Below, piece by piece: positions 1-64,000 of a DNA stretch of 64,000 nt. Both the position numbers and the translations under genes were made by a program. Origin of the DNA: Rhodospirillaceae bacterium (GTDB lineage: Bacteria; Pseudomonadota; Alphaproteobacteria; Rhodospirillales; JABHCV01); the NCBI GenBank assembly GCA_014382375.1, contig JACNJU010000119.1:1-64000 (forward strand), in the 5' to 3' direction. Under the pieces are notes generated by a model that had not been told where the DNA came from, made no database searches, and worked only from the letters and a program-made list of their open reading frames with translations. The stretch's first letter is position 1, and each line of letters starts with the position of its first letter.

Positions 1-1101
1 CATTGGCCTTTTTGCCTGTCCAAGTGCCCTTATTGTGACTTTAACAGCCATGTTTCGGACGGGGCCGTCGATGAAAAGCGCTGGCGGCGGGGGTTGTTGG
101 CCGAAATGGCCCATTTTGCCGCCGAAACATCGGAAAAACAGCTTGAAACCGTGTTTTTCGGCGGCGGTACCCCCTCGACCATGGCCGCGGCCACGACGGC
201 GGCCTTGATTTCGGCGGCAAAAGGCTTCTGGACGTGTTCGGAGGACCTGGAAGTGACGCTTGAGGCCAACCCGACATCGGTGGAGGCGGGGAAGCTCGTG
301 GATTTTGCGGGTGCCGGCGTTACTCGTCTTTCACTTGGCGTGCAAAGTTTTAGCGATAAGTCATTGAAATTCCTTGGTAGAGAGCATTCTGCCAGTGACG
401 CCATGAGGGCGATTTCTCTGGCAGCAGAGACCTTTGAGCGCTTTTCCTTCGATCTCATCTACGGATTGCCCGGCCAATCGGCGGCGGACTGGAAAAGCGA
501 GTTAAATCAAGCTCTTGCATTGGCCGGTGGACACCTTTCCCTGTACCAGTTGAGCATCGAGGAAGGGACACCGTTCTTCCGCGACGGCGTCGCCGAGGCG
601 GATTCTGATACCGGTGCTGATTTATATGAACTAATACATGAACGAGTGGCCCTAAATGGTTTTAACGCCTATGAAATTTCCAATTATGCGCGGACGGGTC
701 AGGAGTGCCGCCATAATATGGCGATCTGGCAGGGCGGCGACTATGTGGGCATTGGTCCTGGGGCCCATGGGCGTCTCTCAAACGACGCCGCAACCGACGC
801 CCTTTATCAAGTCCACGATCCGGGCCGCTGGCTTCAAAGGGTCGAAAAAGACGCCCACGCGACCGCCAAACGCCATACCTTAAGCGCCGCCAGCCGCGCC
901 GAAGAGCTGCTTTTAACCGGCTTGCGCCTAAACCGGGGCATTGACGCCGCGCGCTTACCGGATGTCAGGGGCATCATCGCTGAAGACGCCCTGCGGCACC
1001 TCATAGAGGCAGATTTCCTGATCTGTGACGATAACGGCCTGCGGACAACGCACAAGGGCAGGCTGTGCCTGAACGCCGTATTGGCAGAGTTATTGGGCTG
1101 A
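1..1101 (+). CDS. hemW: HemW-type radical SAM protein, 5' end cut by window edge
   Basis: The frame is open from base 1 and lacks only a short N-terminal piece. The first visible residues, HWPFCLSKCPYCDFNSH, carry the CxxxCxxC motif that binds the radical-SAM [4Fe-4S] cluster, followed by a GGGTPS SAM-binding motif. HemW proteins share the coproporphyrinogen-dehydrogenase (HemN) fold but act as heme chaperones, not as HemN enzymes. The C-terminal HemN domain (LTGLRLNRGID) is intact. The stop lies 9 bases from the convergent stop of the LpoA-like gene. Position next to rsmI, yraN and gshB is usual in alphaproteobacteria. Confidence 0.93.
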   Translation, partial: HWPFCLSKCPYCDFNSHVSDGAVDEKRWRRGLLAEMAHFAAETSEKQLETVFFGGGTPSTMAAATTAALISAAKGFWTCSEDLEVTLEANPTSVEAGKLVDFAGAGVTRLSLGVQSFSDKSLKFLGREHSASDAMRAISLAAETFERFSFDLIYGLPGQSAADWKSELNQALALAGGHLSLYQLSIEEGTPFFRDGVAEADSDTGADLYELIHERVALNGFNAYEISNYARTGQECRHNMAIWQGGDYVGIGPGAHGRLSNDAATDALYQVHDPGRWLQRVEKDAHATAKRHTLSAASRAEELLLTGLRLNRGIDAARLPDVRGIIAEDALRHLIEADFLICDDNGLRTTHKGRLCLNAVLAELLG

Positions 1102-1110
1102 GAGGTTTAA

Positions 1111-2562
1111 TTAATTAATCTCGCTAAAGGCTTCTGGAGACGGGCTAATCACTTTGGTTGAGCGTGGCTCGATCTGTAACACCGCCAGACCCCGCTCCAC
1201 GCTGCCATCGGCGAGAAACCGGAAGATGCCGTCGCGGCCCCAAAATCCGCTTTTTGTCGTCAGCACGGCGTCAGAGAAGTTCGGGCCGCCTTCAGCCCGG
1301 GCCAGAACCGCCGCCAGCGCCGTCGCGTCGTAGGCCAGCGTTGACAGGCGATGGGGCTTGTTGCCGTAAACCTTTTCATATTGGGTGATAAATTCGGTCC
1401 GCGCATCCGGCGGTGGTCCGGCGTGCCAACCGCCACTTAAAGCTGGTTCAGAACCAAGCCCCGGCGTGTCCCACTGGCCGGTTCCGAGCATCCGCACTTT
1501 TTTCGGATCGACATCATAAAACGGCAACAGCGCGGCGATGGAAAGCAGCGGCGGGCCGCCATCAGCCAGCAACAGGGCGTCAAAGGGCAGCTCCCCGATA
1601 GTTTGTAATTTCTCCAGTCTTTTCAAGGCACTGCGCGCAATATCATCGTCCCGTTCGGCCAGTTCGGCGCGCTGGTTGAGGAGCGCCTGACGACGCCTGT
1701 CGTAATCTGCCAATTCACGGACGACAGCAGAAAAATCCTCGGTCAACGGATCATAAAACTGCACCCTGGTAACCTCACCACCGCCACGCGTGGCGGCTTG
1801 CCTGAGCGCCTCCAGGACGGTCTCCCCATACGCTCCGCTGGGGGCGAGGACGGCAAAGCGGGAGAGGCCCTGAGACGCTGCGTAACTGACGACCCGGTTA
1901 ACTTCGGTTTCGGGGAAAAACCCCATCGTGTATACGCCATCGCCGGAAACCGTGCGATCACTGGAAAAGCCGATAACCTTGACATTGGCGAGCCGGGCCA
2001 AGGGAGCGACGGCGCTGACCGACGTCCCTAAAAGCGGCCCCAGAATCACCGACGCTCCGTCACCGATGGCAAAACGGGCCGCTTCCAGGGCCCCTTCGGG
2101 GGTGCCGCCGGTATCATGAATCAGCAACTCGAAGCGCTGGTCGGAAAAATCAAACAAGGCCAGCTGGGCCGCATTAAGCATTGCCCTGCCGAGTTTTTCG
2201 TTAGGGCCGCTTAAGGGAACCAGCAGCGCCACCCTGACCGTTGATGATGTCGCCATGGGTGTAATCGGCACTTCCGCCCCGGGTGCCGTTTGCGCGTCCG
2301 CAGGCACCCGGCCCGTCAAATAAGGGACAAGCGATGGAATTTGGCGATCATCCTTGATCGCCGGGGTCGGGGCCGGGGCCGGAAGTGTCACCGTCTGTGG
2401 TTGAGGGGTTTGTTGGGCTGGTTGTTTCGCGGACGTCCCGGAACTGGTTGACGCAGGCACCGGAACGCTGGAACCTTGTAACACAGAGGGAAGTCGTGGA
2501 GACTCACAGCCGGTAACCAGCAGCGTCGCCACCGCAACCACCAGTGAGGTCAATACAGGCAT
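1111..2562 (-). CDS. LpoA-like penicillin-binding protein activator lipoprotein
   Basis: The ATG at 2562 gives a short lipoprotein signal ending in LLVTGC, so the mature protein is probably lipidated. After a Pro/Thr/Ser-rich linker of about 100 residues comes a periplasmic-binding-protein (Leu/Ile/Val-binding) fold with VRVALLVPLSGPNEKLG near its start. This is the C-terminal domain type of LpoA, the outer-membrane lipoprotein that activates PBP1A in enterobacteria; the TPR-like N-terminal domain of E. coli LpoA is absent. A longer frame starts at 2622 but would hide the signal peptide. It diverges from rsmI with 5 bases between start codons, as lpoA and rsmI also neighbour each other in E. 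coli. Confidence 0.82.
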   Translation of the reverse strand: MPVLTSLVVAVATLLVTGCESPRLPSVLQGSSVPVPASTSSGTSAKQPAQQTPQPQTVTLPAPAPTPAIKDDRQIPSLVPYLTGRVPADAQTAPGAEVPITPMATSSTVRVALLVPLSGPNEKLGRAMLNAAQLALFDFSDQRFELLIHDTGGTPEGALEAARFAIGDGASVILGPLLGTSVSAVAPLARLANVKVIGFSSDRTVSGDGVYTMGFFPETEVNRVVSYAASQGLSRFAVLAPSGAYGETVLEALRQAATRGGGEVTRVQFYDPLTEDFSAVVRELADYDRRRQALLNQRAELAERDDDIARSALKRLEKLQTIGELPFDALLLADGGPPLLSIAALLPFYDVDPKKVRMLGTGQWDTPGLGSEPALSGGWHAGPPPDARTEFITQYEKVYGNKPHRLSTLAYDATALAAVLARAEGGPNFSDAVLTTKSGFWGRDGIFRFLADGSVERGLAVLQIEPRSTKVISPSPEAFSEIN

Positions 2563-2567
2563 TGGAA

Positions 2568-3500
2568 ATGACAGAATCCGGGGCAAAACAAAACCGTTAT
2601 TCAAAGCGTTCGGACCTCTCATCTGGGCACTCTCAATCTTCTGTACATGTCTCCGGGCCTTTGCCAGGTGGACTTTATATTATTGCAACGCCAATCGGCA
2701 ATGCCCGCGATATCACCCTGCGCGCTTTGGATGTCTTGCACAGCGCCGACGTCATTGTTTGCGAGGACACCCGGGTAACATCCAAGCTTTTGTCCATTCA
2801 CGCCATTTCCCGCCCGCTTATCGCCTACCACGAACATAATGCAGGTACGACCGGCCCTGCGATCATCAAACGCCTGAAAGAAGGCCAAACCGTGGCGCTT
2901 GTCTCGGACGCCGGAACGCCGCTGATATCGGACCCCGGTTACCGTCTGGTTCAGGCCTGTTACGAGGAGGATCTTTTCGTTACCCATTTGCCGGGACCTT
3001 CATCGGTGCTCAGCGCCCTGGTTCTGGCCGGACTGCCAACTGACCGCTTTTTATTCGCCGGTTTCCTGGCCAATAAATCCGGCAAACGGCAAGCCGACTT
3101 GATGGAGCTGAAAGCGATCCCTTCGAGCCTGGTGTTTCTGGAAAGTCCGAAACGGCTGGCCAAATCCCTGGGCGATATGGCGATGGTGCTGGGCCCGCGC
3201 GAAGCCGCCATCGGTCGCGAACTGACCAAGAAATTTGAGGAAGTCCGCAAGGGGCCCCTCGATGAACTGGCGGACCACTACGAAGCGGCTGGCGCGCCCA
3301 GGGGCGAGGTTACCATTGTTGTCGCCCCGCCCTTAAGCACTGATGCACAGGCAACGCCCGATGATATCGACCGTTTGCTTGGCGACGCCCTTGAAAGCCT
3401 GTCCCTTAAAGACGCGGTGACGGCGGTGGCGGCGGCGTCCGGGGCGGTCAAGCGCGACGTCTACGCCCGCGCCCTGGAGCTCAAGGGTCAGCACAAATGA
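2568..3500 (+). CDS. rsmI: 16S rRNA (cytidine1402-2'-O)-methyltransferase
   Basis: RsmI uses SAM to 2'-O-methylate C1402 of 16S rRNA in the decoding centre. The tetrapyrrole-methylase fold is plain: GGLYIIATPIGNARDITLRA near residue 33, then CEDTRVTSKLL, LVSDAGTPLISDPG and LPGPSSVLSAL. The ATG at 2568 is used; a GTG at 2544 is in frame and would overlap the divergent lipoprotein start. Even from 2568 the leader before the fold is long (about 32 residues). The stop overlaps the yraN start (ATGA), indicating coupled translation in a run that continues to comM. Confidence 0.95.
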   Translation: MTESGAKQNRYSKRSDLSSGHSQSSVHVSGPLPGGLYIIATPIGNARDITLRALDVLHSADVIVCEDTRVTSKLLSIHAISRPLIAYHEHNAGTTGPAIIKRLKEGQTVALVSDAGTPLISDPGYRLVQACYEEDLFVTHLPGPSSVLSALVLAGLPTDRFLFAGFLANKSGKRQADLMELKAIPSSLVFLESPKRLAKSLGDMAMVLGPREAAIGRELTKKFEEVRKGPLDELADHYEAAGAPRGEVTIVVAPPLSTDAQATPDDIDRLLGDALESLSLKDAVTAVAAASGAVKRDVYARALELKGQHK

Positions 3501-3862
3501 CCGCCGCAAAAGAATCGGCCCAGCGTTTTGGCAAGTTTGCCGAAGGGTTGAGCTGCTGGCGCTTGCGCCTGACGGGCTACCGGATTTTACGGCGCGGTTT
3601 TCAGGCCGCCGGTGGCGAAATCGATATCATCGCGCGGCGCGGCAACATCCTTGCCTTTATCGAGGTCAAGGCGCGTAAATCCCTGGATGACGCGACCCGC
3701 GCCCTGGGCCCCCAGCAGCGCCACCGGATTGAGCGAACGGCGCTCGCCTATCTGGCGCAAAATAAGGAACTTTCTACTTGTGATGCCCGCTTCGACCTGA
3801 TTGTGCTGGCACCGCGAAGCTGGCCGCGACACCTTACCGGTGCGTGGATTCAAGGCGCATAA
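3497..3862 (+). CDS. YraN family (UPF0102) endonuclease-like protein
   Basis: This is a 121-residue protein of the UPF0102/YraN family. GGEIDIIARRGNILAFIEVKARK matches the family's PD-(D/E)xK nuclease core (E, D, then ExK), although a cellular role is not established. The family is strongly linked to rsmI across bacteria, and here its start overlaps the rsmI stop by four bases. Length is normal. The start of the following lipoprotein lies 43 bases downstream. Confidence 0.9.
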   Translation: MTAAKESAQRFGKFAEGLSCWRLRLTGYRILRRGFQAAGGEIDIIARRGNILAFIEVKARKSLDDATRALGPQQRHRIERTALAYLAQNKELSTCDARFDLIVLAPRSWPRHLTGAWIQGA

Positions 3863-3905
3863 AATGGCTTTGTCTGAAATCCCAACTAACTTTACACTTA
3901 GCCCC

Positions 3906-4505
3906 ATGATTCGCTCTTGCCGATTGTTTATCCTGCTGGCGCTCCTTGGTCTTGGTGCCTGTGACCCGGTCAGCCTGACCCTTGGGGCGGGAGCTGCAAC
4001 CGGGGTTGCCGCCTATCAGGAACGGGGTATCGAAGGGGTCGCCCGCGACAGTGCGATCGAGGCCCGGATTTTCAAACTATGGGCCCAGCGCGACAAGAAC
4101 ATGGTCGTCCATATGAGCATTGAGGTTTATGAGAGCCGGGCCCTGCTGACGGGGATCGCCCGGACCGAGCAGGAACGCGCCGACGCCGTTGGCATGGCCT
4201 GGAAGGCAGACGGCGTCAAAGATGTCATAAACGAAATCGTCGTCGGTGAAGCGCCGGGCCTTGGCGAGGTTGCCCGCGATACCGCAATTACCGCAGAGCT
4301 TAAATCAAGGCTGACCTTTGACGGTGACATTCTGGCCGTCAACTACGCCATCGAGACCGTGCGCGGTGTCGTCTTCCTGCTCGGAATCGCCCAGGATCAG
4401 GTTGAGCTGGACCGGGTGATCGCCCAGGCGCGCAATATTTCCTATGTCAAACGGGTGGTCTCCTACGTGCAGCTCAAGGCTGACATCAAGGGGGCCGGGA
4501 CATGA
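3906..4505 (+). CDS. BON-domain lipoprotein, DolP (YraP)-like
   Basis: Starting at the ATG at 3906 gives MIRSCRLFILLALLGLGAC, a clear lipoprotein signal with lipobox LGAC; the frame is open further upstream (3801) but would bury it. Two BON domains follow, at about residues 45-115 and 120-195 (repeated ARDSAIEARIF and ARDTAITAELKS). In E. coli, rsmI, lpoA, yraN and the dual-BON lipoprotein dolP sit together, so this gene is a good DolP candidate, acting in outer-membrane integrity. The stop overlaps the next start (ATGA). Confidence 0.85.
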   Translation: MIRSCRLFILLALLGLGACDPVSLTLGAGAATGVAAYQERGIEGVARDSAIEARIFKLWAQRDKNMVVHMSIEVYESRALLTGIARTEQERADAVGMAWKADGVKDVINEIVVGEAPGLGEVARDTAITAELKSRLTFDGDILAVNYAIETVRGVVFLLGIAQDQVELDRVIAQARNISYVKRVVSYVQLKADIKGAGT

Positions 4506-5347
4506 AGCCTTCGCCGGAAATCCGTCGCCGCCTCAACGCATTCGGCAAACTGGCTGATGATGAGCTTGGCCTGACCGAAACGGCGCTGGTTCTGGCCAGG
4601 GCTGAACGGCCGGGCATCGATCCCGCCGTTTATGAGCGCCATCTGGAAAAACTCACCGATGATGTCGCAGCCTACGCCGGAAAAGATGCCGGCAGCCCCA
4701 AAGGTGGCCTTGAGATGCGCGTCGAGGCCCTGCAGCAGGTGATCGCAAGACGGGCCGGTTACGGCGGCAGTGATGATGCTTATGAAGATGCCGAATGCGC
4801 CAACCTGATGCGGGTAATTGATCGCCGCGAGGGCCTGCCGACCCTGCTTGGTATTATCTATATCCATGTTGCCCGTGCTCTCGGCTGGGAAATCCACGGT
4901 CTTGATTTTCCGCCGCGTTTTCTGGTGCGCCTCGAATTTGCGGGTGCCCGGTGTATCCTTGATCCCTTCGATGGCGGCAAGGTTATGGAGCCTTTCGACT
5001 TGCGCGATATTTACAAGGCGGTCTCTGGCCCACAGGTTGAAATCCAGCCCCGCCATACCGAGGCCATGAGCAACCGGGCGATCATTTTAAGGTCCCGGCG
5101 CAACGCCAAGGTTCTTCATTTGCGTTCTGAAAATCTTGAGGGAGCGCTGGACGTTGTCGAAACCCTGTTGATGCTGGCCCCGGTCGAGCCTGCCCTGTGG
5201 CGGGAAGCCGGTATTCTCAACGCCCGCCTTGACCGGGTCCCTGACGCGGTCGCGGCGCTGGAACAGTATCTGGAAACCGCCGGGGCCGACGCCTCGCGCT
5301 TCCGAACCTCTATCCTGCTGCAGGAACTGCGCGGCAGGCTGAATTAG
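4502..5347 (+). CDS. SirB1 family transglutaminase-like/TPR protein
   Basis: The 281-residue protein has the SirB1-type transglutaminase-like core (residues about 40-190: LMRVIDRREGLPTLLGIIYIHVARALGWEIHGLDFPPRFLVR) followed by TPR-like helices (LDVVETLLMLAPVEPALWREAG). The family's active site is generally regarded as degenerate and its function is unknown. It is translationally coupled to the BON lipoprotein gene (overlap ATGA) and followed 15 bases later by gshB, so it belongs to the rsmI-gshB run. Confidence 0.85.
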   Translation: MKPSPEIRRRLNAFGKLADDELGLTETALVLARAERPGIDPAVYERHLEKLTDDVAAYAGKDAGSPKGGLEMRVEALQQVIARRAGYGGSDDAYEDAECANLMRVIDRREGLPTLLGIIYIHVARALGWEIHGLDFPPRFLVRLEFAGARCILDPFDGGKVMEPFDLRDIYKAVSGPQVEIQPRHTEAMSNRAIILRSRRNAKVLHLRSENLEGALDVVETLLMLAPVEPALWREAGILNARLDRVPDAVAALEQYLETAGADASRFRTSILLQELRGRLN

Positions 5348-5362
5348 AAAGCTTAAACGAAA

Positions 5363-6310
5363 ATGACAAAATCCCGCAGCGTCGCTATCCAGATGGACCC
5401 CATAGAGGACGTCGACATCAGCGCCGATAGCTCCTTCGTGCTCGCCCTTGAGGCGCAGGCCCGTGGCTATCAGCTTTATCATTACCAGCCACAGGATTTG
5501 TCTTTTCTGGGTGGCCTGGTGACGGCCCGGGCCCGGCCTTTAGGTGTGCGCCCGGAACTGGACAACCATTTCACCCTGGGTGCGCCTGAAGTGATCGACC
5601 TTGGCGATGTTGACGTCGTCCTGATGCGTCAGGACCCGCCGTTCGATATGTCCTATATCACCGCCACCCATCTGCTTGACCACATCCACCCGGACACCCT
5701 GGTTGTCAATGATCCGGCGTCCGTGCGCAACGCCCCGGAAAAACTGTTCGCCACCCTGTTCCCGGACCTGATGCCGCCAACCCTTATCAGCCGAGATCCG
5801 CTGGCGATCAAGGATTTTCGCGAAACCCACAAGGACATCATCATCAAGCCTTTGTACGGCAATGGCGGGGCCGGTGTTTTCCACGTGCCGCCCGGCGATG
5901 ACAACATCAACGCCTTGCTGGAAATGTTCGCCGCCATTTCGCGCGAACCGGTGATGGTGCAGGCTTACCTGGCCGACGTACGTAAAGGCGACAAACGCAT
6001 TATCCTGATTGACGGCGAGCCCGCCGGGGCCATCAACCGGGTGCCGCCCGATGGCGACGTGCGCGCCAACATGCACGCTGGCGGTACGCCGCTGCCCTCG
6101 GAGCTGACCAAACGGGAAATCGAGATTTGCCAGACCATCGGCCCGGAACTGAAGCGCCGCGGGCTGATCTTTACCGGCATCGACGTCATCGGTGATTATC
6201 TGACTGAAATCAACGTCACCTCGCCAACCGGCATCCAGGAAATCAACCGCTTCGACGGGGTCAAACTGGAAGTCCAGCTCTGGGACGCCATCGAGGCGCG
6301 ACTGCGGTAG
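5363..6310 (+). CDS. gshB: Glutathione synthetase
   Basis: GshB ligates gamma-glutamylcysteine to glycine using ATP in the cytoplasm. The protein (315 residues, normal length) starts [18 protein letters not shown], matching the N-terminal family signature, and shows the prokaryotic ATP-grasp pieces [38 protein letters not shown] and the C-terminal [19 protein letters not shown] that ligates Mg-ATP. It is the sixth gene from the window start on the plus strand and lies between a SirB1-like gene and comM. Confidence 0.97.
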
Positions 6311-6391
6311 ACGAAAGTTCTGGTGTTCTCTTTTCGTTCCCGCTATGCTCCCTTAACTTAAGCGTGTGAAACAGGGAGCAGGCTGGCTGTT

Positions 6392-7945
6392 ATGGTTGCC
6401 CGGATCAATACCGTCGCTTTTCGCGGCATCGATGTTCAGGACATTGATGTGCAGGTTCAGATGGCCAGTGGCCTTCCGGCTTTTACCATTGTCGGGCTGC
6501 CCGACAAGGCGGTTTCGGAAGCCCGCGAGCGGGTTCGGGCGGCGCTCGGCGCTATTGGTCTGGCGCTGCCGCCCAAGCGCATTACCGTCAACCTGGCCCC
6601 CGCCGACGTGGCCAAGGAGGGCTCTCATTTCGATCTCGCCATTGCCGTCGCCATCCTCGCCGACATGGGGGTGCTGCCCATTGAAGATATTTCGGGCTTT
6701 GCCGCGCTGGGTGAGTTGGCGCTGGATGGTTCGATCAGCCCGGTAAACGGCATCCTGCCCGCCGCCATCCATTGCAACGGCCGCGATCTGGGCCTGATCT
6801 GCCCCGGCATCCAAGGCTGTGAGGCGGCCTGGGCCGGTGATATGGATATCCTTGCGCCGAACGACCTGCTGGCGTTGATCAATCACTTCAAGGGCACGCA
6901 ACTTTTGTCACCGCCAAAACCGGGCAAGGCCGATGACGGCGCCCATTACCCCGACCTGATCGACATCAAGGGCCAGGAAAGCGCCAAGCGGGCGCTCGAA
7001 GTGGCGGCGGCTGGCGGGCACAACATGCTGATGACCGGGCCGCCGGGATCGGGGAAATCGATGCTGGCGGCGCGGCTTCCCGGATTGCTGCCGCCGCTGG
7101 ACGCGGAAGAAATTCTTGAAGCCTCGATGATCCAGAGCCTGGCCGGGGTGCTGGACGGTGGTGGCCTGACCCGCAGTCGACCGTTTCGCGACCCCCATCA
7201 CTCGGCCTCGCAAGCGGCACTGGTCGGCGGCGGCCACAAGGCCAGACCGGGTGAGGTTTCGCTGGCCGATCTGGGTGTGTTGTTTCTTGATGAATTACCG
7301 GAATTCCAGCGCGCCGCCCTGGAAGCCCTGCGCCAGCCCATGGAAACCGGCCGGGTCACCGTCGCCCGGGCCAACGCTCACGTTTCCTATCCGGCCCGTT
7401 TTCAACTGGTCGCGGCCATGAACCCATGTCGCTGCGGTTATCTGGAGGATCCGGCCCAGGCCTGCTCGCGGGCGCCGCGCTGCGCCGAGGATTATCAGGC
7501 AAAAATATCCGGGCCCCTGTACGACCGCATCGACCTGCACGTGGACGTGCCCACCGTCAGCGCCGCCGATTTGTCATTGCCGCCGCCAGCCGAAGGCTCC
7601 GCCCAGGTAGCAGCAAGGGTCGCGGCGGCCAGGAATATACAAAAGCAGCGCTATGCCCACCACCCGATCGTCCGCACCAATGCCGAGGCCGACGGTGCCC
7701 TGCTTGATGAGTGCGCCACCCCCAACGAGGCCGGACGCGCCCTTTTGGCCGAGGCCGCCGAGCGTATGCGCCTGTCGGCGCGGGGTTATCACCGCATTAT
7801 CCGGGTCGCCCGCACCCTCGCCGATCTGGACGTGGTCAGCGGCGGTGGCGATGCAAGCGCCCCCAGCGCCCGCATCCACATCGCCGAAGCGCTTTCTTAC
7901 CGGCGGCTGATGATCGACCGTAACGCGGTCAAGCTGAGGGCCTAA
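6392..7945 (+). CDS. comM: YifB/ComM family Mg-chelatase-like AAA+ ATPase
   Basis: The protein has the three parts of YifB/ComM: an N-terminal Lon-S16-like domain (LPAFTIVGLPDKAVSEARERV), the Mg-chelatase AAA+ domain with Walker A GPPGSGKSM and Walker B LFLDELPEF, and a C-terminal domain with MNPCRCGY. ComM is a branch-migration helicase used when incoming DNA recombines with the chromosome. The ATG at 6392 overlaps no other gene. The stop (TAA, 7943-7945) overlaps the stop of the convergent EamA gene. Confidence 0.95.
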   Translation: MVARINTVAFRGIDVQDIDVQVQMASGLPAFTIVGLPDKAVSEARERVRAALGAIGLALPPKRITVNLAPADVAKEGSHFDLAIAVAILADMGVLPIEDISGFAALGELALDGSISPVNGILPAAIHCNGRDLGLICPGIQGCEAAWAGDMDILAPNDLLALINHFKGTQLLSPPKPGKADDGAHYPDLIDIKGQESAKRALEVAAAGGHNMLMTGPPGSGKSMLAARLPGLLPPLDAEEILEASMIQSLAGVLDGGGLTRSRPFRDPHHSASQAALVGGGHKARPGEVSLADLGVLFLDELPEFQRAALEALRQPMETGRVTVARANAHVSYPARFQLVAAMNPCRCGYLEDPAQACSRAPRCAEDYQAKISGPLYDRIDLHVDVPTVSAADLSLPPPAEGSAQVAARVAAARNIQKQRYAHHPIVRTNAEADGALLDECATPNEAGRALLAEAAERMRLSARGYHRIIRVARTLADLDVVSGGGDASAPSARIHIAEALSYRRLMIDRNAVKLRA

Positions 7946-8913
7946 TCGCCCGCCGCATCCTCGACACTGACAGGGCTTGCGATGATCAGCGGATCGGCAA
8001 CGACCAGTCCTTCTGTGGCTCTTCTGTTGGCCCGTTCAGCCAGCGCCTCACGGTGAATAAGATAGGCCCCGCTTGAGACAATAATTGCGGCACCAATGAG
8101 CACATTTGTCGCCGGAATATCCGACCAGATAAAATATCCAAGCCCCGCAGCCCAGATCAGGGCGGTGAATTCGAAGGGCGCAAGCAGGCTGACCGGGGCG
8201 CTATGAAAGGCCCGAGTGATGCAAAAATGGCCGCCAACAGCAAAGGCCGCCATGGTCAGGATGGTGACGATGTCCGCCGAAGGCATGGGCTTGAACACAG
8301 CCGGTAGGGCCAGCGACGCCATACAGGCAACCCCGAAGTTAAAATAAAACACCGGCCTGAATGTTCCCTCTGCTGGTCCCAGCCATCTGGTGACAAGCAC
8401 CATCACCGCGTAGGCCGCGCCGGAGGCGATGGCGTAAAGGGCTTCGATCTGAAAAACGCCACTTGATGGCTGGGCGGCGTACATGACGCCGCCAAAACCA
8501 ACAACCACCGCACCCCAGCGATGGCGACCGACCGGTTCCTTGAACAGCAGCGCAGAGAGGGCGGTCATCAAAAAAGTCGCGCCGCCAAAGAAAATCACCG
8601 TCGCGTCAGCGAGGCCCAGCACAGCAAGGGAGCTGAAGAAAAAATACGGCGAGGCAAAGCCGATCACGACCCTGAGAAAGTGCTTGAAGGGCTGCCTTGA
8701 TTTGAGTGTCGCCAAGCCGCCCATTTTAGGCAAGGTCAGCATCATCACAAAAACGATGATCCAGCCGCGGATGGCAAGAATTTGCATGACCGAATAGTCG
8801 GCCCCGATCAGAACCTTGGCGACACTGTCCATGGTCGCCAGAAAGCCCACACCCATCAATATGTAACTGATACCGACAAGGTTCCGGTTGCTGGCCTGGA
8901 GCCCGGAATCCAT
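7942..8913 (-). CDS. DMT superfamily (EamA) transporter
   Basis: About ten hydrophobic segments in two repeated EamA halves make this a drug/metabolite-type inner-membrane transporter of 323 residues; the substrate cannot be read from sequence. Its start codon overlaps the stop of the HIT gene (ATGA at 8910-8913), so it is translationally coupled to the end of the histidine operon. The stop is shared in part with the convergent comM stop, leaving no room for a terminator between them. Confidence 0.88.
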   Translation of the reverse strand: MDSGLQASNRNLVGISYILMGVGFLATMDSVAKVLIGADYSVMQILAIRGWIIVFVMMLTLPKMGGLATLKSRQPFKHFLRVVIGFASPYFFFSSLAVLGLADATVIFFGGATFLMTALSALLFKEPVGRHRWGAVVVGFGGVMYAAQPSSGVFQIEALYAIASGAAYAVMVLVTRWLGPAEGTFRPVFYFNFGVACMASLALPAVFKPMPSADIVTILTMAAFAVGGHFCITRAFHSAPVSLLAPFEFTALIWAAGLGYFIWSDIPATNVLIGAAIIVSSGAYLIHREALAERANRRATEGLVVADPLIIASPVSVEDAAGD

Positions 8914-9281
8914 CAGTCTTTAAAGTTCTTGATCATGCGGCCCAGATCGCGACCGGCAAAAATATGGACGTGCAGGTGCGGCACTTCCTGATGGGCATCG
9001 GGGCCATTATTGGCCAGCGTGCGAAACCCCGCATCAACGATGCCCAGCTCACGCGCCACCTGGCCGACGGCGCGGATAAACCCGGCAATTTCCGCGTCCG
9101 AGCCTTGGGCCGAAAAATCATCCATATTAACGTAAGCGCCCTTGGGAATGACCAGCACATGCAGCGGTGCCTGCGGATTGATATCGCGAAAGGCCAGCGC
9201 ATGCTCGTCCTCGAACACCTTGTCACAGGGAATTTCGCCGCGAAGAATTTTGGCAAAGATATTGTCGTTGTCGTAGGCCAT
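8913..9281 (-). CDS. HIT family nucleotide-binding hydrolase
   Basis: The 122-residue protein beginning MAYDNDNIFAKILRGEIPCDK carries the full histidine-triad signature EVPHLHVHIFAG near its C-terminus, as in HinT/Fhit-type hydrolases of nucleoside phosphoramidates or dinucleotides. The frame is open well upstream, but that part is the hisE gene in another frame. The start is one base after the hisE stop. A HIT gene directly after hisE is common in alphaproteobacteria. Confidence 0.93.
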   Translation of the reverse strand: MAYDNDNIFAKILRGEIPCDKVFEDEHALAFRDINPQAPLHVLVIPKGAYVNMDDFSAQGSDAEIAGFIRAVGQVARELGIVDAGFRTLANNGPDAHQEVPHLHVHIFAGRDLGRMIKNFKD

Positions 9282-9282
9282 C

Positions 9283-9618
9283 TTATTTCCCCCGCGCACT
9301 TTTCTCGTCAATACCCGATGTTCCTTCCCGACGCGCCAATTCGGCCCACACGTGGGAGGGATCAATACCAACATCGGCCCACAGCACCAGCAAGTGATAA
9401 AGCAGGTCGGCGCTTTCCATAACCACTTTTTCTTCGCTTTCGTCCAGCGATGCGACAATGGTTTCGGTAGCTTCTTCGCCCACCTTGCGGGCAATTTCGC
9501 CGCGTCCCCCTGCAAACAGTTTGGCCGTGTAGGATGTCTCGGGGCTTTCGCCATGACGACCCCTGATGGTTTGAAACAGGCGTTCCAGAACCTGGCTGTC
9601 GATGGTCTGTTCGTTCAT
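9283..9618 (-). CDS. hisE: Phosphoribosyl-ATP pyrophosphatase
   Basis: HisE removes pyrophosphate from phosphoribosyl-ATP, the second step of histidine synthesis. The MazG-like fold is seen as [15 protein letters not shown] then [17 protein letters not shown], which hold the acidic metal ligands. It is a stand-alone HisE, not fused to HisI. The start overlaps the hisF stop by four bases (ATGA). Length 111 residues is normal. Confidence 0.96.
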
Positions 9619-10394
9619 TTTTCGTCGCCTTCATTTTTCAGGCGCACAGGAATTCCTGCCGCCGCCATATAGGCTTTGGTTTCCTCAATACTAAAGGTAC
9701 CGAAATGAAAAATCGAGGCCGCCAGCACTGCCGAGGCATGGCCATCGCGGATACCTTCGACCATGTGCTCTAATGTTCCGACACCGCCCGAGGCAATCAC
9801 CGGCACGCTGACCGCGTCTGAAATGGCGCGGGTCAGCGGCAGATTAAAGCCCTGTTTGGTGCCGTCCCGGTCCATGGATGTGAGCAGGATTTCCCCGGCC
9901 CCCAAAGACGTCATGCGTTCGGCCCAGCCGATCGCGTCAATGCCGGTGGCGTTGCGACCGCCGTGGGTGAAAATTTCAAACTTGTCAGTACCTACCGACT
10001 TGGCGTCAACGGAAACGACGATGCACTGGGAGCCGAATTTTTGCGCCGCCTCGGAAACGAATTCAGGGTTGTGGACCGCTGCGGTGTTGATGGAAACCTT
10101 GTCGGCCCCGGCCAGCAACAGCTTGCGGATATCCTCGGTGGTCCGTACGCCACCGCCGACGGTCAACGGCATGAAGCATTGTTCGGCGGTCCGCGAAACC
10201 ACATCGTAAATGGTGTCACGGCCTTCGTGGGAAGCGGTGATGTCAAGAAACGTCAGCTCGTCGGCACCGGCGGCGTCGTAAATACGGGCCTGTTCGACCG
10301 GGTCACCGGCATCGACAAGGTCAACAAAGTTGACGCCCTTGACGACACGGCCACCCTCGACATCAAGGCAGGGAATAATGCGGGCCTTCAGCAT
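9615..10394 (-). CDS. hisF: Imidazole glycerol phosphate synthase, cyclase subunit
   Basis: HisF is the (beta/alpha)8 cyclase partner of HisH; it converts PRFAR plus ammonia to IGP and AICAR. The start [20 protein letters not shown] contains catalytic Asp11, and the second catalytic aspartate lies in VVSVDAKS. Phosphate-binding glycine loops VGGGVRT and ASGGVG are present. The gene overlaps the 3' end of hisA by seven bases. Confidence 0.98.
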
Positions 10395-11113
10395 TGCAGA
10401 AACCGGACCGCCTCTCCCGGATCGATCTCGCCGTCGTAAATCGCGCGGCCGCTGATGACCCCCTCAAGCAAGCCACCGCCAGCGTCCTTGAGTAGCTTAA
10501 GGTCGGCCATGGACGAAACCCCGCCTGAGGCGATCACCGGCGTTGATAAGGCTGCAGCCAGCGCCGTTGTGGCTTGAACGTTCGGGCCTTGCATGGCCCC
10601 ATCGCGACCGATGTCCGTGTAAATAATGGCGGCGACCCCGGCATCTTCAAAAAGATCGGCAAGGTCAAAGGCTTTCATCTGCGAAACCTCGGCCCAGCCT
10701 TCGACGGCGACAAAGCCGTCACGGGCATCGATGCCAACGGCGATCCGGCCTGGGTACTGTTGGCACGCCCGGCGGACAAGGTCAGGGTCGCGAAGCGCCA
10801 CGGTGCCCAGAATGACGCGCCTGACACCGGCGTCAAGCCAGTAGGCGATGGTTTCCATATCGCGAATGCCGCCACCCAACTGCACAGGAATCGTGATCGC
10901 CGCAAGGATCGCCTTGACCGCTGCTGCGTTAACCGGCTTGCCTTCAAAGGCACCGTTCAGGTCAACCACATGCAGCCACTGGCACCCCGCGTCTTCAAAG
11001 GACTTGGCCTGCGCCCCGGCGTCATCATTAAACACCGTCGCCTTTTCCATATCGCCGCGCAACAGGCGCACACACTGGCCGTCTTTGAGATCAATCGCAG
11101 GAAAGAAAATCAT
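10388..11113 (-). CDS. hisA: ProFAR isomerase
   Basis: HisA isomerises ProFAR to PRFAR. The ATG at 11113 is chosen because [20 protein letters not shown] is the family N-terminus with its catalytic Asp; upstream residues in the open frame are not conserved. The (beta/alpha)8 barrel shows QLGGGIRD and ASGGVSS phosphate loops. The start is 4 bases after the hisH stop. Confidence 0.97.
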
Positions 11114-11117
11114 TTTA

Positions 11118-11762
11118 TCAAGGCTTCCATTTGAGGAAATTACCAATAATCTTAAGGCCGACGCGCTGGCTTTTTTCCGGATGAAACTGGCTGCCGATCA
11201 TATTGTCGCGACCGACCATTGCGGTCACCGGGCCCCCGTACTGTGCGCTTGCCAGAACATCAGCGGCGTTCTCGCAGATCATATGATAGCTGTGCACAAA
11301 ATAGACGTGCGGATTTTCACCCAGGTCCGCAAGCACCGGATGATCGTTTTCGCCGGGCAACAATTCATTCCAGCCCATGTGGGGAATTTTAAGCGTCTCA
11401 TCGTCAGGCGACAGGGCCTGAACCTTACCGCTGATCCAGCCCAGCCCCGGATGCTCGCCATGCTCAAGGCCTGCCGTTGCCATCAGCTGCATACCAACAC
11501 AAATTCCGAAAAACGGTTTGGCGTCCTTTATGACAGCCTCGTTGAGGGCATCGACCATACCGTCAAGGGCCATCAGTCCGGCCCGACAGTCGGCGAACGC
11601 GCCGACCCCCGGAAGAACGACATGGGAGGCCGCCCTGACCTGATCAGGATCGGCGCTAACAACCACATCAAGCGCCAGGCCGTCGTCCTTAACCCCGCGC
11701 TCAAAAGATTTCGCCGCCGAGCGCAGATTGCCCGAGCCATAGTCAATAATGACGACGCTCAT
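11118..11762 (-). CDS. hisH: Imidazole glycerol phosphate synthase, glutaminase subunit
   Basis: HisH is the class-I glutamine amidotransferase that supplies ammonia to HisF. The nucleophile Cys lies in [11 protein letters not shown], and the His-Glu pair in [10 protein letters not shown]. The start is [15 protein letters not shown], the normal N-terminus. The start overlaps the stop of the DUF2628 gene by four bases, so this accessory gene is inside the operon. Confidence 0.98.
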
Positions 11763-12151
11763 ACCACGGACCTCGCCAACATTGCGGTTACTTCCGGGCG
11801 GGCTTCAAGAAAGCGCTTGAGTGCCCGCTCGCTGTTTTCTTCAACGACCACGTCGGCAAGTATGTATCCCCGGCCCGTAAGGGAATGGGCGCGCAACGCG
11901 TCAGCAGATGTGGCGATGATGGTGGCCAGGATAAAGCTGACAATTGCTTGCTGCATGTCATTGAAACCAGCGCCGGCAAAAGCCGCCGCCAATACGATTT
12001 GCAAAACAACAAAACCGGCGGCCACCCACCACATGCGATGAAACAGGGCCCACGGCACGGCGAGGAAAAAGGCAGGCCAGCTAAAGCCCTGCTTAACCAG
12101 CACCGGGTCGGCATTATCAAGCAGGTGCACGGTGTAGATGCGTGTCTTCAT
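11759..12151 (-). CDS. DUF2628 small membrane protein
   Basis: This 130-residue protein fits DUF2628: [15 protein letters not shown], then a tryptophan-rich hydrophobic region ([28 protein letters not shown]) and a second membrane pair near residues 60-85, with a soluble tail. Function is unknown. It sits between hisB (17 bases upstream) and hisH (4-base overlap), a placement seen in other alphaproteobacteria, so expression should follow histidine synthesis. Confidence 0.85.
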
Positions 12152-12168
12152 GGTCTTAAATTCTTCGA

Positions 12169-12768
12169 CTAGAGAGAGCCGCCGAGCACGCCTTTGGTCG
12201 ACGGCACGGCGTCAGCCTTGCGGGGGTCGATCTCGATGGCCTGACGTAACGCCCGGGCCAAACCCTTGAAGCAGGATTCGACGATATGGTGATTGTTGTC
12301 GCCGTACAGGCACTCCACATGCAGTGTCAGGCCTGCGGCCTGGCCAAAGGCCGCGAACCATTCCTTGAACAGCTCCGTATCCATGTCGCCAACCTTGTCG
12401 CGGGCAAAGGCGACCTTCCAGACCAGATAGGGCCGGTTTGACGCATCGAGGGCGATGCGGGTCAGGGTTTCATCCATGGGCGAAAGTGCCTGGCCAAAAC
12501 GTGAAATCCCCTTGCGATCGCCAAGCGCCTTTGAAAAAGCCTCGCCGATGGCAATTCCCGTGTCTTCTGTTGTGTGGTGAAAATCAATATGCAGATCACC
12601 TTCGGCCTTGACCTCAAGGTCGATCAGGCTGTGGCGCGAAAGCTGCTCGAGCATGTGGTCAAGAAAGCCGATCCCGGTCGCTACCGAATAGCTGCCGGTA
12701 CCGTCAAGATCAACCGATGCGGAGATCTTCGTTTCGTTTGTATTGCGCTCTACAGTGGCCTTGCGCAT
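12169..12768 (-). CDS. hisB: Imidazoleglycerol-phosphate dehydratase
   Basis: This is the monofunctional dehydratase (199 residues), without the phosphatase domain found in E. coli HisB. Metal-binding motifs are present: [27 protein letters not shown] and NNHHIVES. The ATG at 12768 starts [14 protein letters not shown], matching family N-termini; the open frame continues upstream without conserved sequence. It is the first gene of the minus-strand histidine run, so the operon promoter should lie in 12769-12875. Confidence 0.96.
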
Positions 12769-12875
12769 GGGCGACCTCGCTAAATGGATAAATCCTTCAC
12801 GCCCTTGTAACAGGTGGCAACGCAAACCGGAAGTCCCCCCTTGCGGAAAATGCACATGGTTGATAGGGATTGACC

Positions 12876-13487
12876 ATGTCCGCACAAAATGCCCTGGCCC
12901 TGGCCATTATCTGTTTTATTGCCATGGTCGTGCCCGGCCCCGGCCTGCTCGGGCTGCTTGGTCACACCCTGTCAAAAGGCCTGCGGCGCAGTGTTGGATT
13001 TATTATCGGCATGGTCTGCGGGGATCTGGCTTTTTTGCTCCTCGTTATTGGCGGCCTTTCAGTAATCGCCGGTCGTTTCGAGACAACGTTTACGGTTATT
13101 CGCCTGGCTGCTGCCGCCTATCTGATCTTCCTTGGTATCAAGGCGTGGCGTTCCGGGCCCATTGATCTGGACACAACCGACACCCCCGCCAACAATGCCT
13201 TACGCGGCTTTGTCAGCGGCCTTCTGTTAACCCTGTCCAATCCCAAGGTGATTATTTTTTACGTCGGCATCCTGCCGGGTTTTATCGACCTTACCGCACT
13301 GGCCCCGCTTGACGCGGTCCTGGCCGTCGCTATCGTCCTTGGCGTGCTGGTTTGTGTGCTGGTTTCCTACGCTTTTGCAGCGGCGCGGGCGCGAACATTG
13401 CTGAGGAGCGAACGGGCGCTCAAGGTTTTGAACCGGGGTGCGGGCTCTGTGATGATCGGCGCGGGTGTGACCATCATCGCACGGTGA
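12876..13487 (+). CDS. LysE/RhtB family exporter
   Basis: The 203-residue protein has six hydrophobic segments and the family motif [26 protein letters not shown] near the N-terminus. LysE/RhtB proteins export amino acids or related metabolites across the inner membrane; the substrate here is unknown. The ATG at 12876 is preferred to an in-frame TTG two codons upstream. It diverges from hisB and is 66 bases ahead of hslV. Confidence 0.9.
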
Positions 13488-13553
13488 GCACTTGACCGAA
13501 CCGCTTTGTAAGCCTAAATCCTCAGCTCTTACTTAATTTTACGGACACCCATC

Positions 13554-14102
13554 ATGGCAGATCAAAAGTTTCCCGGCTGGCGCGGCACAACCATCCTTAC
13601 GGTCCGCAAGAACGGTACTGTCGTCATCGCCGGTGACGGTCAGGTCAGCCTTGGCGATACGGTTATCAAGGCAAATGCCCGCAAGGTTCGGACCCTGGGC
13701 GATGGTTCCGTGATCACTGGCTTTGCCGGTGCCACCGCCGATGCCTTTACCCTGTTTGAGCGCCTTGAGGGCAAACTTGAGCAATATCCCGGACAATTAA
13801 CCCGGGCCTGCGTTGAAATGGCCAAGGACTGGCGCACCGACCGCTACCTGCGTCGCCTTGAGGCGATGATGGCCGTTGCCGACAAGGATGTCTCGCTGGT
13901 CCTGACCGGGACCGGCGACGTACTGGAGCCCGAAGACGGCCTGATCGGCATCGGTTCAGGCGGAAACTACGCCCTGGCCGCCGCCCGCGCCCTGATCGAC
14001 CGCGACGACATGGACGCCGAGGCGATCGCCCGCAAGGCCATGGCCATCGCCGCCGATATTTGCGTTTACACCAATAACAATGTCATTATCGAGAGCCTCT
14101 AG
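13554..14102 (+). CDS. hslV: HslV protease subunit of HslUV
   Basis: HslV is the proteasome-like N-terminal threonine peptidase of the HslUV complex. After [11 protein letters not shown] comes [19 protein letters not shown], so the catalytic threonine is residue 12 and an 11-residue leader must be removed, unlike E. coli HslV where Thr follows Met. Gly-rich [16 protein letters not shown] near the C-terminus is conserved. The stop is immediately followed by the hslU ATG with no gap. Confidence 0.97.
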
Positions 14103-15419
14103 ATGTCCATTGCCAGCTTTACACCGCGCGAAATCGTATCTGAACTTGATCGCTATATCATTGGCCAGAATGACGCCAAGCGCTGCGTCGCCGTGGCCCT
14201 TCGCAATCGCTGGCGCCGCCAGCAACTGGACGACGACCTGCGCGAAGAGGTGCTGCCGAAAAATATCCTGATGATCGGGCCGACCGGTGTCGGCAAGACC
14301 GAGATTTCCCGCCGCCTTGCAAAATTGACGCAAGCGCCTTTCATCAAGGTCGAGGCAACCAAGTTTACCGAAGTCGGCTACGTCGGCCGCGATGTTGAGC
14401 AAATGATCCGCGATCTTGTTGAAATTTCCATTCACATGGTCCGTGAAAAAATGCGCGTTCAGGTCGTCGCCAAGGCTGAAATTCATGCCGAAGAGCGGGT
14501 GATCGACGCCCTGGTCGGCGATAATGCATCGAAAGAAACCCGCCAGAAATTCCGCAAAATGCTGCGCGAGGGTGAGCTTGATGAGCGCGAAATCGAAATT
14601 GATGTCGCTGAATCCGCAAGCTCCGGTATGCCAACCTTCGATATCCCCGGAATGCCCGGCGCACAGATGGGGATGCTCAACATCGGCGATATGATGGGCA
14701 AGGCCTTCGGCCAACAAACCAAGCCGAAACGGATGACGGTGATCGACTCCTATGAGGTTCTGGTGGCCGAAGAAGGCGACAAACTTCTCGATGAAGACAA
14801 AATCATCAAGGAAGCCCTCAGCAATGTTGAAAACAACGGCATCGTGTTTCTTGATGAAATCGACAAAATCACCGCCCGTTCCGACCGCGCTGGTGCGGAT
14901 GTCAGCCGCGAGGGTGTGCAGCGCGACCTGTTGCCGCTTATCGAAGGGACGACCGTTTCAACCAAACACGGCACCATCCAGACCGATCATATCCTTTTTA
15001 TCGCCTCGGGTGCTTTTCATATCGCCAAGCCATCGGACCTGCTGCCAGAATTGCAGGGCCGCCTGCCCACACGGGTTGAACTGCGCTCGCTGACCCGCGA
15101 TGATTTTGTCCGCATCCTGCTGGAAACCGAGGCCAGCCTGATCAAGCAGTACACGGCCCTGATGGCCGTTGAGGACGTCACCCTGACCTTCAGCGACGAC
15201 GCCATTGGTGCCATTGCCGACCTGGCCGAGGAAATTAATCATGGGGTGGAAAACATTGGTGCCAGACGTCTGCACACGGTGCTGGAAAAACTGTTGGAAG
15301 ATATCTCTTTCGACGCCTCGGAAAAAGGCGGCGAGACCTTTGCCATTGAAGCCGCTGACGTGCGCGATAAAGTTGGTGAACTGGCCAAAGACGCTGACCT
15401 GCGCAAATTCATCCTGTAA
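14103..15419 (+). CDS. hslU: HslU ATPase subunit of HslUV
   Basis: HslU is the AAA+ unfoldase that feeds substrates to HslV. Walker [10 protein letters not shown] (about residue 57), Walker [12 protein letters not shown], the I-domain between them and the sensor region [10 protein letters not shown] are visible, and the C-terminus ends in DLRKFIL, which docks into HslV. Length 438 residues is usual. It starts directly after hslV, and its stop overlaps the next ATG (TAATG). Confidence 0.98.
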
Positions 15420-16210
15420 TGGGTCACAGCAGCCACTTCAGCAACGCCATCGTGCGCCTGCCGGGTAAGAGCATCGCCGGGGGTTTGCGCGCCCATAATG
15501 TTGGCGATCCTGATCCCGCCCGCTTTGTCGATCAACATGGTCATTATGTTCAGGCCCTTGAAGAGGCCGGAGTCCACGTAGATATCTTACCCGCCTGGGA
15601 ACAGTTTCCGGATTCAGTGTTTATCGAAGATTCCGCCCTCTGCCTGCCCGCAGGCGCTGTTATCTTAAGGCCAGGGGCGACGACACGAACCGGCGAGTCT
15701 GCGGTCATGGCCGATGTGTTGAGCTCCTATTTTGGTGATGTCCGTAGTGTCGGCGAGGATGGTTTTATCGAAGGCGGTGATATCATGGTCACCGAAAGCG
15801 AAATTATCGTCGGCCTTTCAGAGCGCACCGACGCTGCCGGTGCGAAGGCCTTGCAGGATTGTCTTAACGACTGGGGGCTTGCCGTGCGGATTTTGCAGAC
15901 ACAGCCCGGCGTCCTGCACTTCAAAACCGCCTGCGGGCTGGTTGACGACGAAACCATCGTGGCCACCAAATCCATGGCCGCGGCAGGATTTTTCAACACA
16001 TACAAGACCCTTGTCCTGCCCGAAGGCGAAGAAGCTGCGGCCAACGCCATCGCCGTCAATGGCAAGGTGCTGATCCCTGAGGGTTTCCCGAAAACCGCAG
16101 AACTGATTACCCGGGCCGGATATTCGGTGGTTCAGGTGGCCATCAGCGAAGCGGCAAAGGTTGACGGCGGCCTGTCCTGCATGTCGCTTCGGTTCACGCC
16201 AACGCTTTAG
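15419..16210 (+). CDS. Dimethylarginase-like (DDAH family) amidinohydrolase
   Basis: The protein belongs to the guanidine-modifying superfamily and looks most like N-omega,N-omega-dimethylarginine dimethylaminohydrolase, which makes citrulline and dimethylamine. The expected catalytic residues can be placed: Glu118 in FIEGGDIM, His167 in GVLHFKTA and Cys254 in GGLSCMSLR. Asp-rich VFIEDSAL helps bind substrate. Length 263 residues fits DDAH. It is coupled to hslU by a one-base overlap and ends 24 bases from the convergent VOC gene stop. A different guanidino substrate is possible. Confidence 0.85.
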   Translation: MGHSSHFSNAIVRLPGKSIAGGLRAHNVGDPDPARFVDQHGHYVQALEEAGVHVDILPAWEQFPDSVFIEDSALCLPAGAVILRPGATTRTGESAVMADVLSSYFGDVRSVGEDGFIEGGDIMVTESEIIVGLSERTDAAGAKALQDCLNDWGLAVRILQTQPGVLHFKTACGLVDDETIVATKSMAAAGFFNTYKTLVLPEGEEAAANAIAVNGKVLIPEGFPKTAELITRAGYSVVQVAISEAAKVDGGLSCMSLRFTPTL

Positions 16211-16234
16211 CGCCGTGAAACAGCCCCAATAATA

Positions 16235-16585
16235 TTACTCCGACCAGACCGCCAGCTCATTTCCGTTGGGGTCCAGAAAGTGAAATCTTTCACCACCGGG
16301 GAACCCATAAATTGGCTTGTTGATTTTACCTCCGGCATTTTCAACTTCCTGACATTTTTTCAAAAGATCGTTGGCGTACAGGACGACCAGAACACCCGGC
16401 GGCGTAACACCGGCATCATCTTCCCCGTTAAAGCCGCCATCAACCCCGGCACCGCTGAAGCTAAGGTATTTTGGCCCCCATTGCGTGAACTCCCAGCCAA
16501 AAGCCTGATTGTAGAATTGTTTCGTCTCTTCATTTTTTACCAGCGGAAACTCGATGTAATTTATAGCATTGTTCTTGTTGCCCAT
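16235..16585 (-). CDS. VOC (glyoxalase/bleomycin-resistance) superfamily protein
   Basis: The 116-residue protein begins MGNKNNAINYIEFPLVKNEETKQFYNQ and shows the betaalphabetabetabeta VOC arrangement (FYNQAFGWEF, then FHFLDPNGNELAVW). Such proteins include dioxygenases, isomerases and metal-independent binding proteins; no reaction can be assigned. The ATG at 16585 is chosen because upstream residues of the open frame overlap the XRE gene. It is last in the minus-strand mltA-lut-smr run. Confidence 0.85.
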   Translation of the reverse strand: MGNKNNAINYIEFPLVKNEETKQFYNQAFGWEFTQWGPKYLSFSGAGVDGGFNGEDDAGVTPPGVLVVLYANDLLKKCQEVENAGGKINKPIYGFPGGERFHFLDPNGNELAVWSE

Positions 16586-16604
16586 ATTGTTGTCCCTCCG
16601 GTGA

Positions 16605-16985
16605 TTAGTGGGTCGGGCCTTTCGGCGTGGTTTTGCGGCTTTTGATTTCGTCGATAATCCATTGCAGGGTATCCACATCCAGTTCACCAATATTTTCGGC
16701 AAGCATGTTGGCAAGCTCCGTCGCTTGAGGGCTCAAGCCTGCGGTGTCGACGGTAACGCGCGGATGCGACAAGCGGGCGAGGCGCTTGATTTTCTCCGCC
16801 TCATCCCAGATCAGGCCGAAATAATCACATATCTGGCGCACGAAACCGGCGGCGGGGCGACCTCGATGACCATGTTCCAGCGCCGACAGATAGGCGCTGG
16901 AAACGCCCAGATCGGCGGCCATTTTTTTCATCAAAATGCCGCGCTCCTGGCGCAGTTGCCTGACTTTCTCGCCAAACGGGGTCAT
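16605..16985 (-). CDS. XRE-family helix-turn-helix regulator
   Basis: Residues about 5-60 form a Cro/C1-type DNA-binding domain: FGEKVRQLRQERGILMKKMAADLGVSSAYLSALEHGHRG. The rest is helical with no recognised ligand domain. The start overlaps the smr stop (ATGA), so the two are translationally coupled, an association also seen in related bacteria. The target genes are unknown; autoregulation of this long operon is a possibility only. Confidence 0.9.
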   Translation of the reverse strand: MTPFGEKVRQLRQERGILMKKMAADLGVSSAYLSALEHGHRGRPAAGFVRQICDYFGLIWDEAEKIKRLARLSHPRVTVDTAGLSPQATELANMLAENIGELDVDTLQWIIDEIKSRKTTPKGPTH

Positions 16986-17578
16986 CTTTTCCTCTTTAAC
17001 ATGACGTAAAGCGCGCCCTCGCCGCCATCCTTGGGTGTTGCATGGGTAAAAGCAAGCACCCGGCTGCGGTTCGGCTGCTCATTAAGCCAGCGCGGTACGG
17101 CGGCGCGGATGACACCAACCGTGCCATCTGGTTTCAAGCCCTTGCCGGTAATCACCAGAATGCACCGCTTTTCGGCGTGATAAGTGCCATCAATAAAGGA
17201 ATCAAGGGCCCGATGGGCCTCCACCTGGGTCATGCCGTGCAGGTCAATACGGGCCTCGATGCGCTGTTGGCCCTTTTTCAGCTTCTTGGCCGTGCTCTTG
17301 TCGATTCCTGGCTGGCTGGAAAGGCTTAATTCAGGCAGGGCCGGACGTCGGGGCGGGGTTTGCGCAGGGGCAAAAGAGCTGCGAGAAGGCGATTTTTTGT
17401 TCGTCGTCCCGGATTCTGCAGCCACAGGCTTGCTTTCAGCGTCCGGGGCGCGGTTTTTATGGTGCCCGTCCAGTGGCCGCACAGAAGCCGCGACATGGCC
17501 CCAAAGATCCCCATCACCGGCTTCATTCAAGCCTGATTTATTCTTTATTTTCTTCTTATTAGGTGGTTTTTTTGTCAT
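16982..17578 (-). CDS. Smr-domain (MutS2 C-terminal-like) protein
   Basis: The first about 90 residues are basic and low-complexity; residues about 105-195 form an Smr domain with RIDLHGMTQVEAHRALDSFI and VITGKGLKP followed by a proline-free tail. Stand-alone Smr proteins can be nucleases (DNA nicking or RNA cleavage, as SmrA/SmrB). The LDxHG motif is conserved as DLHGM. The start lies inside the last 20 bases of lutC, and the stop overlaps the XRE start. Confidence 0.92.
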   Translation of the reverse strand: MTKKPPNKKKIKNKSGLNEAGDGDLWGHVAASVRPLDGHHKNRAPDAESKPVAAESGTTNKKSPSRSSFAPAQTPPRRPALPELSLSSQPGIDKSTAKKLKKGQQRIEARIDLHGMTQVEAHRALDSFIDGTYHAEKRCILVITGKGLKPDGTVGVIRAAVPRWLNEQPNRSRVLAFTHATPKDGGEGALYVMLKRKR

Positions 17579-18239
17579 TTATAATCAGGATATGCAACCG
17601 CCTTGGACCATGCGCCCCAAGCAGCAAGGTTTGCTCAATATCGGCACTACGCGAAGGGCCGGTAACCCAATTTACAGTCCGCGGCATGGCATTTGAATCC
17701 CCTCGCAGCATTTCCCAGGCTTCTTCATAGGCACCGACAAGCTGTGATTGGGGAAGCAAAACGATATGGTTGTCCGGCAAAAAGTTAAGGGTTGTCGGAC
17801 ATTCGGGGCCGGAATGAAGGACCAGCGTCCCGGTTTCAGCAACCCCCGCACGGGCCACAGACAGGCTCGCCTGATCACTGTCCTCTGCACGGCCCCGGGC
17901 CACGTCCAGCGTGGGGTGTTTCGACCAGTCAACATTTTCCAAAAGAGGGTGCGGGGCGACCTTTACGGAACCGGGCAGATTATGGCTGGCCAGGTAGCGC
18001 AACACCGCCTCGCCGACCTGCTCCAGTCCGTCCAGACGCTCCGTTGTCGCGTTAACCCGTTCTGCTTCTGCAATAAAAAGCGCCGTTTGCGCCTCGTTTT
18101 CGCCCTGACCACGCCTTGGCACCGTATTATTGGCGTGGGCGCTCAACCGGGTTTCGATTTCCTGTCTTGATGAAGGTGATAAAGCGCTTTCTTTCAATGA
18201 CTTGGCAATATTTCCCAAGATGAGCTCTCGTGGTCCCAT
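17559..18239 (-). CDS. lutC: LutC/YkgG-type lactate utilization protein
   Basis: LutC is the third subunit of the LutABC L-lactate oxidation complex. This 226-residue protein has the LUD domain, including SVARAGVAETGTLVLHSGPECP and LLPDN-type sequence NFLPDNHIVLLPQSQLVGAYEEAWEML. The ATG at 18239 overlaps the lutB stop (ATGA); the longer open frame upstream is only the lutB sequence in another frame. The 3' end overlaps smr by 20 bases. Confidence 0.92.
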   Translation of the reverse strand: MGPRELILGNIAKSLKESALSPSSRQEIETRLSAHANNTVPRRGQGENEAQTALFIAEAERVNATTERLDGLEQVGEAVLRYLASHNLPGSVKVAPHPLLENVDWSKHPTLDVARGRAEDSDQASLSVARAGVAETGTLVLHSGPECPTTLNFLPDNHIVLLPQSQLVGAYEEAWEMLRGDSNAMPRTVNWVTGPSRSADIEQTLLLGAHGPRRLHILIINDKKTT

Positions 18240-19651
18240 CAGCGTTTCCCCCGCTTCCACTGGGATAAAAATGTCGTTCCCTCGGGTGCTGACAGGTCGC
18301 GACTTGCTGTCCAGCCTCCGGCAAGCGGCAGGGTGGAGAAGCGGCCACGGCGGCCAATCAGGGCAAGCAAACCAACGCCAAAGGCCATAATCGGTCGGTA
18401 AAAGGACGGACGGCGGGCCAGAAACGCCCACGCGGCAAGGCCAAAACGTGCCTTTGTCGAACCGAGACGGGCCGCGTAGGCCTTTTCCCGCCAGCTGCGC
18501 AGCATACGGGGCAGCGGAATACGCATGGGACAAACGTCTTCACACTTGCCGCAAAATGTCGAAGCCCCGGGCAAATCATGGGTTTCCGCAAGCCCCTGCA
18601 GCCCCGGAATCAACACCGCCCCCATAGGCCCGGAATAAACCCAGCCGTAAGCATGACCGCCTATGGCCTTGTAGACCGGACAATGATTGAGACAGGCCGA
18701 ACAGCGGATACAGCGCAACATGTCATGAAATTCGCCGCCCAGCATCTTGCTGCGGCCGTTATCGAGCATCACAACATGATAGTTTTCAGGCCCGTCAAGG
18801 TCTTCGGGGCGTTTGGGGCCGGTTGAAAAGGTGTTGTAGACGGACATTTCCTGACCCGTCGCCGAACGCGCCAGCACCCGCAGGATGGTCGTTGCGTCTT
18901 CCAGTGTCGGCACCACTTTTTCGATGCTGGCGATGACGATATGGGTTTTCGGCAGGGTTTGGGTGAGGTCGCCATTGCCTTCGTTGGTGACGATAATCGA
19001 CGTGCCGGTTTCGGCGATCACCATGTTGGCCCCGGTGATGCCGACATCGGCGGCGATAAACTTGCGCCGCAACTCGCCACGGGCTTCTTCCAATAGGGTA
19101 CGCGGTTCATCCAGATTACGCCCAGTTTGTAAGTGCCGGTGCTCACCCCTGAACGTTTCAGCGACCTGTTCCTTGGATAAATGAATGGCCGGCGCGATAA
19201 TATGACTGGGTGGCTCGTGGCGCAGCTGGATAATGTATTCGCCAAGATCGGTCTCAATGGGCTGGACGCCGTTATTCTCGAGATATTCATTAACCGCGAT
19301 CTCTTCGGAAATCATTGATTTCCCCTTGGTCACGGTCTTCGCATCAACATCGCGACAGATCCCTAGAATAATCTCGCAAGCATCCGCAGCGTCAGTCGCC
19401 CAGTGAACGTGGCCACCGCTTTCAAGAACTTTGGCCTCATAGATCTCCAGATAAGTCCCCAGATTTGCCAGGGTGTGCTCTTTAATGTCCCGGGCATCGT
19501 CGCGCAGGGCCTCAAATTCCGGCAGCCGCGCCATCGCCGCCAGTCTTTTTACGGGAAAGCCGTGACTGAGCTTGGACAGGGCCGCCTGCAATTTCGCATC
19601 GGCGATGCCTTTGCGGGCGTTGCTGTTAAAATGGCGGGATGTGGACTGCAT
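18239..19651 (-). CDS. lutB: LutB/YkgF-type iron-sulfur lactate oxidation protein
   Basis: LutB carries the LUD domain (residues about 60-290: TKGKSMISEEIAVNEYL, ADVGITGANMVIAETGT) followed by two [4Fe-4S] ferredoxin motifs, CIRCSACLNHCPVY and CGKCEDVCPMRIPLP. It passes electrons from lactate toward the respiratory chain with LutA and LutC. The ATG at 19651 lies 10 bases after the lutA stop; an in-frame start at 19696 would overlap lutA by 35 bases. The C-terminal part has a hydrophobic LLALIGRRG segment. Confidence 0.93.
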   Translation of the reverse strand: MQSTSRHFNSNARKGIADAKLQAALSKLSHGFPVKRLAAMARLPEFEALRDDARDIKEHTLANLGTYLEIYEAKVLESGGHVHWATDAADACEIILGICRDVDAKTVTKGKSMISEEIAVNEYLENNGVQPIETDLGEYIIQLRHEPPSHIIAPAIHLSKEQVAETFRGEHRHLQTGRNLDEPRTLLEEARGELRRKFIAADVGITGANMVIAETGTSIIVTNEGNGDLTQTLPKTHIVIASIEKVVPTLEDATTILRVLARSATGQEMSVYNTFSTGPKRPEDLDGPENYHVVMLDNGRSKMLGGEFHDMLRCIRCSACLNHCPVYKAIGGHAYGWVYSGPMGAVLIPGLQGLAETHDLPGASTFCGKCEDVCPMRIPLPRMLRSWREKAYAARLGSTKARFGLAAWAFLARRPSFYRPIMAFGVGLLALIGRRGRFSTLPLAGGWTASRDLSAPEGTTFLSQWKRGKR

Positions 19652-19661
19652 GGGCTGCCCG

Positions 19662-20465
19662 CTACTCTTTCGTTTCGCCGATTGGGGGAACGTCACCTGT
19701 CATTCCGGCCAGGACCTCGGCCAAATGCCGCACTTTTACCGGCGAGCCGCGACGCTGCAAGCGCCCGGCGATGTTCATCAGACAGCCAAGATCGCCGCCA
19801 AGCAGGACGTCGGCCCCGGTTTTTTCTATGGCCTCTGCCTTGTCATCGACAATTTTGCCTGAAATATCCGGATACTTGACCGAAAACAGGCCACCGAACC
19901 CGCAACAACTCTCACCATCATCAAGTTCCTTGAGCGAAAGGCCATCGACCGCCGCCATCAAGGCGCGCGGCTGCTCCTTGATGCCCAGTTCGCGCAGGCC
20001 CGCACAACTGTCTTGGTAGGTAACTGCGCCCTGGAATGTGGTGCCGGTGTCGCTAACGCCCAGAACATCATGCAAGAATTCCATCAACTCGTAGGTTTTA
20101 GCCGCCACCCCCTGGGCCCGGGCGCTCATCTTTTCGTCTTCTGCAAGCAGGGCCGGAAAATGTTCCCTGATCATGCCGGCGCAGGAGCCCGAGGGCGCAA
20201 CGATATAATCAAAATCTTCAAAGGCGGTGATGACGTTCCTTGCCAGCGCCTGGGCGTCCACTTTGTCGCCGGCGTTGTAGGCGGGCTGGCCGCAACAGGT
20301 CTGGCTATCGGGAACATGGACCGTGCAGCCGCCCGCCTCCAGCAACCTGGCCGTGGCGAAGCCGACAGAAGGGCGCGTCAGATCAACCAGACAGGTAACA
20401 AACAAGCCAACGTTTTTCTTGTCCATATTTTTTTTGTCCGTGTCTTTTTGGGCCATGTCACTCAT
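19662..20465 (-). CDS. lutA: LutA/YkgE-type (Fe-S)-binding lactate oxidation protein
   Basis: LutA has two cysteine-rich CCG domains, QTCCGQPAYNAGD and ESCCGFGGLFSVKYPDIS, which bind an iron-sulfur cofactor as in heterodisulfide-reductase-type subunits. The ATG at 20465 overlaps the mltA stop (ATGA) and gives MSDMAQKDTDKK, a short lysine-rich leader. lutA, lutB and lutC are co-oriented and nearly gapless, so lactate use is expressed with the cell-wall gene mltA upstream. Confidence 0.93.
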   Translation of the reverse strand: MSDMAQKDTDKKNMDKKNVGLFVTCLVDLTRPSVGFATARLLEAGGCTVHVPDSQTCCGQPAYNAGDKVDAQALARNVITAFEDFDYIVAPSGSCAGMIREHFPALLAEDEKMSARAQGVAAKTYELMEFLHDVLGVSDTGTTFQGAVTYQDSCAGLRELGIKEQPRALMAAVDGLSLKELDDGESCCGFGGLFSVKYPDISGKIVDDKAEAIEKTGADVLLGGDLGCLMNIAGRLQRRGSPVKVRHLAEVLAGMTGDVPPIGETKE

Positions 20466-21679
20466 TTGCGTGGCAACAGCAGGAAATAGTGGCCCGGTTG
20501 TTTCATCAATCCGGCGCGGGTGGCGGCCTCTGCCCCGAAACCCCAAAACAGGTCGCCGCGCACCGGTCCCTTGATAGCACTACCCGTATCCTGTGCAATG
20601 ACCAATCGCCTTAACGGTGCGCCGGGGTCCAGCGGGTCGGTGGTGTCAAGCCAGATGGGAATGCCCAAGGGGAAATATCCGCGATCCACTGCAAGCGAAC
20701 GTCCCGGGGTTAGCGGCACGCCTTGCGCGCCAATCGGACCCTGTTGCTGACCCAGTGATTTCAACGCTCCGTCTATCACCCTGAAGAAAATATACGATGG
20801 GTTGGTGGCCATGAGCGCCGCCGCCTCTTCGGGGTTATCCTGCAGCCAGGCCTTGATCGATTGCATGGATACCCGCTCAGCGCTTAAGGCACCCCGCGTA
20901 ATCAACTCCCGACCGATTGACCGGTAGCCGTGGCCATTGCGCGCCGCAAATCCGATGCGTACGATGGAGCCGTCATCCATGACCACCCGGCCCGAACCCT
21001 GAACATGCAGGAAAAAGGCATCGATAGGACTATCGACCCAGATCATTTCCAGGCCCCGGCCGGCAAGGGCGCCTGCTTCAATCGCGGCGCGGTCATCAAA
21101 GGGGACGAAACGACCGGCAACAACTTTTCCTGAAAGGCGCTTGCCCTTCAAATCAGCATTAAAGTCACCCAGGTTGGCATCAACCAGTTCAGGCGGGCGC
21201 TCATAAATTGGTGTTGTGTAAGGTTCCTTGCGTAACCATGAGCCCTTCAATTCGATTTCAAAGTAGCCTGTAAACAGGCCTTCTGGACGACCATCGGCGG
21301 TCGCCAGGTAAGGCTGAAAGTGGGCCTCGAAAAAAGACCGCGCCAATTCCGTATTGCCAGTGGGCAAGGCGGCAGCAGCCTTACAGGGCACCGCCCAGTC
21401 CCCGGCGACACCGCCAATGGCACCAAGGGGAAGGTCGGCAGGCATTTTTGCAAACCTGGCGCACGAGCGCAGAAACGTGCCAATTGCCTGGTCATGTCTG
21501 TCGCCCGACCAGCCGGTTATACTATTGAAGGTGGTTTTCTTCAGCGCCAGCTTTTGCGCTGGCGGCCGAGCGGCCAAAGGCTTGCTTTCGGGCGTAGGTG
21601 TTGAAGTGCCTGGCGGCAAGACCGTGACCGGCGCACATGCCTCAACCAATACAATAAGGGCAAGGATCCAGCCCCTCAC
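20462..21679 (-). CDS. mltA: Membrane-bound lytic murein transglycosylase A
   Basis: MltA cleaves glycan strands to 1,6-anhydro ends at the outer membrane. The GTG at 21679 gives the lipoprotein signal WILALIVLVEAC. The MltA domain (LFTGYFEIELKGS) is followed by the C-terminal 3D domain holding the catalytic aspartates (LVIAQDTGSAIKGPVRGDLFWG). The start is 4 bases after the stop of the TimA gene and the stop overlaps lutA. Confidence 0.95.
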   Translation of the reverse strand: MRGWILALIVLVEACAPVTVLPPGTSTPTPESKPLAARPPAQKLALKKTTFNSITGWSGDRHDQAIGTFLRSCARFAKMPADLPLGAIGGVAGDWAVPCKAAAALPTGNTELARSFFEAHFQPYLATADGRPEGLFTGYFEIELKGSWLRKEPYTTPIYERPPELVDANLGDFNADLKGKRLSGKVVAGRFVPFDDRAAIEAGALAGRGLEMIWVDSPIDAFFLHVQGSGRVVMDDGSIVRIGFAARNGHGYRSIGRELITRGALSAERVSMQSIKAWLQDNPEEAAALMATNPSYIFFRVIDGALKSLGQQQGPIGAQGVPLTPGRSLAVDRGYFPLGIPIWLDTTDPLDPGAPLRRLVIAQDTGSAIKGPVRGDLFWGFGAEAATRAGLMKQPGHYFLLLPRK

Positions 21680-21683
21680 GGGA

Positions 21684-22391
21684 TCAATCCAGGCTGCGGG
21701 TCGCCGTCAGCGACCAGTTGGGATCGCGCGAACGGGTATCGTGAGCGAAGGTCCAGAAATCGGTGACGCTGACAATCTTGTTGGGGTCGCCTTCGACAAC
21801 CGTCCCTTCCTCGTCACTGAGTGCGTGGACCTGATCGCTGACAAACTTAACGGTGATCTGGGCGATCGCGCCTTCCATCTCCGCTTCGACAAGGTCAGCC
21901 TTGCGAATGCCGACCAGGGTTTCTTCCATGGTTTGTTTAGCCTCTTCGCGGTCACGGATGGATTTCTCGAAATTGGCAAACACCTCACTGCTCAAAAGCG
22001 GCTTCAGGGCTTTTGAATCCCCAGATGCGTATGCGCCCAGAATATATTCAAAGGCGATGCGGGCACCTGAAATAAATTCATCCGGGTCGAAGTCACTGTC
22101 GGCGGCAGCGATGGCGCGTAAGCCTGCAAGGAGTGGCGACTGCTCTTCTTCTTCAATTGTCGCTGCAGCCGGTTTGAAATCTTCATCGTCCTGCTTATCA
22201 AGGTGAAAGATGTTGTCGTTACCGGCAGTGCCCTCCTTGTCCTTATTGTTTTGGGACAGGCGATTTATGAAATCTGAAAAATTGCCTTCGTGACCATCAC
22301 GGCGGCCAAGCACGCTTCGCAACCGCAAGATCAGGAAAACCGCGATCATGGCGAAAAGAATAATGTCGAAAAACTGAAACCCGTCGTTCAT
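21684..22391 (-). CDS. timA: TimA-type Tim44-domain protein
   Basis: This 235-residue protein has an N-terminal membrane segment (FFDIILFAMIAVFLIL), a low-complexity acidic linker and a C-terminal Tim44-like domain (residues about 90-230: ISGARIAFEYILGAYASGDSKALKPLLSSEVFANF and VVEGDPNKIVSVTDFWTF). The alphaproteobacterial version (TimA) is the bacterial relative of mitochondrial Tim44. It is the first gene of the mltA-lut-smr run and diverges from fxsA. Confidence 0.88.
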   Translation of the reverse strand: MNDGFQFFDIILFAMIAVFLILRLRSVLGRRDGHEGNFSDFINRLSQNNKDKEGTAGNDNIFHLDKQDDEDFKPAAATIEEEEQSPLLAGLRAIAAADSDFDPDEFISGARIAFEYILGAYASGDSKALKPLLSSEVFANFEKSIRDREEAKQTMEETLVGIRKADLVEAEMEGAIAQITVKFVSDQVHALSDEEGTVVEGDPNKIVSVTDFWTFAHDTRSRDPNWSLTATRSLD

Positions 22392-22577
22392 GATAGTTAT
22401 ACTAAACAGTCAATATGCAGGCGCAACGCCTGGGGGGGCGGCAGACCCTGGTTAAATCCTAGCCCCCTGTACGTTAACGACAAGCGGCACTCAGGTCACT
22501 AAATAAGGTGTCTTGACCTTGCGGGCAAGGATAAGCGGGTATAAATATCGGGAAAGGCTTTGGAGGCTCCCTTGGGA

Positions 22578-23066
22578 ATGTTGATTCTAGTCGCGATGAT
22601 TGCCGTGCCGATCATCGAAATCGCCGTCTTTATAGAGGCTGGCGACGCACTTGGCCTGTGGCCGACCATCGGCGTCGTCATCCTGACCGCCATTATCGGC
22701 ACAGCCCTGTTGCGCCATCAGGGCCTTGCGACTTTGGGGCGGGTCCGCGAAAGCATGGACGCAGGGCGTTTGCCGGTAGCCGAATTGTTCGACGGTATGT
22801 GTCTGCTGGTTGCCGGGGCGCTTTTGCTGACGCCGGGTTTCGTCACCGACGGCGTTGGCCTTCTTTTGTTCATGCCGCCTTTCCGTTTGATCCTGCGCGC
22901 CCTGATGGCGCGCCGCCTTAAGGCGCATGGTGACTTTCAAATGCACACCCAGAACCACCCGCAAGGGTTCGACGCCACCATCATCGAAGGTGAATTTCAG
23001 GAAGTTCATAACGAAGAAGGCGACCCAGATCCAGGCCGCCCGCTGCCGCCGCCCGATAGATCGTAA
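22578..23066 (+). CDS. fxsA: FxsA family membrane protein
   Basis: Three to four hydrophobic segments start MLILVAMIAVPIIEIAVFIEAGDALG, the FxsA signature; a second follows with TLLR-type GTALLRHQGLATLGRV and LLTPGFVTDGVGLLLFMPP. The tail is proline-rich and soluble. Overproduction of E. coli FxsA relieves F-plasmid exclusion of phage T7; its normal job is unknown. ATG 22578 is preferred over a TTG 18 bases upstream. It sits 81 bases ahead of secB. Confidence 0.92.
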   Translation: MLILVAMIAVPIIEIAVFIEAGDALGLWPTIGVVILTAIIGTALLRHQGLATLGRVRESMDAGRLPVAELFDGMCLLVAGALLLTPGFVTDGVGLLLFMPPFRLILRALMARRLKAHGDFQMHTQNHPQGFDATIIEGEFQEVHNEEGDPDPGRPLPPPDRS

Positions 23067-23147
23067 TGGGATAGTTGTTTTTTCTGACGAATGCGTGTTA
23101 TCCACTGTTGCAAATGAATGAAGCCGCACTGCAACGGGAGACCCTTT

Positions 23148-23672
23148 ATGAGCGACAAGACCGAACAACCGACCGCTGAACAGGACGCACCCGCCGCGCC
23201 GCCTATCCAGATCAACGCTCAATACATCAAGGATTTGTCCTTCGAGGCACCCGCGACTCCCGGCATTTTCGCCAAACTTCAAAATGAAGCGCCGGACGTC
23301 ACCATCAACGTTGATGTCAACGCCCATCCGATTCAGGAAAGATTTTTCGAGGTCCAGCTGCATATTCGCGCGACCTGTAAGGTTGCTGAGGAAACCGCGT
23401 TCATTTCCGAACTTGTTTATGGCGGCCTGTTCACAATCAACGTTCCCGAAGAGCATCTGCAGGCTATCTTGTTGATCGAATGCCCGCGACTGCTGTTCCC
23501 ATTTGCCCGCAACATCGTTGCCGATTGTTCACGCGATGGCGGTTTCCCGCCGCTGATGCTGGCACCTGTCGATTTTGTCGCCATGTTCCAAAATCAGGTC
23601 AGTGAAAAGGGCGAGGCGGAAAAGAAAGCCTCCGAGGCCCCTAAAAAGGGCAACAACAAAGACAAGGGCTAG
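23148..23672 (+). CDS. secB: Protein-export chaperone SecB
   Basis: SecB keeps pre-secretory proteins unfolded and hands them to SecA. Recognised pieces are QINAQYIKDLSFEAPATPGIF, the beta-sheet core FEVQLHIRATCK, and the SecA-interaction face PFARNIVADCSRDGGFPPLML. The ATG at 23148 follows a GGGAG ribosome-binding site at 23136-23140. The stop TAG overlaps the dnaQ stop on the other strand (CTAG, 23669-23672). Confidence 0.97.
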   Translation: MSDKTEQPTAEQDAPAAPPIQINAQYIKDLSFEAPATPGIFAKLQNEAPDVTINVDVNAHPIQERFFEVQLHIRATCKVAEETAFISELVYGGLFTINVPEEHLQAILLIECPRLLFPFARNIVADCSRDGGFPPLMLAPVDFVAMFQNQVSEKGEAEKKASEAPKKGNNKDKG

Positions 23673-24361
23673 TCGCCAGCGCCGCGCCAGACGGCATTTT
23701 CAATTCCATTGATAAAGGCTTCATGGGCCTTGAGCTCTACGGGGCTTGCCGTGTGAGGCCTGGGCTCACGGATGCCGGCAACCGGGGCTGCTTCTGCTGG
23801 CGTCTCTTTTGCCGCCATCCTGGCGTTTTCCACCAGTGCCAAATCCGGTTGTCGTCCGCCGATGAGCTCTAGATAAACTTCCGCCAGCAACTCCGAATCG
23901 AGCAGCGCGCCATGCAGGGTGCGGTTGGCATTGTCGATTTGAAAGCGCCGGCACAATGCGTCCAGACTGGCTTGCGCGCCAGGAAATTTCTTGCGCGCCA
24001 TTTGCACCGTATCGACGGCCCGCTGCATGGGCACCGCCGGGCGGTCCATGCGGGCGAGTTCGGCATTGATAAAACCCATATCAAATTGCGCATTATGGAT
24101 AATCAGGGTGTCCTCGGCGATAAACTCAAGAAAATCATCGGCGATGTCGGCAAACTTTGGCTGATCTGAGAGAAATGCCTCGGACAGACCATGCACCGAG
24201 AAAGCCTCGGCGGGCATGTCGCGTTCCGGGTTGATGTATTGCTGATAAACCCTGCCAGTAGCCAGGTGGTTGACCAGTTCAATACAACCGATCTCAACGA
24301 TCCGGTCGCCGCCTAGCGGGTTAAAGCCTGTCGTTTCGGTATCAAGTATTATTTCGCGCAT
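23669..24361 (-). CDS. dnaQ: DNA polymerase III epsilon (proofreading) subunit
   Basis: DnaQ is the 3'-5' exonuclease of the replicative polymerase. The ExoI motif DTETTGFNP, ExoII HNAQFDMGFINAE and ExoIII HGALLDSELLAEVYLEL (HxxxxxD) are all present. The ATG at 24361 overlaps the coaE stop (TAATG in the minus direction). The C-terminal tail after residue 185 would bind the alpha subunit. Convergent with secB. Confidence 0.97.
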   Translation of the reverse strand: MREIILDTETTGFNPLGGDRIVEIGCIELVNHLATGRVYQQYINPERDMPAEAFSVHGLSEAFLSDQPKFADIADDFLEFIAEDTLIIHNAQFDMGFINAELARMDRPAVPMQRAVDTVQMARKKFPGAQASLDALCRRFQIDNANRTLHGALLDSELLAEVYLELIGGRQPDLALVENARMAAKETPAEAAPVAGIREPRPHTASPVELKAHEAFINGIENAVWRGAGD

Positions 24362-25002
24362 TAAAACATGATCATCCGCTTGCTGTTGTTTCGGGCCGAC
24401 CACTGACGCGGCTTCCAGGCTTTCGTAACTGTGACAATGTTGGCAATCTGGCGCAAGCCATGATGACGACTAAGCCCGGTTAAAACGACAAAGTCAGCCA
24501 TCCGGCGCTTGTCCTGGTCGGCCATCTGGTGATTTAGGATGGAATCAAAGCGCTTCTTTGTCATCCCCGGTCTAGCCATCACACGCTGTTTTTGAATAAG
24601 TGCCGGGGCGCTGACAACGACAACCCCGTCGCAGCGGGCATGTCCACCGGTTTCAAACAACAACGGAATATCCAGGACAACAAGCTTTTGTCTGCGCCTT
24701 GCGGAGGTCGCCAAAAAAGTCGTCTGTTTTTGCCGGACCAGCGGATGCAGAATCTTTTCCAGTTGTTGTAATTTTGCAGGCTTGCCAAAGACAAGGGCCC
24801 CCAGGGCCTTGCGATCAACACCGCCATCTTTTTCAACGCCCGGGAAGGCGTCCAAAACAGCAGCGGTAGCACCGCCGCCCGGTGCCATCAAACTGTGAAC
24901 GGCCTTGTCCGCATCGTGTACGAAAACACCAAGACTGCGAAAGGCCATTGCCGCCGTTGTCTTACCCATACCGATGGAGCCGGTCAGCCCAAGAATGATC
25001 AT
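24361..25002 (-). CDS. coaE: Dephospho-CoA kinase
   Basis: CoaE makes the last step of coenzyme A synthesis. The P-loop LTGSIGMGKTTAAMAF is at the N-terminus, DADKAVHSLM and VLDIPLLFETG follow. Length is 213 residues, slightly long for the family because of a C-terminal extension past VTVTKA. It starts one base overlapping the aroE stop and is followed by dnaQ. Confidence 0.96.
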   Translation of the reverse strand: MIILGLTGSIGMGKTTAAMAFRSLGVFVHDADKAVHSLMAPGGGATAAVLDAFPGVEKDGGVDRKALGALVFGKPAKLQQLEKILHPLVRQKQTTFLATSARRRQKLVVLDIPLLFETGGHARCDGVVVVSAPALIQKQRVMARPGMTKKRFDSILNHQMADQDKRRMADFVVLTGLSRHHGLRQIANIVTVTKAWKPRQWSARNNSKRMIMF

Positions 25003-25841
25003 CAGCCCGTCCCGGAAAGAACATAGCGGCGCAAATCGTCGGTGACCTTCGGATCCACCCCAAAAAAGGTGGCGAACCCGGGGCGGCCCTGATGCAACAA
25101 CATGCCCAACCCATCGACAACGGCGTTTCCACGCGCTTTCGCCGCACCCAAAAGCGGCGTTTCAAGGGGCACATAAACGATATCATTTACCAGCGCCTCG
25201 GTAGGCAAAGCGTCCAGGGAAATATCCAGCGCTGCTTTACCAGCCATGCCGAGCGTCGTTGTGTTGACCAACAGGGCCACGTCTTTGAGCGCCGCATTGC
25301 GCGCGGCCCAATCAACAACCCGGACCGGCCCGCCCAGATCATCGGCTATTTGGTCGGCCCGTGCACGGGTCCGGTTTGCCAGCGTAATGGAAGGTGCGCC
25401 CCCATCAATCAGGGCGGCAACAATAGCCCGCGCCGCGCCCCCGGCCCCAAGCACAACGGCGGGGCCGCTGGCAGCGCTAAATCCCGGATGGCCGCCTTTG
25501 AGGTTTTCAATAAAGCCGAAGCCGTCTGTATTTGATCCCCTAAGATGTGCTTTTTCATCGATAACAATTGTATTGACCGCGCCGATCCAACGGGCCTGAT
25601 CGGTGATCTCGTCAAGATGCGCCATCACCGCCTCTTTATGAGGGACCGTTACGTTCAGGCCGACATAACCCTCGTCAGCCAAAGTTTTCAGCAGTGCGGG
25701 CAGGGCGTTTGTTTCAACAGCGATGGCGTGATAGACGCCGTTTATTCCATGCTCGCGCATCCAGAAACCATACAGCCGCGGTGACAGGGAATGATCAATA
25801 GGCCAGCCTATGACGCCGGATTTAAGTGTCCCATGCCTCAT
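25002..25841 (-). CDS. aroE: Shikimate dehydrogenase
   Basis: AroE reduces 3-dehydroshikimate with NADPH. The substrate loop GWPIDHSLSPRLY, catalytic Lys in NVTVPHKEAVM, and nucleotide fold VVLGAGGAARA are present. The ATG at 25841 (MRHGTLKSGVIGWP) is chosen; an upstream in-frame TTG at 25871 would overlap the ppsR stop by four bases. It is the second gene of the ppsR-aroE-coaE-dnaQ run going away from the origin. Confidence 0.95.
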   Translation of the reverse strand: MRHGTLKSGVIGWPIDHSLSPRLYGFWMREHGINGVYHAIAVETNALPALLKTLADEGYVGLNVTVPHKEAVMAHLDEITDQARWIGAVNTIVIDEKAHLRGSNTDGFGFIENLKGGHPGFSAASGPAVVLGAGGAARAIVAALIDGGAPSITLANRTRARADQIADDLGGPVRVVDWAARNAALKDVALLVNTTTLGMAGKAALDISLDALPTEALVNDIVYVPLETPLLGAAKARGNAVVDGLGMLLHQGRPGFATFFGVDPKVTDDLRRYVLSGTG

Positions 25842-25867
25842 AATGCTGGCTCTTCCATCCACAACTC

Positions 25868-26692
25868 TCAAGAATGCTGTTCAAGGCGTCGATTATAAAG
25901 CTGCAGGATCTTTGCTGAAACTTCTTCAATGGATTTTCGGGTGACATCAATGACCGGCCAACCCTGGCTCGTATAAAGGCGCTTTGCTTCCTTGACCTCT
26001 CTGGTAACCGTTTCGGGATCAATGTAATCAGTTTCTTCGTCCTGACCGAGTGAACGCAAGCGATTACGACGGATTTGCACCAATTGCCGAGGATCGTTTG
26101 TCAGACCGACCACCAGCGGTTTTTTTGACTGCATCAATTCTGGGGGCAGGGCGCAGCCAGGAACAATGGGAACATTGGCGGCTTTCAGGCCCCTGTTGGC
26201 AAGATAAATACAAGTCGGTGTTTTGGAGGTTCTGGAAACCCCGACGATGATCACATCGGCCTCGTTGAGCGAGCGGGTCGCCTGGCCATCATCATGACTA
26301 AGGACAAAATGCAGGGCCTCGATACGGGAAAAATATTCCGCGTCCATCACGTGTTGACGACCGGGGGCAGCGCGAATTTCCGCCTTAAGGTATGATCCCA
26401 GTGCACTGACCACTGGGTCAAGAATGGGAATACAGGGGACTTTTAATTCCCGACAGCTGTTTTCCAACAGGTTCCGCATTTCATTATCGACAAGGGTATA
26501 AAGTACAAATCCGGGATTTTCCTTAACACCCTCAATAATATCCCTGATCTGGCTTTCGCTGCGGACCATATTCCAGACATGTTTCGTTTGTTCTATGTTA
26601 TCGAACTGTACCAAAGAGGCCCGCGCAACCAGATTAACAGTTTCGCCTGTGGCGTCTGAAACCAGATGTAAGTGGAAGTGTTTACTGACCAT
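25868..26692 (-). CDS. ppsR: Pyruvate, water dikinase regulatory (PPSR, DUF299) protein
   Basis: PPSR proteins are bifunctional kinase/pyrophosphorylases acting on PEP synthetase (or PPDK). This 274-residue protein starts MVSKHFHLHLVSDATGETVN, and contains the P-loop-like IVGVSRTSKTPTCIYLANRG. In Caulobacter and Rickettsia its homologue (RP001) flanks the chromosome origin opposite hemE, the same layout as here. Its start borders the 510-base AT-rich gap. Confidence 0.95.
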   Translation of the reverse strand: MVSKHFHLHLVSDATGETVNLVARASLVQFDNIEQTKHVWNMVRSESQIRDIIEGVKENPGFVLYTLVDNEMRNLLENSCRELKVPCIPILDPVVSALGSYLKAEIRAAPGRQHVMDAEYFSRIEALHFVLSHDDGQATRSLNEADVIIVGVSRTSKTPTCIYLANRGLKAANVPIVPGCALPPELMQSKKPLVVGLTNDPRQLVQIRRNRLRSLGQDEETDYIDPETVTREVKEAKRLYTSQGWPVIDVTRKSIEEVSAKILQLYNRRLEQHS

Positions 26693-26742
26693 CAATCGCT
26701 CTTTCCGGCGCTTCCCAGCGTGTTTATTCCATCAACAGACAC

Positions 26743-26751
26743 TGGGGATAG
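26743..26751 (-). promoter_or_regulatory. DnaA-box-like motif CTATCCCCA
   Basis: On the minus strand the bases read CTATCCCCA, two differences from TTATCCACA. It belongs to the cluster of similar motifs in the ppsR-hemE gap. Confidence 0.45.
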
Positions 26752-26889
26752 AATGTGTGTATCTCAGACAATTTACAAAAGTGATCTTTCCATCCCCGAA
26801 CCACTTGTTTTCATGCCATTACTCATACCATGGATTTTCTGTTTTCCATGATAGGGGAATACACCGGAAAATCTATCAAACCAAATTTG

Positions 26890-26898
26890 TTTTCCACT
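26890..26898 (+). promoter_or_regulatory. DnaA-box-like motif TTTTCCACT
   Basis: The bases read TTTTCCACT, one difference from the TTWTNCACA consensus. It lies next to an A/T-rich stretch (26898-26923) in the presumed origin. Confidence 0.5.
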
Positions 26899-26923
26899 CT
26901 ATTAATATATTTATCAATTTTTT

Positions 26924-26932
26924 CTATCCCCG
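26924..26932 (+). promoter_or_regulatory. DnaA-box-like motif CTATCCCCG
   Basis: The bases read CTATCCCCG, directly after an A/T-rich stretch. It is weaker on its own but shares the TATCCCC core with the other motifs of the gap. Confidence 0.35.
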
Positions 26933-27034
26933 TTTCGTTATCTGATCAGGCGACAAAAAAAGATATACAAGGCTTCAAGGAAAGCACAAATTGTCAAAGT
27001 GTAACCATTTATGATTGTCCCCGTTACCAACATT

Positions 27035-27043
27035 TTATCCCCA
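27035..27043 (+). promoter_or_regulatory. DnaA-box-like motif TTATCCCCA
   Basis: The bases read TTATCCCCA, one difference from the E. coli consensus TTATCCACA. It is the best match in the gap and lies about 100 bases from the A/T tract next to hemE. Confidence 0.55.
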
Positions 27044-27102
27044 AATACCGGATTCTCTTTCACTCCCGATAACGACATTGGGGGAAACTTGTTGAAAAGA
27101 AA

Positions 27103-27111
27103 TAATCCCCA
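27103..27111 (+). promoter_or_regulatory. DnaA-box-like motif TAATCCCCA
   Basis: The bases read TAATCCCCA, two differences from TTATCCACA. It lies 30 bases before the A/T tract at 27141-27170. Confidence 0.4.
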
Positions 27112-27202
27112 TCTTTAAGGCCACTACAACAACTACTACCTTTTTATATAAAATATATATTTTAGGTATATGAGAAGAGTGATCTCGGTTACCTTCCCGA
27201 CC

Positions 27203-28243
27203 ATGGATACAAAAAATAAATATTTTCTGCGTGCCCTGAAGGGTGAGAGTTTAATCCGGCCACCATTTTGGCTCATGCGCCAAGCTGGTCGTTATCTGCC
27301 CGAATATCGGGAATTGCGACAGAAATCAAAAAACTTTCTGGATTTTTGTTATTCGCCGGATCTGGCTGTCGAAGCGACCTTGCAGCCTCTCAGGCGGTAT
27401 GACTTTGATGCGGCGATATTGTTCAGTGATATTCTGGTAATTCCAGACGCGCTTGGTCAAAAAGTTGAATTTCGTGAAGGTGAGGGGCCGGTCCTTGAGC
27501 CTGTCAGGTCGATTGATGATGTAGACAAATTGTCGCTGGATGGATTGCATGATCATCTGGCGCCGGTTTATCAGACTGTCAGTCGGTTATCTTCCGAAAT
27601 TCCTCAACAAACCGCACTCATCGGTTTTGCCGGGGCGCCGTGGACGGTGGCCACCTACATGGTCGAGGGCAAAGGATCGAAGGACTATGCGCGAGCCCGA
27701 ACTTGGGCTTATGCAGATCCGGAAGGTTTTGGTAAACTTATTGATCTTCTTGTCGAAGCAACGACGGCTTACCTGATTAAACAGATTGAGAACGGTGCCG
27801 AAGTCATTCAGCTTTTTGATACCTGGGCAGGGGTTTTAAGTGAAAACCAGTTTCAGCGTTGGGTCATCCAGCCGACAGTTGAAATTGTTAAAAGACTGAA
27901 TAAAGCCTGTCCCGGTGTACCGATTCTCGGGTTCCCGCGTGGCGCTGGAATCCTCTATCAGGATTTTGTCAAACAAACGGGTGTTGACGGCGTCAGCCTT
28001 GATAACAGTGTTCCGGTCAGTTGGGCGGCGGAACATTTGCAGCCCCTGTGCACGGTCCAGGGTAACCTGGACAACATGGCCCTGATTGCCGGTGGTGAGG
28101 CTATGGAAAACGAAATTCGCGCCATCCTTGAAGGTTTTGCAGGCGGTCCGCATATCTTCAATCTGGGTCACGGTATTTTGCCCGAAACACCGCCCGAACA
28201 TGTTGAGCGCCTGGCCGCCCTCATTCAGGGCTGGGAAAGTTGA
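27203..28243 (+). CDS. hemE: Uroporphyrinogen decarboxylase
   Basis: HemE removes four carboxyls from uroporphyrinogen III. Signatures [18 protein letters not shown] and [16 protein letters not shown] are present, with catalytic Asp in [13 protein letters not shown]. The ATG at 27203 ([12 protein letters not shown]) matches family length at 346 residues; an earlier ATG at 27170 adds 11 non-conserved residues. It is the first gene to the right of the presumed origin and leads hemH and hemJ, so three late heme steps are clustered. Confidence 0.97.
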
Positions 28244-28250
28244 GTTATAA

Positions 28251-29309
28251 ATGAAGGTTGCCATCGTCTTTTTTAATCTTGGTGGGCCGGACAAGCTGGC
28301 GGCTGTTAGACCTTTCCTGCGTAATCTTTTTAACGACCCGGCCATTATCGGCGCGCCTGCGCCCATTCGCTGGCTTCTCGCCCACTGGCTATCTTATCGA
28401 CGAGCTCCCATCGCCCAAGGGATTTACCAACACCTGGGCGGCAAATCACCGCTGCTGGATTTGACTGAAAAACAGGCGTGGGCCCTGCAGCAACAGTTTT
28501 CCGGTGCCGACGAAATCAAGACCTTTATCAGCATGCGCTACTGGCACCCCATGAGCGACGAGACGGCCCGGGCCGTTAAGAACTTCGCCCCTGATCGGAT
28601 TATCCTGCTGCCGCTCTATCCGCAATTTTCAACCACCACTACGGGCTCGAGCCTGGCCGACTGGAAACGGGCGGCGAAACAGGCCGGCCTGGACGCACCA
28701 AGCGCCGCAGTGTGTTGCTATCCGGACGAACCGGGATTTATCAACGCCGTCACCCGGTTGCTTGAAGGAGAGATCAATCAGGCAGAAAAAACCGGCAAGC
28801 CACGGATTTTGTTTTCAGCCCACGGGTTGCCAAAAAAGATTGTCGATGCTGGTGACCCCTATCCCCGTCATGTGGAAAGGACGGCGGCAGCCGTTGTTGC
28901 CAGGCTGGCCCAGGCAAATCTGGACTGGATCGTCTGTTATCAAAGCCGGGTAGGCCCACTTCAGTGGATCGGCCCGTCTACGGAGGATGAAATTGCCCGC
29001 GCGGCAAAAGACGGCGTTCCTGTTGTTGTCGTTCCCATTGCTTTTGTTTCTGAACACTCTGAAACCCTTGTCGAACTTGATATCGAGTATCGTGAGTTGG
29101 CTGAAGGATTGGGCGTAAGCGGGTATCACCGTGTGGCGACGGTAAGCACGGAGGCAGACTTTATTGGCGGCCTGAAAAATATGGTCGATCAGGCGCTGGC
29201 CTCTATCAAGGCGGGTGACAAGGATGAAAGGGTTACGATATCTTGTTCTACAGGTGCCGGGGCGTGCTCAGCGGAAGTCGCATGCTGCCCATTAAAGATA
29301 AGGAAATAA
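28251..29309 (+). CDS. hemH: Ferrochelatase with cysteine-rich C-terminus
   Basis: HemH inserts Fe2+ into protoporphyrin IX. Signature pieces are VFFNLGGPD, the active-site His in FSAHGLPKKIVDAGDPY, and the Glu-rich FVSEHSETLVELD. The last 21 residues carry Cys332, Cys339, Cys345 and Cys346; C-terminal cysteines ligate a [2Fe-2S] cluster in some ferrochelatases, including that of Caulobacter, so a cluster here is plausible. It starts 7 bases after hemE and is followed by hemJ after 4 bases. Confidence 0.96.
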   Translation: MKVAIVFFNLGGPDKLAAVRPFLRNLFNDPAIIGAPAPIRWLLAHWLSYRRAPIAQGIYQHLGGKSPLLDLTEKQAWALQQQFSGADEIKTFISMRYWHPMSDETARAVKNFAPDRIILLPLYPQFSTTTTGSSLADWKRAAKQAGLDAPSAAVCCYPDEPGFINAVTRLLEGEINQAEKTGKPRILFSAHGLPKKIVDAGDPYPRHVERTAAAVVARLAQANLDWIVCYQSRVGPLQWIGPSTEDEIARAAKDGVPVVVVPIAFVSEHSETLVELDIEYRELAEGLGVSGYHRVATVSTEADFIGGLKNMVDQALASIKAGDKDERVTISCSTGAGACSAEVACCPLKIRK

Positions 29310-29313
29310 TCCG

Positions 29314-29757
29314 ATGGAATTTTCAGGCGATGCCTATTTGTGGATCAAGGCCGGGCATATTATTTCAGTGATTGCCTGGATGGCGGGGCTGCTCTACCTA
29401 CCCCGGCTGTTTGTCTATCATTGCGGGGTAGGGGCGGGCTCAGAAGCGTCGGAAATCTTTAAGGTCATGGAACGCCGTCTGCTTCGGGCCATAATGTATC
29501 CGGCGATGCTGTCTTCACTATTGTTCGGCGGCTTGCTGCTGGCTGATAGCTCAACAGACTGGAGCGCCGGTTGGTTGCATGTAAAGTTGCTGTGCGTTGT
29601 CGGCCTGATGGCAATTCACATGATGATGGGTGGGTGGCGGCGCGCATTTGAGGCCGACGCCAATACAAAATCGGAGAAATTTTTCCGCATCACCAATGAA
29701 GTTCCGACGATCCTGATGATCATTATCGTCCTGGTAGCTGTTCTGAAGCCTTGGTGA
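29314..29757 (+). CDS. hemJ: Protoporphyrinogen oxidase HemJ
   Basis: HemJ (formerly UPF0093) oxidises protoporphyrinogen IX in the inner membrane in many bacteria without HemG or HemY. This 147-residue protein has four hydrophobic segments and the conserved His in YLWIKAGHIISVIAWMAGLLYLPRLFVYH, with Lys in HVKLLCVVGLMAIH. Clustering with hemE and hemH supports the role. Confidence 0.94.
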   Translation: MEFSGDAYLWIKAGHIISVIAWMAGLLYLPRLFVYHCGVGAGSEASEIFKVMERRLLRAIMYPAMLSSLLFGGLLLADSSTDWSAGWLHVKLLCVVGLMAIHMMMGGWRRAFEADANTKSEKFFRITNEVPTILMIIIVLVAVLKPW

Positions 29758-29971
29758 ACTGCTAAATACAGGCTTGCATTTGCGGCGGGCATTGGTTATT
29801 TGACTATATCTTCCGTCGCCACACTACGGTTAAGAGCGTCTTTCAGTATTACAACCCCCCCCCCTTCAGGCCCGTTTTCCCGGCGCTCGTCCACAATTTT
29901 CTCGCATCTTCCTTTTACACCTCCGCAGCGGCCTTTTCTCAAAGCCGCTCAACTTCCAAAAAAGAGCTCCC
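29758..29971 (+). promoter_or_regulatory. C-rich leader of rho, possible rut/autoregulation region
   Basis: These 214 bases between hemJ and rho contain no supported gene. From about 29849 to 29965 the plus strand is visibly rich in C and poor in G, including a run of ten Cs at 29855-29864, with one hairpin (AGCGGC / GCCGCT, 29927-29949). Such C-over-G stretches are loading sites for Rho, and rho mRNAs are known to be autoregulated through their leaders in several bacteria. No convincing promoter could be picked. Confidence 0.4.
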
Positions 29972-31228
29972 ATGAATCTTAAAGAACTGAAAACCAAGCC
30001 CCCGGCAGATCTTCTGGTCTATGCCGAAGAACTTGAAATTGAAAACGCCTCCACATTGCGCAAACAGGAAATGCTGTTCGCAATTCTGAAGAGGCTTGCC
30101 GAAAATGAGGTCGCCATTTTTGGTGACGGCGTGATCGAAGTGCTGCAGGACGGCTTCGGCTTCCTGAGAAGCCCTGAGGCTAATTACCTTCCCGGTCCAG
30201 ATGATATTTATGTCAGCCCAAGCCAGGTCAGGCGCTTTTCATTACGCACCGGCGATACGGTTGAAGGCCAGATCCGCTCACCCAAGGACGGCGAGCGTTA
30301 TTTTGCCCTGCTTAAGGTCAACGAGATCAATTTTGAAGAACCCGACAAGGTTCGCCATCGTACCAACTTTGATAACCTGACACCGCTTTATCCGGACGAA
30401 GCCCTGAAAATGGAAGTCGATGATCCGACAGCCAAGGACCGCACCTCGCGTATTATCGATTTGATTTCCCCTATCGGTAAAGGCCAGCGCGCCCTGATTG
30501 TCGCGCCGCCCAGGACCGGCAAGACGGTGATGCTGCAAAACATCGCCCAGGCAATTGCCGTCAACCACCCGGAATGTTACCTGATTGTGCTGCTTATTGA
30601 CGAGCGCCCCGAAGAAGTCACCGATATGTCCCGTTCGGTCAAGGGCGAGGTTGTCAGTTCGACTTTTGATGAGCCCGCCGCCCGCCACGTCCAGGTTGCC
30701 GAGATGGTCATTTCAAAAGCCAAGCGACTGGTCGAGCACAAACGCGATGTAGTGATCCTGCTTGATTCCATCACCCGCCTGGCCCGCGCCTACAATACCT
30801 GCGTGCCCAGTTCAGGCAAGGTGCTGACCGGCGGTGTTGACGCCAACGCCTTGCAAAAGCCCAAACGCTTCTTCGGTGCCGCCCGAAATATTGAAGAAGG
30901 CGGCTCGCTAACCATTATTTCGACCGCCCTTATCGATACCGGCTCGCGCATGGACGAGGTTATTTTTGAGGAATTCAAGGGTACTGGTAACTCGGAAATC
31001 ATCCTTGATCGTAAACTGTCAGACAAGCGTGTCTGGCCGTCCATCGATATCACCAAGTCCGGAACCCGAAAAGAAGAGTTGCTTGTTGATCAGGGCACCC
31101 TATCTAAAATGTGGGTCCTGCGTCGTATACTGATGCCCATGGGTGTCGTCGATGCCATGGAGTTCCTCAATGGCAAACTCAAGGAATCAAAGACCAATGA
31201 CGACTTTTTTGACTCGATGAACAGTTAG
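29972..31228 (+). CDS. rho: Transcription termination factor Rho
   Basis: Rho is the hexameric RNA-dependent ATPase that ends transcription. The N-terminal domain ([15 protein letters not shown]), OB-fold RNA site ([15 protein letters not shown]), Walker [12 protein letters not shown], Walker [17 protein letters not shown] and the Q-loop/R-loop regions are all present; length 418 is standard. It follows the heme cluster, as in other alphaproteobacterial origin regions. Confidence 0.98.
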
Positions 31229-31239
31229 GAGAAATTTTT

Positions 31240-31503
31240 ATGCGATATTTATTAACAGCTGTGATCATGACGCTGGCGTTCTCAAATTCCGCCCTTGCCT
31301 GTAGCGGCACTGAAGATTATCCCGCTGCGGTCAAGGCGCTGGAAAACAACCAGCACCTGAGCGCCGAGCAAAAAGATGTGCTGATGAAGGATTTGATGGC
31401 GGGCATGGCGATCCATGATGACGGCCACGCGACCAGCAACATGTCGAAGATGGGCCAGTCGCTGCAAATCCTGCAAACCCTGAAGCCGCAAATTTCCCAG
31501 TAA
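31240..31503 (+). CDS. Small exported protein of unknown function
   Basis: This 87-residue protein starts MRYLLTAVIMTLAFSNSALAC, a signal peptide with a probable signal-peptidase-I site after ALA; a Cys follows but the lipobox is not standard. The mature part is helical, rich in Met, Gln and Lys, and matches no family I can name. It begins 11 bases after rho with a GGAG site (AGGAGA) and ends just before a strong terminator, so it is the last gene of the rho transcript. Confidence 0.75.
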   Translation: MRYLLTAVIMTLAFSNSALACSGTEDYPAAVKALENNQHLSAEQKDVLMKDLMAGMAIHDDGHATSNMSKMGQSLQILQTLKPQISQ

Positions 31504-31523
31504 AAGCCTATTGGCAAAAATTG

Positions 31524-31558
31524 GGCCGGAACCCTGTTTTAGGGCTCCGGCCTTTTTT
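31524..31558. terminator. Rho-independent terminator after the rho transcript
   Basis: GGCCGGA-A-CCCT and AGGG-C-TCCGGCC form an 11-pair stem with one mismatch and a 5-base loop, followed by six Ts (31553-31558) on the plus strand. It lies between the small exported protein and the convergent quinone oxidoreductase gene; it ends the plus-strand transcript and may also act weakly on the minus one. Confidence 0.85.
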
Positions 31559-31576
31559 GTTGTCCGGTCGAATCGA

Positions 31577-32554
31577 TCAGGGTTTAAGGATCGTCGAACC
31601 GGTGGTTTTACGGGCCTCAAGATCGGCGTGAGCCTGGGCCGCGTCCTTAAGGTCGTAGGTCTGGTTGATTTCGATTTTGACCACACCCGAAGAGACGACG
31701 TCAAAAAGCTCCCCTGCCATGGCCATCAGGTCTTCGCGTTTGGCCATGTAGGTAAACAGGGTCGGCCGGGTCAGGAACAATGAGCCCTTTTGTCCCAGCA
31801 TTCCCGGCGGGAAGGGATCGACCGGACCGGTGGCGTTACCAAAGGTGACCATCATGCCGAGCGGCTTCAGGCAATCCAGCGAGTCCATGAAGGTATCTTT
31901 GCCGATGGAATCATAAACCACATTGACGCCAGCACCTTCGGTGATTTCTTTAACCCGGTCTTTGAAGTTTTCACGCGTATAAACGATGGCGTGGTCACAG
32001 CCGTGAGCTTTCGCGAGTTCTGCCTTCTCGTTGCTGCCAACGGTGCCGATGACTGTTGCGCCCAGATGCTTGGCCCATTGGCAGACGATCAGGCCGACGC
32101 CGCCAGCAGCGGCATGGATCAGGATGGTATCCCCCGCCTTGACGTTATAGGTTTGGCGCAACAGATACTGGGCGGTCATGCCCTGAAGCATCATCGCGGC
32201 TGCCGTATCCTCCGAAATATTATCGGGCAGCTTGACCATTCTGTCGGCGGGAACCAGGCGTTCCTCGCTGTACGCACCCGGAGGCGCAATCACATAAGCG
32301 ACGCGGTCACCGATGGCGACGTCGCTGACACCCTCGCCAATGGCCTCGACAATGCCAGCGGCTTCCATGCCCAGCGCATGGGGAAGGGACGGCAGTGGGT
32401 AAAGCCCCGTGCGCCCGTAGACATCAATATAGTTCAGGCCGACGGCGGTGTGGCGAACACGCGCCTGACCGGGGCCGGGCTCTCCGACCTCGATGTCTTC
32501 CCATTTGAGAACGTCGGGTCCGCCGGTTTCGTGAATACAGATGGCCTTGGTCAT
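31577..32554 (-). CDS. Quinone oxidoreductase (NADPH, zeta-crystallin type)
   Basis: The 325-residue protein is a zinc-free medium-chain dehydrogenase: GroES-like N-terminal part (VRHTAVGLNYIDVYGRTGLYP) and a Rossmann domain with HAAAGGVGLIVCQWAKHLGATVIGTVGS. The QOR family reduces quinones with NADPH by one electron. It lacks the catalytic-zinc cysteines of alcohol dehydrogenases. It lies 29 bases after ogt on the minus strand. Confidence 0.92.
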   Translation of the reverse strand: MTKAICIHETGGPDVLKWEDIEVGEPGPGQARVRHTAVGLNYIDVYGRTGLYPLPSLPHALGMEAAGIVEAIGEGVSDVAIGDRVAYVIAPPGAYSEERLVPADRMVKLPDNISEDTAAAMMLQGMTAQYLLRQTYNVKAGDTILIHAAAGGVGLIVCQWAKHLGATVIGTVGSNEKAELAKAHGCDHAIVYTRENFKDRVKEITEGAGVNVVYDSIGKDTFMDSLDCLKPLGMMVTFGNATGPVDPFPPGMLGQKGSLFLTRPTLFTYMAKREDLMAMAGELFDVVSSGVVKIEINQTYDLKDAAQAHADLEARKTTGSTILKP

Positions 32555-32583
32555 GGTCTTGTTCCTATCGATTGTCTGAATGT

Positions 32584-33033
32584 TTAAAAGTCGACGCCCT
32601 CAAGGCGCAGAAGTGAAATTTTTGTATCCGTGCCCGCCCCTCCGCTAAATCCGCCAATTTTTTCACCCGCAGCGACCACCCGGTGACAGGGGACAATAAT
32701 CGCTATCGGGTTTTTACCACAGGCACCACCAACGGCGCGCGGGCCACTGTCCAGGTCGTACGCCAGATCACCGTAACTGCGGGTAAGGCCGTAAGGAATT
32801 TCCCTCATGAGTTGCCAGACGGATTTTTGAAAGGCTGTTCCAGGGGCATTAAGCGGCAGGTCAAAATTTTTCAGTGTGCCCGTGAAATAAGCCTTCAACT
32901 GGGCCTCTGCCTCTTTAAGCAATGGTGATCCCTTGCTTTCAGGACCCTGGCCAAATTCAAGAGCGACAAGGGCGTCCTCATCGGCAAACAGGGTCAGCGG
33001 CCCAAGCGGGCTGTTGAAGGATTTGAAATACAT
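32584..33033 (-). CDS. ogt: Methylated-DNA-[protein]-cysteine S-methyltransferase
   Basis: This 149-residue suicide enzyme repairs O6-methylguanine. The active-site motif IIVPCHRVVAAG is intact, with the helix-turn-helix arginine finger in LTRSYGDLAY. It has no Ada N-terminal domain, so it is the constitutive Ogt type. It starts 10 bases after the DUF255 gene on the same strand. Confidence 0.95.
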   Translation of the reverse strand: MYFKSFNSPLGPLTLFADEDALVALEFGQGPESKGSPLLKEAEAQLKAYFTGTLKNFDLPLNAPGTAFQKSVWQLMREIPYGLTRSYGDLAYDLDSGPRAVGGACGKNPIAIIVPCHRVVAAGEKIGGFSGGAGTDTKISLLRLEGVDF

Positions 33034-33043
33034 GGCGGCTACT

Positions 33044-35068
33044 TTACAGCTTTGCCAGCTGGTCTCTCAAGTCTTCTGCGCTGGTTACCGGCAAGCTGCA
33101 GGTTCCGGCGGCGCAGACGAAAGCCGTCGGTTTGTCTGTTTGGGTTTTGCCCGAGGCCGGATGACCTTGTGGCAAATCAGTGCCGGGGGCGAGCCTCAGG
33201 ATCACCCGCCACGGCGGCGCTGTCTCGCGGGCCGCCCGCAACAGGTCGTCATCATCGCCCACGATGACGACGCTTAATGCCCGATCAAGGATTTCAAAAC
33301 CCATCATCAGGCTGGGCAAGCTGACCAGATTACGGGCTTGCGAACTTGAAAACGTACGGATCAATCGTTCTGCCTGATCGCGATAGTGCTCATTGCCGCT
33401 TAACAGATAGAGCCGGGCAAGGACTTCCGTCATCACACCGTTGCCAGAGGGTACGGCGTTATCGGCGATGGTTTTGGAGCGGGTGATAACGTCGGTGGTG
33501 TCATCGGCGCTGAGAAAATAGCCGCCGCCATTTTCGTCCCAGTAACGACCATTGACGATCGTCATCCAGGCTTCGGCCTGATCCAGATAGACTACACTTG
33601 CGGTCGCTTCATACAGGCCCAAGGCGGCCCGGATCATGTGGGCGTAGTCATCGAGTACGGCCTTATGGCGGGCCTTGCCGTCGCGCCATGAATGACGGAA
33701 ACGGCCATCTTCAATCATATTGTGGCAAACGAAATCGAACACCGTTTTGGCATGTTCAATCCAGTCGTTACGACCCAGAAGACTGCCACTGTGGGCAAGG
33801 GCTGCAATCATCATGGCGTTCCAGTCAACCAGCGCTTTGTGGTCGCGCTCTGGCCAGACGCGTTTGTCGCGGACTTTCAGCAAGGCTGCCCGACAGCCTG
33901 CCAGCATCGTCTCAAAGGCATCATCGGCAAGTTTGCGGGTTTCGTCATTGGCATTGCGGTTGAGGATATTTTTTCCTTCCCAGTTACCGCCCGGGGTGAC
34001 GTCATAGGTGGCCTTGAAGCGTTCGGAATTCTCTCCCAGAATACTGTCGATTTGATCCGCGCTCCAGACCGTGAAGCGGCCCTCTTCACCTTCGGCATCG
34101 GCATCAAGGGCGCTGGCGAAGGCGAAGCCTTCTCCGGTTTTATCGTCAACGATCATCTCACGCAGGCACCAGTCGATGGTTTCACCGATGCGAATTTCAA
34201 GCAGCGGATTTTTCGTCACTCGCCACACATCGGCCATCAGTTCAATGAGTTGGGCGTTGTCGTAGAGCATTTTTTCAAAATGCGGGGCCAGCCAGATCTC
34301 GTCGGTGGAATAGCGGGCGAAGCCCCCGCCGATGTGATCATAGATACCGCCCTGGCACATCCGCTCCAGCAAAAGCGCGACGCTGTCTGCGTAGTCTTTC
34401 TTGCCGGTCCGCAAATGTGAGCGCCAGAGAAACTGGAAAAAACTGACCTGCGGGAATTTTGGCGCTCCATGGGTGCCGCCCCAGACGGGGTCGGTTACGC
34501 CCTGGGCGATGGCGGCGGCCTCATCGAGCAGCGGCAAGCTCAAGCCCGGCCCGCCGGCCGGCTTGGAAAGTTGCTCCAACGCCGTCTTCAGCGCCCCGAC
34601 GCTTTCGGCGATGCGTTCTTTTTGGCTTTCGAAGGTATTGGATATCTGTTTCAGCAGATCGGGGAAAGCCGGGCGACCATAACGCGGTGTTGCCGGAAAA
34701 TAGGTGCCGCCCCAAAAGGGCTCTCCTTCGGGGGTCAGGAACATGGTCAGGGGCCAGCCGCCCTGCTCCCCCATCAGCGCCAACGCTGACTGGTAGATGA
34801 CATCCAGGTCCGGGCGCTCTTCCCGGTCGACCTTGATGTTGATGAAAAGATCATTCATGACCCCGGCAATGGCCTCGTCCTCGAAGCTCTCATGGGCCAT
34901 GACATGGCACCAGTGGCAGGCCGAATAGCCAATCGATAGAAGGATCGGTTTGTTGCCCTCCTGCGCCGCCCGCAAGGCGTCGGTGCCCCACGGCTGCCAA
35001 TGCACCGGGTTGGTGCGGTGTTGCAGCAAATACGGGCTGGTTTCCTGGTCTAGTAGATTGCGATTCAT
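33044..35068 (-). CDS. DUF255/YyaL-type thioredoxin-domain protein
   Basis: The 674-residue protein has an N-terminal thioredoxin-like domain with [20 protein letters not shown] (CHWC pair) and a long (alpha/alpha)6-barrel part resembling glycosidases, as in YyaL/spermatogenesis-associated protein 20. The biochemical role is unsettled. The ATG at 35068 gives [17 protein letters not shown], the normal N-terminus. First of a three-gene minus run with ogt and the quinone oxidoreductase. Confidence 0.93.
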
Positions 35069-35158
35069 TGTCGGGCTCTTATATCAGCTTTTTGTGATTT
35101 ACATTTTGTGTGTTACGGGTTCAGAAACAAGTCTTAAATAAATTATGGAGCAAGCCTG

Positions 35159-35413
35159 ATGAAAATTACCTTCGATATTGACTGTACGCCCGAGGAGGCT
35201 CGCGCCTTCTTCGGCCTGCCCGATGTTCAGCCCATGCAAAAGGCGATGATGGATGAAGTGGAGCAACGCATGAAGGAGGGCCTTGATTCTATGGGTCCGG
35301 ACGCCCTGTTCAAAACCTGGCTGCCTGCTGGTATGGAAAGTTTCGAGCAGATGCAGAAAATGTTCTTCTCGCAGATGGGTAAAACAACGGATAAGGGCGA
35401 AGACAAAAAATGA
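35159..35413 (+). CDS. DUF6489 small protein
   Basis: The 84-residue protein MKITFDIDCTPEEARAFFGLPDVQPMQ fits DUF6489, a small alphaproteobacterial family of unknown function. It is acidic at the start, then amphipathic helix (EQMQKMFFSQM) with a Lys/Asp tail. Its stop overlaps the next start (ATGA), forming a coupled run to mnmE. Confidence 0.82.
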   Translation: MKITFDIDCTPEEARAFFGLPDVQPMQKAMMDEVEQRMKEGLDSMGPDALFKTWLPAGMESFEQMQKMFFSQMGKTTDKGEDKK

Positions 35414-35727
35414 GTTTTTATCGCCTGCACGTTTTTTGCTGCACCAATGAGCGCCCCGAAAAGCATCCTCGTGGTTCGTGCGCTGCCCGGGGCTCGGCAA
35501 AATTACGCGATTACATGAAGGCCCGGGCCAAGGAATTGGGGTTGTTGGGCACCCGAATCAATTCTGCGGGCTGCCTTGACCGCTGCGAACTGGGCCCGAC
35601 GGTGGTGGTCTATCCGGATGGCATCTGGTATCGCATGGAAAATCGCGATGACGTCGATGAGATTCTCGAGCAACACCTGTTGGGCGGCAAACCGGTTGAG
35701 CGGCTGATGTTGAAGGACGATGAATGA
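35410..35727 (+). CDS. Thioredoxin-fold [2Fe-2S] ferredoxin
   Basis: At 105 residues, this is a stand-alone thioredoxin-like [2Fe-2S] ferredoxin domain: cysteines in HVFCCTNERPEKHPRGSCAARG and AGCLDRCELGPTVVVYPDG provide the four cluster ligands. The electron partner is not evident. It overlaps both neighbours by four bases (DUF6489 before, mnmE after). Confidence 0.9.
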   Translation: MSFYRLHVFCCTNERPEKHPRGSCAARGSAKLRDYMKARAKELGLLGTRINSAGCLDRCELGPTVVVYPDGIWYRMENRDDVDEILEQHLLGGKPVERLMLKDDE

Positions 35728-37070
35728 GCGGTGAGGAGACGATCTTTGCACTGGCCAGCGGCGCCGGGCGCGCCGGTATCGCCGTCATTCGCCTGTCGGG
35801 TCCGGCCGCAGGCAAGGCCCTTGAGCGCCTGAGTGGTGGCGGTCTGCCTGTTCCCCGCCAGGCGACAAGAACCAGCTTCCAGTGCCCCAAAAACCAAGAT
35901 ACCGTTCTTGATGACGGCCTCGCCCTTTGGTTTCCTGCCCCGGCCAGCTTTACCGGCGAAGACGTTGCCGAGTTGCATATCCATGGCGGCCCGGCGGTGA
36001 TCGGGGCTATCGTTAGCGCCCTTGCTGGCTTGCCTGGCTTGCGCCCCGCCGAGGCCGGGGAATTCTCCCGGCGTGCCTTTGAGAACGGCAAGTTTGATTT
36101 GACCGCCGCAGAGGGTCTGGCCGATTTGATAGACGCCGAAACCGACGCCCAGCGCCGCCAAGCCCAGCGTCAGTCCCGCGGCGAATTGGGCCGCCTGTAT
36201 GATAATTGGGCCGAACGCCTGATCCGGGCCCAGGCCCTGAGTGAAGCCGACATTGATTTCTCCGACGAGGACATCCCCGATGACCTGATTGGCGAGGCGC
36301 TTGCCATTGCCGCCGAACTGGATCAGGAAATCGCCGCCCATCTTGATGACGGGCACCGGGGCGAACGCCTGCGGGCCGGGCTTTATCTGGCCATCGTCGG
36401 GCCGCCCAATGCCGGCAAGTCGAGCCTTCTCAACCGGCTTGCCAAACGCGACGCGGCGATTGTCAGTGATATTGCCGGGACAACCCGGGATGTTATCGAT
36501 GTTCATCTCGACCTTGGCGGGTATCCGGTTATCGTCGCCGATACAGCGGGATTACGTGAAGCCCGGGACAGCATCGAAACCGAAGGGGTGCGTCGGGCCC
36601 GCGAGCGGGCCGGTGACGCCGACATGAAACTGGCGGTGTTCGATGCCACCGACCTGGATTGCGACGGCGGACTGGACCCGCTGACTCTGGAGCTGATCGA
36701 CGCCGACACCTTTGTCGTACTTAACAAGGGCGATCTGGTTACCACCTGCTTGCCCAGGGACATAGAAAAACGACCGGCCTTTGCCGTATCTGCAAAGACC
36801 GGCGCTGGCCTTGATGCCCTGCTGGGTGCTCTGCAAAGCGCCGCAGCGGAGCGTATGGCTGGCGAAGGGGCCGGATTGACCCGCCAGCGCCACCGCGTTG
36901 CCCTGACCGCCTGCCGACAGGCCCTCGCCCGCGCTGCCGTGGCCGGAGAGCCTGAATTGCTGGGCGAAGACCTGCGCCTGGCATCCCGCGAACTGGGCCG
37001 CATTACCGGCCGGGTCGATGTTGAAGACCTGCTTGACGTGATTTTTTCAGAATTCTGTATCGGCAAGTAA
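35724..37070 (+). CDS. mnmE: tRNA modification GTPase MnmE (TrmE)
   Basis: MnmE works with MnmG to add (carboxymethyl)aminomethyl groups at tRNA U34. The N-terminal tetrahydrofolate-binding domain (TIFALASGAGRAGIAVIRLSG), G-domain P-loop GPPNAGKSSL, G2 IAGTTRD, NKGD, and the C-terminal FCIGK with catalytic Cys are all seen. The start overlaps the ferredoxin stop. Unlike some bacteria, it is followed by a parS site and then mnmG. Confidence 0.98.
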   Translation: MSGEETIFALASGAGRAGIAVIRLSGPAAGKALERLSGGGLPVPRQATRTSFQCPKNQDTVLDDGLALWFPAPASFTGEDVAELHIHGGPAVIGAIVSALAGLPGLRPAEAGEFSRRAFENGKFDLTAAEGLADLIDAETDAQRRQAQRQSRGELGRLYDNWAERLIRAQALSEADIDFSDEDIPDDLIGEALAIAAELDQEIAAHLDDGHRGERLRAGLYLAIVGPPNAGKSSLLNRLAKRDAAIVSDIAGTTRDVIDVHLDLGGYPVIVADTAGLREARDSIETEGVRRARERAGDADMKLAVFDATDLDCDGGLDPLTLELIDADTFVVLNKGDLVTTCLPRDIEKRPAFAVSAKTGAGLDALLGALQSAAAERMAGEGAGLTRQRHRVALTACRQALARAAVAGEPELLGEDLRLASRELGRITGRVDVEDLLDVIFSEFCIGK

Positions 37071-37160
37071 CTGTTGCCTAGCCGAATCATTGGCAATTCC
37101 CTGTTTCGAGTCCGAATCGAAGAACAAAACGGAATCATTTTCCGTAGCTTCTTTTGCCAA

Positions 37161-37176
37161 TGTTTCACGTGAAACA
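37161..37176. promoter_or_regulatory. parS: parS centromere site
   Basis: TGTTTCACGTGAAACA is a perfect 16-base palindrome and exactly the chromosomal ParB-binding consensus. It lies in the 159-base mnmE-mnmG gap, about 3.5 kb upstream of parB and about 10 kb from the presumed origin. The surrounding bases hold no gene. Confidence 0.95.
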
Positions 37177-37229
37177 ACAAGACGCTTGAATGCTTTGACT
37201 CCGGGGCCCGTCGTGCCTACATTCCGGCC

Positions 37230-39122
37230 ATGGTTGAAGCCTTGAAACAGTCATACGATGTTATTGTGATCGGCGGCGGGCACGCCGGGACGGAAGCGGC
37301 TGCGGCTGCGGCGCGTATGGGTGCTGATACCCTGCTGCTGACCCATCGCGCCGATACGATTGGCGAAATGTCCTGTAACCCGGCCATTGGCGGCCTGGCC
37401 AAAGGGCAGCTGGTGCGCGAAGTCGATGCTCTGGATGGCATTATGGGAAGGGCCATTGACCGGGCCGGTATCCAGTTTCGCATGCTCAATCGGCGCAAAG
37501 GCCCGGCGGTTCAGGGGCCGCGCGCCCAGGCTGACCGAAAGCTCTATAAACGGGCCGTCCAGGAATTGCTGGCCGGTCAGGCCGACCTCAGCATTGTCAC
37601 AGCAGCCGCAGAGGATCTGGCCTTCGATTCAAGCGGTGCCGTTTCGGGCGTGGTGACTGCTGACGGGGCGGAAATAAAAGCCGCCGCCGTGGTCATCACG
37701 ACGGGAACGTTTCTCAGGGGCGTTATCCATCTGGGTAACCAAAAAACAGCGGCGGGACGGGTTGGCGAGGCACCGGCAATCGGCCTTGCCGAATGTATTG
37801 AGCGTCTGGGCTTGCGGCTCGGGCGGCTGAAGACCGGCACCCCGCCCCGTCTCGACGGCCGCACCATTGATTATTCCGGCCTCCAGGAACAGCTGGGCGA
37901 CAGCCCGCCGACACCGTTCTCGTTCCTCACGGGCAAGATCGATATTCCGCAAATCCCCTGCCATATCACCGGCACCACGGCGGCCACCCATGCCTTGATT
38001 TCAGAAAACCTCGACCGGGCGCCGCTGTACTCGGGCCAGATCGAAGGCACCGGGCCGCGCTATTGCCCGTCCATTGAGGACAAGGTGGTGCGCTTCGCCG
38101 GTCGCGATCGGCACCAGATCTTCCTCGAGCCCGAAGGGCTGGATGATCCGACGATTTACCCCAATGGTATTTCCACCTCGCTTCCTGAAGATATCCAGCG
38201 GGCCTTGCTCAAAACCATTCCCGGCCTGGAACGGGCGGTGATGATGCAGCCCGGCTACGCTATTGAGTATGATTTTGTCGATCCGCGCGAACTGACCCCT
38301 GCCCTGCAGGTCAGAAAGGCGACGGGCCTGTTTCTGGCTGGACAAATCAATGGCACCACCGGCTATGAAGAAGCCGCGGCACAAGGCCTGATGGCAGGCG
38401 TCAACGCCGCCTTACTGGCAGGACGCGTGGCCAGTGCGGCCACCGATTTCTTCACCCTTGACCGGGCCGATGCCTACATCGGGGTGATGATTGATGACCT
38501 GGTTACTCTCGGCACTGAAGAACCCTACCGCATGTTTACCTCGCGGGCCGAATACCGGCTGGCCTTGCGAGCCGACAATGCAGACCAGCGACTGACACAT
38601 AAAGGCATTGCTCTGGGCCTTGTCGGCCCTGCCAGAAACAAGGCGTTTTCGGACAAGTTCCGGGCCCTTGAAAATGCCCGCAGCCTGCTTGATGGCCTGT
38701 CGGCAACCCCCAACCGGCTTGCCGATCACGGCATCAGCGTTAATCAGGACGGGGTACGCCGCAGCGCCCGCGAACTGCTCGCCTATCCGGATATCGACCG
38801 GGCCGCCCTCGCCGCCCTGTGGCCGCAGTTGGCCGAACTGGAGGCGCGGATTGCCGAACAGATGAAAATCGACGCCCGTTACAGCAGTTATCTGAAAAGA
38901 CAGGAGGCCGATATCAGTGCCTTCCGCCGCGATGGCGCGCTGGAACTGCCTGATGATCTTGATTTTGCCGCCCTGCCCGGTCTGTCCAGTGAGGTCGTCA
39001 GTAAGCTTGAGCAGGCCCGCCCGGCAACTCTGGCCGCGGCTGGCCGGATTTCCGGCGTCACTCCGGCGGCGTTGACAGCCCTGCTGACTCATGTGCGTCG
39101 CCGCGATAAGCTCTCAGCGTAA
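37230..39122 (+). CDS. mnmG: tRNA uridine-5-carboxymethylaminomethyl enzyme MnmG (GidA)
   Basis: MnmG is the FAD-binding partner of MnmE. The dinucleotide site [19 protein letters not shown], the CNPAIGG motif and FAD-contacting [13 protein letters not shown] are present (the last as [11 protein letters not shown]). At 630 residues it is full length. Its stop overlaps the rsmG start by one base (TAATG). Confidence 0.98.
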
Positions 39123-39742
39123 TGTTTCACGTGAAACAATTTCAGGAATTGACCGGCGTCACGGCAGAAACCCTGGGCCGCCTACAGCTTTATGCAGATT
39201 TATTGGAAAAATGGCAGAAGAAGATCAATCTTGTCGGTCCGGCAACCGTACCCGACTTGTGGCAACGACACATGCTTGATTCGGCGCAGCTGTTGCCGCT
39301 GCTCCCGAAGCCGGATTGCCGGATTATGGATTTTGGCAGCGGTGCTGGCTTTCCGGGCCTGGTGTTGGCGATTATGGGCGGCCCCCTGGTGACGCTGGTG
39401 GAAAGTGACGGGCGAAAGTGCGCCTTTCTGGCCGAGGCCATGCGGGTGACCGGGACGGGCGCATCGGCGCGCCTTGAAAACCGCCGCATCGAAGAGGTGC
39501 CGCCGATGTCCGTCGATGTCGTCACGGCGCGGGCTTTGGCGCCTTTGGACAAGTTGTTGGATTTGGCCGAGCCGTTTCTTGGGGCGGGTTCAATTTGTTT
39601 GTTTCTGAAGGGCAAAAAGGCCGATCAGGAATTGACCCAAACAACGAAAAACTGGATGATGCAGGTGTCTAAAATCCAGAGCCAAACGGATCCTTCCGGG
39701 ACGATCCTCAAATTGGAAAATGTAGCAAGGGGCACGCGCTGA
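39122..39742 (+). CDS. rsmG: 16S rRNA (guanine527-N7)-methyltransferase
   Basis: RsmG (GidB) methylates G527 of 16S rRNA, and its loss gives low-level streptomycin resistance. The SAM-binding FGSGAGFPGLVLAI and ESDGRKCAFLAEA motifs are present; length 206. The first codons ATG-TTT-CAC-GTG-AAA-CA encode MFHVKQ and contain a perfect parS site, so the start of this gene doubles as a centromere element. Confidence 0.97.
   Translation: MFHVKQFQELTGVTAETLGRLQLYADLLEKWQKKINLVGPATVPDLWQRHMLDSAQLLPLLPKPDCRIMDFGSGAGFPGLVLAIMGGPLVTLVESDGRKCAFLAEAMRVTGTGASARLENRRIEEVPPMSVDVVTARALAPLDKLLDLAEPFLGAGSICLFLKGKKADQELTQTTKNWMMQVSKIQSQTDPSGTILKLENVARGTR
39123..39138. promoter_or_regulatory. parS: parS centromere site within the start of rsmG
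   Basis: TGTTTCACGTGAAACA is again a perfect parS palindrome, starting at the second base of the rsmG initiation codon. It is about 0.6 kb upstream of parA. With the site at 37161 it brackets mnmG. Confidence 0.95.
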
Positions 39743-39746
39743 CATC

Positions 39747-40610
39747 ATGGCTGAAAACACGGTGAAAGCCCCCTCATTGGCCGAGCCCCCTCCTTTGGGG
39801 TGGCATGGTGGCAAGACGCGCATTATCGCCGTTGCCAATCAAAAGGGCGGTGTCGGCAAGACGACGACGGCGATAAATCTGGCGACGGCCCTTGCGGCGG
39901 TCAAAAAGAAGGTCCTGCTTATTGACCTTGATCCGCAAGGCAATGCCAGTACGGGATTGGGAATCAGCCACGAGGCCCGCGTCCGCAACACCTACCAGGT
40001 GGTGATGGAGCAAATCACCCTCGCCGAAGCAATCCAGCCGACGGATATTCCCGGCCTTGATATTGTCCCTTCGGGGATGGATTTGAGCGGTGCCGAGATT
40101 GAGCTGGTTGATGTCGAGGAGCGTGAATTCTGCCTTCGTCGGGCGTTGGCACCAGTCGCCGATGAGGGAGGAGAGAACGGCCTTTATGATTATGTCCTGA
40201 TTGATAGCCCGCCCGCCCTGGGCCTGCTGACGATCAACGCCCTGACCGCGGCACAGGCGGTGCTGGTGCCACTGCAGTGTGAATTTTTCGCCCTTGAAGG
40301 GATCAGCCACCTGATGAAATCAATTGAGCGCATACGTAATGGCTTTAATCCAGAGCTGGAACTACAGGGTATTGTCCTGACCATGTTTGACAAGCGCAAC
40401 AATCTGTCCGATCAGGTTGCCAGCGATGTCCGTGAATTTTTTGGTGACAAGGTCTACAACACGGTGATACCGCGCAATGTCCGCATATCGGAGGCCCCAT
40501 CCTACGGGCGCCCGGTTCTTGTTTATGATCTGGCCTGTGCCGGCTCCCAGGCTTATCTGCATTTGGCTGGCGAAGTGATCAGACGCGAGCGTAAGGAGCA
40601 GGCTAAATGA
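39747..40610 (+). CDS. parA: Chromosome-partitioning ATPase ParA
   Basis: ParA is a deviant-Walker ATPase that moves ParB-parS complexes to the cell poles. The Walker A box NQKGGVGKTTT (residues 31-41), Walker B DLDPQGNASTGLG, and the dimer contact LIDSPPALGLLT are intact. About 23 residues precede the fold (MAENTVKAPSLAEPPPL). Its start is 4 bases after rsmG and its stop overlaps parB. Confidence 0.98.
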   Translation: MAENTVKAPSLAEPPPLGWHGGKTRIIAVANQKGGVGKTTTAINLATALAAVKKKVLLIDLDPQGNASTGLGISHEARVRNTYQVVMEQITLAEAIQPTDIPGLDIVPSGMDLSGAEIELVDVEEREFCLRRALAPVADEGGENGLYDYVLIDSPPALGLLTINALTAAQAVLVPLQCEFFALEGISHLMKSIERIRNGFNPELELQGIVLTMFDKRNNLSDQVASDVREFFGDKVYNTVIPRNVRISEAPSYGRPVLVYDLACAGSQAYLHLAGEVIRRERKEQAK

Positions 40611-41572
40611 CCCCGCCGGAAGATAAAAAACGCAAACTCGGACGCGGACTGTCAGCATTGCTGGGTAATGGCGGCGAAGATTATGCGGCCCTCGACAAGG
40701 TTCGCTCGACCAAGACCGTTGCCATTGAATTTCTGCAGCCGGGCAAGTATCAGCCGCGTCATATTATGGACGACGAGCAGATTGGGGAGTTGAGCCGTTC
40801 GATTGCCGAAAAAGGTATCCTGCAGCCCTTGCTGGTGCGCCGCCTGAGTGACACCGAGGGGCCAAACGCATATGAAATCATTGCCGGTGAGCGACGCTGG
40901 CGAGCCGCGCAACGTGCCAAGTTGCATGAAGTACCAGTGATCATCAAGGACCTGAACGATCAGGAGACCCTGGAAATCGCACTGGTCGAAAATCTGCAAC
41001 GTCAGGACCTGTCGCCACTTGAGGAGGCAGAGGGCTATCAGCGCCTGATGGACGAGTTCACCCATACCCAGGAAGACCTGGCCAAGGCCATGGGCAAAAG
41101 CCGCAGTCATGTCGCCAACACCATGCGGCTTTTGGGGCTGCCTGACGCGCTTAAGGCGATGATCGATACGGGCCAGCTGAGTGCCGGTCACGGACGCGCT
41201 CTTTTAACCGCAAACGACCCCGCGGCATTGGCAAAAACTGTTTTAAAACAAGGGCTTAACGTTCGCCAAACAGAACAGTTGGTAAAAAAGGAAAATTCTG
41301 GCGGCAGCAAATCTGCAGCCCGGCCCGCCACCAAAGATCCCGATACTCTGGCCCTTGAGCGGGACATGTCGGACCTGCTTGGCCTGAAAGTCGATATTCG
41401 TTTTAAAAACGGTCATGGTTCGCTGACCGTTTATTACAGCGATTTGGCCCAGCTTGATGATGTGCTTGCCCGCCTTAGCCATAAACAAAAACGGCTACTG
41501 GGTGGTGACGCGCACGTCGATGATCTGGGTGTTATCCGTGACGCCGAAATTACCGGCGACGGCAGCAGCTGA
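40607..41572 (+). CDS. parB: Chromosome-partitioning protein ParB
   Basis: ParB binds parS and spreads on DNA as a CTP-dependent clamp. The CTP-binding motif GERRWRA (residues 94-100), N-terminal QYQPR-type KYQPRHIM, and the parS-recognising helix-turn-helix TQEDLAKAMGKSRSHVANTMRLL are intact. The C-terminal dimer domain follows a short linker rich in Gly/Ser/Ala. It overlaps parA by four bases and converges with holA. Confidence 0.98.
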   Translation: MTPPEDKKRKLGRGLSALLGNGGEDYAALDKVRSTKTVAIEFLQPGKYQPRHIMDDEQIGELSRSIAEKGILQPLLVRRLSDTEGPNAYEIIAGERRWRAAQRAKLHEVPVIIKDLNDQETLEIALVENLQRQDLSPLEEAEGYQRLMDEFTHTQEDLAKAMGKSRSHVANTMRLLGLPDALKAMIDTGQLSAGHGRALLTANDPAALAKTVLKQGLNVRQTEQLVKKENSGGSKSAARPATKDPDTLALERDMSDLLGLKVDIRFKNGHGSLTVYYSDLAQLDDVLARLSHKQKRLLGGDAHVDDLGVIRDAEITGDGSS

Positions 41573-41592
41573 ATTTTAGTTGCGTTGCCGAA

Positions 41593-42615
41593 TCAACGGC
41601 GCGCGGCCTGGGCGATCCGCATCAGGGCGCGGCTGCAAATGGCCTCCACCGGCATGCCCGTTGTTTTACAGTCCATTTCCGCTTCACTGAGAATATCAAG
41701 GGCCTGGCTCAGGTTCGCAGGCCGCCAGCGCTGCAGCTGGGCGCGAAAACGATCCGCCTGCATGAACATGACCGGCGGTTTCAGTGATTTCATTGCCTGA
41801 TCGGGATTTTTGCCACCCGTGACGAGCCCGGCGGCCAAATGCAGGCGCAAGAAATGCCTGGCAACGGCGCGCAGGATCTGGACGGGATGGGAGCCTTCGC
41901 CAAAAGCCCGCGTCAAGGCTTTGTCGAGCCCGGCCCGGTCCCCCGAACCAGCGGACAGGCTGATATTATCAAGCGCTGTCGCCGCGCTGTCACCGATGGC
42001 GGCCTTGGCGTCGTCCAGTTCAACTGTACCGGGCCCCCCCATATAAAGCGCCAGCTTTTCAAGCTCGCCACGGGTGACACTACGGTCAGAACCAAGACTG
42101 TCGGCCAGATAGGCCATGGCGTCACGCGATGGTCTCAGGTTGTGGGCACTGAGGGTTTCGCCGATGACCCTGGCAAGGCTGCCCGTATCATCACTATAGC
42201 AGGCGATTGAGGCGGCATTTTTTTCGCTCTCGCAGAGTTTACGCAGACTTGAGCGTGGACCGAGTTCCGCCGCCTCGACAACAAGCAAGGCATCAGCAGC
42301 GGTGGCGACCTGAAGAAATTCCCTGAGGGTCTTGCTCACCGCATCGCCGACGTCCCGCAATTTAAGCAATCGGCGCCCACCACCAAAAGCCATTGCCTGT
42401 GCCTCGTCGAGAAGCCGTGCCGGGTCGGCTTTCAGGTTGGCGCCGGTCATTTCGACAACCCGAAAAGGATCATCCGGAGAATCGACGACAGCAGCAGATA
42501 GTTTTCGGGCGCGCTCGCCAACCAGGCCCTGATCGGGTCCGTAAAGCAAAACGCAAACGATGGCCGGGTCCGGCGTGGCAATAAAACTGTCTTGGTGAGC
42601 GCCGGATATTTTCAC
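41593..42615 (-). CDS. holA: DNA polymerase III subunit delta
   Basis: HolA is the clamp-loader wrench that opens the beta clamp. The 340-residue protein has the three-domain delta fold with VLLYGPDQGLVGERARK and the C-terminal LARRALQ-type helical part ending in AICSRALMRIAQAARR. It uses a GTG start at 42615. Gene order lptE-holA on the minus strand, convergent with parB, is typical of the alphaproteobacterial origin region. Confidence 0.95.
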   Translation of the reverse strand: MKISGAHQDSFIATPDPAIVCVLLYGPDQGLVGERARKLSAAVVDSPDDPFRVVEMTGANLKADPARLLDEAQAMAFGGGRRLLKLRDVGDAVSKTLREFLQVATAADALLVVEAAELGPRSSLRKLCESEKNAASIACYSDDTGSLARVIGETLSAHNLRPSRDAMAYLADSLGSDRSVTRGELEKLALYMGGPGTVELDDAKAAIGDSAATALDNISLSAGSGDRAGLDKALTRAFGEGSHPVQILRAVARHFLRLHLAAGLVTGGKNPDQAMKSLKPPVMFMQADRFRAQLQRWRPANLSQALDILSEAEMDCKTTGMPVEAICSRALMRIAQAARR

Positions 42616-42639
42616 GTGGAGGGACCTTTTTGCCGAAGG

Positions 42640-43215
42640 CTATAAGCTTTCGGGGTTTTGTTTAAAGTAAACGGCAAGCCGGGTCCTGATATCATCGGCA
42701 AGTTCCTTGACGGCACGGGTTCGGGCGTCCTTAAGGGCGGCAAGGGCGGCGTACTGGGCCTGGGGAAGATCATAACTGCTGATCGACAGCACGGTACCGC
42801 TGGTCAAACTGGAATTCAAAACAGCCTCTTTTCCAGCCGTACTTTGTTCATTGAAATGCAGTTTTACCATTGAGTATTGAGCTAAAACCCGTAGGTTTCC
42901 GCGCGTTACCACTGCCGATCTCTTGACGCCCAGGTTGGAGATTGATTCAGATATCTGGATGGAAAGTGAATAGAGCGGTCGGTCCGGAGAGCCTTTGGGG
43001 GTTAATCGGCTGAGCAGGTTATTGCGGAGCTGCTGGCCGATGCGATCTTCAATCTGCTTGATTTCAATACGAGCGAGATATTGTTCTGCAGGAGCAATGC
43101 CCGCACCATGTCTGCCATATAAGGGCCGAAAACCACAAGCGCCAACAAGCAGGGCGACAAGGATGACGACGCAAAACCGAACAAGCTGCTGGCGGGGTGA
43201 CTTAGATAACCACAT
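42640..43215 (-). CDS. lptE: LPS-assembly lipoprotein LptE
   Basis: LptE plugs the LptD barrel that inserts LPS in the outer membrane. Starting at ATG 43215 gives a signal ending in VALLVGAC, followed by [11 protein letters not shown], the conserved LptE start. The 191-residue length is normal. The 5' end overlaps leuS by 14 bases, as is common for leuS-lptE-holA. Confidence 0.9.
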
Positions 43216-45736
43216 TGATAATCCTGTCAGGCACGACAATCACCTTGCGAATTTCCCTGCCCTCGACGACCTCGGCAATACGCGGTATGGCAAGGGCGAT
43301 TTTTTCGGCTTCTTTAGCGTCACAACCTTTGGGCAGGTCGACGGTGCCGCGTAGCTTTCCGTTGACCTGAATGGCGACGGTAGCAGTGTCTTCGACAAGC
43401 AGGGTTTCGTCAACTTCGGGCCAGGCTGTGTCGGTCAGCATAATATCATGACCCAGTTGTTGCCATAGTTCCTCGGCAAGGTGAGGCATCATAGGGCCGA
43501 TCAGCATGACAATCGCCTCATAACCCTGCCTCAATACCCAGTCGACTCCTGCTTCGGGGCCATCAAGCGCGTCAAGAACATTGGTCAATTCACGAATACG
43601 GGCAACGGCCTTGTTGAAGTGAAACTTATCAAGATCACTTGAAACGGCGGCGACGGTTTTATGGATTGCCCGGTATGCCGTATCGGCGGCCCCTGAAAGG
43701 TTGTCAGGGCGGACGTTGCCACTCGCTGCTAGCGCAACCTTCGGCTCGCTCATCATTCGCCACAAACGGTTGACGTAGCGCCAGGCACCATCGATACCGC
43801 TGTCTGTCCAGTCAAGATCGCGGTCGGGCGGACTGTCTGACAACATGAACAGGCGGGCCGTATCGGCACCGTATTCACTGATGATGTTTTCCGGATCAAC
43901 GACGTTCTTTTTGGACTTGCTCATTTTTTCCGAACGGCCAAGGGTGACCGGGCCATCAGCGGTGGCCGCTTCTTCGGGCAACAGCCAGTTACCCGCATCG
44001 TCCCGATACGTCTCATGGCAGATCATGCCCTGGGTCATAAGGCCGACGAACGGCTCTTTGATGCCCAGGTAGCCGCACTGTTTTAGGGCGCGGGTGAAAA
44101 AGCGCGAATACAGCAAATGCAGCACGGCATGTTCAATGCCGCCGATGTACTGATCGACAGGCAGCCAGTAGTCAGCCGCCTCACGGGTGAAAGCCTGATC
44201 TGACTGGGCCGAACAGAAGCGGGCAAAATACCAGGAGGATTCAAAAAACGTATCGAATGTATCTGTTTCACGCTGAGCAGGCTTGCCGCATTCTGGGCAG
44301 TCCACATGTTTCCATGTGGGATGATGAGCCAGCGGATTACCCGGTTGGTCGAAATTGACGTCTTCGGGCAGGGCGACGGGCAGTTGATTGGCCGGAACGG
44401 GCACGATGCCGCAGCCATCGCAATGGACGACCGGGATCGGGCACCCCCAATAGCGCTGTCGCGACACGCCCCAGTCGCGCAAGCGGAAATTAACGGTGGT
44501 CTCTCCGCTGTTTGTATCGACAAGCCGTTGTGCGGCCGCCGCCTTGGCCTCTGGTACGCTCATGCCATCGAGAAAATCCGAATTTATCAGCACCCCGTCA
44601 TCGACAAAGGCTTCGTTGGCGACGCTGAAGGTGGCAGGGTCGGCATCTCTTGGGGCGACCACAGGGGTTACGTCGAGATCGTACTTGCGGGCGAAATCCA
44701 GGTCGCGCTGATCGTGGGCCGGACAGCCGAAGATAGCGCCGGTGCCATAGTCCATAAGGACAAAATTGGCCGCATAGACAGGCAACTTTTTTTCCGGGTC
44801 AAAGGGATGGACAACCTCGAGGCCTGTGTCGACGCCAATTTTCTCGGCCGTTTCAATGGCCGCTTCGCTGGTCCCCAGTCGATTGCACTCGGCGATGAAA
44901 TCAGCCAGTTCCGGGTTATCGGCAGCCAGTTCCTGGGCCAGCGGGTGGTTAGCGGCGATGGCCATGAAGGAGGCACCGTACAGGGTGTCGTGACGGGTTG
45001 TGAAAACCTTGATGTTGTCATCGCGGTCGACAATCTTGAAATGAATGTGGGCACCTTCGGAACGACCAATCCAGTTTTCCTGCATCAGGCGTACCCGGTC
45101 AGGCCAGCGCTCCAGCTCCCTTAAGGTGTCGAGTAAATCATCTGCATATTCAGTGATTTTCAGGAACCACTGGGACAGCTTGCGCTTTTCCACATCGACA
45201 CCTGAACGCCAGCCCTTGCCGTCAATAACCTGTTCGTTGGCCAGGACAGTGTTTTCAACCGGATCCCAATTGACCCAGGATTGCTTTCTGTAGACCAGGC
45301 CGACTTCAAGAAAATCCAGGAACATTTTTTGCTCATGCCGGTAATAGTCCGGGTCACAAGTGGCGATTTCGCGGTTCCAGTCGTAAGACAGGCCCATGCT
45401 TTTAAGTTGGCCGCGCATGGATGAGATGTTGTCGCGGGTCCACTGGGCGGGCGGCACGTTGTTGGCGATGGCGGCGTTCTCGGCCGGCAAGCCGAAAGCG
45501 TCCCAGCCCATGGGATGAAGGACGTTAAAGCCGCGCGCCTTTTTGTAACGGGCGACCAGATCGCCCAGGGTGTAATTGCGAACGTGGCCCATGTGGATGC
45601 GACCCGACGGATAGGGAAACATTTCCAGCACGTAGTATTTTGGTTTGGAGGGGTCCTCGGTGACATTGAAAGCGCCTTTGCTTTCCCACGCCGCCTGCCA
45701 CTTGGCTTCGGTTTCCCTGGAATTATAGTTCGACAT
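43202..45736 (-). CDS. leuS: Leucyl-tRNA synthetase
   Basis: LeuRS charges tRNA-Leu. The class-I signatures [19 protein letters not shown] (HIGH as HMGH) and [13 protein letters not shown] (KMSKS), the zinc-binding cysteines, the editing (CP1) domain with [12 protein letters not shown], and the anticodon-binding part are all in place. ATG 45736 ([14 protein letters not shown]) is used; the frame stays open to 45778 without conservation. 844 residues. Confidence 0.98.
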
Positions 45737-45755
45737 GTGGGTTGATTGTTTTCCG

Positions 45756-46322
45756 CTATTGGGCTCGTAAAATTTCATTCCGGAGTTGGCGCGCCCGGGT
45801 CAGGATGGAGTCCTCGATTTTGGTTGCCGTTACGTCGCCGATGGCCATATCGCGCCAGCCCCCCTGGGCGTCAAGAACCTGTCGGAAAACGGCGACACGG
45901 ACCCCGTCGGCCCGAAGCGCCCGCCCGAGAATATAGACATTCAGCTTGAAGCGTTCGTTGGGGGCCTGCCCTGCAGAGTACCAGTCGGTGATGATGACGC
46001 CACCGAAAGGGTCGGCTGAGCTGACCGGCATAAAGGAAATGGTATCAAGCGAGGCGCGCCATAAAAAGCTGTTAACCCCGATTGAGCGTCCGTCGGCGTA
46101 GGGATCGGTTGAAAATAATCCACCCTCACCGAAAATGCCGCCATTTGTGCTTTGGTCCATCATGTTGACGTCGGTCGTGGTGGTGGGGCCTTCACCGGCA
46201 GGCTCGCCCTCGGTGCAGGCGCCAAGAAACAGACTGGCGGCAGCACAAAGCACCAACAGCAGGTAGCGCGCCGGGGCCGCGAGACGGGACATGTCGCAGC
46301 TCTTTGTGACTAAATCATTCAT
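45756..46322 (-). CDS. DUF3576 outer-membrane lipoprotein
   Basis: The 188-residue protein has a lipoprotein signal [16 protein letters not shown] and matches DUF3576, a conserved alphaproteobacterial family of unknown function usually found next to leuS. The domain includes [45 protein letters not shown] 46322 has a GAGGAG site 11 bases upstream; ATG 46292 is an alternative with a shorter signal. Confidence 0.88.
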
Positions 46323-46392
46323 GCCGAAGCAAACTCCTCAATTTTCAATCCCTTTAATATACGAAAGATTTGCGCCGCACTATAGCCAGTTA

Positions 46393-46983
46393 TCAACGGG
46401 TCGCATCGAGGTTTTTGCTTAAACCATCAATAGCCGCCCAGCCGACAGCCCCCGAACCGCCAAGGCGCCGGATATTTTGATCATTAATTCCGCCCAGTGC
46501 ATAGACTGGAAGCGGTGTCCTTGATGCCCAGGCGGCAAAACGAAGAACACCGATTGCGCTGCCCCCGGGATGACTTTTTGATGCAAAGACCGGCGACAGC
46601 AAGGCGAAATCCGCATCTGCCTTTGCCGCCCTCGCAAGCGCCCTTGGGCAGTGGGCGGCGACCGATAGCAGCATCGACGGGCGCAGTTTTTGGTGCCGCC
46701 TGGCCAGCATGGCCTCGGGCAGGTGGAGGCCATCGGCGTTTGTGGCCAGGGCGAGGCGGGCGTCACCAGCAACAAGGACGGCGATATGGCGGGGACGACA
46801 AAGGGCGATCAGCGCGCGCGCCAGTCCGGCACGGTCCTTGTCATCGTAATGGCGAAGGATAACGGCGCTACCGGCTGCAAGCGCCCGCGCTGCGGGCAGC
46901 GGATTTTTAAGGCGCATGCTGTCCGTCATTAAAATCGTAAGCGGCAGCTTTCGCCCTTGCTGACGGTCTGTTAGGATTCGCAA
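46393..46983 (-). CDS. ThiE/TenI-like thiamine-phosphate synthase family protein
   Basis: The protein resembles thiamine-phosphate synthase or TenI (TIM barrel): DADFALLSPVFASKSHPGGSAIGVLRF, PVYALGGINDQN and a GDARLALATNADGLHLPE segment. It may be a true ThiE or a non-catalytic relative; no other thi gene is close. The start is uncertain: homologous beta-1 (LPLTILMTD) lies upstream of the first ATG (46929), so the TTG at 46983 is proposed, and a TTG at 47019 is also in frame. It diverges from the PLP-homeostasis gene. Confidence 0.7.
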   Translation of the reverse strand: MRILTDRQQGRKLPLTILMTDSMRLKNPLPAARALAAGSAVILRHYDDKDRAGLARALIALCRPRHIAVLVAGDARLALATNADGLHLPEAMLARRHQKLRPSMLLSVAAHCPRALARAAKADADFALLSPVFASKSHPGGSAIGVLRFAAWASRTPLPVYALGGINDQNIRRLGGSGAVGWAAIDGLSKNLDATR

Positions 46984-47006
46984 CGCTTTTACTGACCTTC
47001 CATGGT

Positions 47007-47705
47007 ATGGGTTTCCCAATGACAGGTGAAAATAATAACGAAACTGATCGCACCGGCAACCTTCAACGGGTCCGCGCCGAACTTACCGCCGCCGCCCAAG
47101 AGGTCGGACGGGACCCGGCTTCGGTAAATTTGGTCGCTGTTTCAAAGACCAAGCCGGCCTCGGCGATCCTCCCGATACTGGCGGCCGGTCAGCGGGTGTT
47201 TGGTGAAAACAGGGTTCAGGAAGCAGCCGAAAAATGGCCACAGCTGAAGCGCGACTATAGCGATATTCGCCTACACCTGATCGGGCCGCTGCAAAGCAAC
47301 AAGGTGCGTCAGGCAGTCGATTTGTTTGATGTCATCGAAACCGTTGACCGGCCGAAACTGGCCCGCGCCCTGGCCCGTATTATGGAAGAGACAGGGATTA
47401 GGCCCGACTGCATGATACAGGTCAATACCGGCGAGGAGGATCAGAAGGCCGGGGTTAAACCACTTGAGGCCGATGATTTTATCGCCCTTTGCCGTGACCA
47501 GCTGAAGCTTCCCGTTCGCGGCCTGATGTGCATTCCGCCTGTAGGGGACGAACCCTCCCTGCATTTTGCCTTGCTGGCGCAAATTGCCGCACGTAATGGC
47601 CTGGAGCAATTAAGCATGGGGATGAGTGCCGATTATCCCGTTGCGGTACGTTTTGGCGCAACCCATGTGCGTGTCGGCACTGCGATCTTCGGGGCGCGGG
47701 AATAA
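47007..47705 (+). CDS. PLP homeostasis protein (YggS/PROSC family)
   Basis: YggS/PLPBP binds pyridoxal phosphate and buffers vitamin B6; the fold is that of alanine-racemase N-terminal domain. LVAVSKTKPASAILPIL contains the PLP-binding Lys, and FGENRVQEAAEKWPQL and LSMGMSADYPVAV are family signatures. Two in-frame ATGs (47007 and 47019) are possible; the upstream one is listed. Its stop is followed by a palindromic repeat. Confidence 0.93.
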   Translation: MGFPMTGENNNETDRTGNLQRVRAELTAAAQEVGRDPASVNLVAVSKTKPASAILPILAAGQRVFGENRVQEAAEKWPQLKRDYSDIRLHLIGPLQSNKVRQAVDLFDVIETVDRPKLARALARIMEETGIRPDCMIQVNTGEEDQKAGVKPLEADDFIALCRDQLKLPVRGLMCIPPVGDEPSLHFALLAQIAARNGLEQLSMGMSADYPVAVRFGATHVRVGTAIFGARE

Positions 47706-47724
47706 AATTCCCGCTCTTTAAGGA

Positions 47725-47880
47725 TCAAGCCCCCTCAAGCGCCGGGCGCTCACTCCGATGGCAACAGGAGCCATAATCTGATGCCGTGCGTCCTGGTTCG
47801 CCAAGCCCGCGACTGCGGGCCGCCGCCACTGCGGCGAGCCAAGGGGCCGGACGGCCCCGCCCGGCGCTTGAGGGGCTTGA
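47725..47880. repeat. Palindromic interspersed repeat, copy 1
   Basis: The 156-base element has terminal inverted arms (47725-47748 and 47858-47880) that pair over 23 bases with a single bulged C. Inside are three small hairpins: CCCGC/GCGGG, CGCCGC/GCGGCG and GGGGCC/GGCCCC. A 73-base block (47801-47873) recurs at 60743-60815 with 68 identical bases. Both copies sit between convergent gene ends, so a role in 3'-end formation or a non-autonomous mobile origin are options; no open frame is present. Confidence 0.85.
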
Positions 47881-47902
47881 TTCTTAGAGAGGGGCAATTA
47901 CC

Positions 47903-48415
47903 CTAACCACCTACAACAAGCACACTGCTTGTGTCACAAACCCTCAACAGTTCCAGCAAATCGTCCAGGGCAAGGGCGACGCACCCTTCTGTCGGGGTGT
48001 AGTCCGGTTTGGCGACGTGCATGAAAATAGCGCTGCCTTTGCCGGGCACCACAGGATCATCGTTGCAGCCAATCTCGACAATCAGATCATAGACGGCGTC
48101 GTCCCGCCACAGCTCTTCATGGCGTGCCGGATGGGGCAGGGTGACAGGCTTGTTGTAATCGGCAGAGGCCGGATCGTCGCACCAGCCATCGGTTTTGCTT
48201 AACTGTGAAACCGGCAGGGCGGTGCCAACCTCAGGGATCCGATCACTGCGAACCATAACGCGGCGCAAGGCAAAGCGGCCGACAGGGGTGTGGCCATCGC
48301 CTTCAGAAATTTTATCACCGATACCGTTGCGTCCTAAAGCACACCGTACTTTATGAGACGCTCCTGCAGCGTCGGTCCAGGAGGCGAAGCCATGGCTGTC
48401 GATAAAAATTTCCAT
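47903..48415 (-). CDS. L,D-transpeptidase catalytic-domain (YkuD-like) protein
   Basis: The 170-residue protein has a YkuD-type catalytic segment, IFMHVAKPDYTPTEGCVAL, with His and Cys placed like the L,D-transpeptidase active site, where the family adds 3-3 cross-links or attaches lipoproteins to peptidoglycan. No signal peptide is evident at the start MEIFIDSHGFASW, which is odd for a periplasmic enzyme; export by another route or a cytoplasmic role remain open. Confidence 0.82.
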   Translation of the reverse strand: MEIFIDSHGFASWTDAAGASHKVRCALGRNGIGDKISEGDGHTPVGRFALRRVMVRSDRIPEVGTALPVSQLSKTDGWCDDPASADYNKPVTLPHPARHEELWRDDAVYDLIVEIGCNDDPVVPGKGSAIFMHVAKPDYTPTEGCVALALDDLLELLRVCDTSSVLVVGG

Positions 48416-48452
48416 GCCGGGATTTTATCTGAAACCGGGAAACAGGCGAAGA

Positions 48453-49370
48453 TTATTCGCTGCGGTTGGTGGATTCCTCGACGCGTCGATCTGTGGCGGG
48501 CTTACCCAGTTGTGCGCTTTCGTCATATTTGGCCAGGGCAACCAACATGGTTTCGGAGAACCAGCCACCCAGCGGGGCGGCTGCGCCGTTGAGTTGAGAC
48601 TGGTCGCGGCCCATGGCAATGGTTGTGTTCAGGGCCGCCAGTTTGTCTTGCGCGCTGTCCTGCCGTTCTGCATCGCGCGTATCCAGGGTTGTCGCGTCGG
48701 CGGTTTCGACGCTGGAGCGGGACAGGGCGGCTTCCTGGCGTGCCCAATTGAGGACCTCTATATTGGCCGCAATATCACTCTCGTTTGCGGTAGGTGTTTT
48801 CAGGCGGGCCTGATTGTCGTCATGTGAAACACGGCTGGTTTCGCGGCGCGCCCATTCCAGAACCTCGGCATTGGTGGTAATCGGCTCTGCTGCGTCCGCC
48901 AGTTCTTCAGCACTGACACCGGCGGCGGTGACAAAATCGGCAGGCGGAGGCGAATTGGCAAGGACAACGCCCTCACCTGGCGCGTCCTCACCCGTGAACA
49001 GGGCCATCATGTGTTCGCCCATATCCTGTCCGGAACTTTGTTCGACGGCGACATCAACCAGCGCCACGGTTGCACCGATGGGTCCACCAAACAGGGTGCC
49101 CCCGGCAATGCGGGAACCGGGATCGATCTCGTCACCGGTCATTTCGCGATAGACGGTGCTGAGCACGGGGATGTGTTGTAAGGGATTGATGATATCGAGG
49201 AAATCAAGAAAGGTAAAACCATCAGCGCCAAAGGCCTGAAAAGAGTTACCGCCACGGCCCTCCTCGTCTTTATCGCGCTTCTCGCCGACATTTTGCAGCG
49301 ACGCTCTTGGCGTCGGCAAAGTGAATTGAGAGCTTGTTGTTTCGCTGGGCCCGTCCATCATGACTTGCAT
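48453..49370 (-). CDS. Conserved alphaproteobacterial protein of unknown function with internal repeat
   Basis: I recognise no named domain in this 305-residue protein. Residues about 54-105 (FLDFLDIINPLQHIPVLSTVYREMTGDEI and IAGGTLFGGPIGATVALVDV) look conserved and hydrophobic in part. Two related segments, NAEVLEWARRETSR (167-180) and NIEVLNWARQEAALSR (203-218), form an imperfect repeat of about 36 residues. The rest is low-complexity acidic. It lies between the L,D-transpeptidase-like gene and ribA. Confidence 0.75.
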   Translation of the reverse strand: MQVMMDGPSETTSSQFTLPTPRASLQNVGEKRDKDEEGRGGNSFQAFGADGFTFLDFLDIINPLQHIPVLSTVYREMTGDEIDPGSRIAGGTLFGGPIGATVALVDVAVEQSSGQDMGEHMMALFTGEDAPGEGVVLANSPPPADFVTAAGVSAEELADAAEPITTNAEVLEWARRETSRVSHDDNQARLKTPTANESDIAANIEVLNWARQEAALSRSSVETADATTLDTRDAERQDSAQDKLAALNTTIAMGRDQSQLNGAAAPLGGWFSETMLVALAKYDESAQLGKPATDRRVEESTNRSE

Positions 49371-49532
49371 TCACAGTTGTTTTGACCACGTTTTATGACG
49401 ACAGTTAATACGCAAGCGCCGTGCCAACTAAAGAATCAACAAAACCAAGCGTTTTCAGGAAAAATAGATAAGAAAAATGGGACTTGCGGCAAGATCTGCC
49501 GCTACACCAGGGCAAAAAACGCCTGCCGTGCT

Positions 49533-50696
49533 CTAAATCAGGTGACCGCCGCGTGCGGCCTTTGTCTTCAGATACTGTTCATTGTGCTGGTTGGCGGGGA
49601 AGGCGTGTTCGACCCGTTCAACAATTTCCACTCCGCAGGCTCTCAAGGCTTCGATTTTTGCCGGATTATTGGTCATCAGTCGAACCGCTGAAAAACCAAG
49701 CTGGCGGAGCATTTCGGCGGCTGGCAGATAGATTCGTTCGTCTGCGTCGAACCCCAGTTGTTCGTTGGCGTCCATGGTGTCGAAGCCGCGGTCCTGAAGC
49801 TCATAGGCGCGTAATTTATTAACCAGACCGATGCCGCGCCCTTCCTGGGCCAGATACAGCAGAACGCCACCGCCGGCAGAGGCAATTTCATTGATTGCGC
49901 CGCGTAACTGATCACCGCAATCACACCTGAGGCTGCCCAGCAGGTCGCCGGTAAAACATTCTGAATGCAGACGCGTCAGGACAGGTTGCGCGTCATCAGG
50001 TGCGCCAATGATAATGGCAAGGTGCTCAAGGCCGCCGTCATCGGGCCTGAAGGCAATGATGCGGGAGTCCTGGGAATCAAGCAGCGGGACGCTGGCTTCG
50101 CTGACCGCTTTCAGGGTTCGTGCCTGGGTGTGCTCGTACTGGAAAACATCTCCGGCATCGACGATGAGCAAGCCATGACGGATCGCCCAGGCATCAACAT
50201 CTTCAGCGTCAGGGTCGCTGATTTCGGCAACCAGGGCGGCAGGTAACAGGCGGGCGATCTTGGCAAGCCCGATCGCGGCGGCGGCGCAACCGTATGTTTC
50301 GGCGCTCCCCACATCAAGATCGCCACTATGACCCTTTTCAAATACAAAGTCGGAGAGCGGGTCAGCCAGTTCAAGCACTGTTTCAGCCTTCCAGCCCTTG
50401 GCGCAACCAAGCGTAATGGCCGATGCCGTCTGTTCAGCATTATCGGTCAGGCTTAATATCAGGGCGCGCCTGAGGGTAATTGCCAGCACCGGCTGCCGGT
50501 GGGCGATCTCGCCCAGCTTTTCCAACCCCTTATCGGTGACCGCCTCTGCCGCCTGGACCAGGGCCGAAACGCCACCGGCACCGCGAACACAGACCATGCG
50601 ACCGCGACGCAACTCCGACACACAACGGTCAACAGCCAGTAATGATACGGGTTCGCGTGAAGCAGGCATTTGGATCAGTTTGAAGCGATGCGGCAT
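49533..50696 (-). CDS. ribA: GTP cyclohydrolase II with divergent N-terminal domain
   Basis: The C-terminal half (about 185-385) is GTP cyclohydrolase II, which opens GTP in riboflavin synthesis: zinc ligands Cys247, Cys258 and Cys260 (CFTGDLLGSLRCDC), QEGRGIGL and the arginine-containing MTNNPAKIEAL. The N-terminal 180 residues look like a degenerate DHBP-synthase (RibB) domain lacking the acidic catalytic motif, so this is not a working bifunctional RibBA. Position 3' of ribA is an unknown gene; 5' is an orphan response regulator. Confidence 0.93.
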   Translation of the reverse strand: MPHRFKLIQMPASREPVSLLAVDRCVSELRRGRMVCVRGAGGVSALVQAAEAVTDKGLEKLGEIAHRQPVLAITLRRALILSLTDNAEQTASAITLGCAKGWKAETVLELADPLSDFVFEKGHSGDLDVGSAETYGCAAAAIGLAKIARLLPAALVAEISDPDAEDVDAWAIRHGLLIVDAGDVFQYEHTQARTLKAVSEASVPLLDSQDSRIIAFRPDDGGLEHLAIIIGAPDDAQPVLTRLHSECFTGDLLGSLRCDCGDQLRGAINEIASAGGGVLLYLAQEGRGIGLVNKLRAYELQDRGFDTMDANEQLGFDADERIYLPAAEMLRQLGFSAVRLMTNNPAKIEALRACGVEIVERVEHAFPANQHNEQYLKTKAARGGHLI

Positions 50697-50829
50697 TTTA
50701 ATGAGGCCAAATTTCCAGTAACCGGGACCATACCCCCAAAAGGGAAACCCTTAAAGGCGCAATTAATGTTTTGTGATCTGGGCTCGAAGCGGTTTAAAAC
50801 CAATATATAGCCTTTAAGCAGGAAAGAAT

Positions 50830-51519
50830 ATGAGCACCGGAAAACAGGTCCTGATTGTCGATGACGAAACGCCACTGCTGGAAATGCTCAGCGAGCAACT
50901 GCAGTTGCACGAAGAATTTGTCCCGATTATCGCGACAAGCGGGACAGCGGCCCTTGAGCTTGTAAAAAACGATTATTTTGATGTCATCATCCTTGATGTC
51001 GGTCTACCAGATATGGATGGAAGGGAAGTCTGCCGCCTGATGCGCCGCAGCGGCGTCAAGTCGCCAATTATCATGCTGACCGGGGCTGACACAGACGCCG
51101 ACACGATTTTGGGCCTGGACGCCGGGGCCAATGATTATATTACCAAACCGTTCCGCCTCGGCGTCTTGCTGGCCCGGTTGCGGGCCCATATTCGCCAGCA
51201 CGAGCGCAGTGACGATGCAGTATTCACCATCGGCCCTTATAGTTTCCAGCCGGGAGCCAAGCTGCTGCTGGAAACCGAAACCAACAAAAAAGTGCGGCTA
51301 ACGGATAAGGAGGCGGCAATTTTGAAATATCTGTACCGGACCGGCGGCAAGGTTATTAGCCGTGATGTGCTGCTTGACGAGGTCTGGGGCTATAACGCCG
51401 GTGTCACCACACACACGCTGGAAACCCACGTTTACCGTCTGCGCCAGAAAATTGAGGAAGACCCCTCGAACGCCCGCATTTTGCTTACTGAACCCGGCGG
51501 TTATCGGCTGGCCCCATAA
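50830..51519 (+). CDS. OmpR-family response regulator (orphan), possibly CenR-like
   Basis: The receiver domain (residues 1-120) has the acidic pair DDE at the start and phospho-acceptor Asp56 in VIILDVGLPDMDG, plus Lys in YITKPF. The C-terminal winged helix (135-229, VRLTDKEAAILKYLYRTGGKVISRDVLLDEVWGY) binds DNA. No histidine kinase lies nearby. An orphan OmpR-type regulator of this style in alphaproteobacteria is CenR, an envelope regulator, but the identity is only a suggestion. Confidence 0.9.
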   Translation: MSTGKQVLIVDDETPLLEMLSEQLQLHEEFVPIIATSGTAALELVKNDYFDVIILDVGLPDMDGREVCRLMRRSGVKSPIIMLTGADTDADTILGLDAGANDYITKPFRLGVLLARLRAHIRQHERSDDAVFTIGPYSFQPGAKLLLETETNKKVRLTDKEAAILKYLYRTGGKVISRDVLLDEVWGYNAGVTTHTLETHVYRLRQKIEEDPSNARILLTEPGGYRLAP

Positions 51520-51552
51520 AAAAAGCGCCCGGCAGGGGGGCTTGCCGGGCGC
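51518..51552 (-). terminator. Rho-independent terminator for the ftsK-lolA transcript
   Basis: GCGCCCGGCA and TGCCGGGCGC (51525-51534 and 51543-51552) make a perfect 10-pair stem with an 8-base loop. On the minus strand it is followed by seven Ts (51518-51524), so it ends the minus-strand transcript about 110 bases past lolA. It also begins one base past the response-regulator stop. Confidence 0.85.
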
Positions 51553-51664
51553 TCGGGGTCTCTAGATATACAGAGCCCAGTAGAATGGCAGGGGAGCCAT
51601 TCCGGGGGGATAGAAATCCCTCCTGTCTCCCTTATCTAGGGACAGGGCGAGACCGCTTCAAGGC

Positions 51665-52384
51665 TTATTTATCGCCGGGAGTCCAGGTGCCGGACTTAAG
51701 CTTGACGTTGAAAATCTTGGGGTCAAAAGAAATATCCCGCTGGGTCGATAGCAGTGATACAGAGGTCTTGATCCCTTGCGGGTCAACGACAATCCATTTT
51801 TTAAGCTGCAACGGCTTGTCACTGAAAATTAACGTTATCTGACCGCCATCATCGTCCTTACGGACCAGTGTGATGCCGATAATGCCTGGCCCACGCTCAA
51901 TCTTGGTGACAATCAGCTCACCAGAAAGCAGGGACAGGTTATCCTGTACCAGAATATCGGCCGGTGTCATGCCAAGGGGAAGGTGGGTAATCTGGTCCAG
52001 TTCCTTGTCGTGATAAATCAGCCAGGTGCCATCGGCGACGATCAGAAATTGTACCGGCGGATCGTACTCGATGCGCATTTTTCCCGGGCGGGAAAGGTAA
52101 AAAGTGCCTTCGGCGAAGTTGCCCGTCGACGAAGCCTGCAAGAATCGTGATTTCAGGGTGACAAGGCCGTTTAAATATTTCTGGACCCGCAGGATATCGC
52201 TTTTATCGGCCCCTTTAAGGGCCAGCGGCGTGACCTCTGCCGTCGCCTTGCCAGCCAACGATAGGGCCAGCAAGATGATGGCGACAGATTTCAGAAATAA
52301 GGACTTAAAGGACGGTTTCGCCGACTTCCCCGATAAGGACTTCGCGGCGACCGACACGATTGGCTTTTGAGACAACGCCTTCAC
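51665..52384 (-). CDS. lolA: Outer-membrane lipoprotein carrier protein LolA
   Basis: LolA ferries lipoproteins through the periplasm. Residues about 50-235 show the LolA fold: GTFYLSRPGKMRIEYDPP, WLIYHDKELDQITHLPLGMTPADIL. A signal segment SLFLKSVAIILLALSLAGKATAEV begins about residue 28. No ATG is available: the start is GTG at 52384 (80-base overlap with ftsK) or GTG at 52357 (53-base overlap). Expression probably follows ftsK. Confidence 0.9.
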   Translation of the reverse strand: MKALSQKPIVSVAAKSLSGKSAKPSFKSLFLKSVAIILLALSLAGKATAEVTPLALKGADKSDILRVQKYLNGLVTLKSRFLQASSTGNFAEGTFYLSRPGKMRIEYDPPVQFLIVADGTWLIYHDKELDQITHLPLGMTPADILVQDNLSLLSGELIVTKIERGPGIIGITLVRKDDDGGQITLIFSDKPLQLKKWIVVDPQGIKTSVSLLSTQRDISFDPKIFNVKLKSGTWTPGDK

Positions 52385-54671
52385 TCTCCATGCGTTCGAT
52401 GATCCGGGCTGCCCGGTTATAACCTATTTGCAGGTGACGTTGAATAAAACTTGTTGATGCCTTGCCTTCGCGGGCAATCAGCGCCACCGCTTCATCGTAA
52501 AGCTCATCGCCGGAAGGCTTGCCGGAGCCGCTCAGGCCAATGTTATCGATAGCAATTTCTTCGGTGACGTCGTCCAGATACTCTGGCGTGCCCTGGGCTT
52601 TAAGGAAACTGACCACATGCTCGACTTCCTCGTCGGAGACAAAAGGCCCGTGGACGCGGGTGATTTGCCCGCCGCCCGCCATATACAACATATCACCCTG
52701 GCCGAGCAGTTGTTCGGCACCTTGTTCACCGAGGATTGTCCGGCTGTCAATTTTTGAGGTCACCTGGAAACTGATACGGGTCGGGAAGTTGGCCTTGATG
52801 GTGCCGGTGATGACATCGACTGACGGGCGCTGGGTCGCCATGATCATGTGGATACCGGCGGCCCGGGCCATTTGCGCCAGCCGCTGGACTGCGGCCTCGA
52901 CATCCTTGCCGGCGACCAGCATCAGGTCGGCCATTTCATCGATAACGACGACGATAAACGGCAAGGGTTCCATTGAAAGGGGCTGGTCTTCCATCACCGG
53001 CCTGCCATCGGCGTCGAAACCTGTTTGCACGCGCCGGGTCAGGGTTTCGCCTTTTTTTGTCGCCTCGCTCAAACGGGCGTTGTATCCGGCAATGTTGCGA
53101 ACGCCCAGTTGTGACATGGCGCGGTAGCGCTCTTCCATTTCCCGAACCGCCCACTTCAACGCGACCACCGCCTTCGAGGGATCGGTGACGACGGGGGTCA
53201 ACAGATGAGGAATGCCCTCGTAGACGGAAAGCTCGAGCATCTTCGGGTCGATCATGATGAATTTGCATTGGTCCGGGGGCAACTGGTAAAGCAGGGACAG
53301 GATCATCGTATTGATGCCGACGGATTTACCCGAACCGGTGGTGCCTGCAATCAGCAGATGCGGCATACGCGCCAGATCAACGGTTACCGGCAGGCCGCCG
53401 ATGTCCTTGCCAAGGGCCAGGTTGAGCTTGCCGGGAGCGCGCTCAAACGGGTCAGAGGTTAAGAGCTCGCGCTGGTAAACCATTTCACGCTCAACATTGG
53501 GCAGCTCGATACCAATGACGTTGCGGCCCGGCACAACAGCGACGCGCACCGACACGGCGCTCATGGAGCGGGCAATGTCGTCGCTCAGGCCTATGACCCG
53601 GGATGTCTTGGTGCCCGGCGCGGGGGAAAGCTCGTACAGGGTGACAACTGGGCCGGGGCGGACCTTGATGATGTCGCCGCGAACACCAAAATCGTCGAGA
53701 ACCGTTTCCAGCAAGCGGGCGTTTTGTTGCAGGGCGTCCTTGTTGACCCTGGTGGCCTCCGTCGTCTCGGGCGGTGATTCGAGCAGATCATGGGGCGGCA
53801 ATTCGAACTCTTCGCCGGGAATAAGATCAAGGGTACGCTGACGTTTAGCGCTGGCTTTGCGGCCGGTCTTTGGTTTTGCTGCTTTTTGGGAAACGGCTGG
53901 CGGTGTTGATTTCCTGGCCGCCACACGCGGGTTTGTCGCCGTTCGTTTTGTCGTTGCCGGGCCAGCATCAGTGGCGGTGTGCGGGGCTATCATAGGCAGC
54001 AAGCGGAGCGCGCCGCGCCGCAACAGGCGCCAGCCGCGCAGGGTAGCGCTTAGCAGCCAGCTTCCGGTTTGTCGCCATTCCTGGGAGCTTAAGCCAAGCA
54101 CGGTGACCAGCGAGGCGGCGGCAGGCAGGGACAGAAACAGCCCCAGCATCCAGCCTTCGATGGCGGCGTTAAAGCCAAAACCTGTGGCGGCAGCATTCAG
54201 TAAGCCGGTTGAGCGCTCCAGCAATACCGAACCAATAACCCCGCCAAGGCGTGTCGCCAGTGGCCAGCCACCGGGGGCTGGCAGCGCGGCCAGGCTCATT
54301 GAGATTAAAATAAGGGCGAACAAAAACAGACAAATCCGCGCCCAAATTAGACGGGGCGGGTTTTTACGAATGGTTTGTATACCCCAGACGGTGAGCACCA
54401 CTGCCGGTGTGATCCCGGCTAACCCTAAGGACTGTAACAGCAAGTCGGCCAAATAAGAGCCGCCCAAACCAAGCAGGTTTATGGGTCCACCATCCGAAGC
54501 ACTGTTGAGCGAAGGATCTCCCGGCGCGTACGAGAACAGGGCGGCCAGGATCAACAGGCCGCTTAAGGAAAGGGCGAGGCCGATGATTTCACTAAATCGC
54601 CGTCTCAAAAACGCACTTACGCTTTCGGGCAGGATCGACGGGGTGCCAGTATTGGTCAAGGTTCTAGCCAT
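52305..54671 (-). CDS. ftsK: DNA translocase FtsK
   Basis: FtsK sits at the division septum and pumps DNA toward dif for chromosome resolution. About four hydrophobic segments span residues 25-190, then a basic linker (about 225-290), the motor with Walker A AGTTGSGKSVGIN and Walker B FIVVVIDEMADLMLVAGK, and the C-terminal gamma winged-helix domain (STSFIQRHLQIGYNRAARIIERMESEGVV) that reads KOPS. Length 788 is normal. Confidence 0.97.
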   Translation of the reverse strand: MARTLTNTGTPSILPESVSAFLRRRFSEIIGLALSLSGLLILAALFSYAPGDPSLNSASDGGPINLLGLGGSYLADLLLQSLGLAGITPAVVLTVWGIQTIRKNPPRLIWARICLFLFALILISMSLAALPAPGGWPLATRLGGVIGSVLLERSTGLLNAAATGFGFNAAIEGWMLGLFLSLPAAASLVTVLGLSSQEWRQTGSWLLSATLRGWRLLRRGALRLLPMIAPHTATDAGPATTKRTATNPRVAARKSTPPAVSQKAAKPKTGRKASAKRQRTLDLIPGEEFELPPHDLLESPPETTEATRVNKDALQQNARLLETVLDDFGVRGDIIKVRPGPVVTLYELSPAPGTKTSRVIGLSDDIARSMSAVSVRVAVVPGRNVIGIELPNVEREMVYQRELLTSDPFERAPGKLNLALGKDIGGLPVTVDLARMPHLLIAGTTGSGKSVGINTMILSLLYQLPPDQCKFIMIDPKMLELSVYEGIPHLLTPVVTDPSKAVVALKWAVREMEERYRAMSQLGVRNIAGYNARLSEATKKGETLTRRVQTGFDADGRPVMEDQPLSMEPLPFIVVVIDEMADLMLVAGKDVEAAVQRLAQMARAAGIHMIMATQRPSVDVITGTIKANFPTRISFQVTSKIDSRTILGEQGAEQLLGQGDMLYMAGGGQITRVHGPFVSDEEVEHVVSFLKAQGTPEYLDDVTEEIAIDNIGLSGSGKPSGDELYDEAVALIAREGKASTSFIQRHLQIGYNRAARIIERMESEGVVSKANRVGRREVLIGEVGETVL

Positions 54672-54706
54672 ACCCTAAGTTCTACGACACCAATGTTTAC
54701 AAGACC

Positions 54707-55906
54707 TTAACGAAGAACCTTGAGAATCCCCTGAAAGGCTGTTTTGGTCACATCGGGGGGGTGAACCAGGGCGACCCGGATGTAGTCGTCACCGGGATTT
54801 GTGCCGTCCGCCTCCACCCTTGATATATAGGCGCCGGGCAACACTCTTATACCGGCCTCCGCCCATAATCGCCTGGCCGCCTCCTCGCCGCCACCGTAGG
54901 CCGAGACATCAAGCCACAGGAAAAATCCGCCAGCCGGGCGTTTATAACCGTAACGTCCCCCGAGAAGCTGATCGGCAAGATCAAACTTTTGCCGGTATAG
55001 GGCACGGTTTTTCTCAACGTGTGCCTCATCGCGCCATAAAGCGCTCGACGCGGCCATGATCGGCATCGGCATGGTTGCCCCTGCAAAACTGCGCAAATGT
55101 TTGAAGCGCCTGATCAGCGTTGCGTCGCCAGCGATAAAGCCGGAGCGCAGGCCCGGCGCACTGGAGCGCTTGGACAGGGAATGGAAAATCACCACATTGT
55201 CCATGCTGCCCGTGTTTTCGCAGACCCCGGCCCCGCCGGGCGGCGGCTGGTCACTGTAAATTTCGCTATAGCATTCATCAATGGCGAGCACGAAGTCATG
55301 CTTGCGGGCCAGGGAAATGGCGCGCTCAAGATAAGCGACGTCAGCTACAGCGCCTTGCGGGTTGGCTGGTGAGCACAGGGTCATAAGCGCCGTACGGCCG
55401 AGTGTTTGCTCGTCAAGGGCATCAAGATCGGGCAGATAGCCGCTGCCCCGGGTCGCGGCCATGGTGATGGCTTCGCCGCCGGACATTTCAGCGGCCCCCG
55501 AATAGACATGATAGAGCGGATTGGGGAACAGCACCGCCGGGCGCGGCTCCTTTTGGCGGCCATCGACAGCTAGCATGGCGATCAGATAAAGCGCCTCGCG
55601 GGTGCCGACGACGGGCAGGATTTGCAGGTCCGGATCGATAAAGCCGCCAGCCAGATGGTAGCGCCGGGCCAGCCACTGGGCGATGGCGGTACGAAAATCA
55701 GCGGTTCCATCAATTGGCGGATAGCGGCCCCACAAGTCATTGCTGGCGCTTAGGGCCTCGTCGATCAGCTTCGGCGGGGTATGCCTGGGCTCGCCAATGG
55801 ACAAGGCCAGCGGACTGATCCCGGCAGGCGGCGACAAGGGATCCAGCAGATCACGCAGACGATCGAAGGGGTAGTCGGTTAGGTTGTCGAGCAGAGAGTT
55901 TAACAT
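54707..55906 (-). CDS. Class I/II aminotransferase, DapC-like
   Basis: The 399-residue protein is a fold-type I PLP enzyme; the PLP lysine is in FHSLSKRSSAPGLRSGF, and CSPANPQGAV (NPQG variant of NPTG) and AIDECYSEIY are present. Its closest known family is the succinyldiaminopimelate aminotransferase type (DapC) of lysine/peptidoglycan synthesis. It starts 22 bases after the amt stop on the same strand, so it could be partly read from the amt promoter. Confidence 0.85.
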   Translation of the reverse strand: MLNSLLDNLTDYPFDRLRDLLDPLSPPAGISPLALSIGEPRHTPPKLIDEALSASNDLWGRYPPIDGTADFRTAIAQWLARRYHLAGGFIDPDLQILPVVGTREALYLIAMLAVDGRQKEPRPAVLFPNPLYHVYSGAAEMSGGEAITMAATRGSGYLPDLDALDEQTLGRTALMTLCSPANPQGAVADVAYLERAISLARKHDFVLAIDECYSEIYSDQPPPGGAGVCENTGSMDNVVIFHSLSKRSSAPGLRSGFIAGDATLIRRFKHLRSFAGATMPMPIMAASSALWRDEAHVEKNRALYRQKFDLADQLLGGRYGYKRPAGGFFLWLDVSAYGGGEEAARRLWAEAGIRVLPGAYISRVEADGTNPGDDYIRVALVHPPDVTKTAFQGILKVLR

Positions 55907-55928
55907 GCAGGGACAATAGCCTAATTTT

Positions 55929-57158
55929 CTAACCCTTCACATCATCCTCTGGATAAGCGCCAATCTGGTGCAGGGAAAGGTCGGCTCCCAGGAATTCCTC
56001 TTCCTCGCTCAAGCGAATGCCGATACTGGCTTTCAGGCCACCGTAAACCACAAAACCTGAAACGGCGGCAAAAGCGACACCAACAAGACTGCCAACCAGT
56101 TGCGCCATGAAACTGACCCCACCCAGACCACCAAAGGCTTCCAGGCCGAAGATACCGGCGGCGATACCGCCCCACAGCCCGCACATGCCGTGCAGGGGCC
56201 AGACACCAAGCACATCGTCAATTTTCCAGCGGCTCTGGCATTGATTGAAGCCCCAGACAAATAACGCCCCGGCGGCAGCCCCGACAAACAGCGCACCGAC
56301 GGGATGGATAATGTCGGATCCGGCACACACGGCGACCAGACCGGCCAGCGCCCCGTTATGAACAAAGCCCGGATCATTGCGCCCGACGACGACGGCGGCG
56401 AGGATACCGCCGACCATGGCCATCAGCGAATTCATGGCGACTAGACCGCTGACCCCTTCAAGGCTTTGCGCGCTCATCACATTAAAGCCGAACCAGCCGA
56501 CAGACAGGATCCACGAGCCAAGGGCAAGGAAGGGAATGCTTGAAGGCGGAATGCCAACCATTCTGCCGTCTTTTCGATAGCGCCCCATACGGGCCCCCAG
56601 CATGATCACGGCACCGAGCGCCATCCAGCCGCCAACCGCGTGAACAACAATGGATCCGGCGAAATCGTGGAAGCCGAAACCAAAGGCAGCGGCGATCATG
56701 TCCTGAAAGCCAAACTTGGAACCCCAGACCATGCCTTCAAATGTCGGGTAGACGATGCCGACGATTATGGCGGTAGCGGCGAGTTGTGGCCAGAACTTGG
56801 CGCGTTCGGCGATACCGCCGGAAATAATCGCCGGGATCGCTGCGGCAAAGGTCATAAGGAAAAAGAATTTCACCAGATCATAGCCACTGGCGGCAAACGC
56901 GTAGCCTTCACCTGCGCCGCCGATCAAGTCCTTGGCGCTGTAGAGGAAGTTGACGCCGTAGGCGACCATATAGCCGATGAAAAAGTAAACAACGGTCGAC
57001 ATCGCCAGGTCGACGATGATTTTAACCAGGGCGTTGACCTGATTTTTGCGACGCACGGTGCCGACTTCAAGAAAAGCGAAGCCTGCGTGCATTGCCAGCA
57101 CCATGACCGCCCCGAGGAGCACGAAAAAGACATCCGCACCCGATTTGATTGCTTCCAT
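55929..57158 (-). CDS. amt: Ammonium transporter (Amt family), second copy
   Basis: This 409-residue protein has eleven membrane spans starting GADVFFVLLGAVMVLAMHAGFAFLEVGTVRRKNQ, and the Amt/MEP signature with conserved His residues (DFAGSIVVHAVGGWMALGAV and CPLHG-type WPLHGMCGLWGG). It lacks the cleavable signal peptide seen in the paralogue. It has its own sigma-54 promoter (57218-57232) and no PII gene beside it. Confidence 0.96.
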   Translation of the reverse strand: MEAIKSGADVFFVLLGAVMVLAMHAGFAFLEVGTVRRKNQVNALVKIIVDLAMSTVVYFFIGYMVAYGVNFLYSAKDLIGGAGEGYAFAASGYDLVKFFFLMTFAAAIPAIISGGIAERAKFWPQLAATAIIVGIVYPTFEGMVWGSKFGFQDMIAAAFGFGFHDFAGSIVVHAVGGWMALGAVIMLGARMGRYRKDGRMVGIPPSSIPFLALGSWILSVGWFGFNVMSAQSLEGVSGLVAMNSLMAMVGGILAAVVVGRNDPGFVHNGALAGLVAVCAGSDIIHPVGALFVGAAAGALFVWGFNQCQSRWKIDDVLGVWPLHGMCGLWGGIAAGIFGLEAFGGLGGVSFMAQLVGSLVGVAFAAVSGFVVYGGLKASIGIRLSEEEEFLGADLSLHQIGAYPEDDVKG

Positions 57159-57217
57159 TCTCTCTTCTCCCCCGGGAAATGTGGCCAGCCAAAATTACTA
57201 TTCTGCGCGCAAAGACT

Positions 57218-57232
57218 ACAAGAACCGTGCCA
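57218..57232 (-). promoter_or_regulatory. Sigma-54 promoter for amt
   Basis: On the minus strand: TGGCAC-GGTTC-TTGT, matching the -24/-12 consensus TGGCACG-N4-TTGC except the last base. It lies 60 bases upstream of the amt ATG. With the matching element before glnK it ties both ammonium transporters to RpoN, normally with NtrC. Confidence 0.7.
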
Positions 57233-57365
57233 ACCCACAGACAAAGCCCTGTAGCCCTTGTGGGGCAAGGGAAAGGTCACACAAAAGGCAATTTCATTTC
57301 AAGGTCGAAACGGGGCAAATTGCTGAAAATTAGGGCAGCTGTCGAAGCCATGGGTAAAATTTAAG

Positions 57366-57402
57366 CAAAACGCGGCCCGCAAGGTCTTCACCTTACGGGC
57401 CG
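57366..57402 (-). terminator. Rho-independent terminator after glnK-amtB
   Basis: CGGCCCG-c-AAGG and CCTT-a-CGGGCCG (57373-57384 and 57391-57402) form an 11-pair stem with one mismatch and a TCTTCA-type loop; on the minus strand it is followed by a T-rich run. It separates glnK-amtB from the second amt and its promoter. Confidence 0.75.
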
Positions 57403-57432
57403 TGTGATCTTTGGCAGGGTCAGTGGGGAGTG

Positions 57433-58764
57433 TTAGAGGGACTGGGAACCCCTGCCAAATTCCGGATAAGCCTCCATGCCCAGTTCGGCCTGATCGAGGC
57501 CCAGCATTTCGTCTTCTTCGCTGACCCGGATGCCGACGGTGAATTTGAGCGCCAGCCAGGCAATGGTAGAGGCGACAATGACGAAGCCACCGATGGCGAC
57601 AACACCTGTTATTTGGGCCGCAAAGCTGGCATCGGCATTGGTTAGCGGTACCGCCAGCGTGCCCCAGATACCAGCGCCCAGGTGAGCCGGAATGGCACCA
57701 ACCACGTCGTCGATCTTGAACTTGTCAAGCAACGGCACCAGGAAAACGACAAGAGCGCCACCGACCGCGCCAATAAGTAACGCCTGCCCCATGGCCGGGC
57801 TGTCGGGACCTGCGGTGATCGAGACCAGCCCGGCGATAGCGCCGTTCAGGGCCATGGAAAGATCAACCTTTTTGTAGACAAGCTGGGTCAGCACCATTGC
57901 CGCCAGGACGCCACCGACTGCGGCGATGTTGGTGTTGATGTAGATGGTCGAGATAGCGATGGCATCCGCAGCGCTGGCCAGGGCCAGTTGCGAGCCACCG
58001 TTAAAGCCAAACCAGCCAAGCCACAGGATGAAGGTTCCAAGCGTCGCCAGCGGCAAATTTGCGCCGGGTAACGGGTGGATGCCACCAGATGTGTACTTGC
58101 CTTTGCGGGCACCGAGAATGAGAGCGCCTGTGAGGGCCGCCCAGCCACCGACAGAGTGAACCAGTGTCGAGCCTGCAAAGTCAGAAAAACCGGCTTCGGA
58201 CAACCAGCCGCCGCCCCATTGCCAGGCCCCCTGAATGGGATAAATGACGGCCGTCAGGATGACGACGAAAGCCAGGAACGGCCACAACTTGATACGCTCA
58301 GCCAACGTGCCTGAGACGATTGAGGCGGCGGTGGCGACAAACACCATCTGGAAAAACCAGTCGGATTCGGCGGCGTAACCACCGTCGAAGTTTCCGGCCA
58401 AAGCGTCGGCGTTGTCACCGCCCCAGATTTGGAAACTACCCATATAACCGCCATCAACACCGGCATACATCAGGTTGTAACCGATGATATAAAAGGTCAG
58501 CCCGGCGATGGAATAAAGGGCGATGTTTTTAAGACAGATGGTGGCAGTGTTCTTGGAGCGCACCAGTCCTGATTCCAGCATGGCGAAACCAGCGGCCATA
58601 AACATCACCAAGAAGCCGTGAACCAGAAACGAGAATGTATTGAGAATATACTGGGTTTCAGTGAGCTCTCCGGCGGTGGCTGAAGAAGCGGTGAAAATTG
58701 CAAGCCCCGTGGCGGTCATCGCGGCAACAGCGCCAAGGCGTCTTTTGTTTTTCTGAATATTCAT
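57433..58764 (-). CDS. amtB: Ammonium transporter AmtB with signal peptide
   Basis: The ATG at 58764 gives MNIQKNKRRLGAVAAMTATGLAIFTASSATAG, a cleavable signal peptide followed by eleven membrane spans with the Amt signature (LVHGFLVMFMAAGFAMLESGLVRSKN and DFAGSTLVHSVGGWAALTGAL). It is preceded by glnK 16 bases upstream, the classic pair in which GlnK docks to AmtB and closes it. 443 residues. Upstream residues in the open frame are glnK sequence. Confidence 0.97.
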   Translation of the reverse strand: MNIQKNKRRLGAVAAMTATGLAIFTASSATAGELTETQYILNTFSFLVHGFLVMFMAAGFAMLESGLVRSKNTATICLKNIALYSIAGLTFYIIGYNLMYAGVDGGYMGSFQIWGGDNADALAGNFDGGYAAESDWFFQMVFVATAASIVSGTLAERIKLWPFLAFVVILTAVIYPIQGAWQWGGGWLSEAGFSDFAGSTLVHSVGGWAALTGALILGARKGKYTSGGIHPLPGANLPLATLGTFILWLGWFGFNGGSQLALASAADAIAISTIYINTNIAAVGGVLAAMVLTQLVYKKVDLSMALNGAIAGLVSITAGPDSPAMGQALLIGAVGGALVVFLVPLLDKFKIDDVVGAIPAHLGAGIWGTLAVPLTNADASFAAQITGVVAIGGFVIVASTIAWLALKFTVGIRVSEEDEMLGLDQAELGMEAYPEFGRGSQSL

Positions 58765-58780
58765 TGAATTTATCCTTTGC

Positions 58781-59119
58781 CTACAGGGCTTCGTTGTCTG
58801 TTTCGCCGGTCCGGATGCGGATCGCCGATGAAATGTCGTAGACGAAAATCTTGCCATCGCCGATTTTGCCGGTTTCGGCGGTTGTCTTGATGGCCTCGAC
58901 AATGGTTTCGACCATGTCGTCTTTGGCGGCGATTTCCAGTTTCACCTTGGGCAGAAAGTGAACGGTGTACTCTGCTCCGCGATAGATTTCGGCATGTCCT
59001 TTTTGCCGGCCAAAGCCTTTGACTTCGCTTACCGTCATGCCCTCGACGCCAAGGTCCGAGAGGACCGCCCGCACATCGTCGAGCTTGAAAGGTTTGATAA
59101 CTGCCATGATCAGCTTCAT
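58781..59119 (-). CDS. glnK: PII nitrogen-regulatory protein GlnK
   Basis: The 112-residue PII protein has the T-loop GHAEIYRGAEYTVHFLPK with uridylylation site Tyr51, and the B-loop GKIGDGKIFV. It senses nitrogen and energy and gates AmtB. ATG 59119 (MKLIMAVIKPFKLDDV) is the canonical start. A sigma-54 promoter (59234-59248) lies 115 bases upstream. Confidence 0.97.
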   Translation of the reverse strand: MKLIMAVIKPFKLDDVRAVLSDLGVEGMTVSEVKGFGRQKGHAEIYRGAEYTVHFLPKVKLEIAAKDDMVETIVEAIKTTAETGKIGDGKIFVYDISSAIRIRTGETDNEAL

Positions 59120-59233
59120 AACGCTTGATCCCTTTGTTTGGTTTCGCGACCCCACCTGGTTGGCGGGCCTTGTTTTTGAAGTTCCCTTGCACAGGGATCA
59201 AAAGCCCTGCACAGTGATTTCGGTCCTCCTATT

Positions 59234-59248
59234 TCAAGGTCCGTGCCA
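59234..59248 (-). promoter_or_regulatory. Sigma-54 promoter for glnK-amtB
   Basis: On the minus strand: TGGCAC-GGACC-TTGA, with all -24 bases and three of four -12 bases of TGGCAC-N5-TTGC. The predicted leader before glnK is about 100 bases. NtrC-type activator sites should lie in 59260-59390, but none was identified by eye. Confidence 0.7.
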
Positions 59249-59327
59249 GATTCGAGAATTCGAGAAAATAGTGTTTAAAAACAGCTTATTAAGACGTATA
59301 CTCACGAGTAGGGATGTGTAGGCGACT

Positions 59328-59357
59328 TTGACATTTTGCATATTTTTTAATCATAAT
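59328..59357 (+). promoter_or_regulatory. Sigma-70-type promoter upstream of the UbiH-like gene
   Basis: A perfect -35 TTGACA (59328-59333) and a -10 CATAAT (59352-59357) are separated by 18 bases, in a local AT-rich stretch. Initiation would fall near 59364, about 36 bases before the ATG at 59400. Confidence 0.6.
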
Positions 59358-59383
59358 TTTTATTTGCTTATTTTTTAATCATA
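59338..59383 (+). repeat. Two 18-base direct repeats overlapping the promoter
   Basis: GC(A/T)TATTTTTTAATCATA occurs at 59338-59355 and 59366-59383, starts 28 bases apart with one mismatch. The first covers the spacer and -10 of the predicted promoter, the second the start of the transcript: the position expected for an operator bound by a repressor. Confidence 0.55.
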
Positions 59384-59399
59384 CCGAAGTGGAATAAAA

Positions 59400-60632
59400 A
59401 TGGTACGCAGCGGCTCCGGTCCCGAAATACAAGCAGACGTCCTGATCGCCGGTGGCGGGCTGGTTGGCGGCACCTTGGCTTGTGGCCTTGCCATGGGCGG
59501 TTTGTCGGTGATTGTCGTTGACGCCCAAGACCCTGCTGATGGCCTGGATGCCGCCTTTGACGGGCGCGCCTCGGCAATTGCGCTTTCTTCCCAGCGGGTT
59601 CTCGAAGGTCTTGGTTTGTGGAGTTCAATGGAGAAGGCGAGTGCGGCGATCAAGGAGATCCGTGTTACCGACGGTGACTCGCTATTTTTTCTCCACTACG
59701 ACCGCCGCGACGTTGGTGCCGAGGCATTCGGCTATATGGTCGAAAACCGCGTGATTCGCACGGCCCTGGCGAGTCGTTTCACGGACCTGGATAATCTTAC
59801 CCTGCTGGCCCCGGCCCGTATTGATGCCCTGGAGCGCAATCCCGGGGATGTACGCGCCACTTTGGCAGACGGTCGCACCATCAAAGCCCGGCTGGTCATT
59901 GGCGCGGAAGGTCGCAAGTCGCCAACCCGTGAGCAGGCGGGGATATCGATCACCAATTGGTCCTACAGGCAAGCCGGTATCGTTTGCACCGTCGCCCATG
60001 AATTTTCACATGATAATGTCGCCCACGAACGCTTCCTTCCTGCAGGGCCATTTGCCATTTTGCCATTACCAGACAACCGCTCTTCCATTGTCTGGACAGA
60101 GCGTGAAGAGCTGGCGCCCGAATTGATGGCGCTGGATGACGACGCCTTTTTGGCTGAGCTTGAAGAGCGGTTTGGTGATTTTCTGGGACGTCTGGAAGTC
60201 GTCGGACCGCGCTGGGCCTACCCGCTTTCACTGCAATTCGCCGAGCGTGCCGTTGACCACCGGTTGGTGTTGGCCGGTGACGCCTCCCACGCCATGCACC
60301 CGATCGCAGGGCAGGGCCTGAATATGGGGCTTCGCGATGTGGCGGTTCTGGCCGAGGTTCTGACCGATGCCAGGCGATTGGGGCTGGATCCCGGCGCTGG
60401 TACGGTGCTCGAGTCATACGAGCGCTGGCGGCGCTTCGACAATACCCTGATGCTGGCCATGACCGACCTCCTCAGCAGGCTGTTTTCAAATGACGTGATA
60501 CCGGTGCGACTGGCCCGCGACCTAGGGCTCGCCGCAGTCAACAGAATGCCGCCCTTAAAGAAGGTGTTCATGGAGCACGCCATGGGACTGGCTGGTGATT
60601 TGCCAAGATTGATGCGCGGGGAAAGGCTTTAA
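59400..60632 (+). CDS. UbiH/UbiF/COQ6-type FAD-dependent hydroxylase
   Basis: The protein has the FAD-binding VLIAGGGLVGGTLACGLAMGG, the GD motif region VLAGDASHAMHPIAGQGLNMGLRDV and a middle substrate domain, as in ubiquinone-ring hydroxylases. Which ring position it works on cannot be decided. At 410 residues it is normal. A repeat element follows its stop. Confidence 0.92.
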   Translation: MVRSGSGPEIQADVLIAGGGLVGGTLACGLAMGGLSVIVVDAQDPADGLDAAFDGRASAIALSSQRVLEGLGLWSSMEKASAAIKEIRVTDGDSLFFLHYDRRDVGAEAFGYMVENRVIRTALASRFTDLDNLTLLAPARIDALERNPGDVRATLADGRTIKARLVIGAEGRKSPTREQAGISITNWSYRQAGIVCTVAHEFSHDNVAHERFLPAGPFAILPLPDNRSSIVWTEREELAPELMALDDDAFLAELEERFGDFLGRLEVVGPRWAYPLSLQFAERAVDHRLVLAGDASHAMHPIAGQGLNMGLRDVAVLAEVLTDARRLGLDPGAGTVLESYERWRRFDNTLMLAMTDLLSRLFSNDVIPVRLARDLGLAAVNRMPPLKKVFMEHAMGLAGDLPRLMRGERL

Positions 60633-60638
60633 TTTCCC

Positions 60639-60815
60639 CCTCAGACGCCGGGCGTTCGCGCCGCTCTCTTGGCTTAGGCCTCTGGAAGTCAAAATAAAAA
60701 TGGCGACAGGAGAAAATCCTGTCGCCATAAATTCTTGTTTCACCAAGCCCGCGACTGCGGGCCGCCGCTTATGCGGCGAGCCAAGGGGCCGGACGGTCCC
60801 GCCTGGCGCTTGAGG
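60639..60815. repeat. Palindromic interspersed repeat, copy 2
   Basis: The 177-base element has terminal arms CCTCAGACGCCGGGCG (60639-60654) and the complement of CGCCTGGCGCTTGAGG (60800-60815) with 13 of 16 bases pairing. A perfect 12-pair hairpin, ATGGCGACAGGA/TCCTGTCGCCAT, sits in the middle (60700-60728), and 60743-60815 matches copy 1 (47801-47873) at 68 of 73 bases. It begins 6 bases after the UbiH-like stop and ends 9 bases before the DUF971 stop. Confidence 0.85.
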
Positions 60816-60824
60816 AATAAAATA

Positions 60825-61196
60825 TTATGGATCTCTGCTCAAACCCTTTGATTCCAACTCTTCCAAATACCCTTCCCAGATTGCTTGCTGATTTTTGCCA
60901 AAGGCATACAGGGCGTCCCAGGTGTAGATGCCGGTGTCGTGCAGGTCATCGAACTTGATGGAAATGGCGTAGTTGCCGACGGGCTCGACACCCATGATGC
61001 CGACATGACGGCGGCCGGCGACAACCTGCTTTTGCGACGGGCTATGGCCTTGAACCTCAGCCGACGGGCTTTCGACCCTGAGCAATTCGGCGGGCAGGGA
61101 AAAAGTTGCACCGTCTTCAAAATCCAGTTCGAGGATTTTTTCTTTGGATTTCAGGCGGATTTCGGTGGGCTTGTGTTGCTGGCTGTAGTCACTCAT
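60825..61196 (-). CDS. DUF971 protein
   Basis: The 123-residue protein contains DUF971 (PTEIRLKSKEKILELDFEDGATFSLPAELLRVESPSAEV and GNYAISIKFDDLHDTGIYTWDALYAFG), also found in gamma-butyrobetaine dioxygenase and linked to Fe-S assembly in other genomes. Here there is no such partner nearby. It is downstream of the Trm112-like gene on the same strand. Confidence 0.88.
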   Translation of the reverse strand: MSDYSQQHKPTEIRLKSKEKILELDFEDGATFSLPAELLRVESPSAEVQGHSPSQKQVVAGRRHVGIMGVEPVGNYAISIKFDDLHDTGIYTWDALYAFGKNQQAIWEGYLEELESKGLSRDP

Positions 61197-61228
61197 TTAA
61201 AAATTATATCCTCAATAATGGGCGGCGT

Positions 61229-61408
61229 TTAAGATAATTCACGGGCCTCATCAACCAGCATGATCGGAATGCCATCGCGGATGGGATAAGCAAGCTTGGC
61301 GCTTTCGCTGATTAATTCCTGTGCCTGCTCATCATAGGTCAGCGGCCCCTTGGTCAAGGGGCAGACCAGAATTTCAAGCAACTTGGCGTCGACGGTGCGT
61401 TGGTTCAT
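61229..61408 (-). CDS. Trm112/YcaR-like small protein
   Basis: This 59-residue frame reads [23 protein letters not shown] and ends in [19 protein letters not shown], the Trm112/YcaR family core. In eukaryotes Trm112 activates methyltransferases; bacterial members are of unknown role. It lies in the gap between DUF971 and the Lon-N-domain gene. Confidence 0.88.
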
Positions 61409-61468
61409 GGTTTTGATCCGTTTATATGGGGTGTCAGAAAAAGAATGTAAGGTCCTGGATTAAGGAAA

Positions 61469-62140
61469 TTAATGACGAAAGGGCCCAGACTGATCACTAT
61501 CTTCGAGCAAAGCCATTTCCATCAATGATGATAGCAATTCACCACGCTCTGATAAACCTGGCGTTTCCAGCAGGGCCTGTTTTTCCCTGGCCGGCAGGGG
61601 ACAGATCATGGCCAGCGAGGTGACCAGGGTTTCGTCGCTGGCTTCCTCAATGGCTTGCCAGTCGACTTCAATGTCTTTCAATTCAAAAAACTGGCGAACG
61701 GCGCCGATCAGGCGTGGACGATCAGGAATTGACCCTTCGTCTTCGCGGATATCGGCTGCGAAGGCGCTATAATCGACATGGGCCCGGCGGTAGCCTTGCT
61801 CAAGGGCAAGCTCGCTATCGATGCGAAAACGGCAAAGGCCACGAAGGGCAATAAACAGATGTCCGGTTTCGGTTTCTTCGAAGGAGACAATGCGTCCGGC
61901 GCAACCGATGGGATAAAGCGGCGTGTTGTCAGGAACCGGGTCGGTGCAAACGCCTAGCGGTTGAACCATGCCAATAACCCGACCGTTACCCAAGGCATCC
62001 TCAACCATACCAAGATAACGCGGCTCAAAAATATTAAGCGGCAAATGGCCATGCGGCAGTAACAGAGCGCCGCTTAAGGGGAACAGGGCGATAACATCGG
62101 GAAACCCGCTGATCCCCAGATCACCATATGCGCCGGTCAT
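61469..62140 (-). CDS. Lon N-terminal-domain protein
   Basis: The 223-residue protein is a LON-substrate-binding-domain (PUA-like) protein without ATPase or protease parts: ALFPLSGALLLPHGHLPLNIFEPRYLGMV and GCAGRIVSFEETETGHLFIALRGLCRFRI. Such stand-alone Lon-N proteins are widespread; function unclear. It is 16 bases from the thioredoxin-like gene on the same strand. Confidence 0.9.
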   Translation of the reverse strand: MTGAYGDLGISGFPDVIALFPLSGALLLPHGHLPLNIFEPRYLGMVEDALGNGRVIGMVQPLGVCTDPVPDNTPLYPIGCAGRIVSFEETETGHLFIALRGLCRFRIDSELALEQGYRRAHVDYSAFAADIREDEGSIPDRPRLIGAVRQFFELKDIEVDWQAIEEASDETLVTSLAMICPLPAREKQALLETPGLSERGELLSSLMEMALLEDSDQSGPFRH

Positions 62141-62156
62141 GACCGAAATTCCATTT

Positions 62157-63089
62157 TCATGAGAACAGCACCGTTGAAAGGTTGCGACGGGCCTCGGCCG
62201 TTACCGGATCAGAATGGCCCAGGGCTTCAAAAATTTTCAACATCTGTTGGCGCGCCGCGTCGTCATTCCAGGCCCGATCACGGCGGATAATTTCAAGCAA
62301 TTGCTCAAGCGCCTCCTCTGCATTTCCGGCACCATAGAGGCTCATGGCAAGATCGAAGCGGGCCTGATGGTCATTATCGTTGGCCGCCAGCTTCGCGCGG
62401 AACTCTTCACTGTCGCCACCCGCGCCACCGGCTTCTGCCAACTCCAAGGCGGTCATGGCGGCCTGAACGTCGCCGTCCTTCAGGGTCGATTCCTCAAGTC
62501 CTTCAATAAGGGACTTGGCGTGCTCGATCTCGCCTGCAGCAAGGTAGCAACGGATCAGACCGGCAATGGCGGGGCCGCTGGATTGTTCCTGGGCGAGGAC
62601 CTGGGCGTAAATGGCGCTGGCCTGTTCGGGCGCGCCGTCATCGAGCAGCGCCCTGGCCTGTTCCAGCGCTTCTTCTATGGGTGCCTTGGCGTCGCCGGTC
62701 AGGCGCTTGATAAAAGCCTTGACCTGACTTTCAGGCTGGACGCCAGCGAAGGCGTCGATGGGCTGGCCGTGCTTGAAGCCGAAAACCGTTGGCACCGTCT
62801 GCACCTGTAGCTGAGCGGCCAGCTGTTGATTTTCATCGACATTGACATTGACCATTTTGACGATACCACCGCCCAGACTGACAAGCTTTTCGAGTGTTGC
62901 GGTCAGTTGCATGCAAGGCGCGCTTCGCGGCGAGCCGAAATTGACAATGACCGGCACGGTTTTGGATTGCTCAACCACATCGACAACAAAAGTCGAGACA
63001 TCGCTGTTCTTGATCAGTTCGCCAGCTGCGGGCATATCATTAATGGGGGTGCCGTCTTGCTCGATAATCATCGTCCTGGCCGCTTTCAT
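62157..63089 (-). CDS. YbbN/CnoX-type thioredoxin-like co-chaperone
   Basis: Residues 25-130 are a thioredoxin fold; the expected CGPC is SAPC (Ser56, Cys59) in FGSPRSAPCMQLT, so only one cysteine remains. Residues 140-310 are TPR-like helices (ALLDDGAPEQASAIYAQVLAQE). This layout matches CnoX/YbbN, which protects proteins from hypochlorous acid and hands them to GroEL. ATG 63089 is used. Confidence 0.9.
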   Translation of the reverse strand: MKAARTMIIEQDGTPINDMPAAGELIKNSDVSTFVVDVVEQSKTVPVIVNFGSPRSAPCMQLTATLEKLVSLGGGIVKMVNVNVDENQQLAAQLQVQTVPTVFGFKHGQPIDAFAGVQPESQVKAFIKRLTGDAKAPIEEALEQARALLDDGAPEQASAIYAQVLAQEQSSGPAIAGLIRCYLAAGEIEHAKSLIEGLEESTLKDGDVQAAMTALELAEAGGAGGDSEEFRAKLAANDNDHQARFDLAMSLYGAGNAEEALEQLLEIIRRDRAWNDDAARQQMLKIFEALGHSDPVTAEARRNLSTVLFS

Positions 63090-63174
63090 TAAAAGTCATA
63101 AACAGGTATTGCGCCACATAAATGGCGGCTTTCTTTCGTTGCCGCAAGGGGCAAGGTAAAATTTCAAGGTATTA

Positions 63175-63663
63175 TTATAGGTCGACCAGATCGGGCTCGT
63201 GGCCGGTGTCACGGATAAAGGTCAGCAAATCCTCAGGGCCAATGGCTGTTGTCATGGTGTTGGTCAGGGGGTGATAGTTGAGCAATTCCATTGTCATCAT
63301 CTCCTTATCAAGAACGACCCGGACTTGAACCTCTTTATCGTTAATCAGGGCAAACGGGGTGACCGATCCCGGCTCGACGCCCAACACATCGCGCAAAAGA
63401 TCGGGCTTGCCGAAAGACAGGTGGTGTGAGCCGATCTTGTGGCGCAGTTCCTTCATATCGATGGGCCGTTCATCTAGGGTAACGACCAGCCATAGCGCTC
63501 CTTTTTTATCCTTTAAAAACAGGTTCTTGCAGTGCCCGCCTGGAAGGTGACTGCAGTGGGCCTGGGACTCTTTAACGGTGAAAACCGGGGCGTGTGTGTG
63601 CGTCTGGGAAGCAATCCCCAGATCTTCCAATCGCTTGAGTACGGTGTCTGATGTGGCGTCCAT
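63175..63663 (-). CDS. YbaK/ProX-type aminoacyl-tRNA deacylase
   Basis: The 162-residue protein has the YbaK fold (KNLFLKDKKGALWLVVTL, FGKPDLLRDVLGVEPGSVTPFAL) typical of proteins that hydrolyse mischarged Ala- or Cys-tRNA-Pro. ATG 63663 (MDATSDTVLKRLEDLG) gives normal length; upstream Met codons up to 63744 add 8-27 non-conserved residues. It is transcribed away from the tRNA-Gly gene. Confidence 0.88.
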   Translation of the reverse strand: MDATSDTVLKRLEDLGIASQTHTHAPVFTVKESQAHCSHLPGGHCKNLFLKDKKGALWLVVTLDERPIDMKELRHKIGSHHLSFGKPDLLRDVLGVEPGSVTPFALINDKEVQVRVVLDKEMMTMELLNYHPLTNTMTTAIGPEDLLTFIRDTGHEPDLVDL

Positions 63664-63778
63664 GGCGGCGATCATAAGACCGCGTGCAAGCCATGACCAG
63701 CCCCCCTTTTTTTTGTCAGTCATGATGGGGCTTGCAAAGCCCACGGCTTTAAGTATTATCGCGCACCGCAGTACATAT

Positions 63779-63853
63779 GCGGGCGTAGCTCAGGGGTAGA
63801 GCGCAACCTTGCCAAGGTTGAAGTCGTGGGTTCGAATCCCATCGCCCGCTCCA
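63779..63853 (+). tRNA. tRNA-Gly (GCC), with encoded CCA
   Basis: The acceptor arms GCGGGCG and CGCCCGC pair, the T-loop GGTTCGAATCC is intact, and the anticodon stem CAACC/GGTTG frames TTGCCAA with anticodon GCC. The 3' CCA is encoded (63851-63853). A terminator follows at once. Confidence 0.95.
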
Positions 63854-63860
63854 TTTTTCA

Positions 63861-63892
63861 AGGGGTTAGCGTTTATAACGCTAGCCCCTTTT
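63861..63892 (+). terminator. Rho-independent terminator after tRNA-Gly
   Basis: AGGGGTTAGCGTT and AACGCTAGCCCCT pair over 13 positions (one G-U) around a TAT loop, followed by TTTT. It lies 7 bases after the tRNA. Confidence 0.85.
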
Positions 63893-64000
63893 CATTTTCA
63901 GCAATCAAATAGCAATCAAGCGAACCCCATTTTCAGGCTAAAACCAATAAACAACCACCTCCCAAAGGAATTCCACGCCATAGGCTGGGACTTCGCCTTT
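63893..64000. other. Unresolved right-edge sequence after tRNA-Gly
   Basis: I see no supportable gene in these 108 bases. They contain a short direct repeat, AGCAATCAA at 63900 and 63911. Open frames run off the window end on both strands without recognisable content. Confidence 0.4.

Follow-up and report, generated by a model that had tools for sequence, protein, structure and literature searches.

Immediately upstream of hemE, in an AT-rich gap that is almost certainly the chromosomal origin of replication of this bacterium (putative as regards initiation in vivo), we identified a weak DnaA box, a short spacer, a run of six C-N-A triplets, and an A/T tract. The run of 5'-CHA-3' triplets (3'-GDT-5' on the opposite strand) is found class-wide and, by sequence, resembles a variant of the DnaA-trio that breaks the main sequence rule of that element. 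The origin as such is unremarkable, and the interest lies in the variant trio shared across the class; our literature search, confined to freely accessible article texts, found no publication on trios in Alphaproteobacteria. The features of the gap and its flanks, numbered within the window (the whole 64-kb stretch of DNA that was analyzed), are as follows.

25868 to 26695, minus strand: ppsR (PEP synthase/PPDK regulator, COG1806/DUF299), left flank (NCBIfam NF003742, E 3e-103; PRK05339)
26693 to 27202, no strand: putative oriC, AT-rich noncoding gap between divergent ppsR and hemE (open reading frames, composition, skew, synteny)
26743 to 26751, minus strand: weak DnaA box CTATCCCCA, W-type (PWM scan)
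26890 to 26898, plus strand: DnaA-box-like TTTTCCACT (PWM scan; conserved in the alignment as TTTTCC[AC]C)
26924 to 26932, plus strand: weak DnaA box CTATCCCCG, W-type (PWM scan)
27015 to 27023, plus strand: weak DnaA box TTGTCCCCG, W-type (PWM scan)
27035 to 27043, plus strand: DnaA box TTATCCCCA, W-type, best full-length match (motif counts, PWM scan)
27079 to 27087, minus strand: weak box TTTCCCCCA (PWM scan)
27090 to 27098, minus strand: DnaA-box-like TTTTCAACA, inverted beside box A, TGTGGATAA in many relatives (alignment, PWM scan)
27103 to 27111, plus strand: box A, TAATCCCCA, W-type, nearest the triplets (class-wide conservation; motif in ~91% of 164 gaps)
27112 to 27120, plus strand: spacer or degenerate box B, here TCTTTAAGG, TTATNCACA in most of the class (alignment, EM motifs)
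27121 to 27138, plus strand: six C-N-A triplets, CCA CTA CAA CAA CTA CTA, DnaA-trio-like (alignment, motif searches)
27141 to 27170, no strand: A/T tract, putative DNA unwinding element (sequence, alignment)
27170 to 28243, plus strand: hemE (uroporphyrinogen decarboxylase), right flank (TIGR01464, E 4e-124)

The gap measures 510 bp from ATG to ATG (26693 to 27202), and its G+C content is 36.9% over 474 bp (26695 to 27170), compared to ~55% in the surroundings. ppsR, which reads leftward, starts at ATG 26692 or, alternatively, at TTG 26695; for hemE, comparison with relatives points to ATG 27203 as the likely start, with the in-frame ATG 27170 as the alternative. The preliminary description had reported an AT-rich, gene-free gap between outward-pointing ppsR and hemE, with an A/T tract at 27141 to 27170; coordinates, G+C content, and NCBIfam names all agree with this, and the tract is present.

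We assign oriC to this gap, as that description had done, because the skew minimum, a skew flip in a relative, class-wide synteny, and a conserved noncoding module agree. The cumulative G-C minimum of the window lies at 27,140, inside the gap, and the contrast in skew between left and right was reached by only ~5e-5 of 1-kb-block permutations of the window. Since the source genome is a 205-contig draft (3.3 Mb), chromosome-wide skew was read in relatives, namely, G020, a complete genome from the same order, of which 43 sampling points covered ~22%, and G029, a near-complete genome sampled at ~8%. In G020, samples between 1.53 and 3.41 Mb showed a negative skew, and those from ~3.42 Mb onward around the chromosome to 1.43 Mb showed a positive one; the sign changed at ppsR/hemE (3.42 Mb) and on about the opposite side, at ~1.43 Mb, such that the GC-skew check came out in favor of the gap both in the window and at the same gene pair in this relative. 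The more sparsely sampled G029 gave a noisier skew with broadly the same sign pattern. Of 118 loci taken from across the order and class, 101 had a divergent ppsR-hemE pair, as did 66 of the 80 loci of a second, named set. As dnaA is located ~410 kb from the gap in G020, 118 kb from it in G029, and on a different contig in the source genome, the origin is not adjacent to dnaA. Finally, a member of the same genus (G002; locus L009) has lost ppsR, with no match anywhere in its genome and with aroE as the new neighbor; since a 552-bp gap (25% G+C) with its triplet run is nevertheless retained upstream of hemE, the gap appears to be maintained for its own sake.

The neighborhood is that of Cori, the experimentally studied origin of Caulobacter crescentus, which, as the preliminary description had stated, sits between hemE and COG1806 (PMC1914354). 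Cori shares with the present gap (as do the Rickettsia and Wolbachia origins) the hemE/COG1806 (ppsR) surroundings and, furthermore, an AT-rich gap of ~400 to 500 bp, few perfect DnaA boxes, and TCCCCA W-boxes (PMC4285127, PMC4468827, PMC1914354); both the hemE/COG1806 position and the GC-skew minimum that mark a Cori-type origin were found here. Unlike Cori, the gap contains neither a TTAA-N7-TTAA CtrA site nor a TGATCCACA G-box. This CtrA site was absent from the entire 64-kb window and occurred at most once in the few class loci having any; CtrA sites are a Caulobacter trait and are not general in the class (PMC4468827).

Partition functions had been noted 10 to 14 kb away, and parA, parB, and two perfect parS sites were indeed found at 10 to 14.4 kb.

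37161 to 37176, plus strand: parS TGTTTCACGTGAAACA, perfect (motif scan)
39123 to 39138, plus strand: parS TGTTTCACGTGAAACA, perfect (motif scan), within the first codons of rsmG
39747 to 40610, plus strand: parA (ParA-family ATPase matches under the named equivalog cutoffs; assigned by position ahead of parB)
40607 to 41572, plus strand: parB (TIGR00180, over the cutoff)

The two parS sites, 10 to 12 kb from the gap, were the sole matches at three or fewer mismatches, and parAB lies 12.5 to 14.4 kb from the gap. The site at 39123 to 39138 makes up the opening codons of rsmG (gidB), and the one at 37161 to 37176 is located directly upstream of mnmG. Elsewhere in the window, a strong AT skew (up to 0.23) extends over positions 54000 to 59000, across an aminotransferase gene and two adjacent ammonium transporter genes by ftsK, all on the minus strand.

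The preliminary description made no mention of the module that borders the A/T tract on its left side. In an alignment of relatives, including those of the genus, the best-conserved part of the gap was its right end, consisting of TAATCCCCA, a short spacer, CCACTACAACAACTACTA, and the A/T tract, in that order. A PWM for the box pair and trio scored 34.1 here, compared to 11.9 for the next-best position in the 64-kb window, and the pattern ATCCCC-N6..22-(CHA)4C occurs a single time in the 3.3-Mb genome (27105 to 27133). In relatives with a match, the pattern was mostly found directly upstream of hemE; matches away from the origin numbered one each in G002 (within hemH) and G033, plus an additional one in G038. 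In four other loci (L008, L013, L016, and L018), an inverted box-like TGGGATAAC, not seen in the window, lies past the A/T tract and faces the triplets. A hairpin in the A/T tract was considered and rejected: single loci look palindromic, but class-wide folding did not surpass that of a control region (mean z, -0.21 versus -0.15).

Conservation across the class was assessed by expectation-maximization (EM) motif discovery, with no motif given, on 164 nonredundant alphaproteobacterial gaps. The best 24-bp motif, TAATCCCC-[GA]-N-TTATTCACAGG, was present in ~91% of these, and EM on the 55 bp to the right of it returned a period-3 motif, (CHA)n, with C in 88 to 97% at most repeats, followed by A, T, or C, not G, and then by A in ~64 to 89%. 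When all triplet patterns were compared with dinucleotide shuffles, CNA and its rotations were the most enriched (0.82 versus 0.65), ahead of CTA; an early automatic trio scorer that demanded a middle T overlooked most loci. Where the run was clear (107 gaps), the box strand had T as the middle base 174 times, A 122 times, C 71 times, and G 0 times, the last count being partly by construction, since these gaps were chosen with the learned motif, which already disfavored G; the independent evidence for avoidance of G is the EM result. At least three consecutive canonical middles were present in 9 of the 107. Judged from these sequences, then, the middle base of the alphaproteobacterial triplet appears to be free, except that G is avoided on the box strand, unlike that of the B. 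subtilis trio.

The module was also found at loci of Nitrospirillum, Parvibaculum, Tagaea, Telmatospirillum, and others. It was not seen at the corresponding place in Devosia, in Halovulum, or at one Caulobacteraceae locus, and some alphaproteobacterial families showed no clear triplet run upstream of hemE; the origins of families without the module at this position may be organized differently. Two such families (f152 and f153) have large genomes and a DnaA that is 40 to 47% identical to the source DnaA. In an outgroup of 40 other Pseudomonadota, the stretch taken upstream of dnaA gave no clear trio signal; as their origin may lie outside this stretch, the result has no bearing on the trio code.

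Box-bound B. subtilis DnaA extends as a single-strand filament, with one trinucleotide per subunit, and thereby opens the duplex (PMC8287927, PMC6669920, PMC10721633). The basal unwinding system (BUS) of that organism consists of one or more DnaA boxes, a short spacer, at least three triplets, and an A/T tract, with the order of elements and the box orientation found here (PMC8287927, PMC10721633). However, its trio reads 3'-GAT-5', with a middle A, whereas ours reads 3'-G(A/T/G)T-5', and the boxes differ as well, with a W-type box A and a degenerate box B here. The middle A matters in B. subtilis, where a middle T or G impairs opening and C is tolerated (PMC10721633). The published search rule calls for a DnaA box with at most two mismatches to TTATCCACA, 0 to 16 bp from the trios (PMC8287927); TAATCCCCA has two mismatches and is located 9 bp from the first triplet, and the A/T-rich stretch at 27141 to 27170 adjoins the triplets. 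The strand opposite 27121 to 27138 reads 3'-GGT GAT GTT GTT GAT GAT-5', in which the longest run of middle-A trios is two, and the run therefore fails the published search rule, which asks for at least three in succession.

By analogy with the BUS, we infer DnaA binding, strand choice, and trio function, and the triplets at 27121 to 27138 probably act as DnaA-trios, a function that stays putative because their middle base departs from the B. subtilis rule. DnaA would load on the scattered weak W-type boxes and on box A (27103 to 27111), from which a DnaA-ATP filament would grow rightward across the C-N-A triplets (27121 to 27138), gripping the 3'-GDT-5' strand. This filament would then melt the adjoining A/T tract, where the helicase would be loaded.

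Three other readings were weighed. That these are real DnaA-trios with the filament on the box strand (3'-CAH-5', with a conserved middle A), so that the B. subtilis capture rule is kept and polarity is reversed, seems unlikely. In the alphaproteobacterial motif, conservation of the A in NAC is strong (64 to 89%), and a conserved middle A is the B. subtilis rule (PMC8287927, PMC10721633), but the B. subtilis complex proceeds 3' to 5' from co-oriented boxes; since boxes A and B are oriented likewise, the filament is expected on the other strand. Still less probable is the idea that the triplets and A/T tract form the hemE promoter or 5' leader, with the origin using the other boxes only. Although the module ends ~35 to 60 bp ahead of the hemE start, and hemE transcription is linked to replication in Caulobacter (PMC8959179), promoters do not feature period-3 C-H-A runs tied to a pair of DnaA boxes, no part of the gap is better conserved in the genus than the module, which coincides with the skew minimum, and no Rfam family matched within positions 26000 to 28000.

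The third reading concerns the boxes themselves. TATCCCC-type motifs are favored in the gap, as the preliminary description had noticed: TATCCCC occurs 3 times (0.05 expected from the window rate), TNTCCCC 5 times (0.18 expected), and ATCCCC 5 times (0.19 expected), and TTATCCACA is absent from the entire 64-kb window. In addition, most aligned relatives carry an inverted TGGGGATA-type box near the ppsR end. The cluster includes TCCCCA W-boxes, as does Cori, and TCCCCA is a known weak site of Caulobacter DnaA (PMC4285127, PMC4468827), so the proposed variant box was already known; what our data add to the Caulobacter W-boxes is a class-wide pattern in which the box closest to the triplets is W-type, with C at position 7 of box A in 83% of the 164 gaps. 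The further suggestion that DnaA here may prefer a variant box, i.e., that the DnaA in this lineage has an altered specificity in which TATCCCC replaces TATCCACA, is very doubtful despite the missing TTATCCACA and the position 7 C, given that the DnaA recognition motif, RDHTTV, is the same as in the other Pseudomonadota examined, that box B in the same class retains TTATNCACA, that the gap of the congener G002, whose DnaA is 83% identical to the source DnaA, carries TTATCCACA, TTATCCACT, and TTTTCCACA, and that TCCCCA is such a weak site. Use of weak sites, rather than altered DnaA specificity, appears to be the better reading of these sequences.

Returning to the variant trio, we asked which DnaA residues accompany it. 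Positions 187, 202, and 228 were placed by means of what we take to be the B. subtilis DnaA sequence. The placement fits the residues named in PMC10721633, according to which Asn187 reads the middle A of the trio. The source DnaA has Tyr (Tyr213 in its own numbering) for Asn187 and Lys for Arg202 and keeps Glu228. Lys at the 202 equivalent is common to Alphaproteobacteria and other Pseudomonadota, whereas Tyr at the 187 equivalent was found in 64 of 79 alphaproteobacterial DnaA proteins but in none of the 40 sequences from other Pseudomonadota, where the position is occupied by Ala, Thr, Gln, Ser, Asn, or Gly. Within the class, an aromatic residue 187 went with a trio in 46 of 52 genomes and another residue in 2 of 3 (Fisher P = 0.34), a comparison with too few nonaromatic genomes and between genomes that are not phylogenetically independent. 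Among extra divergent families, V and S lineages had degenerate triplets, and W and some Y lineages had no module upstream of hemE. We hypothesize that Tyr187 may account for the relaxed middle base.

The main published trio search required a middle A and found no trio in 15% of genomes, for which its authors suspected deviant trios (PMC8287927). For such deviant trios, the class-wide 5'-CHA-3' run beside a DnaA box offers a concrete candidate. A middle T or G, which impairs opening in B. subtilis (PMC10721633), is yet common here, making the reading of the trio testable across a whole class. We speculate, tentatively and with the odds somewhat against it, that Alphaproteobacteria may use a different single-strand opening code, in which DnaA does not read the center of a 3'-GDT-5' trio as A and carries an aromatic residue, Tyr, at the Asn187 position, such that trio and initiator would have diverged together.
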